Positions 1 through 64,000 of a stretch of 64,000 nucleotides of DNA are shown here, one piece after another (within the stretch, counting starts at the first letter, position 1; every line of letters begins with the position of its first letter). This DNA comes from Neisseria sp. (lineage in GTDB: Bacteria; Pseudomonadota; Gammaproteobacteria; Burkholderiales; Neisseriaceae). The translations under genes were made by a program, and so were the position numbers. The notes under the pieces were generated by a model. The model saw only the letters and a program-made list of their open reading frames with translations, was not told the origin of the DNA and did no database searches. The stretch spans positions 1 through 64,000 of the forward strand of contig NZ_JAUMUI010000007.1 of the NCBI RefSeq assembly GCF_030530745.1. The letters run 5' to 3'.

Positions 1-85
1 CAACCACAGGCATGACGACCTCTACAAAGTACTGCTGAAGATGTTGCGGAAAATGACGTTAGGGTAAATTTGCTTCCTAAGCCCC
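1..85 (+). mobile_element. Right end of an IS1016-like insertion sequence (partial)
   Basis: Directly after the transposase stop lies TTTGCTTCCTAAGCCCC (69-85). Read inverted it begins GGGGCTTAGGAAG, which fits the GGGG-starting terminal repeats of the IS1595 family. The flanking 8 bases TAAGCTAA (86-93) would be the target duplication, but the left end is outside the window, so neither the repeat nor the duplication can be verified. Confidence 0.35.
2..67 (+). CDS. C-terminal end of a probable IS1595/IS1016-group transposase (5' partial)
   Basis: An open frame enters from the left edge and stops at TAA 65-67, giving 21 residues that contain NHRHDDLYKVLLKMLRK. The pattern of an NHR motif followed by NLY/DLYK..LLK..RK resembles the C-terminus of IS1016-like (IS1595 family) transposases as I remember them. 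Only the tail is visible, so the family call is an inference. The gene lies on the same strand as purC. Confidence 0.45.
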   Translation, partial: NHRHDDLYKVLLKMLRKMTLG

Positions 86-136
86 TAAGCTAAAATGGCG
101 GCCTTGCAAGCCAAGCCGCTCATCAGAAATTTCTTT

Positions 137-253
137 TCGGTTGAACCCCCGCCGTTTGCGGCGGTAAAATTTGGTTTATCCGATAAGGGCGTGCCCTTTC
201 CAGAACAGGGCAATACATAACATAGCTTTATGCTGCCCTGTGTGTTGAAACAT
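137..253 (+). repeat. Structured repeat, copy 1, in the purC leader
   Basis: This stretch has a homologous copy at 51354-51475. Three hairpins can be drawn: CCGCCG-TTTG-CGGCGG (149-164); a middle one around AAGGG/CCCTT (185-199); and an 8-bp stem ACAGGGCA (205-212) with TGCCCTGT (234-241). Both copies end in GTTGAAACAT. Stem bases change between copies but still pair, which argues for selection on RNA or DNA structure. Here the element ends 13 bases before the purC ATG, so it would lie in the purC 5' leader. The second copy is not upstream of a gene on that strand, so a general mobile repeat is as likely as a cis-regulator. Confidence 0.6.
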
Positions 254-266
254 TCTTGGAAAAAAC

Positions 267-1130
<864 letters not shown>

Positions 1131-1201
1131 GCGGCCGCAAAGTTTGGGGTTTTTGCAAAATGCACCGAGGGCAGTTTTTTGAAGCTGCCGATATGGTTTG
1201 C

Positions 1202-1248
1202 AAAGCTTTGAGGCCGTCTGAAAATCTTTCAGACGGCCTCAAAGCTTT
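1202..1248. terminator. DUS hairpin, purC/radC convergent terminator
   Basis: AAAGCTTTGAGGCCGTCTGA pairs with its complement further on, giving a stem of about 22 bp built around an inverted pair of uptake sequences with a 3-base loop. It sits between two convergent genes and can end transcription from both sides. Confidence 0.8.
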
Positions 1249-1274
1249 TATATAACGGATAAATTTAATTTCCA

Positions 1275-1988
1275 CTATAAAACCGCAACCTGTTCTTTTT
1301 CCAACATTTCCCTGTCCATCAAGCCGCGTTCGTGCAATGACACCGCCTGCCGTGCCGTAACAACAAAATGATCGAGCAGAACCACGTCTACCAAATCCAG
1401 CGCCTGCGCCAGGCGGCGGGTGAAGGCGATGTCGGACTTTGACGGCTCGGGTGAACCGCCGGGGTGGTTGTGGGCGATAATTACGGCAGTGGCGTAATGT
1501 TCGAGCGAGAGCTTTACGATTTCACGCACATACACCGTGTTTTCCGCCACCGTGCCGCGCGACAGTTCGTGCAGGGCAATCAGTTGGTTGCGGCGGTTAA
1601 GCAGCAGCGCCACACTCACCTCCACCCGCTCGTGCCCCAAATGCAGCCGCAGTAAGTCGGCTACGTCTTGCGGGCGGTTGAAAACGGTGTTTTCCTGCAA
1701 TTCTTCGCCCAGCACGCGCCGGCCGATTTCGCGCACCACCGCAAACTGCGTGTAGCCCGCCAAACCCATGCCTTTGTGTGCCGACAGGGTTTTGGCGTCG
1801 GCACTCAGCAATTTCCCCAAACTGCCGAATTCGTTGAGCAGGTGGCGTGCCAGATCCACCGCGCTCATGCCGCGCGTACCCACCCTTAACAGAATCGCGA
1901 GCAGCTCGGCATCGCTTAACGCCCCCGCGCCGCGCGCCAGCAGTTTTTCGCGCGGCCTTTCCCCTTCGGGCCACTGTTTGATACTCAT
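1275..1988 (-). CDS. radC: RadC family JAB-domain protein (UPF0758)
   Basis: The 237-residue protein has an N-terminal helix-hairpin-helix segment (about 40-80) and a C-terminal JAMM/MPN+ domain with the zinc motif HNHPGGSPEPSKSD at 173-186 (H173, H175, D186). RadC was once tied to DNA repair; the biochemical role is not settled, and relatives are often carried by mobile elements. Length and both domains are complete. The start at 1988 is preceded by an AT-rich promoter region. Convergent with purC. Confidence 0.92.
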   Translation of the reverse strand: MSIKQWPEGERPREKLLARGAGALSDAELLAILLRVGTRGMSAVDLARHLLNEFGSLGKLLSADAKTLSAHKGMGLAGYTQFAVVREIGRRVLGEELQENTVFNRPQDVADLLRLHLGHERVEVSVALLLNRRNQLIALHELSRGTVAENTVYVREIVKLSLEHYATAVIIAHNHPGGSPEPSKSDIAFTRRLAQALDLVDVVLLDHFVVTARQAVSLHERGLMDREMLEKEQVAVL

Positions 1989-2103
1989 GTTATTATTCCG
2001 AATATTATTATTTAATAATCATAACATCGTAATATTCGGAAAGAAACAGACCGGGAAAAATTTCAACTGTATCTCGAAAAAAATTGGGTATTTTCCAACT
2101 TAA

Positions 2104-2319
2104 GTAACAAATGACCGCCGATTGGTGTTTATTGTGCCTGAAAAAGTGCGCGGTAATGATGTGCGTATTGTGATTGAGCCGAACGGCAAAGAGTTGACGG
2201 CACATATGCCGGTTAATGCCTACGATAAAGACACAAGGCTGATAGCGGTGCGTCGGCCAAACGCCTTGCCGGTGCTGTTATGGAGCAATGCAGGGGTGAT
2301 AAAGATACAGCAGAGATAA
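2104..2319 (+). pseudogene. Open frame without ATG, possible gene remnant
   Basis: The frame is open from the stop at 2101-2103 to TAA 2317-2319 and reads protein-like (for example VRIVIEPNGKELTAHMPV). No ATG is available; TTG 2122 or GTG 2125 are the only candidate starts and no clear ribosome-binding site precedes them. I do not recognise a family. It occupies most of the 1989-2464 gap between radC and the CNP1-like gene; 2320-2464 shows nothing else. A degraded gene fragment is the simplest reading. Confidence 0.3.
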
Positions 2320-2464
2320 GTGTGTGAAGAATATTTTGAAAGGCGTTGGAAAAAGCCGGGTTCTGTTACATTGAAAAGAAACCGGCTGGCAGGGGCGGTC
2401 TGAGAAAGAGATGCTTTACCCCCGAGATCTTGGGGCAGTTTGGTTATTCAGACGGCCTTTGGGG

Positions 2465-3067
2465 TTATTTGCTGCGGTTCATCATAGAAGGCGGATGTTT
2501 GCCCGCCCGTTCGATAACCCGCTGCTTCAGTTTTTTCAGATCGGAAGGTGTTCCGTCTTCGCAGAATGCTCGGAAAAGGGGGGCGCGTACGGGGTCGGCT
2601 CCGCTGAGAATCGAACCGATGTTTTTCCAGCCGCCTGTGCGCGGTGCAATCCAGCGTTTGTTAACCGGATCACCATAACCGAACACTTTATAAGACGAAC
2701 GTTTGCTCTCGCCGCCGAAAGAAGTGGGCGAGCAGTAAATGCCTTCGGCGGTTAAATTGTCGTGCCCCTGTTGCGACTGCACGTTCAACACATAACGGAT
2801 AGTGCCGTCGGGCGCACGGCTGATGCTGTCGAGCAGGATTTTCGGCTGTTTACCGAAATTGTTGCCCACATAAATATCAAACCAGCCGCTGCTTTTCGTG
2901 TCGGGAAAAGCGGGCAGGGCAACATCGGCTTCTTTGAATTCGCGCGCCGCTTTGTCGGCTTCGTTTTCTTGATAGCGGGTGTTTTCGAGGGTGTCTTTAT
3001 CGTGGTGCGGGGCGGCGGAAACCTGCAGGGCGGTTGCGGCCAACGCAAGCAGCAGAATACGTCGCAT
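2465..3067 (-). CDS. CNP1-like family secreted protein
   Basis: A 200-residue protein with an N-terminal signal peptide (MRRILLLALAATALQVSA, cleavage expected after SAA). The mature part contains PAFP...WFDIYVG, DGTIRYVLNVQS, and the pattern IYCSP...YKVFGYGDP...W, which fits the CNP1-like family (first named from a cryptic neisserial plasmid protein). The two cysteines in IYCSP and AFCEDG could form a disulfide in the periplasm. Function is unknown. It is divergent from gyrA across 268 bp that contain an inverted DUS pair (about 3181-3241). Confidence 0.75.
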   Translation of the reverse strand: MRRILLLALAATALQVSAAPHHDKDTLENTRYQENEADKAAREFKEADVALPAFPDTKSSGWFDIYVGNNFGKQPKILLDSISRAPDGTIRYVLNVQSQQGHDNLTAEGIYCSPTSFGGESKRSSYKVFGYGDPVNKRWIAPRTGGWKNIGSILSGADPVRAPLFRAFCEDGTPSDLKKLKQRVIERAGKHPPSMMNRSK

Positions 3068-3335
3068 AAGGCTCTCCGTGGGTTGGAAACGCCGTCATTG
3101 TAAGGTGGCGGACAGGCGGGCGCAACGGCGCACGGCTGCGGCGGGCATTTTTTACGCAGCTTAGCATATGCTTGCAGAAAAGGCCGTCTGAAAGACGCAG
3201 GCGGGTTATCTGCACGGAAAAGGCGGAATTTTTCAGACGGTTCCGGTGTTTTACAAAATATCCCGAACGCGCCAATTCAGGCGTGTTTTATGCTAAAATG
3301 ACGCAAAATTTTTTCTATGAAATCACTATTCCGCC

Positions 3336-6134
3336 ATGACCGACGCAACCACACGCAACGACCATCATTTTGCCCTCGAAACCCTCCCCATCAGCCTTGA
3401 AGAAGAAATGCGCCGCAGCTACCTCGATTACGCCATGAGCGTGATTGTGGGGCGCGCGCTGCCCGATGTGCGCGACGGCTTGAAGCCCGTGCACCGCCGC
3501 GTGCTGTATGCCATGCACGAGCTGAAAAACAATTGGAACAGTGCTTATAAAAAGTCTGCCCGTATCGTCGGCGACGTTATCGGTAAATACCACCCGCACG
3601 GCGATTCTGCCGTATACGACACCATCGTGCGCATGGCGCAGGATTTTTCGATGCGCTATGTGTTGGTCGACGGCCAGGGCAACTTCGGTTCGGTTGACGG
3701 CGACGGTGCGGCAGCCATGCGTTATACCGAAATCCGCATGGCGAAAATCGCACACGAAATGCTGGCCGACATAGAAGAGGAAACCGTTAACTTCGGCCCC
3801 AACTACGACGGCAGCGAAAGCGAGCCGCTGGTGTTGCCCACCCGTTTTCCCGCCTTGCTGGTTAACGGTTCTTCCGGCATCGCCGTGGGCATGGCCACCA
3901 ATATCCCGCCGCACAACCTGCCCGACACCATCGATGCCTGCCTGAAACTCTTGGCTGAGCCGCAAACCGATATCGACGAACTCATCAACATCATCAAAGC
4001 CCCCGATTTCCCCACCGGCGCCACCATCTATGGATTGGGCGGCGTGCGCGAAGGCTATAAAACCGGCCGCGGCCGCGTGGTGATGCGCGGCAAAACCCAT
4101 ATCGAGCCTATCGGCAAAAACGGTGAGCGCGAAGCCATCATCATCGACGAAATCCCCTATCAGGTAAACAAAGCCAAATTGGTGGAGAAAATCGGCGAAC
4201 TGGTGCGCGACAAAGTTCTGGAAGGCATTTCCGATTTGCGCGACGAATCCGACAAATCGGGTATGCGCGTGGTGATTGAACTCAAGCGCAACGAAAACGC
4301 CGAAGTGGTGCTCAACCAGCTCTACAAACTCACCCAACTGCAAGACAGCTTCGGCATCAATATGGTGGCCTTGGTCGACGGCCAGCCGCGCCTGTTGAAC
4401 CTGAAACAGATTTTGAGCGAGTTTCTACGCCACCGCCGCGAAGTCGTTACCCGCCGCACCCTGTTCCGCCTGAAAAAAGCGCGCCATGAAGGCCATATCG
4501 CCGAAGGCAAAGCAGTGGCTTTGTCGAACATCGACGAGATGATTCAGTTGATTAAAGAATCCGCCGACGCGCCCGAAGCGAAAGAAAAACTGCTGTCGCG
4601 CCCGTGGCAGTCAGGCTTGGTGGGCGAAATGCTCAGCCGCACCGATTTGGATATGCAGATGGCGCGCCCCGAAGGCCTGCCCGCAGGCTTGGGTTTGCAG
4701 GCGGGCGGCTACTTTTTGAGCGATATTCAGGCCGATGCCATTTTGCGCATGAGCCTGCGCAACCTCACCGGCCTCGACCAAGACACCATCGTGGCCGACT
4801 ACAAAACCATCATGGGTCAGATTATTGATTTTCTGGATATTTTAGCCAAGCCCGAGCGCATTACCGCCATCATTCACGAAGAATTGGAAGAAATCAAAAC
4901 CAACTTCGGCGACGGGCGCCGCAGCGAAATCAACCCCTTCGGCGGCGATATTGCCGACGAAGACCTGATTCCGCCGCGCGAAATGGTGGTAACGCTTACC
5001 CACGGCGGCTACATCAAAACCCAGCCCACCACCGATTATCAGGCGCAGCGCCGCGGCGGACGGGGCAAACAGGCTGCCGCCACAAAAGACGAAGACTTTA
5101 TCGAAACCCTGTTCGTGGCCAATACCCACGATTACCTGATGTGTTTCACTAATTTGGGCCGCTGCCACTGGATTAAGGTATACAAACTTCCCGAAGGAGG
5201 GCGCAACAGCCGCGGCCGTCCGATTAACAACGTGATTCAGCTCGACGAAGGCGAAAAAGTGAGCGCCATCATGGCCGTGCGCGAGTTCCCCGAAGACGAA
5301 TACGTATTCTTCGCCACCGCACAAGGTATGGTGAAAAAAGTGCAGCTTTCCGCCTTCAAAAACGTGCGCACGCAAGGCATCAAGGCTATCGCCCTCAAAG
5401 ACGGCGACTCGCTGGTGGGCGTGGCCAAAACCTCCGGCACCAGCGACATCATGCTGTTCTCCAACCTCGGCAAAGCCATCCGCTTTAACGAATATTACGA
5501 GCGCAACGGCGAGGCCGACGATTTGGAAAACGAAGATTCAGACGGCCTTGATGCGGAAGCAGAAACCGAACACGACGAAACGGACGGCGCCGATGCGCCC
5601 GTGCTGAAAGGTAACGGCGTGCGCCCGTCCGGCCGCGGCAGCGGCGGCCTGCGCGGTATGCGCCTGCCCAAAGGCGGCCGCATTGTCAGCCTGCTGGTTT
5701 CCGCGCCCGACAACACCGAGCAACAGGTACTCACCGCCACGCAAAACGGCTACGGCAAACGCACGCCGATTGAAGATTACAGCCGAAAAGGCAAAGGCGG
5801 GCAGGGCATCATCGCCATCGACACCGGCGAGCGCAACGGCGAATTGGTGGCCGCAACTTTGGTTAACGAAAGCGACGATTTGATGCTGATTACCAGTGGC
5901 GGCGTGTTAATCCGCACCAAAGTCGAGCAAATCCGCGAAACCGGTCGCGCCGCCCAAGGCGTGCGCCTGATCAACCTCGACGAAGGCGAAACGCTGGTAA
6001 GTTTGGAAAGGATTGCCGAGCCGGAAGAAGACGAAGACGTGCCCGCAGAAGGCGGAGGCGTGGAAAATGATAGTGAAAACGCCGAAACAGAAGGTGCGGC
6101 CGACGGGGCTGCGGGCGATAACGCAGAAGCCTGA
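3336..6134 (+). CDS. gyrA: DNA gyrase subunit A
   Basis: The 932-residue subunit cuts and rejoins DNA; with GyrB it introduces negative supercoils. Active-site Tyr130 lies in [10 protein letters not shown]. The quinolone region reads [12 protein letters not shown] with Ser91 and Asp95, the residues of quinolone-susceptible gonococci. The C-terminal beta-pinwheel carries the GyrA box QRRGGRG. Two acidic additions stand out: a roughly 50-residue Asp/Glu-rich insert inside the pinwheel domain and an acidic tail. An uptake sequence lies in frame within the insert (about 5538, encoding SDGL). An extended -10-like TGCTAAAAT precedes the gene near 3290. Confidence 0.97.
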
Positions 6135-6185
6135 CGGACAAAAAGCAGGTACTGTCAAGGCCGGTTTTCAACATTCCGCTCCAGC

Positions 6186-6213
6186 ATACCCGGGATTGAC
6201 CCGGGTATTTTTA
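6186..6213 (+). terminator. gyrA terminator
   Basis: ATACCCGGG (6186-6194), loop ATTGA, CCCGGGTAT (6200-6208), then TTTTTA. A compact rho-independent terminator about 50 bases after the gyrA stop. Its sequence is related to the REP-like palindromes found elsewhere in the window. Confidence 0.85.
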
Positions 6214-6293
6214 TCTGCAAAAACAGCAGATGTTTGGGGAAAGTCGGTGCATACAATGGAATAACCTATAGTGAGACAGAATAAAAGACAAGA

Positions 6294-6427
6294 CTGAGGC
6301 CTTTGCAAAACCGCCATCTGCGGCGCATTTCTGCGTTGTGCGCTTATGCCCGTTAGGTACTGCCCTGCCCGCTGTGCTGCTGCGCCTTGAACCGCATCCG
6401 CATCTGACGGTTTTGCAAAGGCCTCAG
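6294..6427. repeat. MITE-like inverted-repeat element (element B)
   Basis: A 134-bp block bounded by perfect 20-bp inverted repeats: CTGAGGCCTTTGCAAAACCG (6294-6313) and its complement (6408-6427). The interior holds GTTAGGTA, GCTGTGCTG and GCCTTG, which also occur in the same order in the longer element at 9508-9698, so it may be a shorter relative. It has no coding capacity. It fills much of the 480-bp gyrA-argB gap; the rest holds the gyrA terminator and the argB leader. Confidence 0.6.
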
Positions 6428-6552
6428 ACTGTTTGAAACGTTTGAGTATCGTTATTTGAGCCTGTGCGGAAACGGCAGGTTTCTGAAGTTGGCGGCAGTA
6501 TTGTTCCGGTGCGGTTCTGATTTTTAAAACGGCTGCAATTTCGGGCTGTTAG

Positions 6553-7512
<960 letters not shown>

Positions 7513-7588
7513 GGCGTGCAACAGTTCTGGTATGGGTTGGAATTGTTTCCACCCTGTCAACCTTAATGCTGTCCGCATTTGGATTTCC

Positions 7589-7661
7589 GGCCGTCTGAAA
7601 TATTTAATACCGTTATACCGCTTTTGAAAACACGGCATTAAATATTTCAGACGGCCTTTTT
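7589..7661. terminator. Long DUS hairpin between argB and the MFS gene
   Basis: GGCCGTCTGAAATATTTAAT (7589-7608) pairs perfectly with 7637-7656 and is followed by TTTTTG. A 20-bp stem between convergent genes, so it probably terminates both. Confidence 0.82.
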
Positions 7662-7672
7662 GTATACCGGGC

Positions 7673-8980
7673 TTATTTTTTCAGAAAGCTTTTCAAACTG
7701 CTTAAAAACTGGGGTTCAAGTTTGATCAGATAGGCAATCAGAGGCAGGTTGCCCGCCGCCACCGCCAGATAAAGAAGGGTGATGCTGTCGAACAGCCACA
7801 GCAGCGCGGCGCTCAAGAGTGCGGCGGTTACCATAAACAGGCCGTTGACGATATTGTTGGCGGCCACTGCGTGTGCGCGGAAGGCGTCGCTGCTGGCGGT
7901 TTGCAGCCAAGTGTAGAGCGGCACCGAGAAAAAGCCGCCGAAAAAGCCGATGGCAATCATGGTGAGGATAACGGGGTAGGCGTTGGCCTGCGACAAAAAC
8001 CAGCCCAAACCTTGCAGCCCGGTAAAGCGTTGGCCGTGCGTGAGCCAAACCAGCAAAAGGCCGCCGGCGGTCAGGCCGAGCGCACCCACGGCCACCAAGC
8101 CCAAGTGCAGCCGTTGGCGGCTGACTTTGGCGCACAACACCGAGCCGGCGGCGATGCCGACGGAAAACAGCGCCAGCATCAGGTTAAATACGTTGTCGTT
8201 GCCGCCGAGGTGGATTTGCGTGAATGTGGGCAGTTGGGTGGTGTAAACCGAGCCGACGAACCAAAACCACGAAATGCCGATGATGGCGGCGTAGAGTTCG
8301 CGTTGGGCGAAGGTTTCTTTCAACAGCACCCAAGTGCCTTTGGCGATGTTGGGTTCGAGGCGGGCGGCGGGGTCTTTGGCGGGAACTGACGGCATAAACA
8401 GGCTGGTAACCGTGCCTGCTGCCGCCACCGCTACCACCATGATGCCGACGATATGCGGCGGAATGCCCGCCACCGCCGTGCCGAGAATCTGGCCGGACAG
8501 AATCGCCAGAAACGTGCCCGATTCGATCAGGCTGTTACCCATAATCAGCTCTTTATCGTTGAGGTAATCGGGCAGGATAGCGTATTTCAGCGGGCCGAAC
8601 AGCGTGGATTGCGCGCCCATGCAAAACAGGCAGAACAGCAGCAGGGGGGCGGACTGCATATAAAAGCCGAGAGCCGCTGCCGCCATCACCACGATTTCCA
8701 ACACCTTGATTACCCGTGCCAGCCCGGCTTTGTCGAATTTGGTGCTCAGCTGCCCTGAAATCGCAGAAAACAGAAAATAGGGCAGGATAAACAGCAGCGC
8801 GCCGAGGTTGAGCATCTGGCTGGCGGGCAGGAAATCGTTCTGCCCCAGGCCGTAGAAGCTGATCATCACGAACAGCGCGGTTTTAAACAGGTTATCGTTG
8901 AAAGCGCCGAGAAACTGCGTGCCGAAAAGCGGGGCGAAGCGGCGGCTGGTAGGGAAGTTGAGGTTGTCTTTAAGGCTCAT
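7673..8980 (-). CDS. LplT-like major facilitator transporter
   Basis: A 435-residue inner-membrane protein with about 12 hydrophobic segments. The opening FAPLFGTQFLGAFNDNLFK is typical of the LplT/lysophospholipid-flippase branch of the MFS, as is the conserved GPLKYAILPDYL. I chose MSLKDN (start 8980) over an upstream ATG at 9031 because the latter would overlap ccoS by about 60 bases; from 8980 the overlap is 11 bases, suggesting coupled translation. Substrate is inferred, not shown. Confidence 0.8.
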   Translation of the reverse strand: MSLKDNLNFPTSRRFAPLFGTQFLGAFNDNLFKTALFVMISFYGLGQNDFLPASQMLNLGALLFILPYFLFSAISGQLSTKFDKAGLARVIKVLEIVVMAAAALGFYMQSAPLLLFCLFCMGAQSTLFGPLKYAILPDYLNDKELIMGNSLIESGTFLAILSGQILGTAVAGIPPHIVGIMVVAVAAAGTVTSLFMPSVPAKDPAARLEPNIAKGTWVLLKETFAQRELYAAIIGISWFWFVGSVYTTQLPTFTQIHLGGNDNVFNLMLALFSVGIAAGSVLCAKVSRQRLHLGLVAVGALGLTAGGLLLVWLTHGQRFTGLQGLGWFLSQANAYPVILTMIAIGFFGGFFSVPLYTWLQTASSDAFRAHAVAANNIVNGLFMVTAALLSAALLWLFDSITLLYLAVAAGNLPLIAYLIKLEPQFLSSLKSFLKK

Positions 8981-9164
8981 TTTGTTGTTTTTCTTGCGGC
9001 TTGTCGGCGGCTTGTTTGTCGGTGGAATCATCGTCCATCAGAATGCGGTGGGCGGGGCCTTCCAAATCGTCGAACTGGCCGTTTTTGCCCGACCACCAGA
9101 AAAAATAGGCAATCAGAAACGCCAGAATAATGCTGATGGGTATCAGGATAAACACGCTTTCCAT
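8970..9164 (-). CDS. ccoS: cbb3-type cytochrome oxidase assembly protein CcoS
   Basis: A 64-residue protein with one N-terminal membrane helix followed by FFWWSGKNGQFDDLEGPAHRIL, the hallmark of CcoS, needed for cofactor insertion into cbb3 oxidase in other proteobacteria. The charged tail ends in a Gln/Lys-rich stretch. Its ATG overlaps the stop of the upstream gene (TAATG) and its 3' end overlaps the MFS gene, so the three genes form one transcription unit. The fixNOP genes are not in this window. Confidence 0.88.
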   Translation of the reverse strand: MESVFILIPISIILAFLIAYFFWWSGKNGQFDDLEGPAHRILMDDDSTDKQAADKPQEKQQNEP

Positions 9165-9481
9165 TAGAGGGTTCCCGTTAAATTGTTGAGCACCAGCGTT
9201 TGGCCGGCAAGGGTCAGGTATTCGCCGCGTATGCGGCCGAGGGCGGCGTTGTCGTCAAACAGGGCGACATGGTCTTTTTCGAGCGCCCAATAAAGCGGCG
9301 TTCCGGTGTTTTGGCAGGCGGCAAGCGCGCGCACGGCGGCGGTTTCCTGCGGCGGGTTTTCGCTTTGCAGCTTCACGGCGAAACGCCCGCTTTGCGGCGG
9401 GTTTTCGGATTCGTTGTCGGGCAGCATGATGAAAAAGCCCAAATGATCGCCTTCTTGAGTGTGGATGCTGAAATAGTGCAT
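9164..9481 (-). CDS. Conserved hypothetical protein upstream of ccoS
   Basis: A 105-residue soluble protein without signal peptide or membrane segment, starting MHYFSIHTQEGDHLGFFIML. No known family was recognised. It overlaps ccoS by the TAATG junction and shares its orientation and codon use, so it is likely a real gene of the same operon. A DUS lies immediately upstream of the start. Confidence 0.7.
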   Translation of the reverse strand: MHYFSIHTQEGDHLGFFIMLPDNESENPPQSGRFAVKLQSENPPQETAAVRALAACQNTGTPLYWALEKDHVALFDDNAALGRIRGEYLTLAGQTLVLNNLTGTL

Positions 9482-9507
9482 GGTTTTCAGACGGCCTTTC
9501 AGGTGGG

Positions 9508-9698
9508 TTAGGGCGTGTAGTCAGAAAGTGTTGCGGCGGTATTTTTGGTTTAAATCCGCATCTGCGCGTTAGGTAGCGAAGCGGACTTGCGAAGCTAAAA
9601 TGCTCGCAAGATGTCTAATCTTGCTGTGCTTTTTGCCTTGCATCTGCGGATTTTTCCTCAAAAAACCGCTTCGCAAGCATTCTGACTACACGCCCTAA
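9508..9698. repeat. MITE-like inverted-repeat element (element A)
   Basis: A 191-bp block with perfect 19-bp terminal inverted repeats, TTAGGGCGTGTAGTCAGAA (9508-9526) and its complement (9680-9698). Reverse-complemented, its core (GAAGCGGTTTTTTGAGG..., ATGCAAGGCAAAAAGC, CTTGCGAGCATTTT) matches the element at 53418-53588 closely, although the terminal repeats differ. No coding capacity. It fills the 323-bp gap between the ccoS operon and ttcA together with an inverted DUS pair (9759-9793). Confidence 0.72.
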
Positions 9699-9804
9699 TG
9701 TAACAGTTTGCGCGCGGGATAAAAAGGGGAAAATACGCAGAAACAAGGCGGTTTTGCTTTTCAGACGGCCTGAATGGTTTTGGCCGTCTGAAACATTTGC
9801 AGCC

Positions 9805-10749
9805 TTATTTGGGTTTGCTCGCCAGAATATTGATCACTTTTTTCGGCGCGGCGGCGGGCAGCCTGATTTCGCCATTTTCCGCTTTGAGACCGTCTGAAAA
9901 CTGCTGCGGCACGGTTTCTTTATCGAAAGCCAGATCGCCGCCGTGTTTCAGTTTTTGGCCGCGCTGCAAACCGGCGAAGTCGAACAGGCCGGTGTCGGCC
10001 AGGTGGGAAGGCACCACGTTTTGCAGGGCGGAAAACATGCTTTCGATGCGGCCGGGAAAGCGTTTGTCCCAGTCTTGCAGCATTTCTTTAATCACCTGCC
10101 GTTGCAGGTTGGGCTGCGAACCGCACAAATTGCAGGGAATAATCGGGAACTGCCTGACTTCGGCGTAACGTTCCAAATCTTTTTCTTTCACATACGCAAG
10201 CGGGCGGATAACGATGTGTTCGCCGTTGTCGCTCACGAGTTTCGGCGGCATGGCTTTGAGTTTGCCGCCGTAAAACATGTTTAGAAACAGGGTTTCGAGA
10301 ATGTCGTCGCGGTGGTGGCCCAGAGCGATCTTGGTGCAGCCTAATTCTTTGGCCACGCGGTAGAGCACGCCGCGGCGCAGGCGGCTGCACAGCGAACAGG
10401 TGGTTTTTCCTTCTTCAATCACGCGTTTGACCACCGAATAAGTGTCTTCTTCGATGATTTTATACGGCACGCCGATGCTTTCGAGATATTCGGGCAAAAC
10501 GTGTTCGGGAAAGCCGGGCTGTTTTTGGTCGAGATTGACGGCCACCAGCTCGAAATCCACCGGCGCGGAGGCTTGCAACTGGCGCAGAATGTCCAGAAGC
10601 GCATAGCTGTCTTTGCCGCCCGAGAGGCACACCATGATTTTGTCGCCGTTTTCAATCATGTTGAAATCGTTGATTGCATCGCCCACGGCATGACGCAGGC
10701 GTTTGTTGAGTTTGTTGTTTTCAAGTTCGTGTTTGGGTTTTTTAGACAT
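9805..10749 (-). CDS. ttcA: tRNA 2-thiocytidine(32) synthetase
   Basis: Thiolates C32 of several tRNAs using ATP and a 4Fe-4S cluster. The 314-residue product has the PP-loop SGGKDS at 43-48 and the cysteine motifs CSLC (118-121) and CNLC (206-209) expected for TtcA. The C-terminal 40 residues are an extension containing a one-mismatch DUS in frame (near 9887). Lone gene, divergent from lptE; its promoter region includes ATTATAGC near 10770 read on this strand. Confidence 0.93.
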
Positions 10750-10931
10750 GGCAAAAAGCGGGCGGGCAAAAGCTATAATTGTACTCCAAAATCGGTTAGG
10801 CCGTCTGAAAACGAGCCGTGAACAAACGCAGCGAAGTTTTCAGCGTTTAAAATAAAACCGTGTTTGTTATCACGGGTTTTACATCACATATCGACTGAGC
10901 CGAACCGGCGGCGAACCGTTTTTCAGACGGC

Positions 10932-10961
10932 CTGACAAACTTTCCGCCGCTGGGCTATAAT
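10932..10961 (+). promoter_or_regulatory. Predicted lptE-holA promoter
   Basis: -35 CTGACA (10932-10937), 18-base spacer, -10 TATAAT (10956-10961), about 40 bases before the lptE start. The -35 abuts a DUS copy. Match to the sigma-70 consensus is 5/6 and 6/6. Confidence 0.7.
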
Positions 10962-11000
10962 CCAAACCCGGTCTGTTTCTCTACCAAATGGAAGAGCTTT

Positions 11001-11480
11001 ATGAAAAAGATTTTGTTAGCCGCCGCCGTGCTGCTGGTGGCCGCCTGCGGTTTCCACTTAAAAGGAATGGGCGGCATGTCCGGCACGCTGCCTTATCAAT
11101 CTTGGCACGTTGCCAACGGCCAATCCATGCAGCAGCCGCTTGAAAATGCCTTGCGCCGCGCCAGCGGCAAACCGGTGGGCGCATCCGAAGCGCAGGCCAC
11201 GGTAACAGTGAATCATATCGGCACCCGCCGCGATGTGTTCACCGTTACCCGCGCCGCCGTCATCAACGAATACCTGCTGGTGTTGCAGGTGGAAGCGCAG
11301 GCCAGTGTGAACGGCCGACCCGTGGGCGAACCGATAGCGGTGCAGGTCGAGCGCAAAATGGATTATGCCGACAGCGAAGTTTTGGGTAAGGCCGAAGAAG
11401 AAAACACCATTTGGTCGGAAATGCGCACCGATGCCGCCGACCAGATTGTGCGCCGCCTCACCTTTTTGAAAGCGCAGTAA
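11001..11480 (+). CDS. lptE: LPS-assembly lipoprotein LptE
   Basis: Outer-membrane lipoprotein that plugs the LptD barrel and helps insert lipooligosaccharide. The 159-residue precursor has a short signal with lipobox VAAC and acylated Cys16, followed by GFHLKG, the conserved start of mature LptE (RlpB). The remaining sequence fits the small alpha/beta LptE fold. Its stop overlaps the holA start (TAATG), an arrangement seen widely in proteobacteria. Confidence 0.92.
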   Translation: MKKILLAAAVLLVAACGFHLKGMGGMSGTLPYQSWHVANGQSMQQPLENALRRASGKPVGASEAQATVTVNHIGTRRDVFTVTRAAVINEYLLVLQVEAQASVNGRPVGEPIAVQVERKMDYADSEVLGKAEEENTIWSEMRTDAADQIVRRLTFLKAQ

Positions 11481-12481
11481 TGCCGGTGATGAATATCGGC
11501 GGGTTGTCGCCCGAACTGCCGCTCAAGCCCCTGTATGTGATACACGGCGAAGAAGATCTGCTGCGTGTGGAAGCTTTGGACGGCCTGCGCGCCGCCGCCA
11601 AAAAACAGGGTTACCTCAACCGCGAGGTTTATACCGCCGACAACGCTTTTGATTGGAACGAACTTCTGCAATCGGCAGGCAGCATGGGGCTGTTTGCCGA
11701 TTTGAAACTTTTGGAAATCCACATTCCCGGTGGCAAGCCCGGCAAAAACGGCGGCGACGCACTGCAAACGCTGGCCGAACGCCTGCCCGAAGACACGGTA
11801 ACCGTGGTGATGCTGCCCAAGCTCGAGCGGGCCCAAACGCAGGCCAAATGGTTTGCCTCACTGGCGGCGCACGGCGTGGTGCTGGAGGCCAAAGCTGTTA
11901 CCGGCGCCGCGCTGCCGCAATGGATACGCGGCCGTCTGAACCGCCTCAACCTCGATATCGAAGCCGACGCGCTGGCGCTGTTTGCCGAGCGCGTAGAAGG
12001 CAACCTGCTGGCTGCCAAGCAGGAAATCGACAAACTCGCCCTGCTGCACCCCGCAGGACATCTGGTCAACATGGCCGATGCCGAAGCCGCCGTTGCCAAC
12101 GTGGCCCGTTTCGACGTGTTCCAGCTCGCCGGCGCATGGATGGGAGGCGACGCCCCCCGCGTGGCGCGCCTGCTCGAGGGTTTGGAAGCGGAAGGCGAAG
12201 AACCCGTGCTGCTGTTGTGGGCGGTGGCCGAAGACGTCCGCACCCTTATCCGCTTAACCGCCGCCCTCAAGCAGGGGCAGAGCGTGCAGGCCGTGCGCAA
12301 CAGCCTGCGCCTGTGGGGGGACAAGCAAACCTTGGCGCCGGCGGCGGTCAAACGCATCAGTATCAACCGCCTGCTTGCCGCCCTGCAAGACTGCGCCCGC
12401 ATCGACCGCATCATCAAAGGAGCAGAAGAGGGCAACGCATGGGCCGAATTCAAACATCTGGTTACGGGATTGGCGGGATAA
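11480..12481 (+). CDS. holA: DNA polymerase III delta subunit
   Basis: Clamp-loader subunit that opens the beta clamp. From ATG 11480 (overlapping the lptE stop) the protein has 333 residues, near the E. coli length of 343. PLYVIHGEEDLL near the N-terminus and the LLLWAVAEDVRTL segment in the C-terminal half are typical. An in-frame extension upstream lies inside lptE and is rejected. A DUS occurs in frame near 11930 (GGCCGTCTGAA encoding GRLN). Confidence 0.92.
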   Translation: MPVMNIGGLSPELPLKPLYVIHGEEDLLRVEALDGLRAAAKKQGYLNREVYTADNAFDWNELLQSAGSMGLFADLKLLEIHIPGGKPGKNGGDALQTLAERLPEDTVTVVMLPKLERAQTQAKWFASLAAHGVVLEAKAVTGAALPQWIRGRLNRLNLDIEADALALFAERVEGNLLAAKQEIDKLALLHPAGHLVNMADAEAAVANVARFDVFQLAGAWMGGDAPRVARLLEGLEAEGEEPVLLLWAVAEDVRTLIRLTAALKQGQSVQAVRNSLRLWGDKQTLAPAAVKRISINRLLAALQDCARIDRIIKGAEEGNAWAEFKHLVTGLAG

Positions 12482-12507
12482 GGCTATAATGCGCCTGTTT
12501 TTCAAAA

Positions 12508-12556
12508 AGGCCGTCTGAAACCTTTCCGCCGCGCGGCAACTGCTTTCAGACGGCCT
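12508..12556. terminator. DUS hairpin after holA
   Basis: AGGCCGTCTGAAA (12508-12520) pairs with TTTCAGACGGCCT (12544-12556). It lies between holA and the next gene; no T-run follows, so termination strength is uncertain. Confidence 0.5.
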
Positions 12557-12590
12557 GTATCGAACCGAGAAGATTGTAAGGAACACCCGC

Positions 12591-13010
12591 ATGGATAACA
12601 AAACCAAACTCCGCTTGGGCGGCTTGGCCGTTTTGGCCACGGCCGTGCTGAGCCTGATATTCGTTTTATTCACCGATTCGTGGCCGGTGGCCATTCTGCT
12701 GGCCGTTGCCGTGATGGCGGGCGTTATCGGCGGCATGATCTGGACAACGCGCCGCCAGCAGCGCCAGTTTCTCGAACGCCTGAAAAAGTTCGACATCGAC
12801 CCCGAAAAAGGCCGCGTCAACGAAGCCAACCTGCGCCGTATGTACCACACCGGCGGACAGGCGCAGAAAGATGCGGTTACCATCATCTGCCTGTCGCAGA
12901 AATGCTCGGTGGAAGAAGCGCACGCCATGATGAAAAACCGCCCGACCCGCCAGCAGATGAACCAGATGGCACAGCAGCAGATGAAAGGCCAGCGCAGGCC
13001 GCACCGCTGA
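12591..13010 (+). CDS. Hypothetical membrane protein with two N-terminal helices
   Basis: A 139-residue protein with two hydrophobic helices at about 9-27 and 32-51, then a basic, helical cytosolic tail rich in Gln and Met near the end (MNQMAQQQMKGQRR). No known domain was recognised. ATG 12591 follows TAAGGAACA, a good ribosome-binding site. Codon use matches neighbours; likely a conserved neisserial protein of unknown role. Confidence 0.7.
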   Translation: MDNKTKLRLGGLAVLATAVLSLIFVLFTDSWPVAILLAVAVMAGVIGGMIWTTRRQQRQFLERLKKFDIDPEKGRVNEANLRRMYHTGGQAQKDAVTIICLSQKCSVEEAHAMMKNRPTRQQMNQMAQQQMKGQRRPHR

Positions 13011-13031
13011 CGGGGCATTACAGATAACGGC

Positions 13032-13063
13032 AGGCCGTCTGAAAGATTTTTCAGACGGCCTTG
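13032..13063. terminator. DUS hairpin terminator
   Basis: AGGCCGTCTGAAA and TTTCAGACGGCCT in inverted order with a 4-base loop, followed by TTGTTT; about 20 bases after the stop of the two-helix membrane protein. Confidence 0.75.
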
Positions 13064-13067
13064 TTTA

Positions 13068-13173
13068 TATAGTGGCTTAAATTCAAAATAGGACAAGGCG
13101 CCGAGCCGCAGACAGTACAAATAGTACGGCAAGGCGAGGCAACGCTGTACTATTTTGAATTTAAGCCACTATA
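13068..13173. repeat. Correia repeat enclosed element (CREE), 106 bp
   Basis: Bounded by inverted TATAGTGGCTTAAATTCAAA-type ends (TATAGTGG 13068-13075; CCACTATA 13166-13173) with internal GGACAAGGCG...GTACGGCAAGGCGAGGCAACG..., the known CREE interior. Size equals the short CREE class (about 104-108 bp). The terminal repeat carries C where the meningococcal consensus has A (TATAGTGGATTAA). Located between two genes that converge, with TA at both junctions as expected for TA-duplicating insertion. Confidence 0.9.
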
Positions 13174-13237
13174 ACTTGGATTACTCGGTTCGTACTTTCT
13201 TCACTTCATAACCCAAAAAAGGTTTCGCGCACCATTG

Positions 13238-14617
<1,380 letters not shown>

Positions 14618-14796
14618 AGAGGTTCCTGCTGGATGGTGGAGGCCGTCTGAACGGCGGCGCAAAAAAGCCGATTGTAAGCGCAAAACCGCGCCGGATATAC
14701 CCTTGGGCACTAAAAAATATCCGCATATCTTTATTTTGAATCTGATTAATATGCTTTTGTTATTATTTTTTTGGAATAATAACTTTGTATCGAACC

Positions 14797-15579
14797 ATGA
14801 AAAAAAACGCATATTTCTGTTTAGCTGCCGCGGTGCCAGCCGTTTTTTCCCTGCCGGCTTCTGCCGACACCCGGGTGCCCGACCAACAGGCGCAATACGA
14901 GCTGGCACTGGCCTATGAAACCGGCAGCGGTGTCGAACAGAACCACGAACGCGCAGCCAAACTGTATCTCAAGGCTGCCAGAAAAGGCCATGCCGGTGCG
15001 CAGGCGCATTTGGGCACCATGTATCACGAAGGCCGCGGCGTGAAAGAAAACGCCAAAACGGCGGTGTCGTGGTACCGCAAAGCCGCCTCGCAGGGCAACG
15101 GCCATGCCCAAAACAACCTCGGCCTCATGTATTTTTACGGTTACGGTGTGGCGCAGGATTACAAACAGGCATTCGAGTGGTTTGAACAGGCGGCCGAAAG
15201 CGGCGACGACACCGCCCAGAAAAACCTTGCCTATATGTATGCGCACGGCACGGGGGGGAAGCAGGACATGAAACAGGCCGCCTATTGGTATGAACAGGCC
15301 GCTAAGCAAGGCTTGGCGGAAGCGCAGGCAGAAATCGGCTTCCTTTACGATGAAGGCCGCGGCGTGGAAGCCGATGCGCAGAAAGCCGCCCTGTGGTACA
15401 CGCAGGCCGCCGACCGCGGCAGCGCGGTGGCCCAATATAATTTGGGGCATATGTATTTGGAAGGCCGTGGTGTGGCGAAAAACGTCGAGAAAGCCCATGC
15501 GCTGTTTCTGCAGTCGTGCAGCGGCGGCGACGAAGACGCATGCAAACTGGTATCACAGGCCGTGCAGGGCGGCAGCTGA
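14797..15579 (+). CDS. Secreted Sel1-repeat protein
   Basis: A 260-residue protein with a signal peptide (MKKNAYFCLAAAVPAVF..., cleavage after ASA). The mature protein is built from about six Sel1-type repeats of 36 residues, each with the pattern A...LG.MY..G.GV..D...A..W...AA..G. Sel1 proteins act as scaffolds for protein-protein contacts, often at the cell surface or in periplasm. ATG 14797 is preferred over TTG 14785. Divergent from radA. Confidence 0.85.
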   Translation: MKKNAYFCLAAAVPAVFSLPASADTRVPDQQAQYELALAYETGSGVEQNHERAAKLYLKAARKGHAGAQAHLGTMYHEGRGVKENAKTAVSWYRKAASQGNGHAQNNLGLMYFYGYGVAQDYKQAFEWFEQAAESGDDTAQKNLAYMYAHGTGGKQDMKQAAYWYEQAAKQGLAEAQAEIGFLYDEGRGVEADAQKAALWYTQAADRGSAVAQYNLGHMYLEGRGVAKNVEKAHALFLQSCSGGDEDACKLVSQAVQGGS

Positions 15580-15640
15580 ACGGAGGGTTTGGCGGCAGCC
15601 GCAGCAAAGCATTCGTTCGGAGTTTCTGTAAAATATATTC

Positions 15641-15671
15641 AGGCCGTCTGAAAATCATTTTCAGGCGGCCT
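15641..15671. terminator. DUS-like hairpin after the Sel1 gene
   Basis: AGGCCGTCTGAAAAT pairs with ATTTTCAGGCGGCCT; the second arm is a one-base variant of the uptake sequence, so the pair keeps a G-T wobble. Confidence 0.55.
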
Positions 15672-15689
15672 GAAACCTTTGCAAAGGTC

Positions 15690-15726
15690 TCAACAAAAAG
15701 ATACTCGGGTCAAGCCCGAGTATGAC
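15690..15726. repeat. REP-like palindrome (half unit)
   Basis: AGATACTCGGGTCAAGCCCGAGTATGAC, one arm of a palindromic family also present near 21220, 24591, 43563 and 57422. The CTCGGGTCAAGCCCGAG core folds on itself. Confidence 0.6.
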
Positions 15727-15812
15727 GTATGTCATTGAGGTGCCGGTATGGCTTGAAAAGGCAGGCGTATCGGTTTGCCGCTGCTTAAGGGTAAGGCGCG
15801 GTGTTGGCGCAT

Positions 15813-16469
15813 TCAAACCGTTTCTTTCACCGCACTGTGCAGCAATTTCCCACCCATCAGGCCAAGCAGGATGCCTGCGGTTTTATCCACATAAAAAGCG
15901 GCTTTGCCGAAGGCGCGGCGCACTTTGTGTTGCGAGAGTACGAATATAATCATCGTATCCCATACGAAAACCAACAACACCATCCACACGCCTAAGGCAA
16001 CGGTAAGCCCCATGCTGATTTGCGGGGTCAGCACTACCGAAAACAGGCTTAAATAAAAGACAATGTTTTTCGGGTTGGACAGGCCCGAGGCGATGCCGAG
16101 GAAAAATTCAGCCCAAAAAGACGGCGCTGCTTTTTGCCGGGTATCCTGCGGTGTTTGCGTGATAAAGGCGTAATCGCTGCGTTTGGCGCGCAATGCGCCG
16201 TATGCCACATAGAGCAAAAAAACACCGCCTATGATTTTCAAGAGAAACATCAGCCATATGGAATGGGCAATTGCGGCACCCACGCCGACCATGCACAAAA
16301 CAATATAGATGCCGTTTGCCAAGGCGATACCCAAGGCCACACCGACTGCACGGCGGCGGTTGTTGCGCAGGGCGCTGCGGATGACGAGTAAAAAATCCGG
16401 CCCGGGGCTGATTAAGGCCAAGAAATGTGCGACGACCACAGTGGCGATAATGACGGCGCTTTCGTTCAT
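15813..16469 (-). CDS. LysE/RhtB-family exporter
   Basis: A 218-residue inner-membrane protein with about six helices. HFLALISPGPDFLLVIRSAL near the N-terminus is the LysE/RhtB signature (SPGPD), and GLSNPKNIVFYLSLF is the second conserved block. The family exports amino acids such as homoserine, threonine or lysine; the substrate here cannot be told. Start 16469 follows GGAGAAC. Lone gene. Confidence 0.88.
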   Translation of the reverse strand: MNESAVIIATVVVAHFLALISPGPDFLLVIRSALRNNRRRAVGVALGIALANGIYIVLCMVGVGAAIAHSIWLMFLLKIIGGVFLLYVAYGALRAKRSDYAFITQTPQDTRQKAAPSFWAEFFLGIASGLSNPKNIVFYLSLFSVVLTPQISMGLTVALGVWMVLLVFVWDTMIIFVLSQHKVRRAFGKAAFYVDKTAGILLGLMGGKLLHSAVKETV

Positions 16470-16571
16470 GTTTGTTCTCCGGATTTTTCAAGCAGGTGTA
16501 AATATTACGCTTGTTGATTTCGAGGGAAAAGGATTATTGGTGAGTTGCGCATCGGGCAAGCACGGCACGGT

Positions 16572-16617
16572 AGGTTGGATAAAAGCATCAATATGTTGGG
16601 TTTAACAACCCAACCTA
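16572..16617. repeat. TAGGTTGG inverted repeat element
   Basis: TAGGTTGG (16571-16578) and CAACCCAACCTA (16606-16617) face each other across a short AT-rich loop that also holds GTTGGGTTTAACAACCC. It has the look of a small mobile palindrome. Its right arm supplies the stop codon that ends the hydrolase fragment next to it. Confidence 0.5.
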
Positions 16618-16707
16618 CGCTTGCTTGTGCAAGAGGGGAATCACTTTGGCCCAGTGGGCGGCGGCGCCCCAAAAGCCGTGTACCAATACGATTGCAGGTT
16701 TGTTCAT
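16615..16707 (-). pseudogene. Truncated alpha/beta hydrolase (N-terminal 30 residues)
   Basis: ATG at 16707 opens MNKPAIVLVHGFWGAAAHWA..., the unmistakable N-terminus of an alpha/beta hydrolase with the oxyanion motif VHGFWG. After only 30 residues it meets TAG 16615-16617 inside the TAGGTTGG inverted repeat, and nothing resembling the catalytic core follows downstream to 16470. This is a gene cut down by insertion or deletion at the repeat. It lies in the 314-bp gap between the LysE-type gene and the FMN reductase. Confidence 0.7.
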
Positions 16708-16737
16708 GTTTATTTACTTTAAAGTTGATGTATGGAT

Positions 16738-16778
16738 AGGCCGTCTGAAAGCCTGCAAACAAGCGTTCAGACGGCCTT
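16738..16778. terminator. DUS hairpin after the FMN reductase
   Basis: AGGCCGTCTGAA and TTCAGACGGCCT in inverted order just downstream of the FMN reductase stop (minus strand). Confidence 0.55.
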
Positions 16779-16783
16779 TCGCT

Positions 16784-17320
16784 TTATTGCCCCGCCCAAG
16801 CGTAAAAGGCGGCGGCGAATTTGTTTAAAAATCCGGCGGTGCGCTCGTCGGCCACTTTGCCGTTGTCCAAAGCGGCGTTGGCGCGGCTTAGGAACACTTC
16901 GGGGGCGATTAACACGTCGGCGCCCAGCGATTGCAGGCTTTGGCGGATTTGCAGGCCACTGTTGATGCCGCCGTAGCTGCCGGGCGATGCGGTAACGATG
17001 GCCGCTTTTTTGCCCTGCCACACGTTTTGGCCGTAAGGGCGCGAGGCGGTGTCGATGATGTTTTTCACGGCGGCGGGCATGGCGCGGTTGTGTTCGGGGC
17101 TGACAATCAGCACGGCGTCGGCCACTTTGAGCTGCGCGCGCACGCGTTCGTAGGGCGGCACGTTTTCGGCATCGAGGTCTTGCGTGTAGAGCGGCAAGTC
17201 GCTGATTTGCACTTCTTCGATTTCCACGCCTGCGGGCGCTTGCGCGGCGATGTGTTCGGCCACGGCGCGGTTGATGGATTGGCGGCTCAAGCTGCCGATA
17301 ACGAGGGCGATTTTGGTCAT
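16784..17320 (-). CDS. NADPH-dependent FMN reductase family protein
   Basis: A 178-residue flavodoxin-fold protein. The phosphate-binding loop IGSLSRQSINR at about 8-18 and the second FMN-contact segment SPEHNRAMPAAVKNIID are diagnostic of the NADPH-dependent FMN reductase/quinone reductase family (ChrR, YieF type). It likely reduces flavins or quinones in the cytoplasm. The AraC-type gene lies immediately upstream on the same strand, separated only by a DUS palindrome. Confidence 0.87.
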   Translation of the reverse strand: MTKIALVIGSLSRQSINRAVAEHIAAQAPAGVEIEEVQISDLPLYTQDLDAENVPPYERVRAQLKVADAVLIVSPEHNRAMPAAVKNIIDTASRPYGQNVWQGKKAAIVTASPGSYGGINSGLQIRQSLQSLGADVLIAPEVFLSRANAALDNGKVADERTAGFLNKFAAAFYAWAGQ

Positions 17321-17371
17321 TTTTATTCCTTTTTTGATACGGTTAAACGGCTGCCATTCTAAACCTAATCA

Positions 17372-17397
17372 GGCCGTCTGAAATATTTCAGACGGCC
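17372..17397. terminator. Perfect 26-bp DUS palindrome overlapping the araC-type stop
   Basis: GGCCGTCTGAAATATTTCAG followed by ACGGCC is a perfect palindrome made of two uptake sequences. The regulator's stop codon (17388-17390, minus strand) is the TGA inside one of them, so the uptake sequence contributes to the coding end. Confidence 0.7.
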
Positions 17398-18263
17398 AAA
17401 CTGCTTTTATCGGCCGCCGGAGCCGTGCCGAAATAGCGTTTGTATTCGCGGCTGAACTGGCTGGGGCTTTCGTAGCCCACTTGGTAGGCTGCGCCGGAAA
17501 CGGATAAATGTTCTTGGCAAATCAGCCGCTTGGCTTCCATCAAGCGCAGCGATTTTTGGTATTGCAGGGGTGAGAGCGTAGTGAGTTGCTTAAAGTGGTG
17601 GTGAAAGCCCGATAAAGACATGCCGCACAATCCGGCCAGCGTTTCCACCCGTATGGCGTCGCGAAAGTGCGCTTGCAGGTAATCCGTGGCTTTGGTGATT
17701 TTCTGCGTGTTTGAGCCGAAGCTCGCCATCTGTTTGAGCTTGCCGCCCTGTTCGCCCGTGAGCAGGCGGTAGTAGATTTCCTGCTGGAACAGCGGCGCCA
17801 GAAAGGCAATGTCGTTTGGATTTTCGTGCAAGAGCAATAAGCGCTCGAAAGCGTCGGCCAGATGGGCGCTTAAATGCCATTGCGCAAAAGCGGTTGCATC
17901 GGCTTCGTCGTCCCGAACCGATACGGCCTGCTCCAGCAGGATTTTGCCGACCGCCTGCAAATCGATTTTCATCGACAGTACCACAAACGGCTCGGCCGGC
18001 GTGGCGCGGGTAATCTTACCGCACATCGGAATATCCACGGGGCAAAACATGAAATGGCGGCTGTCAAACAGCAAGTGTTGCTCCCCCAGCCGTATTTCCC
18101 GCTCGCCTCTGACCACAATGCAAATGCTTGGTTCCTGAATCACGTTTTCATAAGAAAACGGCCGGTCGCAGTGGTGGATAACCAAGCCTTTAATGGGGGA
18201 GCGGTAGGTTTGGTTGTGCGGGATAAGCTTGAGCAGCCGCTCAAGGTTTTTGTTTGAAAGCAT
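17388..18263 (-). CDS. AraC-family transcriptional regulator
   Basis: A 291-residue regulator with an AraC_N-type cupin domain (about 20-170, PF06719-like, with REIRLGEQHLLFDSRHF) and a C-terminal pair of helix-turn-helix motifs: ...VETLAGLCGMSLSGFHHHFK and GAAYQVGYESPSQFSREYKR. It is divergent from the bacterioferritin-like/ohr pair across 105 bp, so it may control them, though many members act on dehydrogenase or reductase genes such as the adjacent FMN reductase. Effector unknown. Confidence 0.87.
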   Translation of the reverse strand: MLSNKNLERLLKLIPHNQTYRSPIKGLVIHHCDRPFSYENVIQEPSICIVVRGEREIRLGEQHLLFDSRHFMFCPVDIPMCGKITRATPAEPFVVLSMKIDLQAVGKILLEQAVSVRDDEADATAFAQWHLSAHLADAFERLLLLHENPNDIAFLAPLFQQEIYYRLLTGEQGGKLKQMASFGSNTQKITKATDYLQAHFRDAIRVETLAGLCGMSLSGFHHHFKQLTTLSPLQYQKSLRLMEAKRLICQEHLSVSGAAYQVGYESPSQFSREYKRYFGTAPAADKSSLAV

Positions 18264-18368
18264 GGTTTTTTGGAGAAACAGGCAAGTGATTTGGAGGAAT
18301 CATATACTCCCTATTCGTAAACATCAATATAATGAAACCTCATCTATACTGTTAAATAGGAGACTGAC

Positions 18369-18821
18369 ATGGCAAAAGACAGGCAACTCGCAATCTTGAA
18401 AGCAATGGCCAAAACTTGGTTTGGCAATTCGCAGCAGCACAGCATTCATGCCGAGATTATCCGACAAAAAGGCTACCCCAAGCTGGCAGACAAAATGCAG
18501 GCAGAAGCACAGGATGAGTGGCAGGAAGCACAACGCGTCAACGCCCGCCTGCTGGAACTTGGCGGTATGCCCGAAGTCGCGATTGATGCTTTTCCTGTTT
18601 TTGACGATATTCGTGAAATGTTGGCCTATGATTATCAGGAAGGCATTAAAGGCATGGCAGAGCTGAATGCGCTTGTGGCGGAATTTGCTGATGATTACAT
18701 CAGCCGGCGCATGATTGAGGAATTCATCGTGGATGAGCAAGAGCACACTAATTGGCTTGCCGAACATTTGGGCTTGATTGAAGAAATCGGCTATCAAAAT
18801 TATTTGATTCAACAACTTTGA
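18369..18821 (+). CDS. Bacterioferritin-like protein with altered metal ligands
   Basis: A 150-residue four-helix protein that aligns along its whole length with bacterioferritin (for example LGLIEEIGYQNYL against LDLIQKMGLQNYL). Hand alignment to E. coli Bfr keeps Glu51, Glu127 and His130 but replaces Glu18 and the haem ligand Met52 by Trp and His54 by Glu. If right, the classical ferroxidase and haem sites are both incomplete. It may bind metal differently, act Dps-like, or be a partner subunit. It is followed 18 bases later by ohr, suggesting an oxidative-stress operon. TAGGAG precedes the start. Confidence 0.72.
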   Translation: MAKDRQLAILKAMAKTWFGNSQQHSIHAEIIRQKGYPKLADKMQAEAQDEWQEAQRVNARLLELGGMPEVAIDAFPVFDDIREMLAYDYQEGIKGMAELNALVAEFADDYISRRMIEEFIVDEQEHTNWLAEHLGLIEEIGYQNYLIQQL

Positions 18822-18839
18822 TTTATACAGGAGCTTAAA

Positions 18840-19271
18840 ATGAAAATTTTCTACAAAACATCGGCCACCGCCACCGGAGGCCGCGACGGCCATACGCAGG
18901 TGGACGACGGCTCGATCGGCTTTGATTTGGTCGGCTTTCAAAACGACAACGGCAAACAGGGCACCAACCCAGAGCAATTGTTTGCCATGGGCTACGCCGC
19001 CTGTTTCGACAGCGCGATGAACCACGTTGCCCCGAGTTTGGGCTTGAAACCGACATCATCCAGCACCACCGTGGGCGTGGGCATCGGCCAAAAAGCCGAC
19101 GGCGCCTTTGCCCTGGATTTGGACATCACGATTACGGTTGCGGGCTTGAGCGTGGAAGATGCGAAGAAACTGATTGAAAAAGCGCATGCCGTATGCCCGT
19201 ATTCCAACGCCACGCGCGGTAATGTGGATGCGCGTTTGCATGTGAACGTGGTGCAGTCTTTCGATTTGTAA
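18840..19271 (+). CDS. ohr: Organic hydroperoxide resistance protein (Ohr/OsmC family)
   Basis: Thiol peroxidase that reduces organic hydroperoxides, usually recycled by lipoamide. The 143-residue product has the two reactive cysteines Cys55 (GYAACF) and Cys119 (HAVCPYSNATRGN), the latter motif typical of Ohr. AGGAGC precedes the ATG. It is co-oriented and nearly contiguous with the bacterioferritin-like gene and divergent from the AraC-type regulator. No OhrR (MarR type) gene is adjacent. Confidence 0.9.
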   Translation: MKIFYKTSATATGGRDGHTQVDDGSIGFDLVGFQNDNGKQGTNPEQLFAMGYAACFDSAMNHVAPSLGLKPTSSSTTVGVGIGQKADGAFALDLDITITVAGLSVEDAKKLIEKAHAVCPYSNATRGNVDARLHVNVVQSFDL

Positions 19272-19306
19272 GCCGCTGCCGGAATTTTTAATCAGCCGTG
19301 GCATTG

Positions 19307-19335
19307 AGGCCGTCTGAAAAGTTTTCAGACGGCCT
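19307..19335. terminator. DUS hairpin after ohr
   Basis: AGGCCGTCTGAAAA directly followed by GTTTTCAGACGGCCT, forming a tight hairpin about 35 bases after the ohr stop. Confidence 0.7.
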
Positions 19336-19435
19336 GAAAAATATCCAAATACGGATTGCCCCAGTTTAAATATTGAAAAAACAAGCGTTTTTTTATACAA
19401 TTCGGCGCCTTGTTTTATCGGTCGGTTTGTATGGC

Positions 19436-19467
19436 AGGCCGTCTGAAAAAACTTTTCAGACGGCCTG
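19436..19467. terminator. Second DUS hairpin upstream of prfC
   Basis: CAGGCCGTCTGAAAA and TTTTCAGACGGCCTG in inverted order. It is about 80 bases before prfC; two such hairpins within 160 bases is notable. Confidence 0.5.
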
Positions 19468-19548
19468 TTTGGCAGTTGCGTGGTTTACCCGTTCAAACCA
19501 ACCTAAGCCGAAACCGTTTTTCATATAGTGTATAGATTAAGAGCAGCC

Positions 19549-21147
19549 ATGTCGAATATTCCACAAGAAGTGCGCCGCCGCCGCACCTTTGCCATCATTT
19601 CCCACCCCGATGCGGGTAAAACCACGCTCACCGAAAAACTGCTGCTGTTTTCGGGTGCGATTCAGAGCGCGGGCACAGTGAAGGGCAAGAAAAGCGGCAA
19701 GTTCGCCACTTCCGACTGGATGGAAATCGAGAAGCAGCGCGGCATTTCCGTGGCTTCTTCGGTGATGCAGTTCGACTACCGCGACCACACCGTCAACCTG
19801 CTCGATACACCCGGCCACCAAGACTTCTCGGAAGACACCTACCGTGTATTGACGGCGGTGGACAGCGCGCTGATGGTGATTGACGCGGCCAAAGGCGTGG
19901 AGGCGCAAACGATTAAACTCTTAAACGTTTGCCGCCTGCGCAACACGCCCATCGTTACCTTTATGAACAAATACGACCGCGAAGTGCGCGATTCGCTGGA
20001 ACTGCTCGACGAAGTGGAAAATATTCTGAAAATCCGCTGCGCGCCGATAACCTGGCCGATCGGCATGGGCAAAAACTTCAAGGGTGTGTATCACATTCTG
20101 AACGACGAAATTTACCTGTTCGATGCAGGCGGCGAGCGTTTGCCGCACGAGTTCGACATCATCAAAGGCATAGCCAACCCCGAGCTGGAAAAGCGTTTTC
20201 CGCTGGAAATCCAACAGCTGCGCGATGAAATCGAGCTGGTGCAGGCCGCGTCCAACGAATTTGATTTAGACGAATTTTTGGCAGGCGGACTCACGCCCGT
20301 GTTCTTCGGCTCGGCGATTAACAACTTCGGTATTCAGGAAATCTTGAATTCGCTGATTGACTGGGCGCCCGCGCCGCAAGGCCGCGATGCGACCGTGCGC
20401 GAAGTGATGCCGTCTGAAGAAAAATTCTCGGGTTTTGTGTTTAAAATCCAAGCCAATATGGATCCGAAACACCGCGACCGCATTGCCTTCTTGCGCGTGT
20501 GTTCGGGCAAATTCGAGCGCGGTATGAAGATGAAGCACCTGCGGATTAACCGCGAAATCGCCGCCTCCAGCGTGGTAACGTTTATGTCGCACGACCGCGA
20601 ACTGGTGGAAGAAGCCTACGCGGGCGACATCATCGGCATTCCCAACCACGGCAACATCCAAATCGGCGACAGTTTTTCCGAAGGCGAACAGCTGGCCTTT
20701 ACCGGCATCCCGTTTTTCGCGCCCGAACTGTTCCGCAGCGTGCGCATCAAAAACCCGCTGAAAATCAAACAGCTGCAAAAAGGCTTGCAACAGCTGGGCG
20801 AAGAAGGCGCGGTGCAGGTGTTCAAACCGCACAGCGGCGGCGATTTGATTTTGGGCGCGGTGGGTGTGTTGCAGTTTGAAGTGGTTACCTCGCGCCTGGC
20901 CGCCGAATACGGCGTGGAAGCCGTGTTCGACAACGCTTCCATCTGGTCGGCACGCTGGGTGTCGTGCGCCGACAAGAAAAAGCTGGCCGAATTTGAAAAA
21001 GCCAACGCGGCCAACTTGTCGGTAGACGCGGGCGGCAACCTGGCCTACCTCGCCCCCAACCGCGTGAACCTGAATTTAACGCAGGAACGCTGGCCGGACA
21101 TCGTGTTCCACGAAACGCGCGAGCATTCGGTGAATCTGAACGCTTGA
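19549..21147 (+). CDS. prfC: Peptide chain release factor 3
   Basis: GTPase that removes RF1/RF2 from the ribosome after termination. From ATG 19549 the protein has 532 residues, close to E. coli RF3 (529). G motifs: [10 protein letters not shown] (G1), RGISV (G2 region), DTPGHQDF (G3), NKYDRE (G4). The frame extends 7 codons upstream but [24 protein letters not shown] is the family start. Isolated gene with flanking DUS hairpins and REP-like sequence. Confidence 0.96.
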
Positions 21148-21219
21148 GTTTAATAGGCAAACCGGGCCGAAGTCTTGGCCGGTTTGTTTGTTATTCCGCC
21201 TCCGCCTTCCGCTACCGCG

Positions 21220-21296
21220 GTCATACTCGGGCTTGACCCGAGTATCTGCTATTTTTTCGAAACAATAAGATGCTCGGGTCAAGTCCGGGCATGACG
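21220..21296. repeat. REP-like palindromic unit
   Basis: GTCATACTCGGGCTTGACCC...ATCT (21220-21247) is followed after about 20 bases by the inverted arm AGATGCTCGGGTCAAGTCCG...GACG (21269-21296). The same organisation, in the same relation to nearby DUS copies, recurs at 24591 and 43563. Confidence 0.7.
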
Positions 21297-21334
21297 TAGA
21301 GATTTTAAAATACCGGAGAATTTTGCAAAGGCTT

Positions 21335-21370
21335 CAGGCCGTCTGAAAGATAATGCTTTCAGACGGCCTG
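21335..21370. terminator. DUS hairpin between prfC and a lipoprotein gene
   Basis: CAGGCCGTCTGAAAG and CTTTCAGACGGCCTG, 6-base loop; lies between convergent genes, nearest to the lipoprotein stop. Confidence 0.65.
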
Positions 21371-21407
21371 TTCCATTGATGCTTGCCATTGGGCAAAAGC
21401 CGCCGGA

Positions 21408-21896
21408 TTAATATTTCGCGTTTACCAGCCTGCCGTTTTTGAAAACCTGCTGCTGCATCACGTTGCCGTTGTAGGCATAGGTGGTCAGCGTGCCGTCTTC
21501 GGGGTGGGCGCGGAAATCCATCAGGCGGCTGCGGGGCAGGGTGTAGGGGTCGGTGCGTTTTTGGTTGTTGTCGCTGTAGAAATCCTGCACGGTGTATTCG
21601 TTGCTGCGTTTGCCGATCAGCCGGCGGTGAAAGCCGCCTTTAACCGGTTGGTTGCGGGCGTTGCCTTGGGCGTCGAAATAGGTAACGGTTTGCTCTTCCA
21701 CTACGTTTACGCCGTCTTTGGTGTTGCCGCCGGTGCGGGTGCGGTCCAGCCCGACGGGGATATTGATGGAAGTGCCCAAGCCGACATGGCGGCCTATGCC
21801 GGTGCCCACACCCACGCCCACCGACATACCGGGCGTGCCTACGGTGCAGGCGCTCAGGGCGGTGCAGAGTGCGGCGGCAGATAAAATGTGTTTCAT
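21408..21896 (-). CDS. Hypothetical lipoprotein
   Basis: From MKHILSAAALC (21896) the protein has 162 residues with lipobox LSAC and acylated Cys16 or so. The mature N-terminus is unusually Gly/Val-rich (VGTPGMSVGVGVGTGIG), then a globular part with DAQGNARNQP and DGTLTTYAYNG, reminiscent of outer-membrane-attached small lipoproteins. No known family recognised. The frame extends 20 residues upstream but lacks a signal there. Confidence 0.72.
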   Translation of the reverse strand: MKHILSAAALCTALSACTVGTPGMSVGVGVGTGIGRHVGLGTSINIPVGLDRTRTGGNTKDGVNVVEEQTVTYFDAQGNARNQPVKGGFHRRLIGKRSNEYTVQDFYSDNNQKRTDPYTLPRSRLMDFRAHPEDGTLTTYAYNGNVMQQQVFKNGRLVNAKY

Positions 21897-22195
21897 GATT
21901 GAATCCTTTGTTGAGGCGGCAGGGAGGCTCAAACAAATTTGAAGCTTCTGCAACAATACCGCCTGTTTTTCATGCTGTGCAAACGGGTTGGGGTTATTTT
22001 AATGGTGTTTCAGATTTTGCCAAGGTTAGGGTTGTGTAAAAATTCAGGCATATCTGTTTTGCCTGCGGGGCGGATATTGCCGGTAAAGCAGTTACGGCAT
22101 TACCCGAAGGTTCAGACGGCCTCTGCCGATTCGGAAAATTTCGGGTGCAAACATGTACAATCTTTCATCACATTTTTGAAACAAAGGGATGCTGT

Positions 22196-23059
22196 ATGGA
22201 ACTTTCGCGCGAACGCTTATTGAAGCTTGCCACATATGCTTCTACCGCCACGGCTTTGCTGCTGGCCGGGCTGAAAGCTGCCGCTTGGCTGTTTAGCGGG
22301 TCGGTGAGCATTTTGGCGAGTTTTACCGATTCGCTCACCGACCTTGCCGCCAGCGCGCTCAATCTTTTGGCGGTACGCCTGGCTTTGCAGCCTGCCGACG
22401 AAAACCACCCGTTCGGCCACGGCAAGGCCGAAGGCTTGTCGGCATTGGCGCAGTCGGCATTTATCGGCGGCTCGGCGGTGTTTCTGTTTTTAAACGCCTT
22501 CGGCCGCCTGATGAAGCCCGAGCCTTTGCAGCATACCGGCTGGGGCGTTGCGGTGATGGTGGTGTCGGTGGTGATGACGCTGGCGCTGGTGGCGTTTCAG
22601 CGCTATGTGGTCAAACGCACGGGGTCGCAGGCCGTCGCCGCCGACCGGCTGCACTATGTTACCGATCTGCTTTCCAATTCGGTGGTGTTGGCGGCGCTGC
22701 TGACGGCATCTTACGGCTGGTATTCGGCCGACGCATGGCTGGCGCTGGGTTTGGCGGCCTGGATTCTGAAAAGTGCTTTCGATATCGGCAAAGAAGCGGT
22801 CAACACCCTGATGGACAAGGCCCTGCCGCACGGGCAAACTGAGGCTGTCAGGGAAGCTGCGCTGAACGTGCCGCAGGTGCGGGGCGTGCACGATTTGAAA
22901 ACCCGCCGGTCGGGCGCGCAGGTGTTCGTGCAGCTGCATATCGAAGTGAGCGCCGCCGCCAGCCTCGAAGAGGCGCACGAAACGGCCAAAGCGGTGGCGG
23001 CCAATATCCGCGCCCTGTTTGAAAACGCAGAAGTGCTGGTGCACACTGATCCGGTGTGA
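22196..23059 (+). CDS. Cation diffusion facilitator (FieF-like)
   Basis: A 287-residue inner-membrane antiporter for divalent metal ions. Metal-site motifs are visible: SFTDSLTDLAAS in TM2 (Asp pair), HPFGHGKAEGLSAL after it, and AVAADRLHYVTDLLSN in TM5 (HxxxD). The C-terminal cytosolic ferredoxin-like domain ends EVLVHTDPV with conserved His-Asp. FieF-type proteins export Zn2+ or Fe2+; which one here is not shown. Start 22196 is chosen as the family start (MELSRERLLKLA). Confidence 0.9.
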   Translation: MELSRERLLKLATYASTATALLLAGLKAAAWLFSGSVSILASFTDSLTDLAASALNLLAVRLALQPADENHPFGHGKAEGLSALAQSAFIGGSAVFLFLNAFGRLMKPEPLQHTGWGVAVMVVSVVMTLALVAFQRYVVKRTGSQAVAADRLHYVTDLLSNSVVLAALLTASYGWYSADAWLALGLAAWILKSAFDIGKEAVNTLMDKALPHGQTEAVREAALNVPQVRGVHDLKTRRSGAQVFVQLHIEVSAAASLEEAHETAKAVAANIRALFENAEVLVHTDPV

Positions 23060-23080
23060 AGCAGATTGTGAGCTGTATCA

Positions 23081-23124
23081 AGGCCGTCTGAAAAAGGGTG
23101 AACTTATCGCTTTTCAGACGGCCT
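23081..23124. terminator. DUS hairpin after the CDF gene
   Basis: AGGCCGTCTGAAAA (23081-23094) and TTTTCAGACGGCCT (23111-23124) with a 16-base loop. Confidence 0.55.
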
Positions 23125-23184
23125 ATTCATAACCAGAGGAAAAATCGAAAACCCGCAACCGTTATCTCAAACAGGAGAAACCGC

Positions 23185-24528
23185 ATGATTACCCCGCTTC
23201 ACAACCCGCAACACCAACAATGGCTGATCAGACAGAGCAGGGCGCTGCTGGAATTTGCCCGCAAATCGAAAGTGCCGTTCGGCTTCGGCTATCTCGACAA
23301 ACACGGCGAAGTCGATTTGTCGCAGCCCGTGCAAACCTGGATCAGCTGCCGCATGACGCATATCTACAGCATCGGCGCGCTGATGGGCATTGAAGGCTGC
23401 CACGAGTTGGCCGAACACGGCATCAATGCGCTGCTCGAGCATTTTCAAGACCGCGAACACGGCGGCTTTTTCGAAGCGCTCGAGCACCGGCCGGGCGCAG
23501 GCGGGCTGGCCGTACCCACCGAAGCCGGCACACAGAAAACAGCCTATGCCCACGCTTTTGTGCTGTTGGCCGCATCCAGCGGCCTGTTGGCGGGAATCAG
23601 GCGGGCAGACGAGCTGTTTGACGCCATAAGCGCGGTTCACGACCGTTATTTTTGGGACGAAGCCGCAGGAAAAATGCGCGAATCGTTCTCGCGCGACTTT
23701 TCCGAAAGCGAACCCTATCGCGGCGTAAACGCCAATATGCACACCGTTGAAGCCTGCCTGGCCGCATTCGACGCGCAACTGGCGCTGGGCGCCGCCCCCG
23801 GCGACGAACGTGCGGCACGCTGGCTCGGGCGCGCCAATTCGATTCTGCAATTCGTGTTCGGCCTTTGCGGACAAAACGCCTACCGTATTCCCGAACATTT
23901 CGACGAAAACTGGAACATCGTTTGGGACTACAACGAGCACGACAAAGCGCACCAGTTCCGCCCCTACGGCGCCACGGTCGGCCATGCGCTCGAATGGGCG
24001 CGCCTGGGCTGCCATGCCCTGGTAATGAACCGTAAATACGGCGTGAAAACCCCGTCGGATTATTCCGCCACCGCCTTCGGCCTGTTCCGCCAGGCACTCA
24101 ACAATTGGCACGGCGACGGCGCGGCGGGCTTTGTTTACACCACCGATTTCGAAGGCAACCCGATTGTGCGCGACCGTATGCACTGGGTGTTGTGCGAAGG
24201 CATAGGCGCGTGCGTGGCGCTGGAGGGCATCAACGCAGGCCACGCCCCGATCGGCGGCTTGGGTGCGGCGCAAGGTTATGTGGAGGCTGAACTCGGCAGC
24301 GAATTTTCTTATTGGTACGAAACCTTTACCGCCTATACCGCGCAATATCTGCTGGAGGGCGAGGGGCGCTGGTATCACCAGCTCGACATCGAAAACCGCC
24401 CCGACGAAAGCGTTTGGTCGGGCAAGCCCGATATTTACCACGCCTTCCAATGCCTGCTGCTGCCGCTCTTGCCGTTCGGCCATTTCATCACCGCAGCGGT
24501 GAAGCAGCATCCCGAGAATGTAAAATAA
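23185..24528 (+). CDS. AGE-family sugar isomerase/epimerase (YihS/mannose isomerase-like)
   Basis: A 447-residue (alpha/alpha)6-barrel protein of the N-acylglucosamine 2-epimerase superfamily. Catalytic-type histidines are seen in RMTHIYSIGAL, ANMHTVEACLAAFD, YGATVGHALEWARL and DESVWSGKPDIYHAFQC. The last block resembles YihS (sulfoquinovose/aldose-ketose isomerase) and bacterial mannose isomerases. Likely interconverts an aldose and ketose; the physiological sugar is not clear because no sugar genes flank it. ATG 23185 follows CAGGAGAAACC. Confidence 0.83.
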   Translation: MITPLHNPQHQQWLIRQSRALLEFARKSKVPFGFGYLDKHGEVDLSQPVQTWISCRMTHIYSIGALMGIEGCHELAEHGINALLEHFQDREHGGFFEALEHRPGAGGLAVPTEAGTQKTAYAHAFVLLAASSGLLAGIRRADELFDAISAVHDRYFWDEAAGKMRESFSRDFSESEPYRGVNANMHTVEACLAAFDAQLALGAAPGDERAARWLGRANSILQFVFGLCGQNAYRIPEHFDENWNIVWDYNEHDKAHQFRPYGATVGHALEWARLGCHALVMNRKYGVKTPSDYSATAFGLFRQALNNWHGDGAAGFVYTTDFEGNPIVRDRMHWVLCEGIGACVALEGINAGHAPIGGLGAAQGYVEAELGSEFSYWYETFTAYTAQYLLEGEGRWYHQLDIENRPDESVWSGKPDIYHAFQCLLLPLLPFGHFITAAVKQHPENVK

Positions 24529-24590
24529 GGGATTGCCGGTTGTTTGTTGCGGAAGCTGTATAGTCGGACGGCTTATTTGATAACCGTTTC

Positions 24591-24669
24591 GTCATACTCG
24601 GGCTTGACCCGAGTATCTAAAGATTTCTTTTGAAATAAAGAGATGCTCGGGTCAAGCCCGAGCATGACG
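24591..24669. repeat. REP-like palindromic unit
   Basis: GTCATACTCGGGCTTGACCC...ATCT and the inverted arm AGATGCTCGGGTCAAGCCCG...GACG flank a 20-base AT-rich centre. Followed by GAGGCCTTTGCAAAA, the same word that forms the ends of the element at 6294. Confidence 0.7.
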
Positions 24670-24824
24670 CAGAGGTTTTAAAATGGCGGCATGGCTTGCA
24701 AAAGTCTCAGGCCGAGGCCTTTGCAAAAACACCTTAAAGCCGTCTGAAAACAGGCCGCTTCCGGTTTGTTTGCGACAGGGTTTATAATCCTACCTTTATT
24801 TTTCAGATTTCAGACGGCCGCATC

Positions 24825-25112
24825 GTGAATAAAGAACTGCTCGGTATCATTTTTCTGCCCGCAGGCGTGATCAGCATGTGTATGGCGGCTTTGTGGCAGA
24901 TGTATGTGATGATCACCGAAAGCTACACGCTCAACCGCTTCAAAGACAAACAGCTGGTGTGGGTGGTGGCCGCCCTGTTTTTCAGCTTCAGCCTCGCCGT
25001 TTACTGGTTTTGCCCGAACGCGCGCAAGAAAGGCATTTTGTTTGTGCTGCTGGGCGGGGGTGGCGCACTGATGTATGTGTTGGCCAGAATATGGCTGCCG
25101 TTCGGCAGGTAA
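24825..25112 (+). CDS. Hypothetical small membrane protein
   Basis: A 95-residue protein from a GTG start with three predicted membrane helices (about 6-27, 44-62, 70-90). Between helices 1 and 2 is a basic, polar loop (ESYTLNRFKDKQ). Homology is not recognised. A TATAAT-like hexamer near 24782 and a DUS just before the start give it a plausible promoter. Confidence 0.65.
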   Translation: MNKELLGIIFLPAGVISMCMAALWQMYVMITESYTLNRFKDKQLVWVVAALFFSFSLAVYWFCPNARKKGILFVLLGGGGALMYVLARIWLPFGR

Positions 25113-25131
25113 AGCTTTGGATTCAAAAGGA

Positions 25132-25164
25132 ACAGGCCGTCTGAAACTTTCAGACGGCCTGTTT
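25132..25164. terminator. DUS hairpin between convergent genes
   Basis: AACAGGCCGTCTGAAA-C-TTTCAGACGGCCTGTT, followed by TTG on the plus strand; a 16-bp near-perfect palindrome between the small membrane protein gene and grcA. Confidence 0.75.
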
Positions 25165-25177
25165 TGCTGTATGAAAA

Positions 25178-25564
25178 TTACAGGCTGTTGGTAAAAGTGC
25201 GGGTTATCACATCGCGCTGCTGTTCGGGTGTGAGCGAGTTGAAACGCACGGCATAGCCTGATACGCGGATGGTCAGCTGAGGATATTTGTCGGGGTTGGC
25301 AACGGCGTCTTCCAAGGTTTCGCGGGTTAACACGTTCACGTTCAAATGTTGGCCGCCTTCCACTTTCGGGCGGGCGGTGATATCCACCGGCACTTCTTTG
25401 TAGGAAACGTCGCCTAAAGCAGACAAAGCTGTTACGTCGTCTTCGCGGTATTTGCTGCCTTTAACGCACAGGCAGCGTACTTCTTGGGTTTCGTCGTCCA
25501 GCAGCCAGAAAGAGCCTGTCAGGTCTGAATCGGTGCTGCGGGTGATTTGGATGCCTTTAATCAT
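25178..25564 (-). CDS. grcA: Autonomous glycyl radical cofactor
   Basis: A 128-residue protein equal to the C-terminal domain of pyruvate formate-lyase (YfiD type). The radical glycine is Gly103 in [10 protein letters not shown]. GrcA restores activity to oxygen-cleaved PFL under microaerobic conditions. A consensus FNR site with matching -10 lies upstream. Expression under oxygen limitation is therefore expected, in line with the Dcu-type transporter divergently encoded next to it. Confidence 0.9.
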
Positions 25565-25603
25565 GGCTTATCCTTTCGTTCAGGGTGGGTGTTGAAAAAT
25601 TAC

Positions 25604-25652
25604 ATGCAAACATTTTATACCCCGGGCCCGAACTGATTTTGACTTGAGTCAA
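25604..25652 (-). promoter_or_regulatory. Class II FNR-dependent promoter of grcA
   Basis: TTGACTTGAGTCAA at 25639-25652 is a perfect inverted repeat close to the FNR consensus TTGAT-N4-ATCAA. On the minus strand a -10 TATAAA lies at 25619-25614. The distance between the centres is about 30 bases, which places the FNR site at -41.5, the standard activator position. Predicted start near 25604. Confidence 0.8.
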
Positions 25653-25843
25653 CTTACAAAATACTACACCGGCCGAATTGAAATTATTTCTACAAGGTAT
25701 TTAATATGTTGTTTTAAATATGTTATTTAAATTACGGTTAAACGGCCTGCGTATTGGTTCAAACATTTGAAACAGTTTGCGGCTGTTTGAAACTATGTTA
25801 AAAATAAAGTTCATACTTTAATTCAGACATTCAGGATGGGCAG

Positions 25844-27181
25844 ATGGACATTTCTTTATTACTGCAACTGGCCGTTTTACTGGGCGCGATTTTTCTCGGC
25901 GTGCGTTTGGGCGGCCTGGCCATCGGCTACACCGGCGGTTTGGGTGTGGCGGTGCTGGCGTTGGCATTGGGCATGGAGCCGGGCAAGGTTCCTTATGATG
26001 TGATTCTGATTATTATGGCGGTGATTTCCGCCATTGCCGCGCTGCAACTGGCGGGCGGTTTGGATTATCTGGTGCGCGCCGCCGAGCGCCTGCTGCGCCG
26101 GAATCCGAAAAACATCAATTTCTTGGCGCCCACAGTTACTTATTTTCTCACCATTCTCGCCGGCACGGGGCACACGGCGTTTTCGATGATGCCGGTGATT
26201 GTGGAAGTGGCCAAAAGCGAAAATATCCGCCCCAGCGCGCCGTTGAGCATCGCCGTGGTGGCTTCGCAGATTGCCATTACCGCTTCGCCCGTGAGTGCGG
26301 CGGTGGTGTTTATGAGCGGTGTGCTAGAGCCTTTGGGGGTGAGCTACCCCAAATTGCTGCTGGTGTGGCTGGTTACCACTTATGCGGCCTGTATGCTGGT
26401 GGCGCTGCTGATTAATTTGTTCGGCAATCTGGATTTGTCGAAAAGCAAGGCTTATCAACAGCGTTTGGCCGAAGGCTTGGTGCAGCCGCACAATGTGGGT
26501 GAGCGCGAAGCGCTGCCTGCGGGCGCACGCAAATCGGTGTGGATTTTCTTCGGCGGCGTGGTGGCGGTGGTGCTGTATGCCTGCGCGATTTCGCCTGCCG
26601 TGGGTTTGATTAAAGAGCCGGTGCTGCCGCGCGACGGCGCGATTATCAGCTTTATGATGATTATCGCCAGCCTGATTGTGATGTGCTGCAAGCTCGATAC
26701 CGGCAAGCTGCTGGATATGAGCACGTTTAAATCGGGCATGGCCGCCTGCGTGTGTGTGCTGGGCGTGGCTTGGTTGGGCGACACGTTTGTGAGCGGCCAT
26801 ATCGATGCCGTTAAAGAAACCGCTTCGGCGCTGGTGGGCAATTATCCGTGGCTGTTAGCGGTGGCGCTGTTTTTCGCCAGCATGCTGCTGTATTCGCAGG
26901 CGGCAACGGCCAAAGCCATTATGCCCGCCGTGATTCTGGCGCTGGGCATCACGCCGGAAAACAATTCGCAAGTGTATATTCTGGTGGCCAGTTTTGCCGC
27001 CGTATCGGCGCTGTTTGTTTTGCCCACTTATCCGACCCTGCTCGGCGCGGTGCAGATGGACGACACCGGCAGCACGCGCATCGGCCGTTTCGTGTTCAAC
27101 CACTCGTTTCTAATCCCCGGCGTATTGGCGATTGTGTTTGCCGTGGCTTTAGGGTTTGTGGTGGCACCGCTGGTGCTGTAG
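25844..27181 (+). CDS. Anaerobic C4-dicarboxylate transporter (DcuA/DcuB family)
   Basis: A 445-residue inner-membrane protein with about 10-12 helices. LAGTGHTAFSMMPVIVEVAK and SQIAITASPVSAAVVF are the conserved blocks of the Dcu family, which exchanges fumarate, aspartate or succinate in low oxygen. Divergent from grcA over 279 bp that hold the FNR site; whether FNR also acts on this side cannot be seen, as no second consensus site was found. Which Dcu subtype is undecided. Confidence 0.88.
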   Translation: MDISLLLQLAVLLGAIFLGVRLGGLAIGYTGGLGVAVLALALGMEPGKVPYDVILIIMAVISAIAALQLAGGLDYLVRAAERLLRRNPKNINFLAPTVTYFLTILAGTGHTAFSMMPVIVEVAKSENIRPSAPLSIAVVASQIAITASPVSAAVVFMSGVLEPLGVSYPKLLLVWLVTTYAACMLVALLINLFGNLDLSKSKAYQQRLAEGLVQPHNVGEREALPAGARKSVWIFFGGVVAVVLYACAISPAVGLIKEPVLPRDGAIISFMMIIASLIVMCCKLDTGKLLDMSTFKSGMAACVCVLGVAWLGDTFVSGHIDAVKETASALVGNYPWLLAVALFFASMLLYSQAATAKAIMPAVILALGITPENNSQVYILVASFAAVSALFVLPTYPTLLGAVQMDDTGSTRIGRFVFNHSFLIPGVLAIVFAVALGFVVAPLVL

Positions 27182-27185
27182 ACGA

Positions 27186-27254
27186 AGATAAAAACAAACC
27201 CTTACATCCGCATAAGTGTGGTAATTATGCGGATGTAAGGGTTTGTTTTTATCT
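27186..27254. terminator. 30-bp perfect hairpin, dcu/leuD bidirectional terminator
   Basis: 27186-27215 pairs base for base with 27225-27254 around a 9-base loop (GTGTGGTAA). Each arm begins or ends in a run of A/T (AGATAAAAACAAACCC), giving a U-tract in both directions. The stem starts 5 bases after the transporter stop and ends 8 bases before the leuD stop. It contains no uptake sequence, unlike most hairpins here. Confidence 0.9.
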
Positions 27255-27262
27255 GAAAATAA

Positions 27263-27904
27263 TCAAACGTTAAACAGCCACGGCTGAGAGGCTTTGCGCT
27301 TTTCTTCAAACGCTTTGATTTCACCGGCATGTTGCAGGGTCAGGCCGATTTCGTCGAGGCCGTTTAACAGGCAGTGTTTGCGGTGTTCGGTAATGTCGAA
27401 AGTAAAAGTTTGACCGCTGGGGGTGGTAAGTGTTTGCTTTTCCAAATCAATGGCCAGCCGGTAGCCTTCGTTGGCTTCGACTTCTTTAAACAGTTGATCG
27501 ACTTCTTCTTCGCTCAACACAATCGGCAGCAGGCCGTTTTTGTAGCAGTTGTTGAAGAAAATATCGGCAAAGCTGGGGGCGATTACGGCTCGGAAACCGT
27601 AGTCGTCGAGCGCCCACGGGGCGTGCTCGCGCGAGGAGCCGCAGCCGAAGTTTTTACGGGTAAGCAGAATCTGTGCGCCTTGATAGCGCGGCTGGTTAAG
27701 TGAAAAATCAGGATTAAGCGGGCGCTTGCTGTTGTCCATGCCCGGCTCACCGTGATCGAGATAGCGCCATTCGTCGAAGGCGTTGGGGCCGAACCCTGAG
27801 CGCTTGATGGATTTTAAGAATTGTTTGGGGATAATGGCGTCGGTATCGACGTTGGCGCGGTCAAGCGGGGCAACCAGCGCGGTAATTTGCGTGAATGCTT
27901 TCAT
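27263..27904 (-). CDS. leuD: 3-isopropylmalate dehydratase small subunit
   Basis: Small subunit of the leucine-pathway isomerase converting 2- to 3-isopropylmalate. The 213-residue protein has [12 protein letters not shown] near the N-terminus and the swivel-domain motif [15 protein letters not shown]. It is co-oriented with leuC but separated by a small entericidin-type gene. leuB is not in the window. Confidence 0.95.
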
Positions 27905-27964
27905 GTTTGTACTTTCGGGCGAAAAACGCCCCCGCGCGGTGCGGTGCGAGGGGGCGGGGCTTGT

Positions 27965-28102
27965 TTAGTTGGCGTGGCGGTCGGCAGATTGTTCGAGATT
28001 GCTGCCTACGCGGGAAATATCTTTGCCGAAACCGGACACGGTATTGCAGGCAGACAGTGAAACTGCAGAGGCCAAAGCGGCCAACAACATGAGTTTTTTC
28101 AT
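27965..28102 (-). CDS. Entericidin A/B family lipoprotein
   Basis: A 45-codon gene: MKKLMLLAALASAVSLSACN, with lipobox LSAC and acylated Cys19, then a 26-residue mature peptide (NTVSGFGKDISRVGSNLEQ...). The NT..G.GKD....G..L...A pattern is the entericidin signature. Entericidins are tiny membrane lipoproteins linked to stationary-phase lysis control in enterobacteria; the neisserial role is not known. It sits between leuC and leuD on the same strand, with GGAGATT before the start. Confidence 0.88.
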   Translation of the reverse strand: MKKLMLLAALASAVSLSACNTVSGFGKDISRVGSNLEQSADRHAN

Positions 28103-28198
28103 GTTTTAATCTCCATAATATTTGAAAGTACTGGCAATATGCATTACTGCATGTTTGTTATCATGCCAAAGTTTTTTCTAAAAAACAATTTTCCGGAG

Positions 28199-28229
28199 CA
28201 GGCCGTCTGAAAGTTTTTCAGACGGCCTG
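28199..28229. terminator. DUS hairpin directly after leuC
   Basis: CAGGCCGTCTGAAAG and TTTTCAGACGGCCTG in inverted order, ending 7 bases from the leuC stop (minus strand). On the minus strand it is followed by TGCTCCGG rather than a T-run. Confidence 0.65.
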
Positions 28230-28236
28230 TTGTTTT

Positions 28237-29643
28237 TTACAAACTGCGCACGTCGGTAAAATGGCCGGCAACCGCGGCGGCGGCGGCCATTGCGGGGCTG
28301 ACCAAGTGGGTGCGCCCACCGTTGCCTTGGCGGCCTTCGAAGTTGCGGTTGGAGGTGGAGGCGCAGCGCTCCTGCGGAGCGAGGCGGTCGGCGTTCATGG
28401 CCAGGCACATCGAGCAGCCCGGTTCGCGCCATTCGAAGCCGGCTTCGGTGAAGATTTTGTCCAAGCCTTCGCGCTCGGCCTGCTCTTTTACCAAGCCGGA
28501 GCCGGGCACCACCAATACGCGGCTGACGTTGGCGGCTTTTTGGCGGCCTTTGGCCACGGCGGCGGCTTCACGCAAATCTTCAATGCGGCTGTTGGTGCAG
28601 GAGCCGATAAACACTACATCGACGGGGATTTGATTGAGCGGGGTGTCGGCAGTCAAGCCCATGTATTCCAGTGCGCGCTCCATACCGCTGCGTTTGACCG
28701 GATCGGCCTCGTTGGCGGGGTTGGGCACTTTGCCGTTGATGTCGAGCACCATTTCGGGCGAAGTGCCCCAAGTAACCTGCGGTTCGATATCGGCAGCGTC
28801 GAACTCGTAAACTTTGTCGAAAACCGCGCCTTCGTCGGAAACCAGCGTTTGCCAGTAGGCCACGGCTTTTTCCCAATCTTCGCCTTTGGGGGCAAGCGGT
28901 TTGTTTTTCACATAATCGATGGTGGTTTGATCGACTGCCACGATGCCGCTGCGCGCACCGGCTTCGATAGCCATGTTGCACAGGGTCATGCGGCCTTCCA
29001 TCGACAAGCTGCGGATGGCTTCGCCGCCGAACTCAACCGCATAACCGGTACCGCCGGCGGTGCCGATTTGGCCGATGATGTATAAGGCTGCGTCTTTGGC
29101 GGTTACGCCGGGTTTCAGACGGCCGTTCACTTTAATCAGCATGGACTTGGATTTTTTGGCGGTGATGCACTGGGTGGCCATGGTGTGCTCGACTTCGGAA
29201 GTGCCGATGCCGTGCGCCAGTGCGCCGAATGCGCCGTGGGTGGAAGTGTGCGAGTCGCCGCAAACCACGGTCATGCCGGGCAGGGTGGCGCCCTGTTCGG
29301 GGCCCATCACGTGCACAATGCCTTGGCCTTTGTCTTTAAACGGAAAATAAGCCAGCGCGCCGAATTCTTTGATGTTGCTGTCCAAGGTGTCGACTTGCAG
29401 TTTGGAAACCGGATCTTGGATGCCTTTGTCCCAATCGTTGGTGGGGGTGTTGTGGTCGGCGGTGGAAACTACGCTGTCGATGCGCCACAGTTTGCGGCCG
29501 GCCATTTTCAGGCCTTCGAAAGCCTGCGGACTGGTAACTTCGTGCACAAGGTGGCGGTCGATATAGAGCAGGACGGTGCCGTCTTCTTCTTCGCGCACAA
29601 TATGGCTGTTCCAGAGTTTGTCGTAAAGGGTTTGCGGTTTCAT
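28237..29643 (-). CDS. leuC: 3-isopropylmalate dehydratase large subunit
   Basis: The 468-residue, aconitase-like subunit that carries the 4Fe-4S cluster. Cluster ligands are Cys in GSCTNSR and the pair in [24 protein letters not shown] is the substrate-binding block. From [14 protein letters not shown] (29643) the length matches the family; a long upstream extension of the frame is rejected. In-gene DUS at about 29117 (TTCAGACGGCC). Lies upstream of the entericidin gene and leuD. Confidence 0.96.
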
Positions 29644-29886
29644 GGTTTGTGCTTTTGTTATCAAAGAAAATATCGCATGATGGTAGCGATTTGCGGGGCG
29701 GAATGCAAGCAAAATGTCTAAAAAAAATGGTTGACTTGGTTTTTGCTGGGATTTTTTAAAAATTTTAGACATTTTGTCTTGTTTTAGAACTTCGTATGCT
29801 ATCAATAAACCATCTTGGTGCTTGTATAGGCCGTCTGAAAAACCTATTATGCGGGGGTTAACAGTTTTTAATGCAGGTGAAAAACC

Positions 29887-31230
29887 ATGTCGCTGCCCGT
29901 GATGTCTAGTGCTTATCTGACGCAACTGCAAGAATTTGAAAGAAAAATCTTAAGCAACCAAACCAAAATCGAAGCTTGGTTCCGCCAACAGTGGGCGCAG
30001 CACAAGCCGCCTTTTTACGGTTCGGTCGATATCCGCAACGCCGGCTATAAAATGGCTTCAATCGATATGAACCTGTTTCCGGGCGGTTTCAACAACCTAA
30101 ATCCGAATTTTATCCAACTGGCCGCGCACGCCGCGCAAGACGCGGTCGAGCGTTCCTGCCCGCAGGCCAAATCGGTGCTGATTGTGCCCGAAAACCATAC
30201 CCGCAATACGTTTTATCTGCAAAATGTGTATGCCTTGGCCAATATTCTGCGCTCGGCGGGTTTTGAAGTGCGCTTGGGCAGCCTGAATCCCGAAATTACC
30301 GAAGCCACCGAATTTGAAACCGCGTTGGGCGATAAAATTTTGCTCGAACCTTTGCAGCGCACCCGTGGGCGCGTGCATCTGGCCGACGGTTTTTCACCGT
30401 GTCTGGTGTTGCTCAACAACGATTTGTCGGGCGGTGTGCCTGAGGTTCTGCAAGGCATCAACCAAACCGTGCTGCCGCCTTTGCACGGCGGCTGGACCAC
30501 GCGCCGCAAAACCGCCCATTTTGCCGCCTATGAGCGGGTGGCCGCCGAATTTGCCGAAATGCTGGATATAGACGTGTGGCACATCAACCCGTATTTCGAG
30601 CAAATCAGCGGCTTGGACTTTCAGGAACGAGAAGGTGAAGACGCACTGGCCGAAGCAGTGGAGCGGATGCTGGCGAAAATCCAAACCAAATATGATGAAA
30701 AAGGAATTGCCGACAAGCCTTTTGTGATTGTGAAAGCCGATGCGGGCACATACGGCATGGGTGTGATGAGCGTGAAATCGGCCGACGAAGTGCGCGGCTT
30801 GAACCGCAAAAACCGCAATAAAATGGCAAAAATCAAAGAAGGCTTGGAAGTGAGCGAAGTGATTGTGCAGGAAGGCATCTATACTTATGAAACGCTTAAC
30901 GGCGCCGTTTCCGAGCCGGTGGTGTATATGATAGACCGCTTTGTAGTCGGCGGCTTTTTCCGTGTGCACGAAGGCCGGGGCACCGATGAAAACCTCAATG
31001 CCACGGGTATGTCGTTTGTACCGCTCAATCAGGCGATTCCTGTTGCGGGGGCGGAAAACGGCAGCGACGAACGCTGCAAACGCATATTCGCCCAATGGGA
31101 TTCGCTCGGGGTGCCGCAAACTGATTCGGCCAATCCCGATTGCGAATGCAACCGCCTGTATGTGTACGGTGTGATGGCGCGGCTGTCGCTGCTGGCAGCT
31201 TCCCTAGAGCTGGAACAGGCAGCAGGATAG
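29887..31230 (+). CDS. gshA: Glutamate-cysteine ligase (proteobacterial 'ferrooxidans' type)
   Basis: First step of glutathione synthesis. The 447-residue protein lacks the E. coli-type GshA motifs and instead matches the third, betaproteobacterial class, with [44 protein letters not shown] and the ATP-grasp-like [14 protein letters not shown]. Neisserial glutathione pools are known to be high. A DUS lies about 60 bases upstream. Divergent from leuC. Confidence 0.9.
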
Positions 31231-31270
31231 GAGGTGTCGGAATACAAGCCCATACAGGGCGAACCGCAGC

Positions 31271-31317
31271 AGTCATGCCGTCTGAAACCAGTTTTTCAGA
31301 CGGCATGACTGTTTTGG
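31271..31317 (+). terminator. gshA terminator (ATGCCGTCTGAA type)
   Basis: AGTCATGCCGTCTGAAA (31271-31287) pairs with TTTCAGACGGCATGACT (31294-31310), then GTTTTGGTTTTT. The uptake sequence here has the AT-extended form (ATGCCGTCTGAA), in contrast to the AG form used elsewhere in the window. Confidence 0.85.
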
Positions 31318-31328
31318 TTTTTATAAAT

Positions 31329-31343
31329 TGTTATAGTATAACA
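31329..31343. promoter_or_regulatory. Palindrome upstream of the alcohol dehydrogenase gene
   Basis: TGTTATAGTATAACA is a perfect 15-base inverted repeat with one central base, about 90 bases before the dehydrogenase start, in the AT-rich part of the leader. It could be an operator or part of a promoter (TATAGT). No regulator is identified. Confidence 0.35.
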
Positions 31344-31432
31344 TATTGAAATGGAAATAAATTTGACGTTTCAAAGCATTTACTTTATAACCGCTGTATC
31401 GCAGTTTCCACCAACCTTGAAAGGACGGCAAA

Positions 31433-32473
31433 ATGAAAGCAATGGCTTATTACGGTGCGGGCGATATCCGCTTTGAAGAAAAACCGAAACCGCAGATTAT
31501 CGATCCCACGGATGCGGTTGTTAAAATAACCAAAACCACCATCTGCGGCACCGACTTGGGCATCTGGAAAGGCAAAAACCCCGAAATCTCGGCAGGGCGC
31601 ATTCTCGGTCACGAAGGTATCGGCATCGTTGAAGAAGTGGGTTCGGCGGTAAAAAACATTAAAAAAGGCGATAAAGTTATCATTTCGTGCGTGAGCAAAT
31701 GCTGCACCTGCGATAACTGCAAAGTCCAGCTCTATTCGCACTGCCGTAATGGCGGTTGGATTCTCGGCTATATGATCGACGGCACGCAGGCCGAATATGT
31801 GCGCACGCCCTATGCCGACAACAGCCTGATTCCGCTGCCCGATAATGTCAACGAAGAAGTGGCGCTGCTGTTGAGCGACGCACTGCCCACCGCCCACGAA
31901 ATCGGCGTGCAGTACGGAGATGTAAAACCGGGCGACACTGTGTTTATTGCCGGCGCCGGCCCTGTGGGTATGTCGGCTCTGCTGACTGCACAGTTATACA
32001 GCCCTTCGGTACTGATTATGTGCGATATGGACGAAAACCGTTTGAAACTGGCGAAAGAGTTGGGTGCCACCCATACCGTCAACCCTGCTTCGGGTGATGT
32101 GGCGGCACAGGTATCCGGTATTGTCGGTGAAGACGGTGTTGATGTGGCCATTGAGGCGGTAGGTATTCCCGCCACTTGGGATATGTGTCAAGACATCGTA
32201 AAACCTGGCGGCAATGTGGCTGTAGTTGGGGTGCACGGCGTACCTGTTGATTTCAAACTGGAAAAACTGTGGATTAAAAATCTCACCATTACCACCGGTC
32301 TGGTAAACGCCAATACAACCGAAATGCTGATGAAAGCAATTTCAACCAGTTCAGTCGATTACACCAAAATGCTCACCCACCGTTTCAAATTCAGCGAACT
32401 GGAAAAAGCCTACGATGTATTCAAACACGCTGCTGAAAACGGTGCGATGAAAGTGGTGTTGGTTGCAGACTAA
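31433..32473 (+). CDS. Zinc-dependent alcohol dehydrogenase
   Basis: A 346-residue medium-chain dehydrogenase. Catalytic zinc ligands are Cys in TTICGTDLGIWKG and His-Glu in GHEGIGIVEEVG; the structural zinc loop CVSKCCTCDNCKVQLYSHC has the four cysteines; the NAD(P) Rossmann motif is AGAGPVGMSALL. The CGTD start of the substrate pocket and the overall pattern fit the bacterial Adh family that handles short-chain alcohols. Lone gene with a leader palindrome and a strong DUS terminator. Confidence 0.88.
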   Translation: MKAMAYYGAGDIRFEEKPKPQIIDPTDAVVKITKTTICGTDLGIWKGKNPEISAGRILGHEGIGIVEEVGSAVKNIKKGDKVIISCVSKCCTCDNCKVQLYSHCRNGGWILGYMIDGTQAEYVRTPYADNSLIPLPDNVNEEVALLLSDALPTAHEIGVQYGDVKPGDTVFIAGAGPVGMSALLTAQLYSPSVLIMCDMDENRLKLAKELGATHTVNPASGDVAAQVSGIVGEDGVDVAIEAVGIPATWDMCQDIVKPGGNVAVVGVHGVPVDFKLEKLWIKNLTITTGLVNANTTEMLMKAISTSSVDYTKMLTHRFKFSELEKAYDVFKHAAENGAMKVVLVAD

Positions 32474-32503
32474 TCTGAATATATCGTGAAACTCGGGTTG
32501 CAA

Positions 32504-32537
32504 AAGGCCGTCTGAAAACAAAGTTTCAGACGGCCTT
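32504..32537 (+). terminator. DUS hairpin after the alcohol dehydrogenase
   Basis: AAGGCCGTCTGAAAC and GTTTCAGACGGCCTT about 30 bases after the stop. The following 32540-32793 is AT-rich and holds no open frame; it should contain the promoter of the small lipoprotein gene. Confidence 0.7.
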
Positions 32538-32793
32538 GATTGTTCGCACAGGTTGAATAAAGTTCATTTGCCAAACATTTTATTGCAAATAATTTTCTTT
32601 TTTAACATATTGCCGTATTTGTATAAAAACATTATCACTTTCCTTTCGATTTTTTAGAAACTTAATGAAGCCAAAGTAATCTGACTACACAATGCAGCCT
32701 ATTCTGCATCATGACGGCTTTATGCCGGCTTACTTATCGGCCCGCACCTTCCGGGGCGGCTGAAAAACCATTTCAATTGAAAGGACTTTATTC

Positions 32794-33033
32794 ATGAAAA
32801 AAGTATTGATTGCTGCCGCTTTCGCAACCCTGGCTCTGACTGCCTGTTCCAGCAACAAAGACAAAGCCCCCGAAACCGCCAACATCAGCGTTGAACAAGC
32901 TCTGCAAGAGTGCCAGCAAACTGTGGGCAATACTCAAGACCGCGCTGCCTTTGATGCTTGCATGAAAGACAAAGGCTTTGAGCGTCCTGATGCAGCTTCT
33001 GCTCCTGCAGAGCCTGCTGCTCCGGCAAAATAA
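32794..33033 (+). CDS. Small lipoprotein
   Basis: A 79-residue precursor, MKKVLIAAAFATLALTACSS, with lipobox LTAC and acylated Cys18. The mature part has two further cysteines (LQECQQ, FDACMK) that may form a disulfide, and ends in an Ala/Pro-rich tail (ASAPAEPAAPAK). Probably a periplasmic or outer-membrane lipoprotein of unknown role. AAAGGA precedes the start. Confidence 0.78.
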   Translation: MKKVLIAAAFATLALTACSSNKDKAPETANISVEQALQECQQTVGNTQDRAAFDACMKDKGFERPDAASAPAEPAAPAK

Positions 33034-33069
33034 ACCTGTCGGTAAAAAGTACCTTTATTCAGGTTTGAA

Positions 33070-33101
33070 AAACGGCTGCCCGGCAGCCGTTTACTTTTTT
33101 T
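33070..33101 (+). terminator. Terminator of the small lipoprotein gene
   Basis: AAACGGCTGCC (33070-33080) and GGCAGCCGTTT (33082-33092), then ACTTTTTTT. A rho-independent terminator without uptake sequence. Confidence 0.85.
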
Positions 33102-33258
33102 GTTACCGGCATAAAACGGGCAGGAGGCCGCTCAAGCCGCTTGTATTTTTCCGGATATCTGCATCACAGGTTGAACTTTCCCGCAGTATTGTTATCTTAA
33201 TTTCAAGGCACGTTCAGTGCAGGGCTGAAAACGTTTGCATATTCTTACCGAAATAAGA

Positions 33259-33288
33259 TTGGTAAAAAAGCGCATTCAAGGCTACAAT
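33259..33288 (+). promoter_or_regulatory. Predicted hfq promoter
   Basis: TTGGTA (33259-33264), 18-base spacer, TACAAT (33283-33288), 50 bases before the hfq ATG. The upstream 33102-33258 shows no gene. Confidence 0.55.
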
Positions 33289-33338
33289 CAGCAAATGTTT
33301 TCCCGAATATTTCAAAACCATAATAACGGAGTATAAAA

Positions 33339-33629
33339 ATGACCGCGAAAGGACAAATGTTACAAGATCCTTTTTTGAACGCTCTGCGTAAAGAGCATGT
33401 GCCTGTTTCCATTTATCTGGTAAACGGTATCAAGCTTCAGGGGCAGGTTGAATCGTTCGACCAATATGTCGTGCTGTTGAGGAACACCTCAGTAACGCAA
33501 ATGGTTTACAAACACGCCATTTCCACCATTGTTCCGGCACGTGCGGTGAGTTTGCAGCACGAAAACAAACAACCACAACCCCAGGCGGCAGCCCCCGTTC
33601 AAGTGGAAACCCAACAAGCTGCCGAATAA
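33339..33629 (+). CDS. hfq: RNA chaperone Hfq
   Basis: Hexameric Sm-like protein that pairs small RNAs with targets. The 96-residue protein has the Sm1 core [20 protein letters not shown]..., Gly-containing [14 protein letters not shown], and Sm2 [13 protein letters not shown]. The C-terminal 25 residues are Gln/Pro/Ala-rich and disordered. Preceded by ACGGAG and followed directly by its own terminator; miaA and hflX are not adjacent, as is usual in Neisseria. Confidence 0.97.
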
Positions 33630-33634
33630 GGCAT

Positions 33635-33675
33635 AAAAAATACCTTACCGTATCCGACACGGTAAGGTATTTTTT
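33635..33675 (+). terminator. hfq terminator
   Basis: AAAAAATACCTTACCGT (33635-33651) and ACGGTAAGGTATTTTTT (33659-33675), 17-bp perfect stem with a T-run. Confidence 0.92.
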
Positions 33676-33703
33676 ATCACGCTGTTTTTCAGACGGCCAT
33701 GCG

Positions 33704-34264
33704 ATGCTGTTAAACAATATTCTGCCTTTCACTCACGATTTGCTGCGCCACAGCATCCGCCCCGGCGAAAGCGTGCTTGACGGAACTGCTGGAAACGGAC
33801 ACGACACCCTGCTGTTGGCACAGTGCGCGGGATCGGAAGGTAAGGTGTGGGCATTTGACGTGCAACAGAAAGCGCTGGCTAAAACCGCAGCCCGCTTGGC
33901 AGATGCCGGCATACAGGCTCAGGTGGAATATGTGTGTGCGGGGCATGAAACATTGGCGGAATATATCAATGAACCGTTGGCGGCGGCAGTGTTTAATTTC
34001 GGCTGGCTGCCTGGTGGCGACAAAACGTTAACCACCCAAGCCGACACCAGCATATGCGCCTTGAATGCCGCATTGGCGCTGTTGAAACCGGGCGGCCTGC
34101 TGGCAGCGGTACTCTATCCCGGTCATGATGCCGGATATAGGGAGGCGAATGCTGTAGAAGCATGGGCAGCAGATTTGCCGCAACGGCAATATGCCGTGTT
34201 GAAATACGGTTTTATCAACCGCAAAAACTGCCCGCCTTATTTACTGGCTGTTGAGAAATTGTAG
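33704..34264 (+). CDS. mnmM: tRNA (mnm5s2U34) methyltransferase MnmM-like (YtqB family)
   Basis: A 186-residue class I SAM-dependent methyltransferase. SVLDGTAGNGHDTLLLAQ is motif I with the DGTAGNGHDT form specific to the YtqB/MnmM family; NFGWLPGGDKTLTT is its catalytic-site block. The family methylates the wobble base of tRNAs. The symbol is assigned on family motifs only. A DUS lies just upstream of the ATG. Its 3' end is 30 bases from the CRISPR array. Confidence 0.82.
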   Translation: MLLNNILPFTHDLLRHSIRPGESVLDGTAGNGHDTLLLAQCAGSEGKVWAFDVQQKALAKTAARLADAGIQAQVEYVCAGHETLAEYINEPLAAAVFNFGWLPGGDKTLTTQADTSICALNAALALLKPGGLLAAVLYPGHDAGYREANAVEAWAADLPQRQYAVLKYGFINRKNCPPYLLAVEKL

Positions 34265-34294
34265 ATTTAGGGTAGGTAACCGGCAGCAAATGGT

Positions 34295-34396
34295 GTTGTA
34301 GCTCCCTCTCTCATCTCGTAGTGTTACAATGTTTATGGGGTTGCCTGTGCTCCTTTTGAAGTTGTAGCTCCCTCTCTCATCTCGTAGTGTTACAAT
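34295..34396 (+). CRISPR. Two-repeat CRISPR array (type II-C repeat of neisserial kind)
   Basis: Two identical 36-base repeats, 34295-34330 and 34361-34396, flank one 30-base spacer (34331-34360). The repeat begins GTTGTAGCTCCC and ends AGTGTTACAAT. From memory it differs from the N. meningitidis type II-C repeat at about four positions. As in that system, each repeat ends in an extended -10 (TGTTACAAT), so a crRNA could start inside the repeat and run into the spacer. Orientation is plus. No cas9, cas1, cas2 or recognisable tracrRNA anti-repeat is present in the window. Confidence 0.88.
34322..34330 (+). promoter_or_regulatory. Repeat-embedded extended -10 element
   Basis: TGTTACAAT at the 3' end of repeat 1 (and again at 34388-34396) matches the extended -10 form TGN-TATAAT used by the meningococcal system to drive one crRNA per spacer. 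Function here is inferred from that precedent. Confidence 0.55.
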
Positions 34397-34402
34397 TACC
34401 CC

Positions 34403-34442
34403 AGCCTGAAACCCTTGTCTCATCAGGGTTTCAGGCTTTTTT
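34403..34442 (+). terminator. Terminator immediately after the CRISPR array
   Basis: AGCCTGAAACCC (34403-34414) and GGGTTTCAGGCT (34426-34437) followed by TTTTT. It starts 7 bases after the last repeat in the sense of the array, so it should end the crRNA transcript. Confidence 0.88.
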
Positions 34443-34552
34443 GCCGGTAAAATTTCCGGATTAAAACAGCAAAAGCTGGTTGGCATTGACTTTTTTTTCT
34501 CGCGGTTTGATGTCGTCAATCAGTATATGCATCCCCGCAAACTGCTTTTCCG

Positions 34553-34846
34553 TTACTCCAAGCAGCGTATCCGCCCCTCTTGCGGCAGGTTTTTCTGCAG
34601 ACGGGAGTAGTGTTTTTGCAACGCATCGCGCCCGAGCGTGCGGGTGAATTTATTGCCGAAGAGCAGAAGAAAATAGAGTGTGGCAGTCTGGCTTTCGTTA
34701 AAAGTTTTATCGCCCGATTTCACTGTTTCCGCTAAGGCATTCAGACGGCCTGCAGCAATATCGTGGCCGCTGTAATCCAACAACCACGCCTGATTGCGGA
34801 TTTTCTGTTTCACAATCTGCTTGCATTCGCATTTCAAGTGCAACAC
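34553..34846 (-). CDS. Uncertain hypothetical protein downstream of the CbiM-like gene
   Basis: A 97-codon frame beginning with GTG or TTG (no ATG). It reads plausibly from LLDYSGHDIAAGRL to ALQKHYSRLQKN and carries an in-frame DUS. Near its 3' end a second minus-strand frame opens and continues protein-like to 34462 (ending HILIDDIKPREKKVNANQLL...), so a frameshift may have cut a longer gene. No family was recognised. Confidence 0.4.
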   Translation of the reverse strand: MLHLKCECKQIVKQKIRNQAWLLDYSGHDIAAGRLNALAETVKSGDKTFNESQTATLYFLLLFGNKFTRTLGRDALQKHYSRLQKNLPQEGRIRCLE

Positions 34847-34879
34847 TCAAATGCTGTTTGAGAGCCCTTGGAATTGCTG

Positions 34880-35563
34880 TTATTTCCAAATGCTGTTTTC
34901 GGCGCGCAAAAAACGCGTATCGTCGAAAGTGGCCAGCCATTGCGGCCGCAGTGCCACAAAAACCGCCGTAAGGATACCGCTTAAAAAAGCCTCTCCCCAA
35001 GCGAGCAGGAAAAACACCGGAAATGCCGACTGCCAAAGCGTTTCGGCGGCAAACACGCCCGCAAACTGCAACAGTGCCACCACCGACAGCCCCGTCAGCA
35101 GCATACCCGCCGCAGCGGCAAGAAAGCCGTTCAAAAAAATATAGATAAACAGGTTGTCGGGCAGTCCGGACGACAGGCGGCGGAACAAAAAATTAACCGT
35201 CGCGGCGGGCAGCAGCACAAACAGCGCGTTCAGCCCGGCGGCGTATAAATTGTCTGCACCGTGCAAACCGAGATAAGGCACCAGCAGCAAAGTACCCAGC
35301 CACAGTGCCGCAGGCAGGCCGAACATCAGCGTAAGCAGATTGATGCCGAGCAGGTGGTAGCTCATGCCGGCCAGTTGGCCGCCGCCCAAGCCTGCGTTAA
35401 GGCCCCACAGCACGGCCAAATAGGCCGCGGCAGCAACAACCGCCCCGCTGCGGCGGTTCAGCGCAGCAAAAGCCGGTTTGGCCGCCGCCAGCAAAACCGC
35501 CGCCCACAACAGCAGGGCGGTAAAGAGCAGGGAAGGGGGGAACCATTCGGCCAGAAAATACAT
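34880..35563 (-). CDS. Energy-coupling-factor/CbiM-like membrane protein
   Basis: A 227-residue inner-membrane protein with about six or seven helices. MSYHLLGINLLTLMFGLPAALWLG and the conserved His suggest a CbiM/ECF transporter permease-like fold; such proteins capture Ni2+ or Co2+ or act in vitamin uptake. No ATPase or CbiQ gene is adjacent, so it may act alone or with remote partners. ATG 35563 is preferred over TTG 35578. Confidence 0.68.
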   Translation of the reverse strand: MYFLAEWFPPSLLFTALLLWAAVLLAAAKPAFAALNRRSGAVVAAAAYLAVLWGLNAGLGGGQLAGMSYHLLGINLLTLMFGLPAALWLGTLLLVPYLGLHGADNLYAAGLNALFVLLPAATVNFLFRRLSSGLPDNLFIYIFLNGFLAAAAGMLLTGLSVVALLQFAGVFAAETLWQSAFPVFFLLAWGEAFLSGILTAVFVALRPQWLATFDDTRFLRAENSIWK

Positions 35564-35658
35564 TTGTTTACGGAGCAAAGGTGTTCAGACGGCCTGATTT
35601 ATACCCCCGCGCTGCGATATAATCAAGGCCGTCTGAAAAAAGGTTGCAGGACGGTTTT

Positions 35659-36417
35659 ATGGAAACTTTAAACATCACCCCCGTTGCCGCGTTATCCGAC
35701 AACTATATCTGGATTGTTTCTCATAACGGCCGCGCTGTATGCATAGACCCCGGTGAGGCCGCGCCCGTGCTCGATTATCTGCAACGGCAGCGGTTGGAGC
35801 TGGTGCAGATATGGATTACCCACCACCATCACGACCACACCGGCGGCATTGCCGGGCTGAAGCAGGCGTATCCGCAATGCACGGTATACGGCAACCGCGA
35901 CATTGCAGCGGCCGGCCGGCACGTAAACGAAGGCGCACGGCTAACGTTCGACAGCCGCAATATAGAAGTGTGGCACACCCCCGGCCACACCGATACCCAT
36001 CTGGGCTATCTGCTGCACGGCTCCGACGGGCTGCACGTTTTCTGCGGCGACACGCTGTTTTCGGCGGGCTGCGGACGCGTGTTCACCGGCACGCCCCGGC
36101 AGCTTTACGCCTCGCTGCAACGCTACGCCGGCCTACCCGAAAATACTTTGTTTTACCCCGCGCACGAATACACCGCCGCCAACCTGCGCTTTGCCGCCTG
36201 TGTCGAGCCGGATAACTCGGCCGTGCGTGCCGCCCAAGCCGCCGCGGCATGCATGCCCACGCTGCCGGTGAGCCTTGCGCACGAGCGGCAGGTCAACCCG
36301 TTTCTGCGAACGGATTGCGCACAGGTGGCGCGGAAGGCGGAGGAAGAGGCCGGCAGAAAATTGGCAGGAGGCGCCGACGTATTCATTGCTTTGAGAGAAT
36401 GGAAAAACCGTTTCTAA
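35659..36417 (+). CDS. gloB: Hydroxyacylglutathione hydrolase (glyoxalase II)
   Basis: Hydrolyses S-lactoylglutathione, completing methylglyoxal detoxification. The 252-residue protein has the metallo-beta-lactamase motif THHHHDH at 54-60, then HTPGHTDTHLGY, CGDTLFSAGCGRVFTG and PAHEY, supplying the dinuclear metal ligands. The C-terminal glutathione-binding domain includes NPFLR. ATG 35659 (METLNITPVAALSDNYIW) is the family start. Confidence 0.95.
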   Translation: METLNITPVAALSDNYIWIVSHNGRAVCIDPGEAAPVLDYLQRQRLELVQIWITHHHHDHTGGIAGLKQAYPQCTVYGNRDIAAAGRHVNEGARLTFDSRNIEVWHTPGHTDTHLGYLLHGSDGLHVFCGDTLFSAGCGRVFTGTPRQLYASLQRYAGLPENTLFYPAHEYTAANLRFAACVEPDNSAVRAAQAAAACMPTLPVSLAHERQVNPFLRTDCAQVARKAEEEAGRKLAGGADVFIALREWKNRF

Positions 36418-36627
36418 GCCGGCTGATCCGCACGCTGTTTTCAGACGGCCTGATGTTTCGGACTACCCCTCTCAGGCAGATTCAACTCTTTCCCGGCTTT
36501 CCGGCCTGTTATGGTGCCGAATCCCTTTGTTGCCAAAAGCCGCTTGGAGGCGTGAAAATTATTCTTTTTAAGGCCGAAACACGTTAGAATAACGCCTTTG
36601 CCGAAACCAACCTGGCCGTTTTATTTT

Positions 36628-39600
36628 ATGTTGTGGACATTTTTACTGATTGTGCTGCTGTGCGCGATAGCGGGTGTGTTATGGGTGCGCCACCGCCAAG
36701 AGCAGGAATGGCTGCGCGAGCTGACTTACCTGAGCCGCCACGAGGCGGAGGCAGAAGCTGAACCTGCACCCGAAGCGGGCGGCGGCAAGCCGCCCAAAGC
36801 CTTGCGCGGCGTGGATCCCAACCTGCAAAATACCCGTCAGAGCCACCGCGCTGCCGAAGAGGCCAAAGCGGTTTACGACAAAGCTGTTGAAAAATTCCGC
36901 GCACTCTCGCCCAAACACAGCCGCAGGCTTGATGCTACTTCGGGAGGCAGGCGCGAAACACAGCAGGAAGACGATTTCAACGAGTTGCCGATTTTCGCTG
37001 CCGCACCGAAAATCGAAGTTCAGCCCGAACCCGAATTTGCCGAAGCGGGCAGCGGTGCCGGAAACGCCGAAGCACCCATTCGTGCGCTGAAAGCCGAACC
37101 GCTGCCTGAAAATGCGGCCGGGCAGACAGAAGCAGCGCAGGAGCCGTCTGAAAACGGAAACACACCGGCGGAAGAGGGCGGCAGCATTCCCATGTTCGGC
37201 GCCGTGCTGCCTGAAGAGCCTGAAACCGCACAAACCGCCGCGCCCAAAAGCCACGGCATCACCGGCAAAGCCATCGACATCGCGCCTTATGTGTCTTTCG
37301 ATGAAAACGAATACTGCCCGTCGGGCAAGCCCGTTGATGCTTCGCTGCCTGTGATCACGCTGGAAGAAGCAACCCGTTCGCTGCACGAAACCCATCTTGC
37401 CGACCGTTCCCAAAGCGAGGCCGGCCCGCCCGCTCCGAAACCGTTTTCCAACCCCTCTCCCGATATGGAGGTGGTGGAACTCAACTGGCAGTTCAAACCC
37501 GCGCTCGAAGAAACCGCCCCGCCCAAGCCGGTTATCGAACCGAAAGTTATCGGTTTGGATGATCCCGCGCTGGTGCGCACCCGCGAACGGGTGCTTTCGG
37601 AAGTGCGCCAGCTTTCGCATTCCGTGCCGCGCACCGAAATGACGCAGTCTGTGGAGCAGGCATTGGCCAACCCCGAAACCATAGGCGAAGACGATATCCG
37701 CTCCAACCTGCTGCGGCAGCGTTTGGCGCGCCGCCGCCAAGTGTCGGCGCAGGCGCCGGTGCAGGTTTTGCAGCCCAAAGTGATTCCCGAAGGCGAAGTG
37801 TTCGCCAACCTCGCCAAAACCGATTCGCCGGTTAACCGCCAGCGTATCCGCCGCATCAACACCGCGATGCGCGAAAGTGTGATTCCCGATGCAGCCCGGG
37901 TGGGGCAGAGCCATTCGGTGCAGCTGCAGCCGGCTCCCGTTGCCGCCACGCCGCCGATTTCCACCCGCTTTACGCCGTTTGCCGCTGCGGCAGATGCCAC
38001 GGTGGTTGAGCCGCCGCCCGTACCCGAGGTGGAGTGGCCAGTGATTGATATTCCCGTGCCGCCCGTGTTCCGGCATGAACCCTCACCGCAGCAGACTGTC
38101 GTGCCGCATGGTGCCGAATATGCCGGGCAGGCCAGTGCACATATCAGCAGCCGTCCGAGTTGGTCGATTACCGACCGTCTGCTGCAGGAGTCTGCATCTG
38201 AAACGGAGAGGCCGCTTTCTGCCCGACCGGCCGCCGCTATGGTGCCGGATCGTGCCGATGAAACCACGGCTGCGGTGTTTGAACATAAAACGCCCGAACC
38301 GGCCGCCGAACCCCTAAGGCCGTCTGAAACGGTGCCGGCAGATGTGGCGGGCGTTGTGCAAAGTCAGGCAGGCTCAGGCGGACCGCACCTGCCCACTGTG
38401 GCCCTGCTGCAACCGCCGCAGTTCGATCACAGCGCCACCCAAACCGAAGAAGCCCTGCTCGAAAACAGCATCACCATTGAAGAGAAGCTGGCCGAATTTA
38501 AGGTGAAGGTGAAAGTGATGGATGCCTATGCCGGCCCTGTGATTACCCGTTATGAAATCGAACCTGATGTAGGCGTGCGCGGCAATGCGGTGATGAACCT
38601 CGAAAAAGATTTGGCCCGCTCGCTCGGCGTGGCCTCTATCCGCGTGGTGGAAACCATTCCGGGCAAAACCTGCATGGGTTTGGAGCTGCCCAACCCCAAA
38701 CGGCAGATGATACGCCTGAGCGAAATCTTCAATTCGCCGGCGTTTCAGGAATCCAAATCCAAACTCACACTGGCCTTGGGGCAGGACATTACCGGCGGGC
38801 CGGTGGTAACCGATTTGGCCAAAGCGCCGCACCTCCTGGTGGCGGGCACCACGGGTTCGGGCAAATCGGTAGGGGTGAACTCGATGATTCTGTCGATGCT
38901 GTTCAAAGCCACGCCCGACGAAGTGCGCATGATTATGATCGACCCGAAAATGCTGGAACTGTCGATTTACGAAGGCATTCCGCATCTGCTTGCGCCCGTG
39001 GTAACCGATATGAAGTTGGCCGCCAACGCGCTTACTTGGTGCGTGAACGAGATGGAAAAACGCTACCGCTTGATGAGCCATATGGGCGTGCGCAATGTGG
39101 CGGGTTTCAATCAGAAAGTGGCCGAAGCGGCAGCGCGCGGCGAGAAATTGGCCAATCCGTTCACGCTCACGCCCGAAGACCCCGAACCGCTGGAAAAACT
39201 TCCGTTTATCGTGGTGGTGGTGGACGAGTTCGCCGATCTGATGATGACGGCGGGCAAGAAAATCGAAGAGCTGATCGCCCGTTTGGCGCAAAAAGCCCGC
39301 GCCGCCGGCATCCACCTGATTCTTGCCACCCAGCGCCCCAGCGTGGACGTGATTACCGGCCTGATTAAAGCCAATATTCCCACGCGCATTGCATTCCAAG
39401 TGTCGAGCAAGGTCGACAGCCGTACCATTCTCGATCAAATGGGCGCGGAAAACCTGCTCGGGCAGGGCGATATGCTGTTTCTGCCGCCCGGTACGGGCTA
39501 TCCGCGGCGCGTGCACGGCGCGTTTGTGGCCGACGAAGAAGTTCACCATGTGGTTGAATATCTGAAACAATTCGGCGAGCCGAACTATATCGACGACATC

Positions 39601-39873
39601 CTCACCGCAGGTGTGGGCGGCGACGACTTGTTCAGCAACGCCAACGGCCAGCGCAGCGGCGACGAAGAGCAAGACCCGATGTACGACGATGCCGTTGCCT
39701 GCGTGATTAAAACCCGCAAGGCCACCATTTCTTCGGTGCAGCGCTATTTGCGCATCGGCTACAACCGTGCCGCCCGCTTAATCGACCAGATGGAAGCCGA
39801 CGGTATTGTGTCTGCCCCCGAGGCCAACGGCAACCGCACGGTGTTGGCGCAAAGCAGCGAACATTTGGATTAA
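36628..39873 (+). CDS. ftsK: DNA translocase FtsK
   Basis: Septal DNA pump that completes chromosome segregation. From ATG 36628 it has 1081 residues; TTG 36598 would add 10. Only one N-terminal membrane helix is visible ([19 protein letters not shown]) instead of the usual four. Then comes a disordered Pro/Glu/Ala-rich linker of about 550 residues, the RecA-like motor (Walker A GTTGSGKS; Walker [15 protein letters not shown]), and a winged-helix gamma domain ([20 protein letters not shown]) that reads KOPS. Two DUS copies lie in frame in the linker (about 37143 and 38319). Confidence 0.93.
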
Positions 39874-39875
39874 GT

Positions 39876-39915
39876 TTTTCAGACGGCCTGATGCAGTATG
39901 CAGGCCGTCTGAAAA
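39876..39915. terminator. DUS hairpin after ftsK
   Basis: TTTTCAGACGGCCTG and CAGGCCGTCTGAAAA with a 10-base loop, starting three bases after the ftsK stop. Confidence 0.65.
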
Positions 39916-39944
39916 CATAACTAATAATTTTAAAACCATACATT

Positions 39945-40571
39945 ATGAAACCGGAAAACCTTATTCCTGCCGAATTTTTACTGCGCCGCCGTCTGCTGGC
40001 GGCGGGCGGCGCGTTATTACTCAGCCCCGCCTTGGCACGGGCGGGGGCGCAGCGCGAAGAAACTCTGTCCGACGATGTGGCTTCGGTGATGCGCAGCTCC
40101 ATTAACAACGTCAATCCCGCGCGGCTGGTATTCAACCGCGCCGAAGAGGGCGAACGCTGGCTGCGCGACATGTCGGCACGGCTGACGCGTTATGTGGCCG
40201 ACGAGGGCGAGCGCAAACGGCTGCTGGTCAATATCCAATATGAATCCAGCCGCGCCGGGTTAGACACACAGGTGGTACTCGGCCTGATAGAGGTGGAAAG
40301 CGCGTTCCGCCAATACGCCATCAGCAATGTGGGCGCGCGCGGGCTGATGCAGGTGATGCCGTTTTGGAAAAACTATATCGGCAAACCTTCGCACAACCTG
40401 TTCGATATCCGTACCAACCTGCGCTACGGCTGCACTATTTTGCGCCACTACAACAACGTGGAGCGGGGCAATCTGGTGCGTGCGCTGGCGCGCTTCAACG
40501 GCAGCCTCGGCAGCAGCAAATACCCCAACGCCGTGCTCGGCGCATGGCGCAACCGCTGGCAGTGGGGTTGA
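39945..40571 (+). CDS. Lytic transglycosylase (SLT domain)
   Basis: A 208-residue exported murein hydrolase. The N-terminus has RRRLLAAGGALLLSPALARA, a Tat-like or Sec signal with twin arginines. The SLT domain shows the catalytic Glu in LGLIEVESAFRQYAIS, followed by GARGLMQVMPFW and ARFNGSLG, as in Slt70-like enzymes. It cleaves glycan strands to 1,6-anhydro products. ATG 39945 lies downstream of a DUS hairpin. Confidence 0.88.
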   Translation: MKPENLIPAEFLLRRRLLAAGGALLLSPALARAGAQREETLSDDVASVMRSSINNVNPARLVFNRAEEGERWLRDMSARLTRYVADEGERKRLLVNIQYESSRAGLDTQVVLGLIEVESAFRQYAISNVGARGLMQVMPFWKNYIGKPSHNLFDIRTNLRYGCTILRHYNNVERGNLVRALARFNGSLGSSKYPNAVLGAWRNRWQWG

Positions 40572-40587
40572 ATTTTAACCGCACCTT

Positions 40588-40623
40588 TTTTCAGACGGCC
40601 TGAAAGAGGAGGCCGTCTGAAAA
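40588..40623. terminator. DUS hairpin after the transglycosylase
   Basis: TTTTCAGACGGCC and GGCCGTCTGAAAA with a 10-base loop. Only 15 bases before the MFS gene start. Confidence 0.6.
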
Positions 40624-40637
40624 CACTTGACCGGATT

Positions 40638-42023
40638 ATGGCAAAAGAAAACCGCACACAGATGTATCCGCACGAATGGCGCGCGGGCACTTCGCTGGCA
40701 GGCGTGTATGCGCTGCGTATGCTCGGCATGTTTTTGGTGCTGCCCGTGCTGGCGCTCTATGCCGCCACTTTGTCCGGCGCGGAAAGCAACAAAGCGCTGG
40801 TCGGCATGGCGATGGGTATGTACGGTTTGACGCAGGCCGTGCTGCAACTTCCGCTGGGCATGGCTTCCGATAAGTTCGGCCGCAAAAAAGTAATTTATTC
40901 CGGCTTAATCGTGTTTGCCGCCGGCAGTTTTATGGCCGCCGCCGCCGACACGCTGGAAATGCTGGTGCTGGCGCGGGCGGTGCAGGGTGCGGGTGCCGTG
41001 AGTGCGGCGGTTACTGCCCTGTTGGCCGACCTCACCCGCGATGAAGTACGCACCCGCGCCATGGCCATGATCGGTTTGAGCATAGGGCTGACTTTCTCGG
41101 CCAGCCTGGCGCTGGCGCCCGTATTGGCCGCATGGATAGGCGTTAGGGGGCTGTTCGTTTTAACAGGCGTGCTAACCGTGGCCAGCATTGCCGTTGTGGC
41201 TTGGTTTACGCCCAACCCTTCCGAGTCGAAGCTGCATGAAGACGCTCAGGCGCAGCCCTCGCGTTTGGGCGAAGTGATGAAAGACGGCAGGCTGCTGGCA
41301 CTCGATTTCGGCATTTTCGCCCTGCACGCTGCGCAAATGGCATTGTTTACCGCGCTGCCTTTCGCTTTGGTGGAGTTGGGGCTGTTTAAAGAGCAGCATT
41401 GGAAAATCTACCTGCCCGCCACGCTTATCGGCCTGATTGCGATGGTGCCGCTGATTATCGCCGGTGAAACGCGCAACAAACTCAAAGCGGTGTTTGTGAT
41501 CGGCATCGCCTGCATTGCCGCCGCCCAAGCCGGCCTGCTGTTCGGGCTGCATTCCGTTTGGGCGGCAGCCGTTTTTTTAACGGTTTACTTTATCGGCTTC
41601 AACGTGCTGGAAGCCAGCCTGCCCTCGATGGTGTCGAAAATCGCCCCGTCCGATTTGAAAGGTACCGCTATGGGGGTGTATAACACCATGCAGTCGGTCG
41701 GCCTGTTTGCCGGCGGCGCGGTCGGAGGAGTGTTGTTCCAACACTACGGCTTCAACGGCGTGTTCGCTTTTTGCAGCGGTCTGGTTCTGCTGTGGTTGGC
41801 GGTTGCCGTGTGTTCACCCGCTCCCAAACCGGTTAAAAACCTCACTTTTCCGGTGCCGGAAACTTGGCGCGGCAGGGAGGAGCAATTAAACTCTGCCTTA
41901 ACCGCATTGGAAGGCGTAGAAGCCGTCAGCTTCAGCGCCGACAAAAAAATCGTTTTTATCAAGGCATTGCAAAAAGGTTTCGACCCCAATGCCGCCGAAC
42001 AAACCATATCAGGAGCAAATTGA
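40638..42023 (+). CDS. YajR-like MFS transporter with C-terminal ferredoxin-like domain
   Basis: A 461-residue inner-membrane protein with 12 helices. MFS motif A reads [14 protein letters not shown] between helices 2 and 3. After the last helix about 70 cytosolic residues ([18 protein letters not shown] ... to the C-terminus) form a beta-alpha-beta-like module comparable to the YAM domain of E. coli YajR. Substrate unknown. Its stop overlaps the ssb start (TGATG), so ssb may be coupled to it. Confidence 0.85.
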
Positions 42024-42544
42024 TGTCATCGTTAAACAAAGTCATCCTTATCGGCAATCTCGGCCGCGACCCTGAAGTGCGCTATATGCCCAACGGCGAG
42101 GCCGTCTGCAATTTCAGCATAGCTACCAGCGAAGTTTGGAACGACCGCCAAACCGGCCAGCGTCAGGAACGCACCGAATGGCACAACATCACCCTCTACC
42201 GCCGTTTGGCCGAAGTGGCCGGCCAATATCTGCGCAAAGGCAGCTCGGTTTATATCGAAGGCCGCATCCAAAGCCGAAAATACACGGGTAAGGACGGCAT
42301 AGAGCGCACCGCCTACGACATTATCGGCAGCGAAATGAAAATGCTTGGATCGCGCAGCGGCGGCTCCGCCGAATACGGCGATGCCCAAGGCGGCTACCAG
42401 CAGTCTGCGCCGCAGCAGCATTACCAAAACGCCCCCGCTTACCAGCAGGAAGCCTCGAGCGCACCGCCCGCCGCTCCGCGTCGCCAAGCCCCTGCGGTCC
42501 CTGCTGCGCCGGTGGACGATATCGACGATGATATTCCCTTCTAA
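42023..42544 (+). CDS. ssb: Single-stranded DNA-binding protein
   Basis: Tetrameric ssDNA-binding protein for replication, repair and uptake of transforming DNA. The 173-residue product has the OB fold ([20 protein letters not shown]..., [22 protein letters not shown]) and a Gln/Ala/Pro-rich tail ending in the interaction motif DDDIPF. Start at ATG 42023 overlaps the stop of the MFS gene. Confidence 0.97.
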
Positions 42545-42609
42545 ACCCAAGCTAAGCCGGCACATTAGTTTTCAACTCAACCGGTTTGGTGTGGTGATGG
42601 AAAAATAAG

Positions 42610-42660
42610 CCAAAGGCCGTCTGAAAACATTGACCGGAAATGTTTTCAGACGGCCTTTGG
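42610..42660 (+). terminator. DUS hairpin terminator after ssb
   Basis: A 21-bp perfect stem: CCAAAGGCCGTCTGAAAACA plus T (42610-42630) with 42640-42660, 9-base loop. Confidence 0.8.
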
Positions 42661-42745
42661 TTATAATCAAATAAAAAACCATTCTTTCCCAATGCGGCAG
42701 GGGCGGGCGCACAATGCGGCAGAAAAAAGAATACGGAACCCTACC

Positions 42746-43477
42746 ATGTCGCTATACGCCCCCAAACTTTGGCAGATTCCTGCCGTTTCAGAAGCCGAAG
42801 CCGCGCAACAGCCCGCTAAAGAACAGGTTTTGGCCGCGCGTTTGCAGGAAGTCGCCGAACGCTTTCCCAAAGCCGTTTTCGCTTCCAGCCTGGCGGTGGA
42901 AGATATGATTATCACCGACCAGATCGCCCGCCTGAAGCTGCCGCTGCGCATCATCACGCTTAACACCGGCAAACTCAATCCCGAAACCGCCGCTCTGATT
43001 GGAGAAACCGACAGCCGTTACCGCATCTGCATTGAAGTGTTCAGCCCCAATGCGCAAGCGGCAGATGTGTTCGAGCAGGAATACGGCAGCGCCGCCATGT
43101 ATGAAAGCGTGGAATTGCGCCGCCGTTGTTGTCGTATCCGCAAAATCGAACCGCTCAACCGCGCCTTGGCCGGTGCGCCCGCCTGGCTGACCGGACAACG
43201 CCAAAGCCAGTCAGAAACCCGCAGCGGCTTGAGTTTTGAAGAGCATGACGGTGCACGCGGTATCTTCAAATTCAACCCGATTTTCGATTGGGCAGACGGT
43301 GATGTGTGGGCTTATGCCCAAGCGCACCAAGTGCCGCTCAACGCGTTATACCGCGAAGGTTACCCCAGTATAGGCTGCGAACCCTGTACGCGCCCGGTGA
43401 AAGAGGGAGAAAGCATCCGTGCCGGACGATGGTGGTGGGAGAATAAAGACACTAAAGAGTGCGGCCTGCACAAATAG
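42746..43477 (+). CDS. cysH: Phosphoadenylyl/adenylyl sulfate reductase (4Fe-4S type)
   Basis: Reduces activated sulfate to sulfite in cysteine synthesis. From MSLYAPKLWQ the protein has 243 residues. Cluster cysteines Cys128-Cys129 and Cys211-x2-Cys214 are present, the pattern of APS reductases (CysH of plants, Pseudomonas) rather than the E. coli PAPS form; catalytic Cys239 lies in ECGLH. SSLAVEDM is the nucleotide loop. Other sulfate genes are not in the window, although a sulfur amino acid lyase lies 180 bp downstream on the other strand. Confidence 0.92.
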   Translation: MSLYAPKLWQIPAVSEAEAAQQPAKEQVLAARLQEVAERFPKAVFASSLAVEDMIITDQIARLKLPLRIITLNTGKLNPETAALIGETDSRYRICIEVFSPNAQAADVFEQEYGSAAMYESVELRRRCCRIRKIEPLNRALAGAPAWLTGQRQSQSETRSGLSFEEHDGARGIFKFNPIFDWADGDVWAYAQAHQVPLNALYREGYPSIGCEPCTRPVKEGESIRAGRWWWENKDTKECGLHK

Positions 43478-43562
43478 CGGATTTGCGCAGCTAATGACGG
43501 TAGTCAGCATTTTTCAGACGGCCTGAGACAGTTGCAAGCCATTTCGGTATTTTAAAGCTCTG

Positions 43563-43640
43563 CGTCATGCTCGGGCTTGCTCCGGGTATCTGCTGTTTTT
43601 TGAACAATTAAGATGCTCGGGTCAAGCCCGAGCATGACGG
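43563..43640. repeat. REP-like palindromic unit
   Basis: GTCATGCTCGGGCTTGCTCC...ATCT and AGATGCTCGGGTCAAGCCCG...GACGG in inverted order around a 20-base AT-rich centre; same family as 21220 and 24591. Confidence 0.7.
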
Positions 43641-43660
43641 AATCGTTGTCAAGTAAGTGA

Positions 43661-44827
43661 TCAACTCTCAGCCTGTGCCGCATCCAGCGCGGCGGAAATA
43701 TCTGCCCAAATGTCTTCCACATCTTCCACGCCGATAGAAAAGCGCAGCAGGCCGGTTTTGATGCCGGCGGCGGTTTTGATTTCGTGCGGCACGCCGCTGT
43801 GCGATTGCGAATAGCAGTGGTTAATCAGGCTTTCCACGCCGCCCAGGCTGGAAGCCATCTGAACCATTTGCAGGTTTTTAATCACGCTGCCGGCGGCTTC
43901 TTTGCTGTCGTTTTTCAGCCAAATGCTCACCACGCCGCCGAAATCCCTCATTTGCCGTTTCGCCAAATTGTGATGTTCGTGCGAAGGCAGGCCGGGGTAG
44001 AACACCTTTTCAACCGCAGGATGCGCTTCCAAACGGTGGGCGATTTCCAGCGCGTTTTCGCAATGGCGCTGCATGCGCAGGGCCAGCGTTTTGATGCCGC
44101 GCAGCACCAGCGCGCAATCCATCGGCCCGGCCACGCCGCCGGTGTTCATCATCATGGTGCGCATCGGGCGCGCCAATTCTTCGGTTTTCACCGCCACCAC
44201 GCCCATCAGCACGTCGGAATGGCCGCACAGATATTTGGTGGCAGAATGGAACACGATGTCGCAGCCCATATCGAGCGGGTTTTGCAGATAGGGCGTGGCG
44301 AAAGTGTTGTCGATGCCCACCAGCGCGCCGGCGGCTTTGGCTTTGGCGGCCAGCGTTTCGATATCAACCAGCCGCAGCAGCGGGTTGGACGGGGTTTCCA
44401 GCCACACCATCTTCACGTTTTCGTGTCCGGCCAGCGCGTTATCGAGATTGGCGGGGTCGGTTAAATCGGCAAACACCACGTTCACGCCCCACAGGGCATA
44501 CACTTCGGTGAGCAGGTCGTAGCTGCCGCCGTAGATGTCGCTCACGGCGACAATGGTGTCGCCGGGGCGCAGAAAGGCGCGGTATACGCAGTCGATGCCG
44601 GCCATGCCGCTGCCGAAGGCGAAGCCCGCCGCGCCGTGTTCCAGCGCGGCAACGGTGTCTTCCAGCACTTTGCGGGTGGGATTGCTCGCGCGGGCGTAGC
44701 GGAACGGAATCTGTTCGCCGATTTCCTTCATGCGGAACATGCTGTTTTGATAAATAGGCGGCATGATGGCGCGGTTGTGGTCGTCGGGGTTATAGCTGCT
44801 GTGGATGGCTTCGGTTGCAAATTTCAT
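43661..44827 (-). CDS. Cys/Met metabolism PLP enzyme (cystathionine beta-lyase type)
   Basis: A 388-residue fold-type I PLP enzyme. The Schiff-base lysine is Lys198 in HSATKYLCGHSDV; RYARASNPT and FGSGMAGI are cofactor-contact blocks. MetC, MetB and cystathionine gamma-synthase/lyase share these motifs; the sequence fits neisserial MetC best in my judgement, but the exact reaction is not certain. Convergent with cysH across a REP-like element. Confidence 0.82.
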   Translation of the reverse strand: MKFATEAIHSSYNPDDHNRAIMPPIYQNSMFRMKEIGEQIPFRYARASNPTRKVLEDTVAALEHGAAGFAFGSGMAGIDCVYRAFLRPGDTIVAVSDIYGGSYDLLTEVYALWGVNVVFADLTDPANLDNALAGHENVKMVWLETPSNPLLRLVDIETLAAKAKAAGALVGIDNTFATPYLQNPLDMGCDIVFHSATKYLCGHSDVLMGVVAVKTEELARPMRTMMMNTGGVAGPMDCALVLRGIKTLALRMQRHCENALEIAHRLEAHPAVEKVFYPGLPSHEHHNLAKRQMRDFGGVVSIWLKNDSKEAAGSVIKNLQMVQMASSLGGVESLINHCYSQSHSGVPHEIKTAAGIKTGLLRFSIGVEDVEDIWADISAALDAAQAES

Positions 44828-44969
44828 GGCGGATCTTTCAGTTGGAATCTTTCAGTTTGAAGTCAAGAATTTTAGCACTATCCGAAAAATAGAAACAATC
44901 AATGTCCGGCGGGGCGCTAAGTGATATAATATCGCATTTGGAAATTCGGGCGGCCTGTCCGGATCTGCT

Positions 44970-45006
44970 GCAAGGCCGTCTGAAACTTTATTTCAGGCGG
45001 CCTTGC
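44970..45006. terminator. DUS hairpin upstream of folE2
   Basis: GCAAGGCCGTCTGAAA and TTTCAGGCGGCCTTGC; one arm has a one-base variant. It lies between the divergent PLP-lyase and folE2 genes, in the folE2 leader region, so it may attenuate rather than terminate. Confidence 0.4.
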
Positions 45007-45070
45007 ATTTTGCACCGCCTGCGCGCACATAGGGCTCCAAGCCCCTTCAGATTCTAAGGAAATCCGACGC

Positions 45071-45844
45071 ATGAACGCCATTGCAGACGTGCAATCCTCC
45101 CGCGATTTACGCAACCTGCCGATTAACCAGGTCGGTATCAAAGACTTACGCTTCCCCGTTACGCTCAACACCGCCGAAGGCACTCAGGCCACCGTTGCCC
45201 GCCTGACTATGACGGTTTTTCTTCCCGCCGACCAAAAAGGCACGCACATGTCGCGCTTCGTCGCCCTGATGGAGCGCCAAACCGAAGCGCTGGGTTTCGA
45301 TCGCCTGAAAACGCTCACTGAAGAGATGGTGTCGCTGCTGGATTCGCATTCGGGCAGAATCAGCGTGTCGTTTCCGTTTTTCCGCAAAAAAAGCGCACCG
45401 GTGTCGGGCATACAGTCGCTGCTCGACTACGACGTAACGTTGACGGGCGAAATCAAAAACGGCGAGTACAGCCACACGCTCAAAGTGCTGGTGCCGGTAA
45501 CCAGCCTGTGCCCCTGCTCGAAAGAAATCTCGCAATACGGCGCCCACAACCAACGCTCGCACGTTACCGTAACCATCACCTGCGGCAGCGAAGTGGGCAT
45601 TGAGGAAGTAATAGACTGCGTGGAATCGCAGGCATCGTGCCAGCTATACGGCCTGCTCAAGCGCCCCGACGAGAAATTCGTTACCGAGCAGGCATATGAA
45701 AACCCGAAATTCGTCGAAGACATGGTGCGCGACGTCGCCACCCGCTTAATCGCTGACGGCCGTATCTGCGGTTTTACGGTCGAAAGTGAAAACTTCGAGT
45801 CGATACACAATCATTCGGCTTATGCCTATATCGCCTATCCTTAA
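45071..45844 (+). CDS. folE2: GTP cyclohydrolase FolE2 (type IB)
   Basis: Opens the GTP ring to make dihydroneopterin triphosphate for folate (and queuosine). The 257-residue protein belongs to the COG1469 type that can use Mn2+ in place of Zn2+. Cys147 and Cys149 in SLCPCSKE, His59 in GTHMSRFV, and the C-terminal [16 protein letters not shown] are characteristic. Neisseria uses FolE2 as its only cyclohydrolase. AAGGAAATCC precedes the ATG. Confidence 0.95.
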
Positions 45845-45866
45845 CCGTGCCGGGTTTAAACCGAAA

Positions 45867-45896
45867 CAGGCCGTCTGACATTTTCAGACGGCCTGT
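45867..45896. terminator. DUS hairpin after folE2
   Basis: ACAGGCCGTCTGA and TCAGACGGCCTGT around CATTT; between convergent folE2 and the DUF945 gene. Confidence 0.75.
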
Positions 45897-45936
45897 TGCC
45901 TGTTGCATGACGGCGTTTGGGTTTTAACCTGCAGCC

Positions 45937-47517
45937 TTAAGGCACGGAAGCGGCGGTTTCGGCCTCGGGCAGCATATCCGCCTCGGTGAATTCCGGTTCG
46001 GGTGCGGTTTCGAATATTTTACCGTTGAGTTTCAAATGGCTGTTGTCCAGCTCGACTAGTGTTTTGATGTTACCGTTGTCAACGGTGAGGTATTGCTCGC
46101 GCGCCATCGAGTTGACGGTGCCCTCCACCATCAGGCGCAGGGTTTCGTTGATGTCGTCGAGGCTGGCACGGCCTTCGGCAAGGTCTTCGGCATTGACGCT
46201 GAAGATATTGCCGGCCTGGTTGACGGCCAGTTGCTCGAGTAGTTTTTGCGGCACCTGCATATCGAAACGGGCATGGGTTTTTTTAAGCATGGCGCTAAAG
46301 TCGTCCATTTCGGCCCGGGTGAGGCCGTTGAAGCTCAGACGGCCTTTCACATCGACCAAACCTTGCGGCATTTTGAAAGTGAAGTTTTTGATGTGCAGCA
46401 CGGGATTTTGGGTGAACAGGCCGGCGGCTTCGTTGCGGGCGGTTTTTAACAGCTCGCTTTGAATCTGCTCTTCTGTCATTTCTTTCGACGAGAGTTCGGC
46501 CATTTTGTTTTTAACGGCCAAAAGGCTCTCGGCGTGCAGATGATCGGCCGCCACATTGATGTCAAGCGGGCCGTAGCGCTCGTCGCCGTAGGCGAGGGTT
46601 TCGAAGCGGAAGCGGCCTTCGCTGTTTACCCATTCGCCGTTTTCACCGGTCCGGGTGTCGAAGCCGAGCTTTTCAACGGCGATTTTGGAAGGGGCGACGG
46701 TGCCGGTAGGGTTGATAAACGCGCCGATTTGCAAATCAGTAACCAAGTTCACCAGCTCGTTGATTTTGATGTTGTAGTCGAAGCCTTCTTTCCACTGCAT
46801 GGAAAACTTATCGAGCTTAAAGCTGCTGCTGCCCAGAGCCAATCGGTTGCCGCCGTCGGTGGTTTCGGTGCGGATATGCAGGTTTTCCAGCGCAACGCTG
46901 CCTTTGTCGGCCAGCTTGGCCTGCAGCGAAGGAGCGGTGTAATCGTGGGTGTAGGCAGTAAATTCGGGTTGGTAAACAGTGGTGCCGCCCAAGCCTTTCC
47001 AGTTGAGTTTGATGCCCGAAAGCTCTTCGTAATCGAATGCGGGCACGTTTAAGGCCAGCTCGCCGCCGCCGCCGAGGTGAACAGTGTTGGTGAGGTTCAC
47101 GGGCGCCTGCGTGCCGAAGAAGCGGGCCAGCACTTTGGCTGTTTCGGGGTGGTATTTGAATTCGGTTTCCACGCGGGCGCGCACAGGCGGAAATCCGCCG
47201 GCAAACGGGCCGTGCTTAACATGGTTGATAACTGTAACCGGTTCTTTCAAAACGGTTTTAAGATTGTCGGGCAGGTATTTTCCGGCGTTGTGGAGCAGGG
47301 TGGGTTTCAGCCGCACGACGGTGGTTTCGGTGGCGCCGAACCAGCCGCGTTGGTATTGGTGCGATTCGACGGTGAGAAAGCCGGATTGCGACAACAGTTT
47401 CTGCTGGTCGGCCAAGCTTTCTTCAGCCTTGATGCCGAAATAATAAGGCAGTGCGCCGAATACGAGAACCAATACGGCGGAAAGGGCGAATGCCAAGGAA
47501 ACCAATAGCTTTTTCAT
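45937..47517 (-). CDS. DUF945 (YdgA-like) family protein
   Basis: A 526-residue protein with an N-terminal signal anchor (MKKLLVSLAFALSAVLVLVF) and a long beta-rich exported part. Typical for DUF945 are QRGWFGATETTVV, the L/V-rich amphipathic segments and the tail DLAEGRASLDDINETLRLMV. Function is unknown; the family is periplasmic and anchored in the inner membrane. The frame extends far upstream, but MKKLLVS (47517) is the natural start. Confidence 0.85.
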   Translation of the reverse strand: MKKLLVSLAFALSAVLVLVFGALPYYFGIKAEESLADQQKLLSQSGFLTVESHQYQRGWFGATETTVVRLKPTLLHNAGKYLPDNLKTVLKEPVTVINHVKHGPFAGGFPPVRARVETEFKYHPETAKVLARFFGTQAPVNLTNTVHLGGGGELALNVPAFDYEELSGIKLNWKGLGGTTVYQPEFTAYTHDYTAPSLQAKLADKGSVALENLHIRTETTDGGNRLALGSSSFKLDKFSMQWKEGFDYNIKINELVNLVTDLQIGAFINPTGTVAPSKIAVEKLGFDTRTGENGEWVNSEGRFRFETLAYGDERYGPLDINVAADHLHAESLLAVKNKMAELSSKEMTEEQIQSELLKTARNEAAGLFTQNPVLHIKNFTFKMPQGLVDVKGRLSFNGLTRAEMDDFSAMLKKTHARFDMQVPQKLLEQLAVNQAGNIFSVNAEDLAEGRASLDDINETLRLMVEGTVNSMAREQYLTVDNGNIKTLVELDNSHLKLNGKIFETAPEPEFTEADMLPEAETAASVP

Positions 47518-47682
47518 TGCATCACACAATAAACGGAAAGCGCGAAGCATAGCATTTTTTATGGTGCTTGTCTTTGATTGAACGGGGTATTTAAACGGCA
47601 TCCGATAGTATTGCGCCGTTGCCGCGCTTGATGTGCCCGGGTCGGAAATGGTATTGTGCGTGAATCTCAACGCGAGGGGCAG

Positions 47683-48129
47683 ATGATGAAAAAATTGGCC
47701 GGCATATTGGCCGGAGCGTGGCTGGGTTTGCAGTTGGGTGTGGGTTATCTGGTTGCACCGGTGTTGTTTCAAAATTTGGAACGGATAGAGGCGGGCGCGT
47801 TGGCCGGTGTATTGTTTACTGTAACAGCCTATATCGGCTTGGCCGTTTGGCTGCTGGTTTATTTCACGGGCAGATTGGAAGAAAAACGGGCTTATGCACG
47901 CCCGCACACGGGCAAATGGGTATTGCTGCTGTTGGTTTTGCTGGCGGCTAACCAGTTCCTGGTTACCCCCGTGATCGAAGCGCACAAAACGGGAGCGGCC
48001 AATTGGCTGCTGACGCTTCTGGGCGGTTCGTTCGGCAGATGGCACGGCATTTCATCCGTTATTTATATGGTATGCAGCATGCTGGGGCTGGGCTTGGTGT
48101 TTCGTTTGGTTAGAATGGAGTGGCGGTAA
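47683..48129 (+). CDS. DUF4149 (TMEM205-like) membrane protein
   Basis: A 148-residue four-helix inner-membrane protein. The pattern GVGYLVAPVLF near helix 1, NQFLVTPVIEAHK between helices 3 and 4, and FGRWHGISSVIYM before helix 4 matches DUF4149. Role unknown. GAGGGGCAG precedes the ATG at 47683. Divergent from the DUF945 gene. Confidence 0.82.
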   Translation: MMKKLAGILAGAWLGLQLGVGYLVAPVLFQNLERIEAGALAGVLFTVTAYIGLAVWLLVYFTGRLEEKRAYARPHTGKWVLLLLVLLAANQFLVTPVIEAHKTGAANWLLTLLGGSFGRWHGISSVIYMVCSMLGLGLVFRLVRMEWR

Positions 48130-48140
48130 CCGTTATAAAG

Positions 48141-48190
48141 CAGGCCGTCTGAAAAGGTTTCTACTTTAAATAACCTTTTCAGACGGCCTG
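48141..48190. terminator. DUS hairpin between convergent genes
   Basis: CAGGCCGTCTGAAAAGGTT (48141-48159) pairs with AACCTTTTCAGACGGCCTG (48172-48190); 19-bp stem. Confidence 0.8.
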
Positions 48191-48213
48191 TTTGATTGTT
48201 TTGCCGTCTTGTT

Positions 48214-48495
48214 TTAGTTTTCGGTTTTTTCACGCCATAAAACCAGCAGCTTGCCGATATGCTGCACCAATTGCGCGTCCACCGCTCTGCATAAGGCTTC
48301 GCAAATGGCGATGCGTTCGGCGCGGTCGTCTCCCAATACGCGCACCTTGATCAGCCCGTGCGCCGTCAGCGCCGCATCGGTTTCTTTGATAACGGATTCG
48401 GTTAAGCCGTGCTGACCTACCATCACAACGGGGTTTAAATGATGGGCGCGGGCTTTGAGTTCTAAAATTTCCCGAGTGGTGAGTTTGTCGGCCAT
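48214..48495 (-). CDS. yhbY: YhbY-type CRM-domain RNA-binding protein
   Basis: A 93-residue single CRM domain linked to assembly of the 50S ribosomal subunit. The conserved segment is LNPVVMVGQHGLTESVIKE with the GxxG-like loop. Its position, divergent from rlmE/ftsJ, is conserved in many proteobacteria and supports a shared role in ribosome assembly. Confidence 0.93.
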   Translation of the reverse strand: MADKLTTREILELKARAHHLNPVVMVGQHGLTESVIKETDAALTAHGLIKVRVLGDDRAERIAICEALCRAVDAQLVQHIGKLLVLWREKTEN

Positions 48496-48605
48496 ATTCT
48501 CTGCTCAAATATTAAAATCGGTTAAATGCGTTATTCTACGCGAAGCGGCGCCTTTAAGGGAGAAAATAACGTACAATAGCGGCTTTATTGTTGTGTGGCT
48601 ACGGT

Positions 48606-49226
48606 ATGTCGGTGCGTTCGAAATCTTCCAAAGCATGGCTTAACGAACACGTTAACGATCATTATGTGCATCTGGCTCAAAAAGAAGGCTACCGCGCGCG
48701 CGCGGCCTACAAGCTTTTGGAAATCAACGACAAAGACAAGCTTATCCGCCCCGGTACCGTATTGGCCGATTTGGGCAGCGCCCCCGGCAGTTGGTCGCAG
48801 GTGGCGGCGCAGCTGGCCGGCAGCAGCGGGCAGGTGTTTGCCTTGGATATTCTGCCGATGGAGGCGGTGGAAGGCGTATCGTTTATTCAGGGTGATTTCC
48901 GCGAAGAAGCCGTATTGGCCGAATTTGAGCGGCTGCTGGGCGGCCGCCCGTTAGACCTTGTAATTTGCGATATGGCACCCAATATGTCGGGCAATGCTGT
49001 AACGGATCAGGCGCGCAGCTTTTATTTGTGTGAGCTGGCTTTGGATTTTGCCGCCAACCATCTGAAAACAGGCGGTAATTTTCTGGTTAAAGTGTTCCAG
49101 GGGGCGGGATACCAAGAATATGCCGCCACTATGCGCGAAGTGTTCGCTTCGGTGCAGACCAGAAAACCGAATGCCTCCCGCAATCGTTCCAGTGAGATTT
49201 ATTTATTGGGCAAAAATAAACGCTGA
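48606..49226 (+). CDS. rlmE: 23S rRNA (uridine-2552-2'-O) methyltransferase
   Basis: FtsJ/RrmJ methylates U2552 in the A-loop of 23S rRNA. From [11 protein letters not shown] the protein has 206 residues. SAM motif I is [13 protein letters not shown]; the K-D-K-E tetrad includes Lys in AAYKLLE, Asp in [10 protein letters not shown], Lys in FLVKVFQG and Glu in SSEIYLL. TACAAT near 48572 may be its -10. Followed 70 bases later by ftsH, as in E. coli. Confidence 0.96.
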
Positions 49227-49298
49227 CAATGCGTATAGCCTGATTTACAATCCGTCCTTATTTTTGACCCTTATATGGAGCCTGTTTCAGTGGGGAAT

Positions 49299-51293
49299 AT
49301 GTTAAAAAATGTGTTGGTTTGGCTGGTGTTGATTGTTGCCATGCTGATGGCGTTCAACGCCATCAGCGACAGCAAAGAAAACAAACAGCAGATCGAATAT
49401 TCGCAGTTTATCGAACAAGTAAACAAAGGCGAAATCGCCAATGTGAACATTGAAGGCTCGGTGGTCAGCGGCTACCTGATTAAAGGCACGCGTACCGACA
49501 AAACCGAATTCTTCACTAACGCGCCGTTAGACGAAAAACTGGTTCCGACGCTGTTGGATAAAAAAGTGCGCGTGAAGGTTACTCCTGAAGAAAAACCGAG
49601 CATGTTTACCAGCCTGCTGTTCAGCCTGTTGCCGGTTATGCTCCTGATCGGCGCATGGTTCTATTTCATGCGTATGCAGTCGGGCGGCGGTGGCAAAGGC
49701 GGTGCTTTTTCATTCGGCAAAAGCCGTGCCAAACTGCTGGATAAAGACACCAACAAAGTAACTTTTGCCGATGTGGCCGGCTGCGACGAAGCCAAAGAAG
49801 AAGTGCAGGAAATCGTCGATTATCTGAAAGCCCCCAACCGCTATCAGAGTTTGGGCGGACGCGTGCCGCGCGGTATCCTGCTGGCGGGCAGCCCCGGTAC
49901 GGGTAAAACCCTGCTGGCCAAAGCCATCGCAGGCGAAGCGCAAGTGCCGTTTTTCAGCATTTCCGGTTCCGATTTCGTTGAAATGTTTGTAGGGGTGGGT
50001 GCCAGCCGTGTGAGAGATATGTTCGAGCAGGCCAAGAAAAACGCCCCCTGCATTATCTTTATCGACGAAATCGACGCCGTAGGCCGCCAGCGCGGTGCAG
50101 GTTTGGGCGGCGGTAACGACGAGCGCGAACAAACACTCAACCAGCTTTTGGTTGAAATGGACGGTTTTGAGAGCAACCAAACCGTTATTGTGATTGCCGC
50201 TACCAACCGTCCCGACGTGCTTGATCCCGCTTTGCAGCGCCCGGGCCGTTTCGACCGCCAGGTGGTGGTGCCGCTGCCCGATATCCGAGGCCGGGAGCAG
50301 ATTCTGAAAGTGCATGCGCAAAAAGTGCCGCTCGACGAATCGGTGGATTTGGTTTCACTGGCACGCGGCACTCCGGGGTTTTCAGGTGCAGATCTGGCGA
50401 ACCTGGTGAACGAAGCGGCGCTGTTTGCGGGCCGCCGCAACAAAGTGAAAGTGGATCAAAGCGACTTTGAAGATGCCAAAGACAAAATCTATATGGGTCC
50501 CGAACGCCGCTCGATGGTGATGCACGAAGACGAAAAACGCGCCACCGCTTATCACGAAGCCGGTCATGCGATTGTGGCGGAAAGCTTGGAATACACGGAT
50601 CCTGTTCATAAAGTAACCATCATGCCGCGCGGCCGTGCGCTGGGTCTGACTTGGCAGCTTCCCGAGCGCGACCGTATCAGTATGTATAAAGATCAAATGC
50701 TGAGCCAGATTTCGATTCTGTATGGCGGCCGCATCGCTGAAGATATTTTTGTCGGCCGTATTTCGACCGGCGCCTCCAACGACTTCGAGCGCGCCACTCA
50801 AATCGCCCGCGAAATGGTTACCCGCTTTGGTATGAGCGACAAAATGGGGCAGATGGTTTATGCTGAAAATGAAGGCGAAGTGTTCCTCGGCCGCAGCGTA
50901 ACCCGCTCGCAGCATATTTCTGAGAAAACCCAGCAGGAGGTGGATGCCGAAATCCGCCGCATTCTTGACGAACAATATGCCGTAGCCTATAAAATTTTGG
51001 ACGAAAACCGCGATAAGATGGAAACCATGTGCAAAGCGCTGATGGAATGGGAAACCATAGACCGCGATCAAGTGTTGGAAATTATGGAAGGCAAACAACC
51101 CAGCCCGCCGAAAGATTACAGCCATAATATCCTTAAAGAGAACGATACGGCGGCTCAATCTCGGGCAGAATATGCGGATGAGGCGGAGTCTCAAATTAAC
51201 GGAGCCCCATCCGAAGGTGATGCAAACAGTCAGGCAATTGCAGCGGAAGCAGGTGTGTCGGAAGAAACACGCAGCTCAGCCGATAAAGTATAG
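49299..51293 (+). CDS. ftsH: ATP-dependent zinc metalloprotease FtsH
   Basis: Membrane-bound AAA+ protease for quality control. From [10 protein letters not shown] (49299) it has 664 residues: TM1 about 4-21, periplasmic part, TM2 about 104-124, AAA domain with Walker A GSPGTGKT at 197-204 (Ser in place of the common Pro), Walker B FIDEIDAV, and the zinc motif HEAGH at 419-423. The tail is acidic and variable. An in-frame ATG at 49275 would add 8 residues. Sits directly behind rlmE, the conserved rlmE-ftsH pair. Confidence 0.96.
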
Positions 51294-51309
51294 AATCCAT
51301 CCGATTGAA

Positions 51310-51338
51310 AAGCGGCCGTTAAGGCCGCTTGCTTTTTT
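51310..51338 (+). terminator. ftsH terminator
   Basis: AAGCGGCC (51310-51317), GTTAA, GGCCGCTT (51323-51330), then GCTTTTTTT; 17 bases after the ftsH stop. Confidence 0.9.
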
Positions 51339-51353
51339 TATCAAGTTTCCTTT

Positions 51354-51475
51354 TTGGTTGAGCTTCCGCTATTTGTGGCGGTAGAGTGTGGGTTTATCGG
51401 GTAGGGGTCTAACCCTTTACAATCAAGGCAGTACGTAGGGCGGCGCTCTATGTGTCGTCCTGTGCGTTGAAACAT
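51354..51475 (+). repeat. Structured repeat, copy 2, downstream of ftsH
   Basis: Homologous to 137-253. Hairpin 1 reads CCGCTA-TTTG-TGGCGG (51366-51381) against CCGCCG/CGGCGG in copy 1; the long stem is AGGGCGGC (51437-51444) with GTCGTCCT (51454-51461) against ACAGGGCA/TGCCCTGT. Conserved single-stranded words are GGTTTATC and GTTGAAACAT. No gene follows on this strand; the next gene, qmcA, is on the other strand. The rest of the 484-bp gap (51476-51697) is AT-rich with no gene. Confidence 0.6.
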
Positions 51476-51683
51476 GTTTTGATATTGAAATCAAAGGCAT
51501 CAGGTTTCGAGTATCGGTTTTTTTTCAAAATTCCGATTGGTTTTTGCGTATCGTTTTGAGCACCTGTTTTTCAGGTTTAACCTGAATATGGCGGCAAGCA
51601 AATGTTTTCAGGCGGTATAGGGGATTCGCTTGGTTTTTGTCTTGGTTCAAAGAAAACGATTTTGCAAAGGTTTCTGAAAATAT

Positions 51684-51697
51684 GTAAGCCACTATAA
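51684..51697. repeat. Possible CREE terminal fragment
   Basis: GTAAGCCACTATA equals the right end of the CREE at 13068-13173 over 12 bases. No left end is found within 200 bases, so this would be a decayed remnant; chance identity is possible. Confidence 0.3.
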
Positions 51698-51699
51698 AA

Positions 51700-51751
51700 A
51701 CAGCCGAAGCAAACGGGATCAACAGCCCGGTTTGCTTCGGCTGTATTTTTT
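51700..51751. terminator. qmcA bidirectional terminator
   Basis: ACAGCCGAAGCAAAC (51700-51714) pairs with GTTTGCTTCGGCTGT (51730-51744); T-runs on both strands (ATTTTTT on plus, TTTTTATAG on minus). Confidence 0.85.
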
Positions 51752-51777
51752 ACCGGCTGCCGTTCGGCAGTACGGCG

Positions 51778-52746
51778 TTATTTGGCCGCTGTTTTACCGC
51801 CCTCAACGATTTTCAAACCGGATGCAACCAAACCGCCGATATCGGCAATGTTGGCGGGCATAATCAAAGTGTTGTTTTCTTTGGCCAGTTTACCGAAGGC
51901 TTCTACATATTGCTCGGCCACTTTCAGGTTGACGGCTTCGCTGCCGCCCGGGTTTTGCAGGGCTGCAGCCACCGCGCGGATGGCATCGGCGTTGGCTTCG
52001 GCCACTAGCCGCAGGGCTTCGGCTTCACCTTGGGCACGGTTGATTTGGGCGATTTTCTGGCCGTTTGATTCGTTGATGGCGGCCTGCATTTCGCCTTCCG
52101 ACTGTTGGATTTCCGCTTCTCGCTGGCCGCTGGCCAGGTTGATTTGTTCGATTTTCCGGCCTTCCGATTCGGCGATGCGGGCACGCTTTTCGCGTTCGGC
52201 AGTAATTTGTGCCTGCATGGCGCGAAGAATTTCTTGCGGGGGAACCAAATCTTTGATTTCGTAGCGTAAGACTTTTACACCCCATGATACTGCGGCCTGA
52301 TCGAGCGAAGAAACGACGGTTGAGTTGATTTCGTCCCGTTCTTCAAAGGTTTTGTCCAATTCCATGCGGCCGATGATTGAGCGCAGAGTGGTTTGTGCCA
52401 ATTGGGTGATGGCCATGATGTAGTTGCTCGATCCGTATGAGGCCAGTTTGGGGTCGGTAACCTGAAAATAAATGATGCCGTCTACCGTGAGCTGGGTATT
52501 GTCGCGGGTAATGCACACTTGGCTGGGCACGTCGAGGGGGATTTCTTTTAACGTATGGCGGTAGGCTACACGGTCGACAAACGGTATCAAAATATTAAGG
52601 CCGGGGTTTAGGACTTTATAAAAACGCCCCAACCGTTCGACCACATAGGCTTCTTGCTGCGGTACCACGGTAAAGGCCTTGAAGCCGAATACGATAACGG
52701 CGATAAAAATCAGGATGGGAAAGCTGACGAAGATGCTGAAATCCAT
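51778..52746 (-). CDS. qmcA: SPFH/Band 7 (stomatin-like) membrane protein
   Basis: A 322-residue protein with one N-terminal helix (FPILIFIAVIVFGFKAF), the Band 7 domain (VPQQEAYVVERLGRFYKVLNPGLN...), and a coiled-coil region rich in Glu, Gln and Ala repeats (REAEIQQSEGEMQAAINES). QmcA-type stomatins organise membrane microdomains and often work with NfeD proteins, whose gene lies just upstream in the same operon. Confidence 0.9.
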   Translation of the reverse strand: MDFSIFVSFPILIFIAVIVFGFKAFTVVPQQEAYVVERLGRFYKVLNPGLNILIPFVDRVAYRHTLKEIPLDVPSQVCITRDNTQLTVDGIIYFQVTDPKLASYGSSNYIMAITQLAQTTLRSIIGRMELDKTFEERDEINSTVVSSLDQAAVSWGVKVLRYEIKDLVPPQEILRAMQAQITAEREKRARIAESEGRKIEQINLASGQREAEIQQSEGEMQAAINESNGQKIAQINRAQGEAEALRLVAEANADAIRAVAAALQNPGGSEAVNLKVAEQYVEAFGKLAKENNTLIMPANIADIGGLVASGLKIVEGGKTAAK

Positions 52747-52766
52747 AGTTTTTCCTTTGGCTTAAG

Positions 52767-53183
52767 TTAATGCAGGTTAATCAATAGGATATTGCCTTTT
52801 TTACCGGTGATGACGGCAGTTTGCGGTTGGGAGGCAGTTTGGGTATTGGCGGCTTCGGCCTGCCAAACGGCGCCGCGGTAGTGTACTTCATACACATTGC
52901 CGTGCAAGCGGCGGCTGATGCGTACGGTTTGGCCGATGTCCAAATCGTTAAGCGATGCGTCGCCGTTGCCGGGGCGGCGGTGGCGCTTGATCCAGCGGTT
53001 TGCCCAAGCGATACCCACGGAGGCCAGCACGGCGGCGGTGATGATGCTGACGGTCAGGTTGTTAAACAGAAGGGCAGCCAAGCCTGCGCCGAATAGGGCG
53101 GCGCTGACCACCAACAGGTAAATCGTGCTGACGAACAGTTCGAGAATCAGCACCAATGCCGCAGCGATAAACCAATATGTCAT
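52767..53183 (-). CDS. NfeD family protein (YbbK-like)
   Basis: A 138-residue inner-membrane protein with three helices (about 2-55) and a C-terminal OB-fold domain (IGQTVRISRRLHGNVYEVHYRGAVWQAE). NfeD/YbbK proteins accompany stomatin-type genes; here only 20 bases separate the two, supporting a functional pair. Confidence 0.88.
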   Translation of the reverse strand: MTYWFIAAALVLILELFVSTIYLLVVSAALFGAGLAALLFNNLTVSIITAAVLASVGIAWANRWIKRHRRPGNGDASLNDLDIGQTVRISRRLHGNVYEVHYRGAVWQAEAANTQTASQPQTAVITGKKGNILLINLH

Positions 53184-53417
53184 GAGGTTGCCTTTCTGTG
53201 GTTGGGATTCGTGTTGAAAATAAGCCTGCCTGCAATAAAAATCAATGCTGTTGCAACGGGAGGGCGGGTGATTCGTTAAAAGTTTACTTGGCTATCGACC
53301 AAACGTAAATATAGCAAAACCATTTGTTTAACAACCGTTCCGTCATAATCGGGTCAGACAAGATTATGACATATGTGCTTTTTATTAAGTTTATTCACGA
53401 TAAGTTTTTTCAGACGG

Positions 53418-53588
53418 CCTAAGGGCTGTCGACATTTAACCGACGAAGCGGTTTTTTGAGGCAAAAACCGCGTATGCAAGGCAAAAAGCGCAGCAAGGTT
53501 GGATACCTTGCGAGCATTTTTAACGCCGCAGACGGGGTATTTTGGCCAAAAATACCGCCGTTGCATTGAATGTCGACAGACCCTAAGG
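53418..53588. repeat. MITE-like inverted-repeat element (element C)
   Basis: A 171-bp block with near-perfect ends: CTAAGGGCTGTCGACATT (53419-53436) against AATGTCGACAGACCCTTAG-type sequence (53569-53588, one base inserted). The core shares long matches with element A reversed (GAAGCGGTTTTTTGAGG, ATGCAAGGCAAAAAGCGCAG, ACCTTGCGAGCATTTT, CAAAAATACCGCCG). A DUS lies directly at its left edge. It occupies most of the 481-bp gap upstream of nfeD and downstream of rlmB; 53342-53370 holds a weak palindrome (GTCATAATC/GATTATGAC). Confidence 0.72.
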
Positions 53589-53664
53589 GCAAATAAAAGG
53601 CCGCCTGAAAACAAAACGGCTTTCAGACGGCCTTGTATTCGGTTGGTAAACGCAACAGGCCGGT

Positions 53665-54411
53665 TTATCCGGCGGCCGACACGCGGCGGCGGCGGGTTTC
53701 GCTCAACACCATGCCGGCGGTTACCGACACGTTCATACTTTCCACCGTGCCGAACATGGGCACGGAAACCAGCATATCGCAATGCTCGCGGGTGAGGCGG
53801 CGCATGCCTTCGCCTTCGTTGCCCATCACCCAGGCGATGCTTTCGGGCAGCTCGGCGTGATACAGATCGGCTTCGCCGCCCATATCGGTGCCGACCACCC
53901 AGATGCCGTATTCCTTCAGCTCGCGCAGGGTGCGGGCGAGATTGGTAACGGTGATGTAGGGCACGGTTTCGGCGGCACCGCAGGCCACTTTGCTCACAGT
54001 GGCGTTCAGCCCGGCGCTTTTGTCTTTCGGCGCAATCACGGCGTGCACGCCCATGGCATCCGCAGTGCGCAGGCAGGCGCCGAGGTTGTGCGGATCGGTG
54101 ATGCCGTCGAGCACCAGCAGCAGGGCGGGTTCGCGCAGGTTTTCCAAAACGTCTTCCAGATGAACGTGGTTTTTGGATGCGTCGATAAAGCCGGCCACCC
54201 CTTGATGGCGTGCGCCTTTGGCGATGGTGTTGAGGCGCTCGGCGGCGGCGAAGTGCACGCGCACGTTTTCGGCGGCGGCTTTTTCCAACACTTCCCGTGT
54301 GCGCACATCTTGCCGGCCTTCCTGTATATAAAGTTCGGTGATGCTTTTGGGGTTTTGCCACAAACGGGCGTTAACGGCGTGAAAACCGTAGATAAGTCGC
54401 TGATTGGCCAT
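53665..54411 (-). CDS. rlmB: 23S rRNA (guanosine-2251-2'-O) methyltransferase
   Basis: SPOUT-family enzyme modifying G2251 in the P-loop of 23S rRNA. From [17 protein letters not shown] (54411) it has 248 residues. N-terminal L30-like substrate domain, then the trefoil-knot domain with [27 protein letters not shown] and SLNVSV-like MNVSVTAGM. Divergent from cca across a DUS. Confidence 0.95.
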
Positions 54412-54531
54412 GGCTCTGCTTTTACTAAAGATTAGAGGCGGCATTATACAGGGTTTGCACACAGGCCGTCTGAAAAGCAGGGCGGTTTGTTATACAATCG
54501 GTTTTATTTTTCAGACGGCCTCACAAACACC

Positions 54532-55767
54532 ATGCAGATTTATCTTGTCGGCGGCGCAGTCCGCGATACTTTGCTCAACCTGCCCGTTACCGACCGCGAT
54601 TGGGTGGTGGTGGGGGCGGATGCCGAAACCATGACCAAGCGCGGTTTCCAGCCTGTGGGCAAAGATTTTCCCGTGTTTCTGCACCCCGAAACCCACGAAG
54701 AATACGCGCTGGCGCGCACCGAGCGCAAAACCGCCAAAGGCTACGCGGGCTTTGCCTTTTATGCCGACAAAAACGTTACGCTGGAGCAGGACCTGCAGCG
54801 CCGCGATTTAACCATCAATGCCATGGCGCAAGATTCAGACGGCCTGATTATCGACCCTTTCGGCGGACGGCAGGATTTGCACGATAAAATCCTGCGCCAC
54901 GTTTCGCCCGCTTTTGCCGAAGACCCCGTGCGGATTTTGCGCACCGCCCGCTTTGCCGCCCGCTACGGCTTCGAGGTTGCGCCCGAAACCATGGCGCTGA
55001 TGAAACAAATGGTGGAAAACGGCGAAGCCGACGCACTGGTGGCCGAACGGGTGTGGCAGGAACTGGCGAAAGGGCTGATGGAGCCGCAGCCGCGCCGCAT
55101 GATGGAAATCCTGCGCGAATGCGGCGCTTTGAAAGTGTTGCTGCCCGAAGTGGATGCGTTGTTCGGCGTGCCGCAGCGTGCCGACTACCACCCCGAAATC
55201 GACAGCGGCATCCACACGCTGATGGTGCTGCAACGCGCCGCCGATATGGGGCTGACGCTGCCGGAGCGCTACGCCGCGCTGCTGCACGATTTGGGTAAGG
55301 CGCTCACACCGGCCGACATCCTGCCCAAACACCACGGCCACGACATTGCCGGCGTGGTGCCCGTGCGCACCGTCAACGCCCGCTGGAAAGTGCCGAAAGC
55401 CTGCGCCGAGCTGGCCGAACTGGTGTGCCGCTGGCACATCATGTTTCACAGCGTCGGCGGGCTGAGGCCGAAAACCGCGCTGGATACCTTGAAAAAAGCC
55501 GACGCATTCCGCCGCCCCGAACGCTTTCAGACGGCCTTAAACGTATGCGTGGCCGACACGCAGGGCCGCCTGCACCGCGAAAACGAACCGTACCCGCAGC
55601 GCGCGCACTGGCTGGCCCTGCTTGCCGCCGCCAACGAAACAGACACCGCCGCCATCGCCGCCGTCTGCGCGGATAATCCGCAAAAAACCGCCGCAGCCAT
55701 CGACAAAGCGCGTTTGGAAAAAATCACACCGCTTCAGACGGCCTATAGAAAGTTATTAAGCCATTGA
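54532..55767 (+). CDS. cca: CCA-adding enzyme / multifunctional CCA protein
   Basis: Builds or repairs the 3' CCA of tRNAs. From MQIYLVGGAVRDTLL (54532, after a DUS and ACC) it has 411 residues. GGAVRD, DRDWVVVG (metal-binding Asp pair) and the RRDLTINAMA and EDPVRILRTARFAARY blocks define class II. The C-terminal HD domain (HTLMVL, LLHDLGKAL) adds phosphohydrolase activity, as in E. coli Cca. Three uptake sequences lie in frame (about 54836, 55529, 55734), an unusually high number. Confidence 0.95.
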   Translation: MQIYLVGGAVRDTLLNLPVTDRDWVVVGADAETMTKRGFQPVGKDFPVFLHPETHEEYALARTERKTAKGYAGFAFYADKNVTLEQDLQRRDLTINAMAQDSDGLIIDPFGGRQDLHDKILRHVSPAFAEDPVRILRTARFAARYGFEVAPETMALMKQMVENGEADALVAERVWQELAKGLMEPQPRRMMEILRECGALKVLLPEVDALFGVPQRADYHPEIDSGIHTLMVLQRAADMGLTLPERYAALLHDLGKALTPADILPKHHGHDIAGVVPVRTVNARWKVPKACAELAELVCRWHIMFHSVGGLRPKTALDTLKKADAFRRPERFQTALNVCVADTQGRLHRENEPYPQRAHWLALLAAANETDTAAIAAVCADNPQKTAAAIDKARLEKITPLQTAYRKLLSH

Positions 55768-55850
55768 AAAAAGGTTTTTTACTATGGCGGATGCGGATTC
55801 AATTGCTCCGATACGGGGCAGCAAGCCGCTAACGGCTGTCTGAAAAATCA

Positions 55851-55888
55851 AACCGCCGCATCTTTCATTGAATGATGCGGCGGTTTTT
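55851..55888 (+). terminator. cca downstream terminator
   Basis: AACCGCCGCATC (55851-55862) pairs with GATGCGGCGGTT (55874-55885), then TTTTTACC. Confidence 0.85.
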
Positions 55889-55982
55889 TACCGTTTGCCG
55901 TCATATTTCCGGGTTCGGTTTCAGACGGCCTGTTATATATTTTTATCCGGGAAAAATATTCCGGCAAAAAAAGCAGCAGGTT

Positions 55983-56405
55983 CTACCTCAGGCAGGCATT
56001 CAGCCAATACTGCCGTTGCGACGGTGTGAGCAGCTTATAGAAGCGGTGCTGTATGGATAATTCGTCAACCGCAAAATCCATGCTGGAAAGATAACGGTTT
56101 TCTACATAATCGCGTGCATCGTCGGCATTGAATTTGGTGCTGGAAAGGATTTTGATAATGTCGCGGCGGCGGTTTTTATTCACCCGTTCGTTTTTACGCA
56201 ATGTTTTTTCGATGGCTTTTTTGTATTCTTTGCGGATGGTGTGCAATTCTTTGCTTTGCTCGCGGCTTAACCCCAGCGGGCGCACATCGCAATTGGGGTG
56301 GAAATCGTCAAGGCGGATTGCAGGGGAAGCCTGGGCATAGGTTGCGCTTAAAAACAGCAGGCAGCCGCCGAGCGCAGAAGCCTGCAGCAACAGGTTGAAC
56401 TTCAT
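55983..56405 (-). CDS. Spy/CpxP-like periplasmic protein
   Basis: A 140-residue precursor with a signal peptide (MKFNLLLQASALGGCLLFLS...AQA). The mature protein is all-helical and very basic, with LSREQSKELHTIRKEYKKAI and LTPSQRQYWLNACLR; the two L(T/S)xxQ motifs are those of the Spy/CpxP fold. In enterobacteria such proteins act as ATP-free chaperones or envelope stress sensors. Two cysteines (NCDV, NACLR) may form a disulfide. MKFN is chosen over an upstream ATG for the signal. Confidence 0.72.
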   Translation of the reverse strand: MKFNLLLQASALGGCLLFLSATYAQASPAIRLDDFHPNCDVRPLGLSREQSKELHTIRKEYKKAIEKTLRKNERVNKNRRRDIIKILSSTKFNADDARDYVENRYLSSMDFAVDELSIQHRFYKLLTPSQRQYWLNACLR

Positions 56406-56634
56406 TGTGATAAGCATATTGTTTTCCCAAATTTCAATATTTGCGGAATGTTAGCGGATATGTATGTGAAGCGCGGTATAATCACGGTTAATATTTGCTA
56501 ATGACAAGGAAATTTTATTAAAAATCTGTTTTTAAAACAGTGTATTGTAATTATAGATATTGTAATCGGCGTGATTTGAACTTTTCAAACCCGAGGCCGT
56601 CTGAAAACAAAACACTTAAAAAGGAAAACCAATC

Positions 56635-57318
56635 ATGAAACAGTTCCGCATTGCCCCGAGCATCTTATCGGCCGATTTCGCCCGTTTGGGCGAAGAAGTT
56701 ACACGCGTTATCGAAGCGGGCGCCGACCTTATCCATTTCGATGTGATGGATAACCATTATGTGCCCAACCTGACTTTCGGCCCGATGGTGTGCGCCGCCC
56801 TCAAACCTTACAGCACCGTGCCGGTAGACGTGCACCTGATGGTTGAGCCGGTGGACGATTTGATACTGTCGTTTGCCAAAGCCGGAGCCGACATCATTAC
56901 GTTTCACCCCGAAGCGAGCCGCCATATTGACCGCAGCCTGAGCCTAATTAAAGACTCCGGCTGCCAGGCCGGGCTGGTATTGAACCCTGCCACGCCGGTT
57001 TATGTGTTGGAAAACGTGCTCGACAGGCTGGATATGGTGTTGCTGATGTCGGTTAACCCCGGTTTCGGCGGGCAGAGTTTTATTCCGCAAACGTTGGTGA
57101 AAATCCGCCAAGTGCGCGATTTGCTCGATATGTATGAGGGTGAAAGCGGCAGAAAAATTGCACTCGAAGTGGACGGCGGCATTAAAACCGATAACATCGC
57201 CGCCGTTGCGGCGGCAGGTGCAGATACGTTTGTGGCCGGCTCGGCGGTTTTCGGCCAAGCCGACTATAAAGCCGTTATCGATAAAATGCGGCAGGAATTG
57301 GCCTCGGCGTTTTCTTGA
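56635..57318 (+). CDS. rpe: Ribulose-phosphate 3-epimerase
   Basis: Interconverts ribulose-5-P and xylulose-5-P. The 227-residue TIM barrel has [30 protein letters not shown] (metal and catalytic residues), VDVHLMVEP and [12 protein letters not shown] strong ribosome-binding site AAAAGGAAAACC precedes the ATG. Lone gene; DUS just upstream. Confidence 0.96.
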
Positions 57319-57421
57319 AGGCGTTACGGATTTATTCTTTCAGACGGCCTAAATTTGTTTGGGCATTTTGAGAGCGGGATCTTTGCAAAATACCTTAGGC
57401 CGTCTGAAATACCAAAACACC

Positions 57422-57449
57422 GTCATACTCGGGCTTGACCCGAGTATCT
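57422..57449. repeat. REP-like palindrome (half unit)
   Basis: GTCATACTCGGGCTTGACCC followed by GAGTATCT, identical to one arm of the units at 21220 and 24591; the second arm has decayed into AGGTGTTTGGGG. Confidence 0.65.
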
Positions 57450-57511
57450 GCGGTTTCTTTCAAAACAATGAGGTGTTTGGGGCGGATTGTAGGTTTGGCA
57501 ATTCAAGAAAC

Positions 57512-57547
57512 AAAAAGATACCCGGATAATCCGGGTATCTTTTTTTT
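57512..57547. terminator. Terminator between rpe and ppa
   Basis: AAAAGATACCCGGAT (57513-57527) and ATCCGGGTATCTTTT (57529-57543) with a T-run on both strands. The sequence is also related to the REP-like arm (GATACCCGG). Confidence 0.88.
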
Positions 57548-57589
57548 AAGATTAAGGTTTTCTTTGCGGAGCCTGCCGCAGCATGGGTT

Positions 57590-58123
57590 TTAAGCTTGTT
57601 TGTTCCAACGTTCGATAGATTCTTTGATCACCGCTTTGGCTTCTTCCACATCGCCCCAGTGTTCCACTTTGGTGGAGCCGGGTTTTTTCAGGGCTTTATA
57701 ATTGTTGAAGTGGAACTCGATTTGCTTGATCAACTGCTGCGGCAGATCGGCCAAGCTGTTGTAGGCGTTGCCGTTGTTGCGGTCGTCGGCGGGCACGCAT
57801 ACGATTTTATCGTCCACTTCGCCATCGTCGACAAACTTCATCACACCGATGATTTTCGCTTCTAAAAATACGCCGGTGGCCAAAGGCTGCTCGGTAACCA
57901 GCAAAACATCCAGCTCGTCGCCGTCTTCATCGAGTGTTTGCGGAATAAAGCCGTAGTTGGTGGGTTTGGCGAAGATAGCGGGTTCCACGCGGTCGAGCTG
58001 GAAAGCCGCCAGCTTGCGGTTCCATTCGATTTTATGGTTGCTGCCTGCGGGAATTTCGTTCACAACATTGATGATGCCGCCGTCCACATCGCCGGGGGTG
58101 AGGATTTTGTTGAAATCAGCCAT
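57590..58123 (-). CDS. ppa: Inorganic pyrophosphatase
   Basis: Family I Mg2+-dependent pyrophosphatase, 177 residues. DGDELDVLLVTEQPL carries the three metal-binding Asp residues; NHKIEWNRKLAAFQLDR, FVDDGEVDDKIVCV and FHNYK-like FHFNNYKALKKPG complete the active site. A hexameric cytoplasmic enzyme driving biosynthetic reactions. Confidence 0.95.
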   Translation of the reverse strand: MADFNKILTPGDVDGGIINVVNEIPAGSNHKIEWNRKLAAFQLDRVEPAIFAKPTNYGFIPQTLDEDGDELDVLLVTEQPLATGVFLEAKIIGVMKFVDDGEVDDKIVCVPADDRNNGNAYNSLADLPQQLIKQIEFHFNNYKALKKPGSTKVEHWGDVEEAKAVIKESIERWNKQA

Positions 58124-58310
58124 GATGTTTCCTTGTTCAAATCGGTTAAAACGGGCGTGAGTATAGCACCGCTTGGCTGTTTATAGCGAAGAAACCTTAC
58201 TGCTTTAGCCGCCGTTTGCCGCTTTTTTATTTTGAATAACTATCCAAACCGCCGCGCCGCGCCTTCGGCTATAATAAACGGCTTTCCCAAACGCTAATAA
58301 GGCCGAACCC

Positions 58311-59720
58311 ATGAACGACTACACCGATATGATGCCGTCTGAAGACCGCGAAGTGAGCGCGTTGTCGCTGCCGCCGCACTCTATGGAGGCGGAACAATCG
58401 GTGTTGGGCGGCCTGCTGCTCGAAAACGCCGCGTGGGACAGAATCGCCGATGTGGTCGGCACCGAAGATTTTTACCGCCACGAACACCGCCTGATTTTCC
58501 GCAGCATCGCCAACCTGATTAACGAAAGCCGCCCCGCCGACGTGATTACCGTGCAGGAGGCTTTGGAGCGCAGCGAAGAGCTGGAGGCTGCGGGCGGGTT
58601 CAACTATCTGATTACCTTGGCGCAAAACACCCCTTCGGCCGCCAATATCCGCCGCTATGCCGAAATCGTGCGCGAACGCTCGATTATGCGCCAGCTGGCC
58701 GAAGTGGGCACCGAAATCGCCCGCAGCGCCTACAACCCGCAAGGCCGCGATGCGGGGCAGCTTCTCGATGAAGCCGAAAACAAGGTTTTCCAGATTGCCG
58801 AGAGCACGGCCAAATCCAAGCAGGGCTTTTTGGAGATGCCCGCACTTTTGAAAGAAGTGGTCGAACGCATCGATATGCTTTATTCGCGCGACAACCCCGA
58901 CGAAGTAACCGGCATTGCCACCGGTTTTATCGATTTAGACAAAAAAACCTCCGGCCTGCAACCGGGCGACCTGATTATCGTGGCCGGCCGCCCCTCTATG
59001 GGTAAAACCGCTTTTTCCATCAATATCGCAGAGCACGTTGCGGTGGAATCCAAACTGCCCGTGGCCGTGTTTTCTATGGAAATGGGCGGTGCGCAGCTGG
59101 TGATGCGTATGCTCGGCTCGGTGGGCAGGCTCGACCAGCACGTTCTTAAAACCGGCCGTTTGGAAGACGAACACTGGGGCCGTCTGAACGACGCCGTCGT
59201 CAAACTTTCCGATGCGCCCATGTTTATCGACGAAACCCCGGGCTTAACCGCGCTTGAACTGCGCGCCCGCGCCCGCCGCTTGGCGCGCCAGTTCAACGGC
59301 AAACTGGGCTTGATTGTGATTGACTACCTGCAACTGATGGCAGGCTCCGGCCGCAGCGACAACCGCGCATCCGAGCTGGGCGAAATTTCCCGCTCGCTCA
59401 AAGCCTTGGCCAAAGAGCTGCAAGTGCCCGTGATTGCTTTGTCGCAATTGAGCCGCACGGTGGAACAGCGCACCGACAAACGGCCGATGATGTCCGACCT
59501 GCGCGAATCCGGCGCCATCGAGCAAGACGCCGACCTGATTATGTTTATGTACCGCGACGAATATTACAACGCCGAAACCCAGTTTAAAGGTTTGGCAGAA
59601 TGTATCATCGGCAAACACCGCAACGGCCCCACGGGCAAAGTATTTCTCACCTTTATCGGCCAGTTCACCAAATTTGAAAACGCCGCCTATGTACCCGATG
59701 CCGCAATGATGGAAGATTGA
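58311..59720 (+). CDS. dnaB: Replicative DNA helicase DnaB
   Basis: Hexameric 5'-3' helicase at the replication fork, 469 residues. N-terminal domain starts after PPHSMEAEQSVLGGLL; the RecA-like motor has Walker A GRPSMGKT, Walker B LIVIDYLQLM, and the arginine-finger block DLRESGAIEQDAD. A DUS-like GCCGTCTGAAG lies near codon 7. It is followed by the pilin genes, as in other Neisseria, with a terminator in between. Confidence 0.96.
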   Translation: MNDYTDMMPSEDREVSALSLPPHSMEAEQSVLGGLLLENAAWDRIADVVGTEDFYRHEHRLIFRSIANLINESRPADVITVQEALERSEELEAAGGFNYLITLAQNTPSAANIRRYAEIVRERSIMRQLAEVGTEIARSAYNPQGRDAGQLLDEAENKVFQIAESTAKSKQGFLEMPALLKEVVERIDMLYSRDNPDEVTGIATGFIDLDKKTSGLQPGDLIIVAGRPSMGKTAFSINIAEHVAVESKLPVAVFSMEMGGAQLVMRMLGSVGRLDQHVLKTGRLEDEHWGRLNDAVVKLSDAPMFIDETPGLTALELRARARRLARQFNGKLGLIVIDYLQLMAGSGRSDNRASELGEISRSLKALAKELQVPVIALSQLSRTVEQRTDKRPMMSDLRESGAIEQDADLIMFMYRDEYYNAETQFKGLAECIIGKHRNGPTGKVFLTFIGQFTKFENAAYVPDAAMMED

Positions 59721-59863
59721 TACAGATTTCCGCCGCCAAGTAGGCGGATTTCATATTTTATTAGGTATGCAGCCGCGTTATCGTTTACAATAAACAACGA
59801 AAATAAACAAAACTGTCAAAAATCAGCAGAACAGGTAAAACGGGAACACGCCACACCATCATA

Positions 59864-59890
59864 ACCCCGGAGCCTGCTCCGGGTATTTTT
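59864..59890 (+). terminator. dnaB terminator
   Basis: CCCGGAGC (59866-59873) and GCTCCGGG (59876-59883), 2-base loop plus TATTTTTA. It separates dnaB from pilH, so the pilin genes need their own promoter. Confidence 0.85.
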
Positions 59891-59961
59891 ATGGCAGCAA
59901 AGCAAAACAGGCCGTCTGAAACGGCTTGCACATTACAAAACAACGTTATCAGGTTTTACTC

Positions 59962-60660
59962 ATGCGTTCAAAGCAACAAGGCTTCACCTTAACTGAGCTG
60001 CTGATAGTGATTGCCATCGTGGCCGTTATGGCAGCCATCGCCTTTCCCAATATGAGCAACTGGATAGCCTCCCGCCGCGCGGCAAGCCAGGCGGAGCAGG
60101 TGGCCAATCTCCTGCGCTTCGCCCGCAGCGAAGCCGTCCGTTTGAACCTGCCGGTTTATGTCTGCCCCGTGCAAATCAGGGTGGACGGCACACCCAATGA
60201 CTATTGCAACCTACAACATGCAGGCCAAGGTATAGCAGCATTTGCCGATGCTGATAACAACCGTATCTACGAACGCAACACCGCTGATATTGACCTGCGC
60301 ACCGTTATTTTGAACGCACAAAACGAAGAACGTACCAGTTACCAGTTTGATACTTATGACTTTGACGGTTCACCTCAAAGCAAAAATCTCGTATGGGCTT
60401 TCTATCCCAACGGTACATTCGGTCATGCGGGCGCTGCAAACGGCACATTTACGGTTGGCGGCGGCTTTGTCAGGGTGGCCGTTACCGATGCCGCCGCAAA
60501 AGACGACAACACCAAAGCAGCCGCTCGGGCTTCGATTTTGCTGATAGACAGCAGCGGCAGGGTGCAGGCCTGTTCAAGAAGAGAAAAAAAAGATAAAGAT
60601 GGGGAAGATAAAAACAGCACTATCGACAAACTGTGCAAATACGATACGTCTTCATCATAA
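59962..60660 (+). CDS. pilH: Minor type IV pilin PilH (FimT/GspH family)
   Basis: A 232-residue prepilin. The leader MRSKQQG is cleaved before Phe8 of FTLTELLIVIAIVAVM, with Glu5 of the mature pilin present. Cysteines in YVCPVQ, DYCNLQ, VQACSR and KLCKY could form two disulfides. PilH with PilI-L primes pilus assembly in Neisseria; pili are needed for DNA uptake. The basic/acidic tail (SRREKKDKDGEDKN) is unusual. First gene of the minor pilin operon downstream of dnaB. Confidence 0.9.
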   Translation: MRSKQQGFTLTELLIVIAIVAVMAAIAFPNMSNWIASRRAASQAEQVANLLRFARSEAVRLNLPVYVCPVQIRVDGTPNDYCNLQHAGQGIAAFADADNNRIYERNTADIDLRTVILNAQNEERTSYQFDTYDFDGSPQSKNLVWAFYPNGTFGHAGAANGTFTVGGGFVRVAVTDAAAKDDNTKAAARASILLIDSSGRVQACSRREKKDKDGEDKNSTIDKLCKYDTSSS

Positions 60661-60957
60661 GCGTGGATGCACTTTGATGCACCGTAACCTTAAACCAATG
60701 ATTCCGGCGCAACAAATTACCCCCTTGCGGATTCTGCACGCAGGCAAAGGTTTTTTTAAATTTATGCGAGGGTGCGTACAGAGGCAGATAACCTGTTTGG
60801 CTGCTATGGTACATCGGTTTCAACATACAAGGGTGGGTGCCGAAGGCACGCACGCGTTTGGGTGTTGGGGCTCAAATCTGTGTATTGCCGCGTGCGGTCG
60901 CGCCATACACCCCGCCGACAGCCCGATTCTGAACAATATATCTCTCATGGGGAAGAT
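60661..60957. other. 297-bp interval between pilH and pilI
   Basis: No convincing gene is seen, although short frames exist on both strands. It contains GGTGGGTGCCGAAGGCACGC (60832-60851), whose centre folds as GTGCC-GAA-GGCAC, and a run of T/A near 60752. Base composition is lower in G+C at the left and high at the right. The pilI start follows GGGGAAGAT at the far end. Neisserial minor pilin genes are normally nearly contiguous. Confidence 0.5.
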
Positions 60958-61683
60958 ATGCAAAAAATTTTATCGACAAAACAATCAGATAAAGATTTTT
61001 CCGGTTTCGTTTTGCCTAACCGCAAAGGCCGTCCGAAACAAAACCAAAGCGGCATGACGCTGGTTGAAGTGGTGGTGGCCATGTTCGTATTGGCTATAGG
61101 CGTGCTGGCATTGCTCGCCACCCAATTGCGCACCGTATCCAGCGTGCGCGAAGCTGAAAGCCAAACTGTTGTCGCCCAAGCCGTGCAGAACCTGATGGAG
61201 GGAATGCAGCTTAATCCGACTTTGTCGGAGCAGGCCCCCGGAACGAACTCTGAACCGACAGGGTGGGTGATCAAACGTTATGATAATAACCAAGTGAGCG
61301 TTGGCGGCAACCCTATCAGCTACCGTTTAAGTAACCCGGTTACTGCACGTACATGTGCGGCAAACAGATGGTGTAATCATGGAAACGGGCCGTTAAACAA
61401 AAGACAGATATTAGAAGATCAGCTTGGGCGTTTTGAAGACTCTTTGGTCAGAGCACTACCTAATGCAACGATTCAATACGTTATCTGTAATGATACAAGC
61501 GGTAGGGACATGTCGGTAGAAAACGGAACCGTTCGGGCTAATTGCACAGGAAATGACGGCCAAACACTGGTTATAAAAGTGCTGTGGCAGATGGATTCCG
61601 AACAGAACGATGCCGCTTCTCCGGCATTAAACAGCAACGGCAGCAACTTGGTTTACACCTATCAGGCACGTATGCCGGATTAA
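60958..61683 (+). CDS. pilI: Minor type IV pilin PilI (PilV family)
   Basis: From ATG 60958 the prepilin has 241 residues with a long basic leader cleaved between Gly32 and Met33 (NQSG|MTLVEVVVAMFVLAIGV), Glu5 present. The leader region contains a one-mismatch uptake sequence in frame (GGCCGTCCGAAAC, about 61027). The mature part has paired cysteines (TARTCAANRWC; VICNDT, ANCTGN). The frame is open further upstream but no pilin leader is found there. Confidence 0.88.
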   Translation: MQKILSTKQSDKDFSGFVLPNRKGRPKQNQSGMTLVEVVVAMFVLAIGVLALLATQLRTVSSVREAESQTVVAQAVQNLMEGMQLNPTLSEQAPGTNSEPTGWVIKRYDNNQVSVGGNPISYRLSNPVTARTCAANRWCNHGNGPLNKRQILEDQLGRFEDSLVRALPNATIQYVICNDTSGRDMSVENGTVRANCTGNDGQTLVIKVLWQMDSEQNDAASPALNSNGSNLVYTYQARMPD

Positions 61684-61698
61684 TCGGGGTAGGGATTG

Positions 61699-62634
61699 AT
61701 GAAAAACAAAAAACATTATCCGCATATTACGGGTATGCAGAATATCAAAGGCTTCAGCCTGCTGGAATTTCTGGTGGCCAGTGCCCTGAGCATGATTGTG
61801 TTGCTGGCAGCGGGTAAAGGCTATTTTACCGCCCGCCAGTTAAATGAAGCGGCAGGAGTACGCATGGGCGTGCAGCAGGATTTGCGCAATGCCGCCAATA
61901 TGGTGGTACGCGATGCCCGTATGGCAGGCAGCTTCGGCTGCTTTAATATGGCGGCCGATATCGAACAGTTTGATGTCGGTGGCGGAACAATGGGGGCTAG
62001 GGCGGTAACAGGCAGCCGCACCATCAGAGATACGGATGATGCGGCATTCGGATTGACTTGGGAGAGTGCTGATAACAGCCTGATGCCTGTGAGGCAGGTT
62101 GCTGATTTCCGCCCCGACGGCTTCACGCCCGATACTAACGCCTTGGTGTTCCTTTACGGCGCTGAAAACCCGGCTGATGATGATCCTTTTGTATTGAGCG
62201 CCTGCGACACGTTAGTGCGGGGTGCGGGCGGAACGGTTCCGACTGCCGAGAATGCCGTAACTGCATTGGGCGGTGCTGCGGTAAGAAACGGGGAAGTTGC
62301 GGTATTGCGCTATGCGGCTTATGCCTATGCTGTAGGAACAATAGGCGGGCAGCGCGGACTGTTCCGTTTCCAACTGAACAATAACAATACCTGGGGCAGC
62401 CCGCAGTTGTTGGTAGCAGGTGTTACAGGTGCAAGATTCAGGTATATCTATGTCAACAATTGCCCCGCCGACAACAGCCCGCTTGAAAGATTTGAATATT
62501 CGGAAGATTTAAACAGAATCCCCGCGCTTGTCCGTATCGAACTGACCGGCGGGGCGGAAGATGCCAATCAAATCTATACCATTGATGCAGCAGTAAGGGG
62601 AGGAAACACATGCGCCAACCGCAGCCTTTCATAA
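61699..62634 (+). CDS. pilJ: Minor type IV pilin PilJ (PilW family)
   Basis: A 311-residue prepilin. Cleavage between Gly18 and Phe19 (NIKG|FSLLEFLVASALSMIVLL), Glu5 present. The large C-terminal domain contains DARMAGSFGCFNMA, typical of PilW proteins, and cysteines at SACDTL, NNCPAD and NTCANR. ATG 61735 is an alternative start giving a 6-residue leader. It overlaps pilK by 25 bases. Confidence 0.88.
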   Translation: MKNKKHYPHITGMQNIKGFSLLEFLVASALSMIVLLAAGKGYFTARQLNEAAGVRMGVQQDLRNAANMVVRDARMAGSFGCFNMAADIEQFDVGGGTMGARAVTGSRTIRDTDDAAFGLTWESADNSLMPVRQVADFRPDGFTPDTNALVFLYGAENPADDDPFVLSACDTLVRGAGGTVPTAENAVTALGGAAVRNGEVAVLRYAAYAYAVGTIGGQRGLFRFQLNNNNTWGSPQLLVAGVTGARFRYIYVNNCPADNSPLERFEYSEDLNRIPALVRIELTGGAEDANQIYTIDAAVRGGNTCANRSLS

Positions 62635-63161
62635 CTTCTACGCCCAAATTGGCACAACAGGGTTTTTCACTGTTTATTGTGCTGATGGTGATGATTGTAG
62701 TGGCCTTTTTGGTGGTGAGTGTAACGCAATCGTATAACACCGAGCAGCGTATCAGCACCAACGATGCCGACCATAAATACGCATTCGCTTTGGCAGAAGC
62801 CGCATTGCGCGCGGGTGAGGGCAGGATTGCTACCGACGAGTTTGAACGTGATATAACCTTTACAGAAGGGTGTGATAATGCCCTATGCAGCCCTGCCGGT
62901 GCAACGGCAGGCAGGTTCGGCAATATCACGGTTAATGCTGCTGCAAGAGAACCGGCAGCATGGGAACGGAGATGCGGGGGAGATCTCTGTATCAACACTG
63001 GTAGAGAAGTAACCGACCTCAGTGCACGCAGAAATCCCCGCTATATCATCGAATATATCAGCACCCAGCCTGACGGCACGGTTATCTACCGCGTAACTGC
63101 CAAAGCTTGGGGGCGGAACACCAATACCGTTGTGATATTGCAGTCGTATGTGGCGGCATAA
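62610..63161 (+). CDS. pilK: Minor type IV pilin PilK (PilX/GspK-like)
   Basis: A 183-residue prepilin, cleavage between Gly18 and Phe19 (AQQG|FSLFIVLMVMIVVAFL). Position 5 of the mature helix is Ile, not Glu, as expected for the GspK/PilX tip pilin that caps the minor-pilin complex. NDADHKYAFALAEAALRAGE is the conserved PilX-family block. Four cysteines in CDNALC and RCGGDLC. Translation is probably coupled with pilJ through the overlap. Confidence 0.88.
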   Translation: MRQPQPFITSTPKLAQQGFSLFIVLMVMIVVAFLVVSVTQSYNTEQRISTNDADHKYAFALAEAALRAGEGRIATDEFERDITFTEGCDNALCSPAGATAGRFGNITVNAAAREPAAWERRCGGDLCINTGREVTDLSARRNPRYIIEYISTQPDGTVIYRVTAKAWGRNTNTVVILQSYVAA

Positions 63162-63185
63162 ATATATATAAAGAGGCATAAACCA

Positions 63186-63650
63186 ATGACGGGAAAACCG
63201 ATAGGCCAAAAAGGCTTTAGCCTGATAGAAATGATGGTGGTAGTGGCCGTTATCGGCATACTTGCGGCCATCGCCTACCCCTCATACGCCCGCTATATCG
63301 AGCGCGGGCATTTAACCGATGCTTATGCGGAATTGGTGGATATTAATAATGCCATTAAAACCGAACGTGTAAGAACCCCGGGGGCATTATCCGCACAAGC
63401 AGATTTACAAAGAGAAGCCTCCGAGCGGTTTCGGGAACCGGGGCTGGCTGCCCGTTACGATATAACCGTGGCTATGCCTAATGCCACAAGTTCGCGCTAT
63501 AACTTGGTGGTTACGCCGAAAGCAAATAGCGGTTATACCTTGGCGCTGTGGATGAACAGCATCGGTGAGGCTTACAGGTGCCAAGATGCGGCTTCTGCAA
63601 AAGCTTATAACACCACGGGGAAATGCGAGCGGATTGGCGGCGGCAAATAA
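63186..63650 (+). CDS. pilL: Minor type IV pilin PilL/PilX (PilE-like)
   Basis: A 154-residue prepilin with leader [10 protein letters not shown] and mature start [31 protein letters not shown], closely similar to the major pilin PilE. A C-terminal disulfide loop is formed by CQD and KCER. In N. gonorrhoeae the fifth gene is pilL; the meningococcal counterpart PilX modulates aggregation. Last gene of the operon. Confidence 0.88.
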
Positions 63651-63693
63651 ACGGCGGCTGCTTGAACTGCCCGGTTCTGACGGTGATCGGCTG

Positions 63694-63740
63694 TTTCAGA
63701 CGGCCTCAACGGATCTTGAAAAGACTGAGGCCGTCTGAAA
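63694..63740 (+). terminator. DUS hairpin after the pilin operon
   Basis: TTTCAGACGGCCTCA (63694-63708) pairs with TGAGGCCGTCTGAAA (63726-63740), about 45 bases after the last pilin gene. Confidence 0.7.
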
Positions 63741-63760
63741 AAATTAAAAAGCCTTCAATA

Positions 63761-63793
63761 AAAAAACCTTGCGGAAATACCGCAAGGTTTTTT
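63761..63793. terminator. gap terminator
   Basis: AAAAAACCTTGCGG (63761-63774) and CCGCAAGGTTTTTT (63780-63793), 14-bp stem, A/T runs on both sides; ends both the pilin operon and gap. Confidence 0.88.
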
Positions 63794-63815
63794 ATCGTGG
63801 CAGAAAAATATGTAT

Positions 63816-64000
<185 letters not shown>

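Follow-up and report, generated by a model that had tools for sequence, protein, structure and literature searches.

A Two-Repeat Neisserial CRISPR Array Beside Fragments of cas2 and cas1: Very Probably the Stump of a Decayed Type II-C Locus

The window analyzed here, a 64,000-nucleotide stretch of a Neisseria sp. genome, contains two 36-nt CRISPR repeats on its forward strand, at 34295..34330 and 34361..34396, with the sole complete spacer, of 30 nt, between them (34331..34360, +). The repeats are identical at 36/36 nt and recur with a period of 66 nt, and both match the Rfam family RF01344 (CRISPR-DR34) with 47.9 bits (E = 5.7e-7; gathering score 35), which agrees with the repeats and spacer described in the original prediction; a chance origin of the array is excluded. 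Across the window's own genome (G000; 2.28 Mb, 53 contigs) a degenerate 36-nt pattern with up to three mismatches matched only these two repeats, while all 11 repeats listed for the array of one relative, G001, are identical to them. Compared with a variant found in several genomes of the genus, which we take to be the meningococcal repeat, the repeat is changed at 4 of its 36 positions (14, 21, 25, and 30); the predicted distance of about four positions from the meningococcal repeat holds on that reading. At the end of repeat 1 stands TGTTACAAT, presumably an extended -10; the motif that had been proposed as a repeat-internal extended -10 is thus present. Family repeats with regular spacers of about 30 nt, the array component of type II-C loci, are found here, although the array has a single spacer and the regularity of the spacing therefore rests on the relatives.

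Between the end of homology to a flanking methyltransferase gene and repeat 1 lies a 29-nt stretch (34266..34294, +), close to the length of one 30-nt spacer. Homology by blastn to the methyltransferase flank of G011 ends at 34265 and does not reach this stretch, which, judging by its length and place, may be what is left of a truncated spacer. Repeat 2 is the last, cas2-proximal repeat. In many relatives the array end away from cas2 is degenerate by eye, either in its outermost repeat or in a half-repeat lying still farther out, as would be expected of the oldest end, so the window array is the cas2-proximal and probably youngest end.

About 7 nt past repeat 2, and so at the distance originally predicted for a strong terminator, begins a GC-rich hairpin with a T-run that resembles an intrinsic terminator (34403..34442, +; 14 pairs in the fold, stem intact). 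It lies between the array and cas2. All 23 related loci that were folded have a hairpin at this place, between the last repeat and cas2; they come from 22 of the 24 other genomes with the repeat (two loci from G021; G029 and G043 left out). The relatives' hairpins have 13–21 pairs, vary in stem sequence, start a few bases from the last repeat, and are imperfect in G003 and G022. Judged from these folds, the predicted terminator belongs to the normal make-up of type II-C loci in the genus and was not gained by the mini-array; the array had been said to have its own terminator, and the hairpin is real but is not private to this array. A simple hairpin and promoter scan did not list the 34403-34442 hairpin, whose loop is probably longer than the maximum of 8 set in the scan. 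No sigma-70-type two-hexamer promoter turned up in 34200-34900, an extended -10 alone being outside the scope of the scan.

Some 20 bases past the T-run begin the remains of two cas genes, both on the reverse strand. The first is a cas2 relic covering codons ~54–110 (34464..34633, -), recognized by tblastn with the G001 Cas2, by alignment, and by blastn (78% over 34438-34634). Its 5′ part is missing, and a one-base deletion splits the remainder into two frames. The second is a cas1 relic covering codons ~105–166 only (34637..34822, -; tblastn 74% identity, blastn 79%). The two are fused by an internal deletion that cost cas1 its 3′ part and cas2 its 5′ half. The fused frame matches the NCBIfam model TIGR03639 (cas1_NMENI) over profile positions 104–170 of 278 with 51.3 bits (E = 9.6e-14), below the cut-off of 120 bits as expected of a fragment; Pfam gave no match for this frame. 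When window positions 33000-36700 were compared with the relatives' loci by blastn, similarity ran past the array to 34634 and again over 34639-34821. The cas pieces thus lie in the same order and on the same strand as in intact loci and are disabled by deletion and frameshift, so that no intact cas1 or cas2 remains at the array. The statement that no cas genes lie nearby stands for intact genes and fails for relics, which directly follow the hairpin; together with the repeat family, they bear out the assignment of the array to the neisserial type II-C kind.

The repeat occurs in 25 of 47 genus genomes, and cas9 matches (TIGR01865) also occur in 25, with 23 of these above the cut-off. Both are present in 24 genomes. 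In the window's own genome the repeat lacks a cas9 partner, and in G038 a cas9 fragment lacks the repeat. The exact repeat of the window occurs in 11 copies in G001, next to cas9, cas1, and cas2 genes that look intact. The order there is tracrRNA (divergent, with anti-repeat), cas9, cas1, cas2, terminator, and array, the array being on the opposite strand and read towards cas2. Decayed type II-C loci, each broken down to a different degree, were found in three other genomes: G016 (L073; cas9 with four stops, one repeat), G025 (L074; cas9 residues 200–404, the end of cas1, cas2, one repeat), and G038 (L075; cas9 residues 256–340 only, no repeat). Two type II-C arrays, each with 22 repeats by a looser script count, are present in G021. 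One of them (L086; C1:170000-189000) is accompanied by full-length cas1 and cas2 matches and no Cas9 match, and the other (L087) adjoins the only cas9 of that genome; the L086 array is a candidate for service in trans.

No TIGR01865 match to cas9 was found in the window's own genome, which is rated 99.76% complete. We also searched this genome with the tracrRNA-cas9-cas1-cas2 DNA of G001, scoring 40 of 310 candidates. Within these 40, the best matches were the two relics (79% and 78%; E = 1.5e-38 and 4.9e-37), and the anti-repeat matched only the two repeats (34296-34334 and 34362-34396). Many further short matches fell in two query stretches that resemble uptake-sequence hairpins (our label), and a few others, of 17–23 nt, were at chance level, with E values of 0.8–9.75. 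The body of the tracrRNA had no match among the same 40 candidates, and no tracrRNA with an anti-repeat was found. A Pfam Cas1 search of the genome missed the cas1 relic, so family searches can overlook fragments, and the case against cas9 fragments depends mostly on the G001-operon search (40 of 310 candidates scored). The genome-wide search for type II cas genes and an anti-repeat, named as a check in the original prediction, thus yielded the cas1 and cas2 relics beside the array, no cas9 match, and no tracrRNA body among the candidates scored.

The only Cas1 that the family search returned from this genome belongs to a type I-C locus (L177; G000 C7:154000-173900) with cas3, cas8c, cas7, cas4, cas1, and cas2; the stretch ends within cas3, and the gene scan covered these six genes. 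The type I-C array has about 35 repeats, unrelated in sequence to the window repeat. Cas8c occurs in 29 of 47 genus genomes.

Outside the locus, the upstream flank is a methyltransferase gene of a putative rRNA methylase family (33704..34264, +; PF06962), matched in 47 of 47 genomes, and the downstream flank encodes a CbiM-like membrane protein (34880..35578, -; PF01891), matched in 46 of 47. The latter is separated from the cas1 relic by an unassigned junction (34834..34873, no strand), on whose side the rest of cas1, cas9, and the tracrRNA of an intact locus would lie; these are gone, and similarity to the CbiM-like region of relatives picks up again at 34874. The two flanks are far apart in complete relatives (methyltransferase vs. 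CbiM-like flank, e.g., G011 1,055 kb/630 kb and G021 1,341 kb/1,220 kb), and when 24 cas-locus stretches were compared with the whole window, neither flank was found in them. A 2.2-kb segment from around the cas locus of G028 (L090:16213-18367) is 79% alike to window positions 10926-13066, about 21 kb from the array; the remaining matches of the cas-locus stretches to the window are short repeats.

A rearrangement or import likely brought the locus to its site. By the methyltransferase, the nearest genomes are G011 (94% identity) and G012 (93%), in both of which the type II-C locus lies apart from that gene, in G012 on another contig. The cas pieces of the window group with G017 and not with G011 or G012 (UFBoot 96, 360 columns; one short locus, with G025 left out of the tree), and this disagreement with the kinship of the methyltransferase would fit horizontal transfer. 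The gene hfq lies at window positions 33339-33629, about 670 bases upstream of the array. This adjacency is probably coincidental, because homology ends before the array in relatives in which the hfq–methyltransferase side aligns.

To compare how well the array and the cas pieces are kept, we aligned the cas1 and cas2 pieces separately and counted unique changes at conserved sites, excluding G025. The window has 9 unique changes at 185 codon positions 1+2 in its cas pieces, 0 at 30 positions in the repeats, 1 at 11 in the hairpin, and 1 at 1 in the linker; the values for G017 are 15 of 200 in the cas pieces and 2 of 32 in the repeats. Fisher tests of the 9/185 cas changes against the repeats gave p = 0.62 with one repeat copy and p = 0.12 with both, and all cas sites (12/222) against both copies gave p = 0.076. 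None of these differences is significant, and the repeats thus show no significantly better conservation than the dead cas pieces. A first MAFFT alignment had suggested heavy cas decay beside unchanged repeats, which was an artefact of cas1 positions 34639 to ~34706 being aligned onto the relatives' cas2. At the three codon positions, distances from the window pieces to G017 (0.14/0.09/0.39) resemble those between genes of relatives (G011 to G017, 0.13/0.12/0.39), and the cas genes therefore probably died recently, which would explain why the repeats are still identical.

No convincing match to the spacer at 34331-34360 was found in phages, plasmids, IMG/VR, the genus genomes, or its own genome, so that the comparison with phages, plasmids, and host suggested earlier gave neither a source nor a second site. 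Matches by blastn had E values of 0.6–8 only, both in phages (Enterococcus, Erwinia, Streptococcus, Roseburia, and Microviridae phages) and in plasmids (Nostoc, Shewanella, and Pantoea), and exact searches with the 24-nt and 20-nt 3′ ends of the spacer gave 0 matches in IMG/VR. With up to three mismatches, the spacer was found in 0 of 46 other genus genomes, and neither the 30-mer nor its 18-nt antisense core has a second site in its own genome. A conserved guide with a genomic target was not found in these searches, whose scope does not extend to weaker pairing. Window positions 34290-34400 had no phage match. A comparison of 34100-34560 with the plasmid collection gave one match, in Pasteurella multocida (NZ_CP020346.1:69992-70094; 77% over 103 nt), which spans repeat-spacer-repeat in a record with no annotated feature there.

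We consider it very probable that this is a decayed type II-C CRISPR-Cas locus, a stump cut back to the cas2-proximal end of its array, and the cas2 and cas1 fragments beside the array bear out the remnant that was among the possibilities first offered for it. Another of those possibilities was a fixed regulatory RNA, in which repeat, spacer, repeat, and terminator would have been retained as a small crRNA-like RNA after the cas genes died. The promoter-like repeat end and the intact hairpin with its T-run make a transcript of ~105 nt plausible, the predicted transcript folds well (z = -5.1, terminator hairpin included), the repeats show no changes at their 30 conserved positions, and there is a precedent in the CRISPR-associated scaRNA that regulates efeUOB in meningococcus (PMC13431127). 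Such an RNA would nevertheless have a guide found in 1 of 47 genus genomes, its own, with no second target at up to three mismatches, and the rates of change in repeats and cas pieces show no significant contrast that would point to excess conservation. We found no positive evidence for retention and regard it as very unlikely. Equally doubtful is the more specific idea that the last repeat-spacer-repeat and terminator make up a self-contained sRNA gene born from a dead array, in which the spacer GCTCCTTTTG and the repeat GCTCCCTCTC, both C/U-rich, might base-pair with ribosome-binding sites.

Less probable still is that the array is an orphan for which a distant type II cas locus of the same genome acts in trans. 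In favour of this, the intact repeats match those of loci that look intact, and the second array of G021, with cas1 and cas2 and no cas9 match, sits apart from the cas9 locus of that genome. Against this, the nearly complete window genome holds no cas9 match and, among 40 of 310 candidates scored, no tracrRNA body, and the Cas1 recovered by family search is of type I-C, with a different repeat; at the sensitivity of these searches, service in trans is contradicted. A dispersed repeat or chance duplication unconnected with CRISPR, which the presence of two copies only might suggest, hardly deserves any weight and is already refuted: the repeats score above the Rfam gathering score, keep a 66-nt period, have cas relics alongside, and recur identically in the 11-repeat array that adjoins cas2 in G001.

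For the decayed locus, we infer a sequence of events from the relics, their order and strand, the parts that are missing, and the lack of a cas9 match. On the outer side, a deletion would have removed the tracrRNA, cas9, and the first ~104 codons of cas1; in the middle, another would have taken the end of cas1 and the start of cas2; and on the array side, all but the cas2-proximal repeat-spacer-repeat would have been lost; what is left of cas2 carries a frameshift as well. Most likely the relic does nothing now. A repeat-internal promoter may still drive a ~105-nt RNA that stops at the hairpin; lacking Cas9 and tracrRNA, such an RNA would serve no CRISPR function. Repeats identical to each other and to those of G001, together with the intact stem, could hint at retention; however, the cas pieces likewise show little decay. 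A further counterpoint is that the genes flanking the stump are not adjacent to each other in those complete genomes that were examined (e.g., G011 and G021).

The stump shares with the cas9-cas1-cas2 loci of Neisseria the repeat family, the 36/30 spacing, the hairpin position, and the order and strand of the cas2 and cas1 pieces; unlike intact loci, it has fragments of cas1 and cas2, one spacer, and no cas9 or tracrRNA that we could find. The decayed loci of G016, G025, and G038 resemble it in their damaged or partial cas genes and few repeats (zero or one there), but they keep pieces of cas9, whereas the window keeps two repeats and no detectable cas9. As a short array without working cas genes, it also resembles isolated CRISPR arrays and CRISPR-like elements (e.g., PMC5294841); unlike those, the window array still has its parent cas genes recognizable beside it. 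Like the type II scaRNA (PMC6199352, PMC13431127), the unit would combine a small CRISPR-related RNA with a terminator, but the scaRNA is encoded outside the array (PMC6199352), while here the unit is the array itself and no cas9 was found.

A search of the literature returned no description that we recognized as this locus. It adds one more type II-C loss in a genus in which 25 of 47 genomes have cas9 matches, some of them broken, and the genome that lost its type II-C locus carries a separate type I-C locus. Before a mini-array that appears to be free of cas genes is labelled an orphan, its flank should be searched for cas relics.
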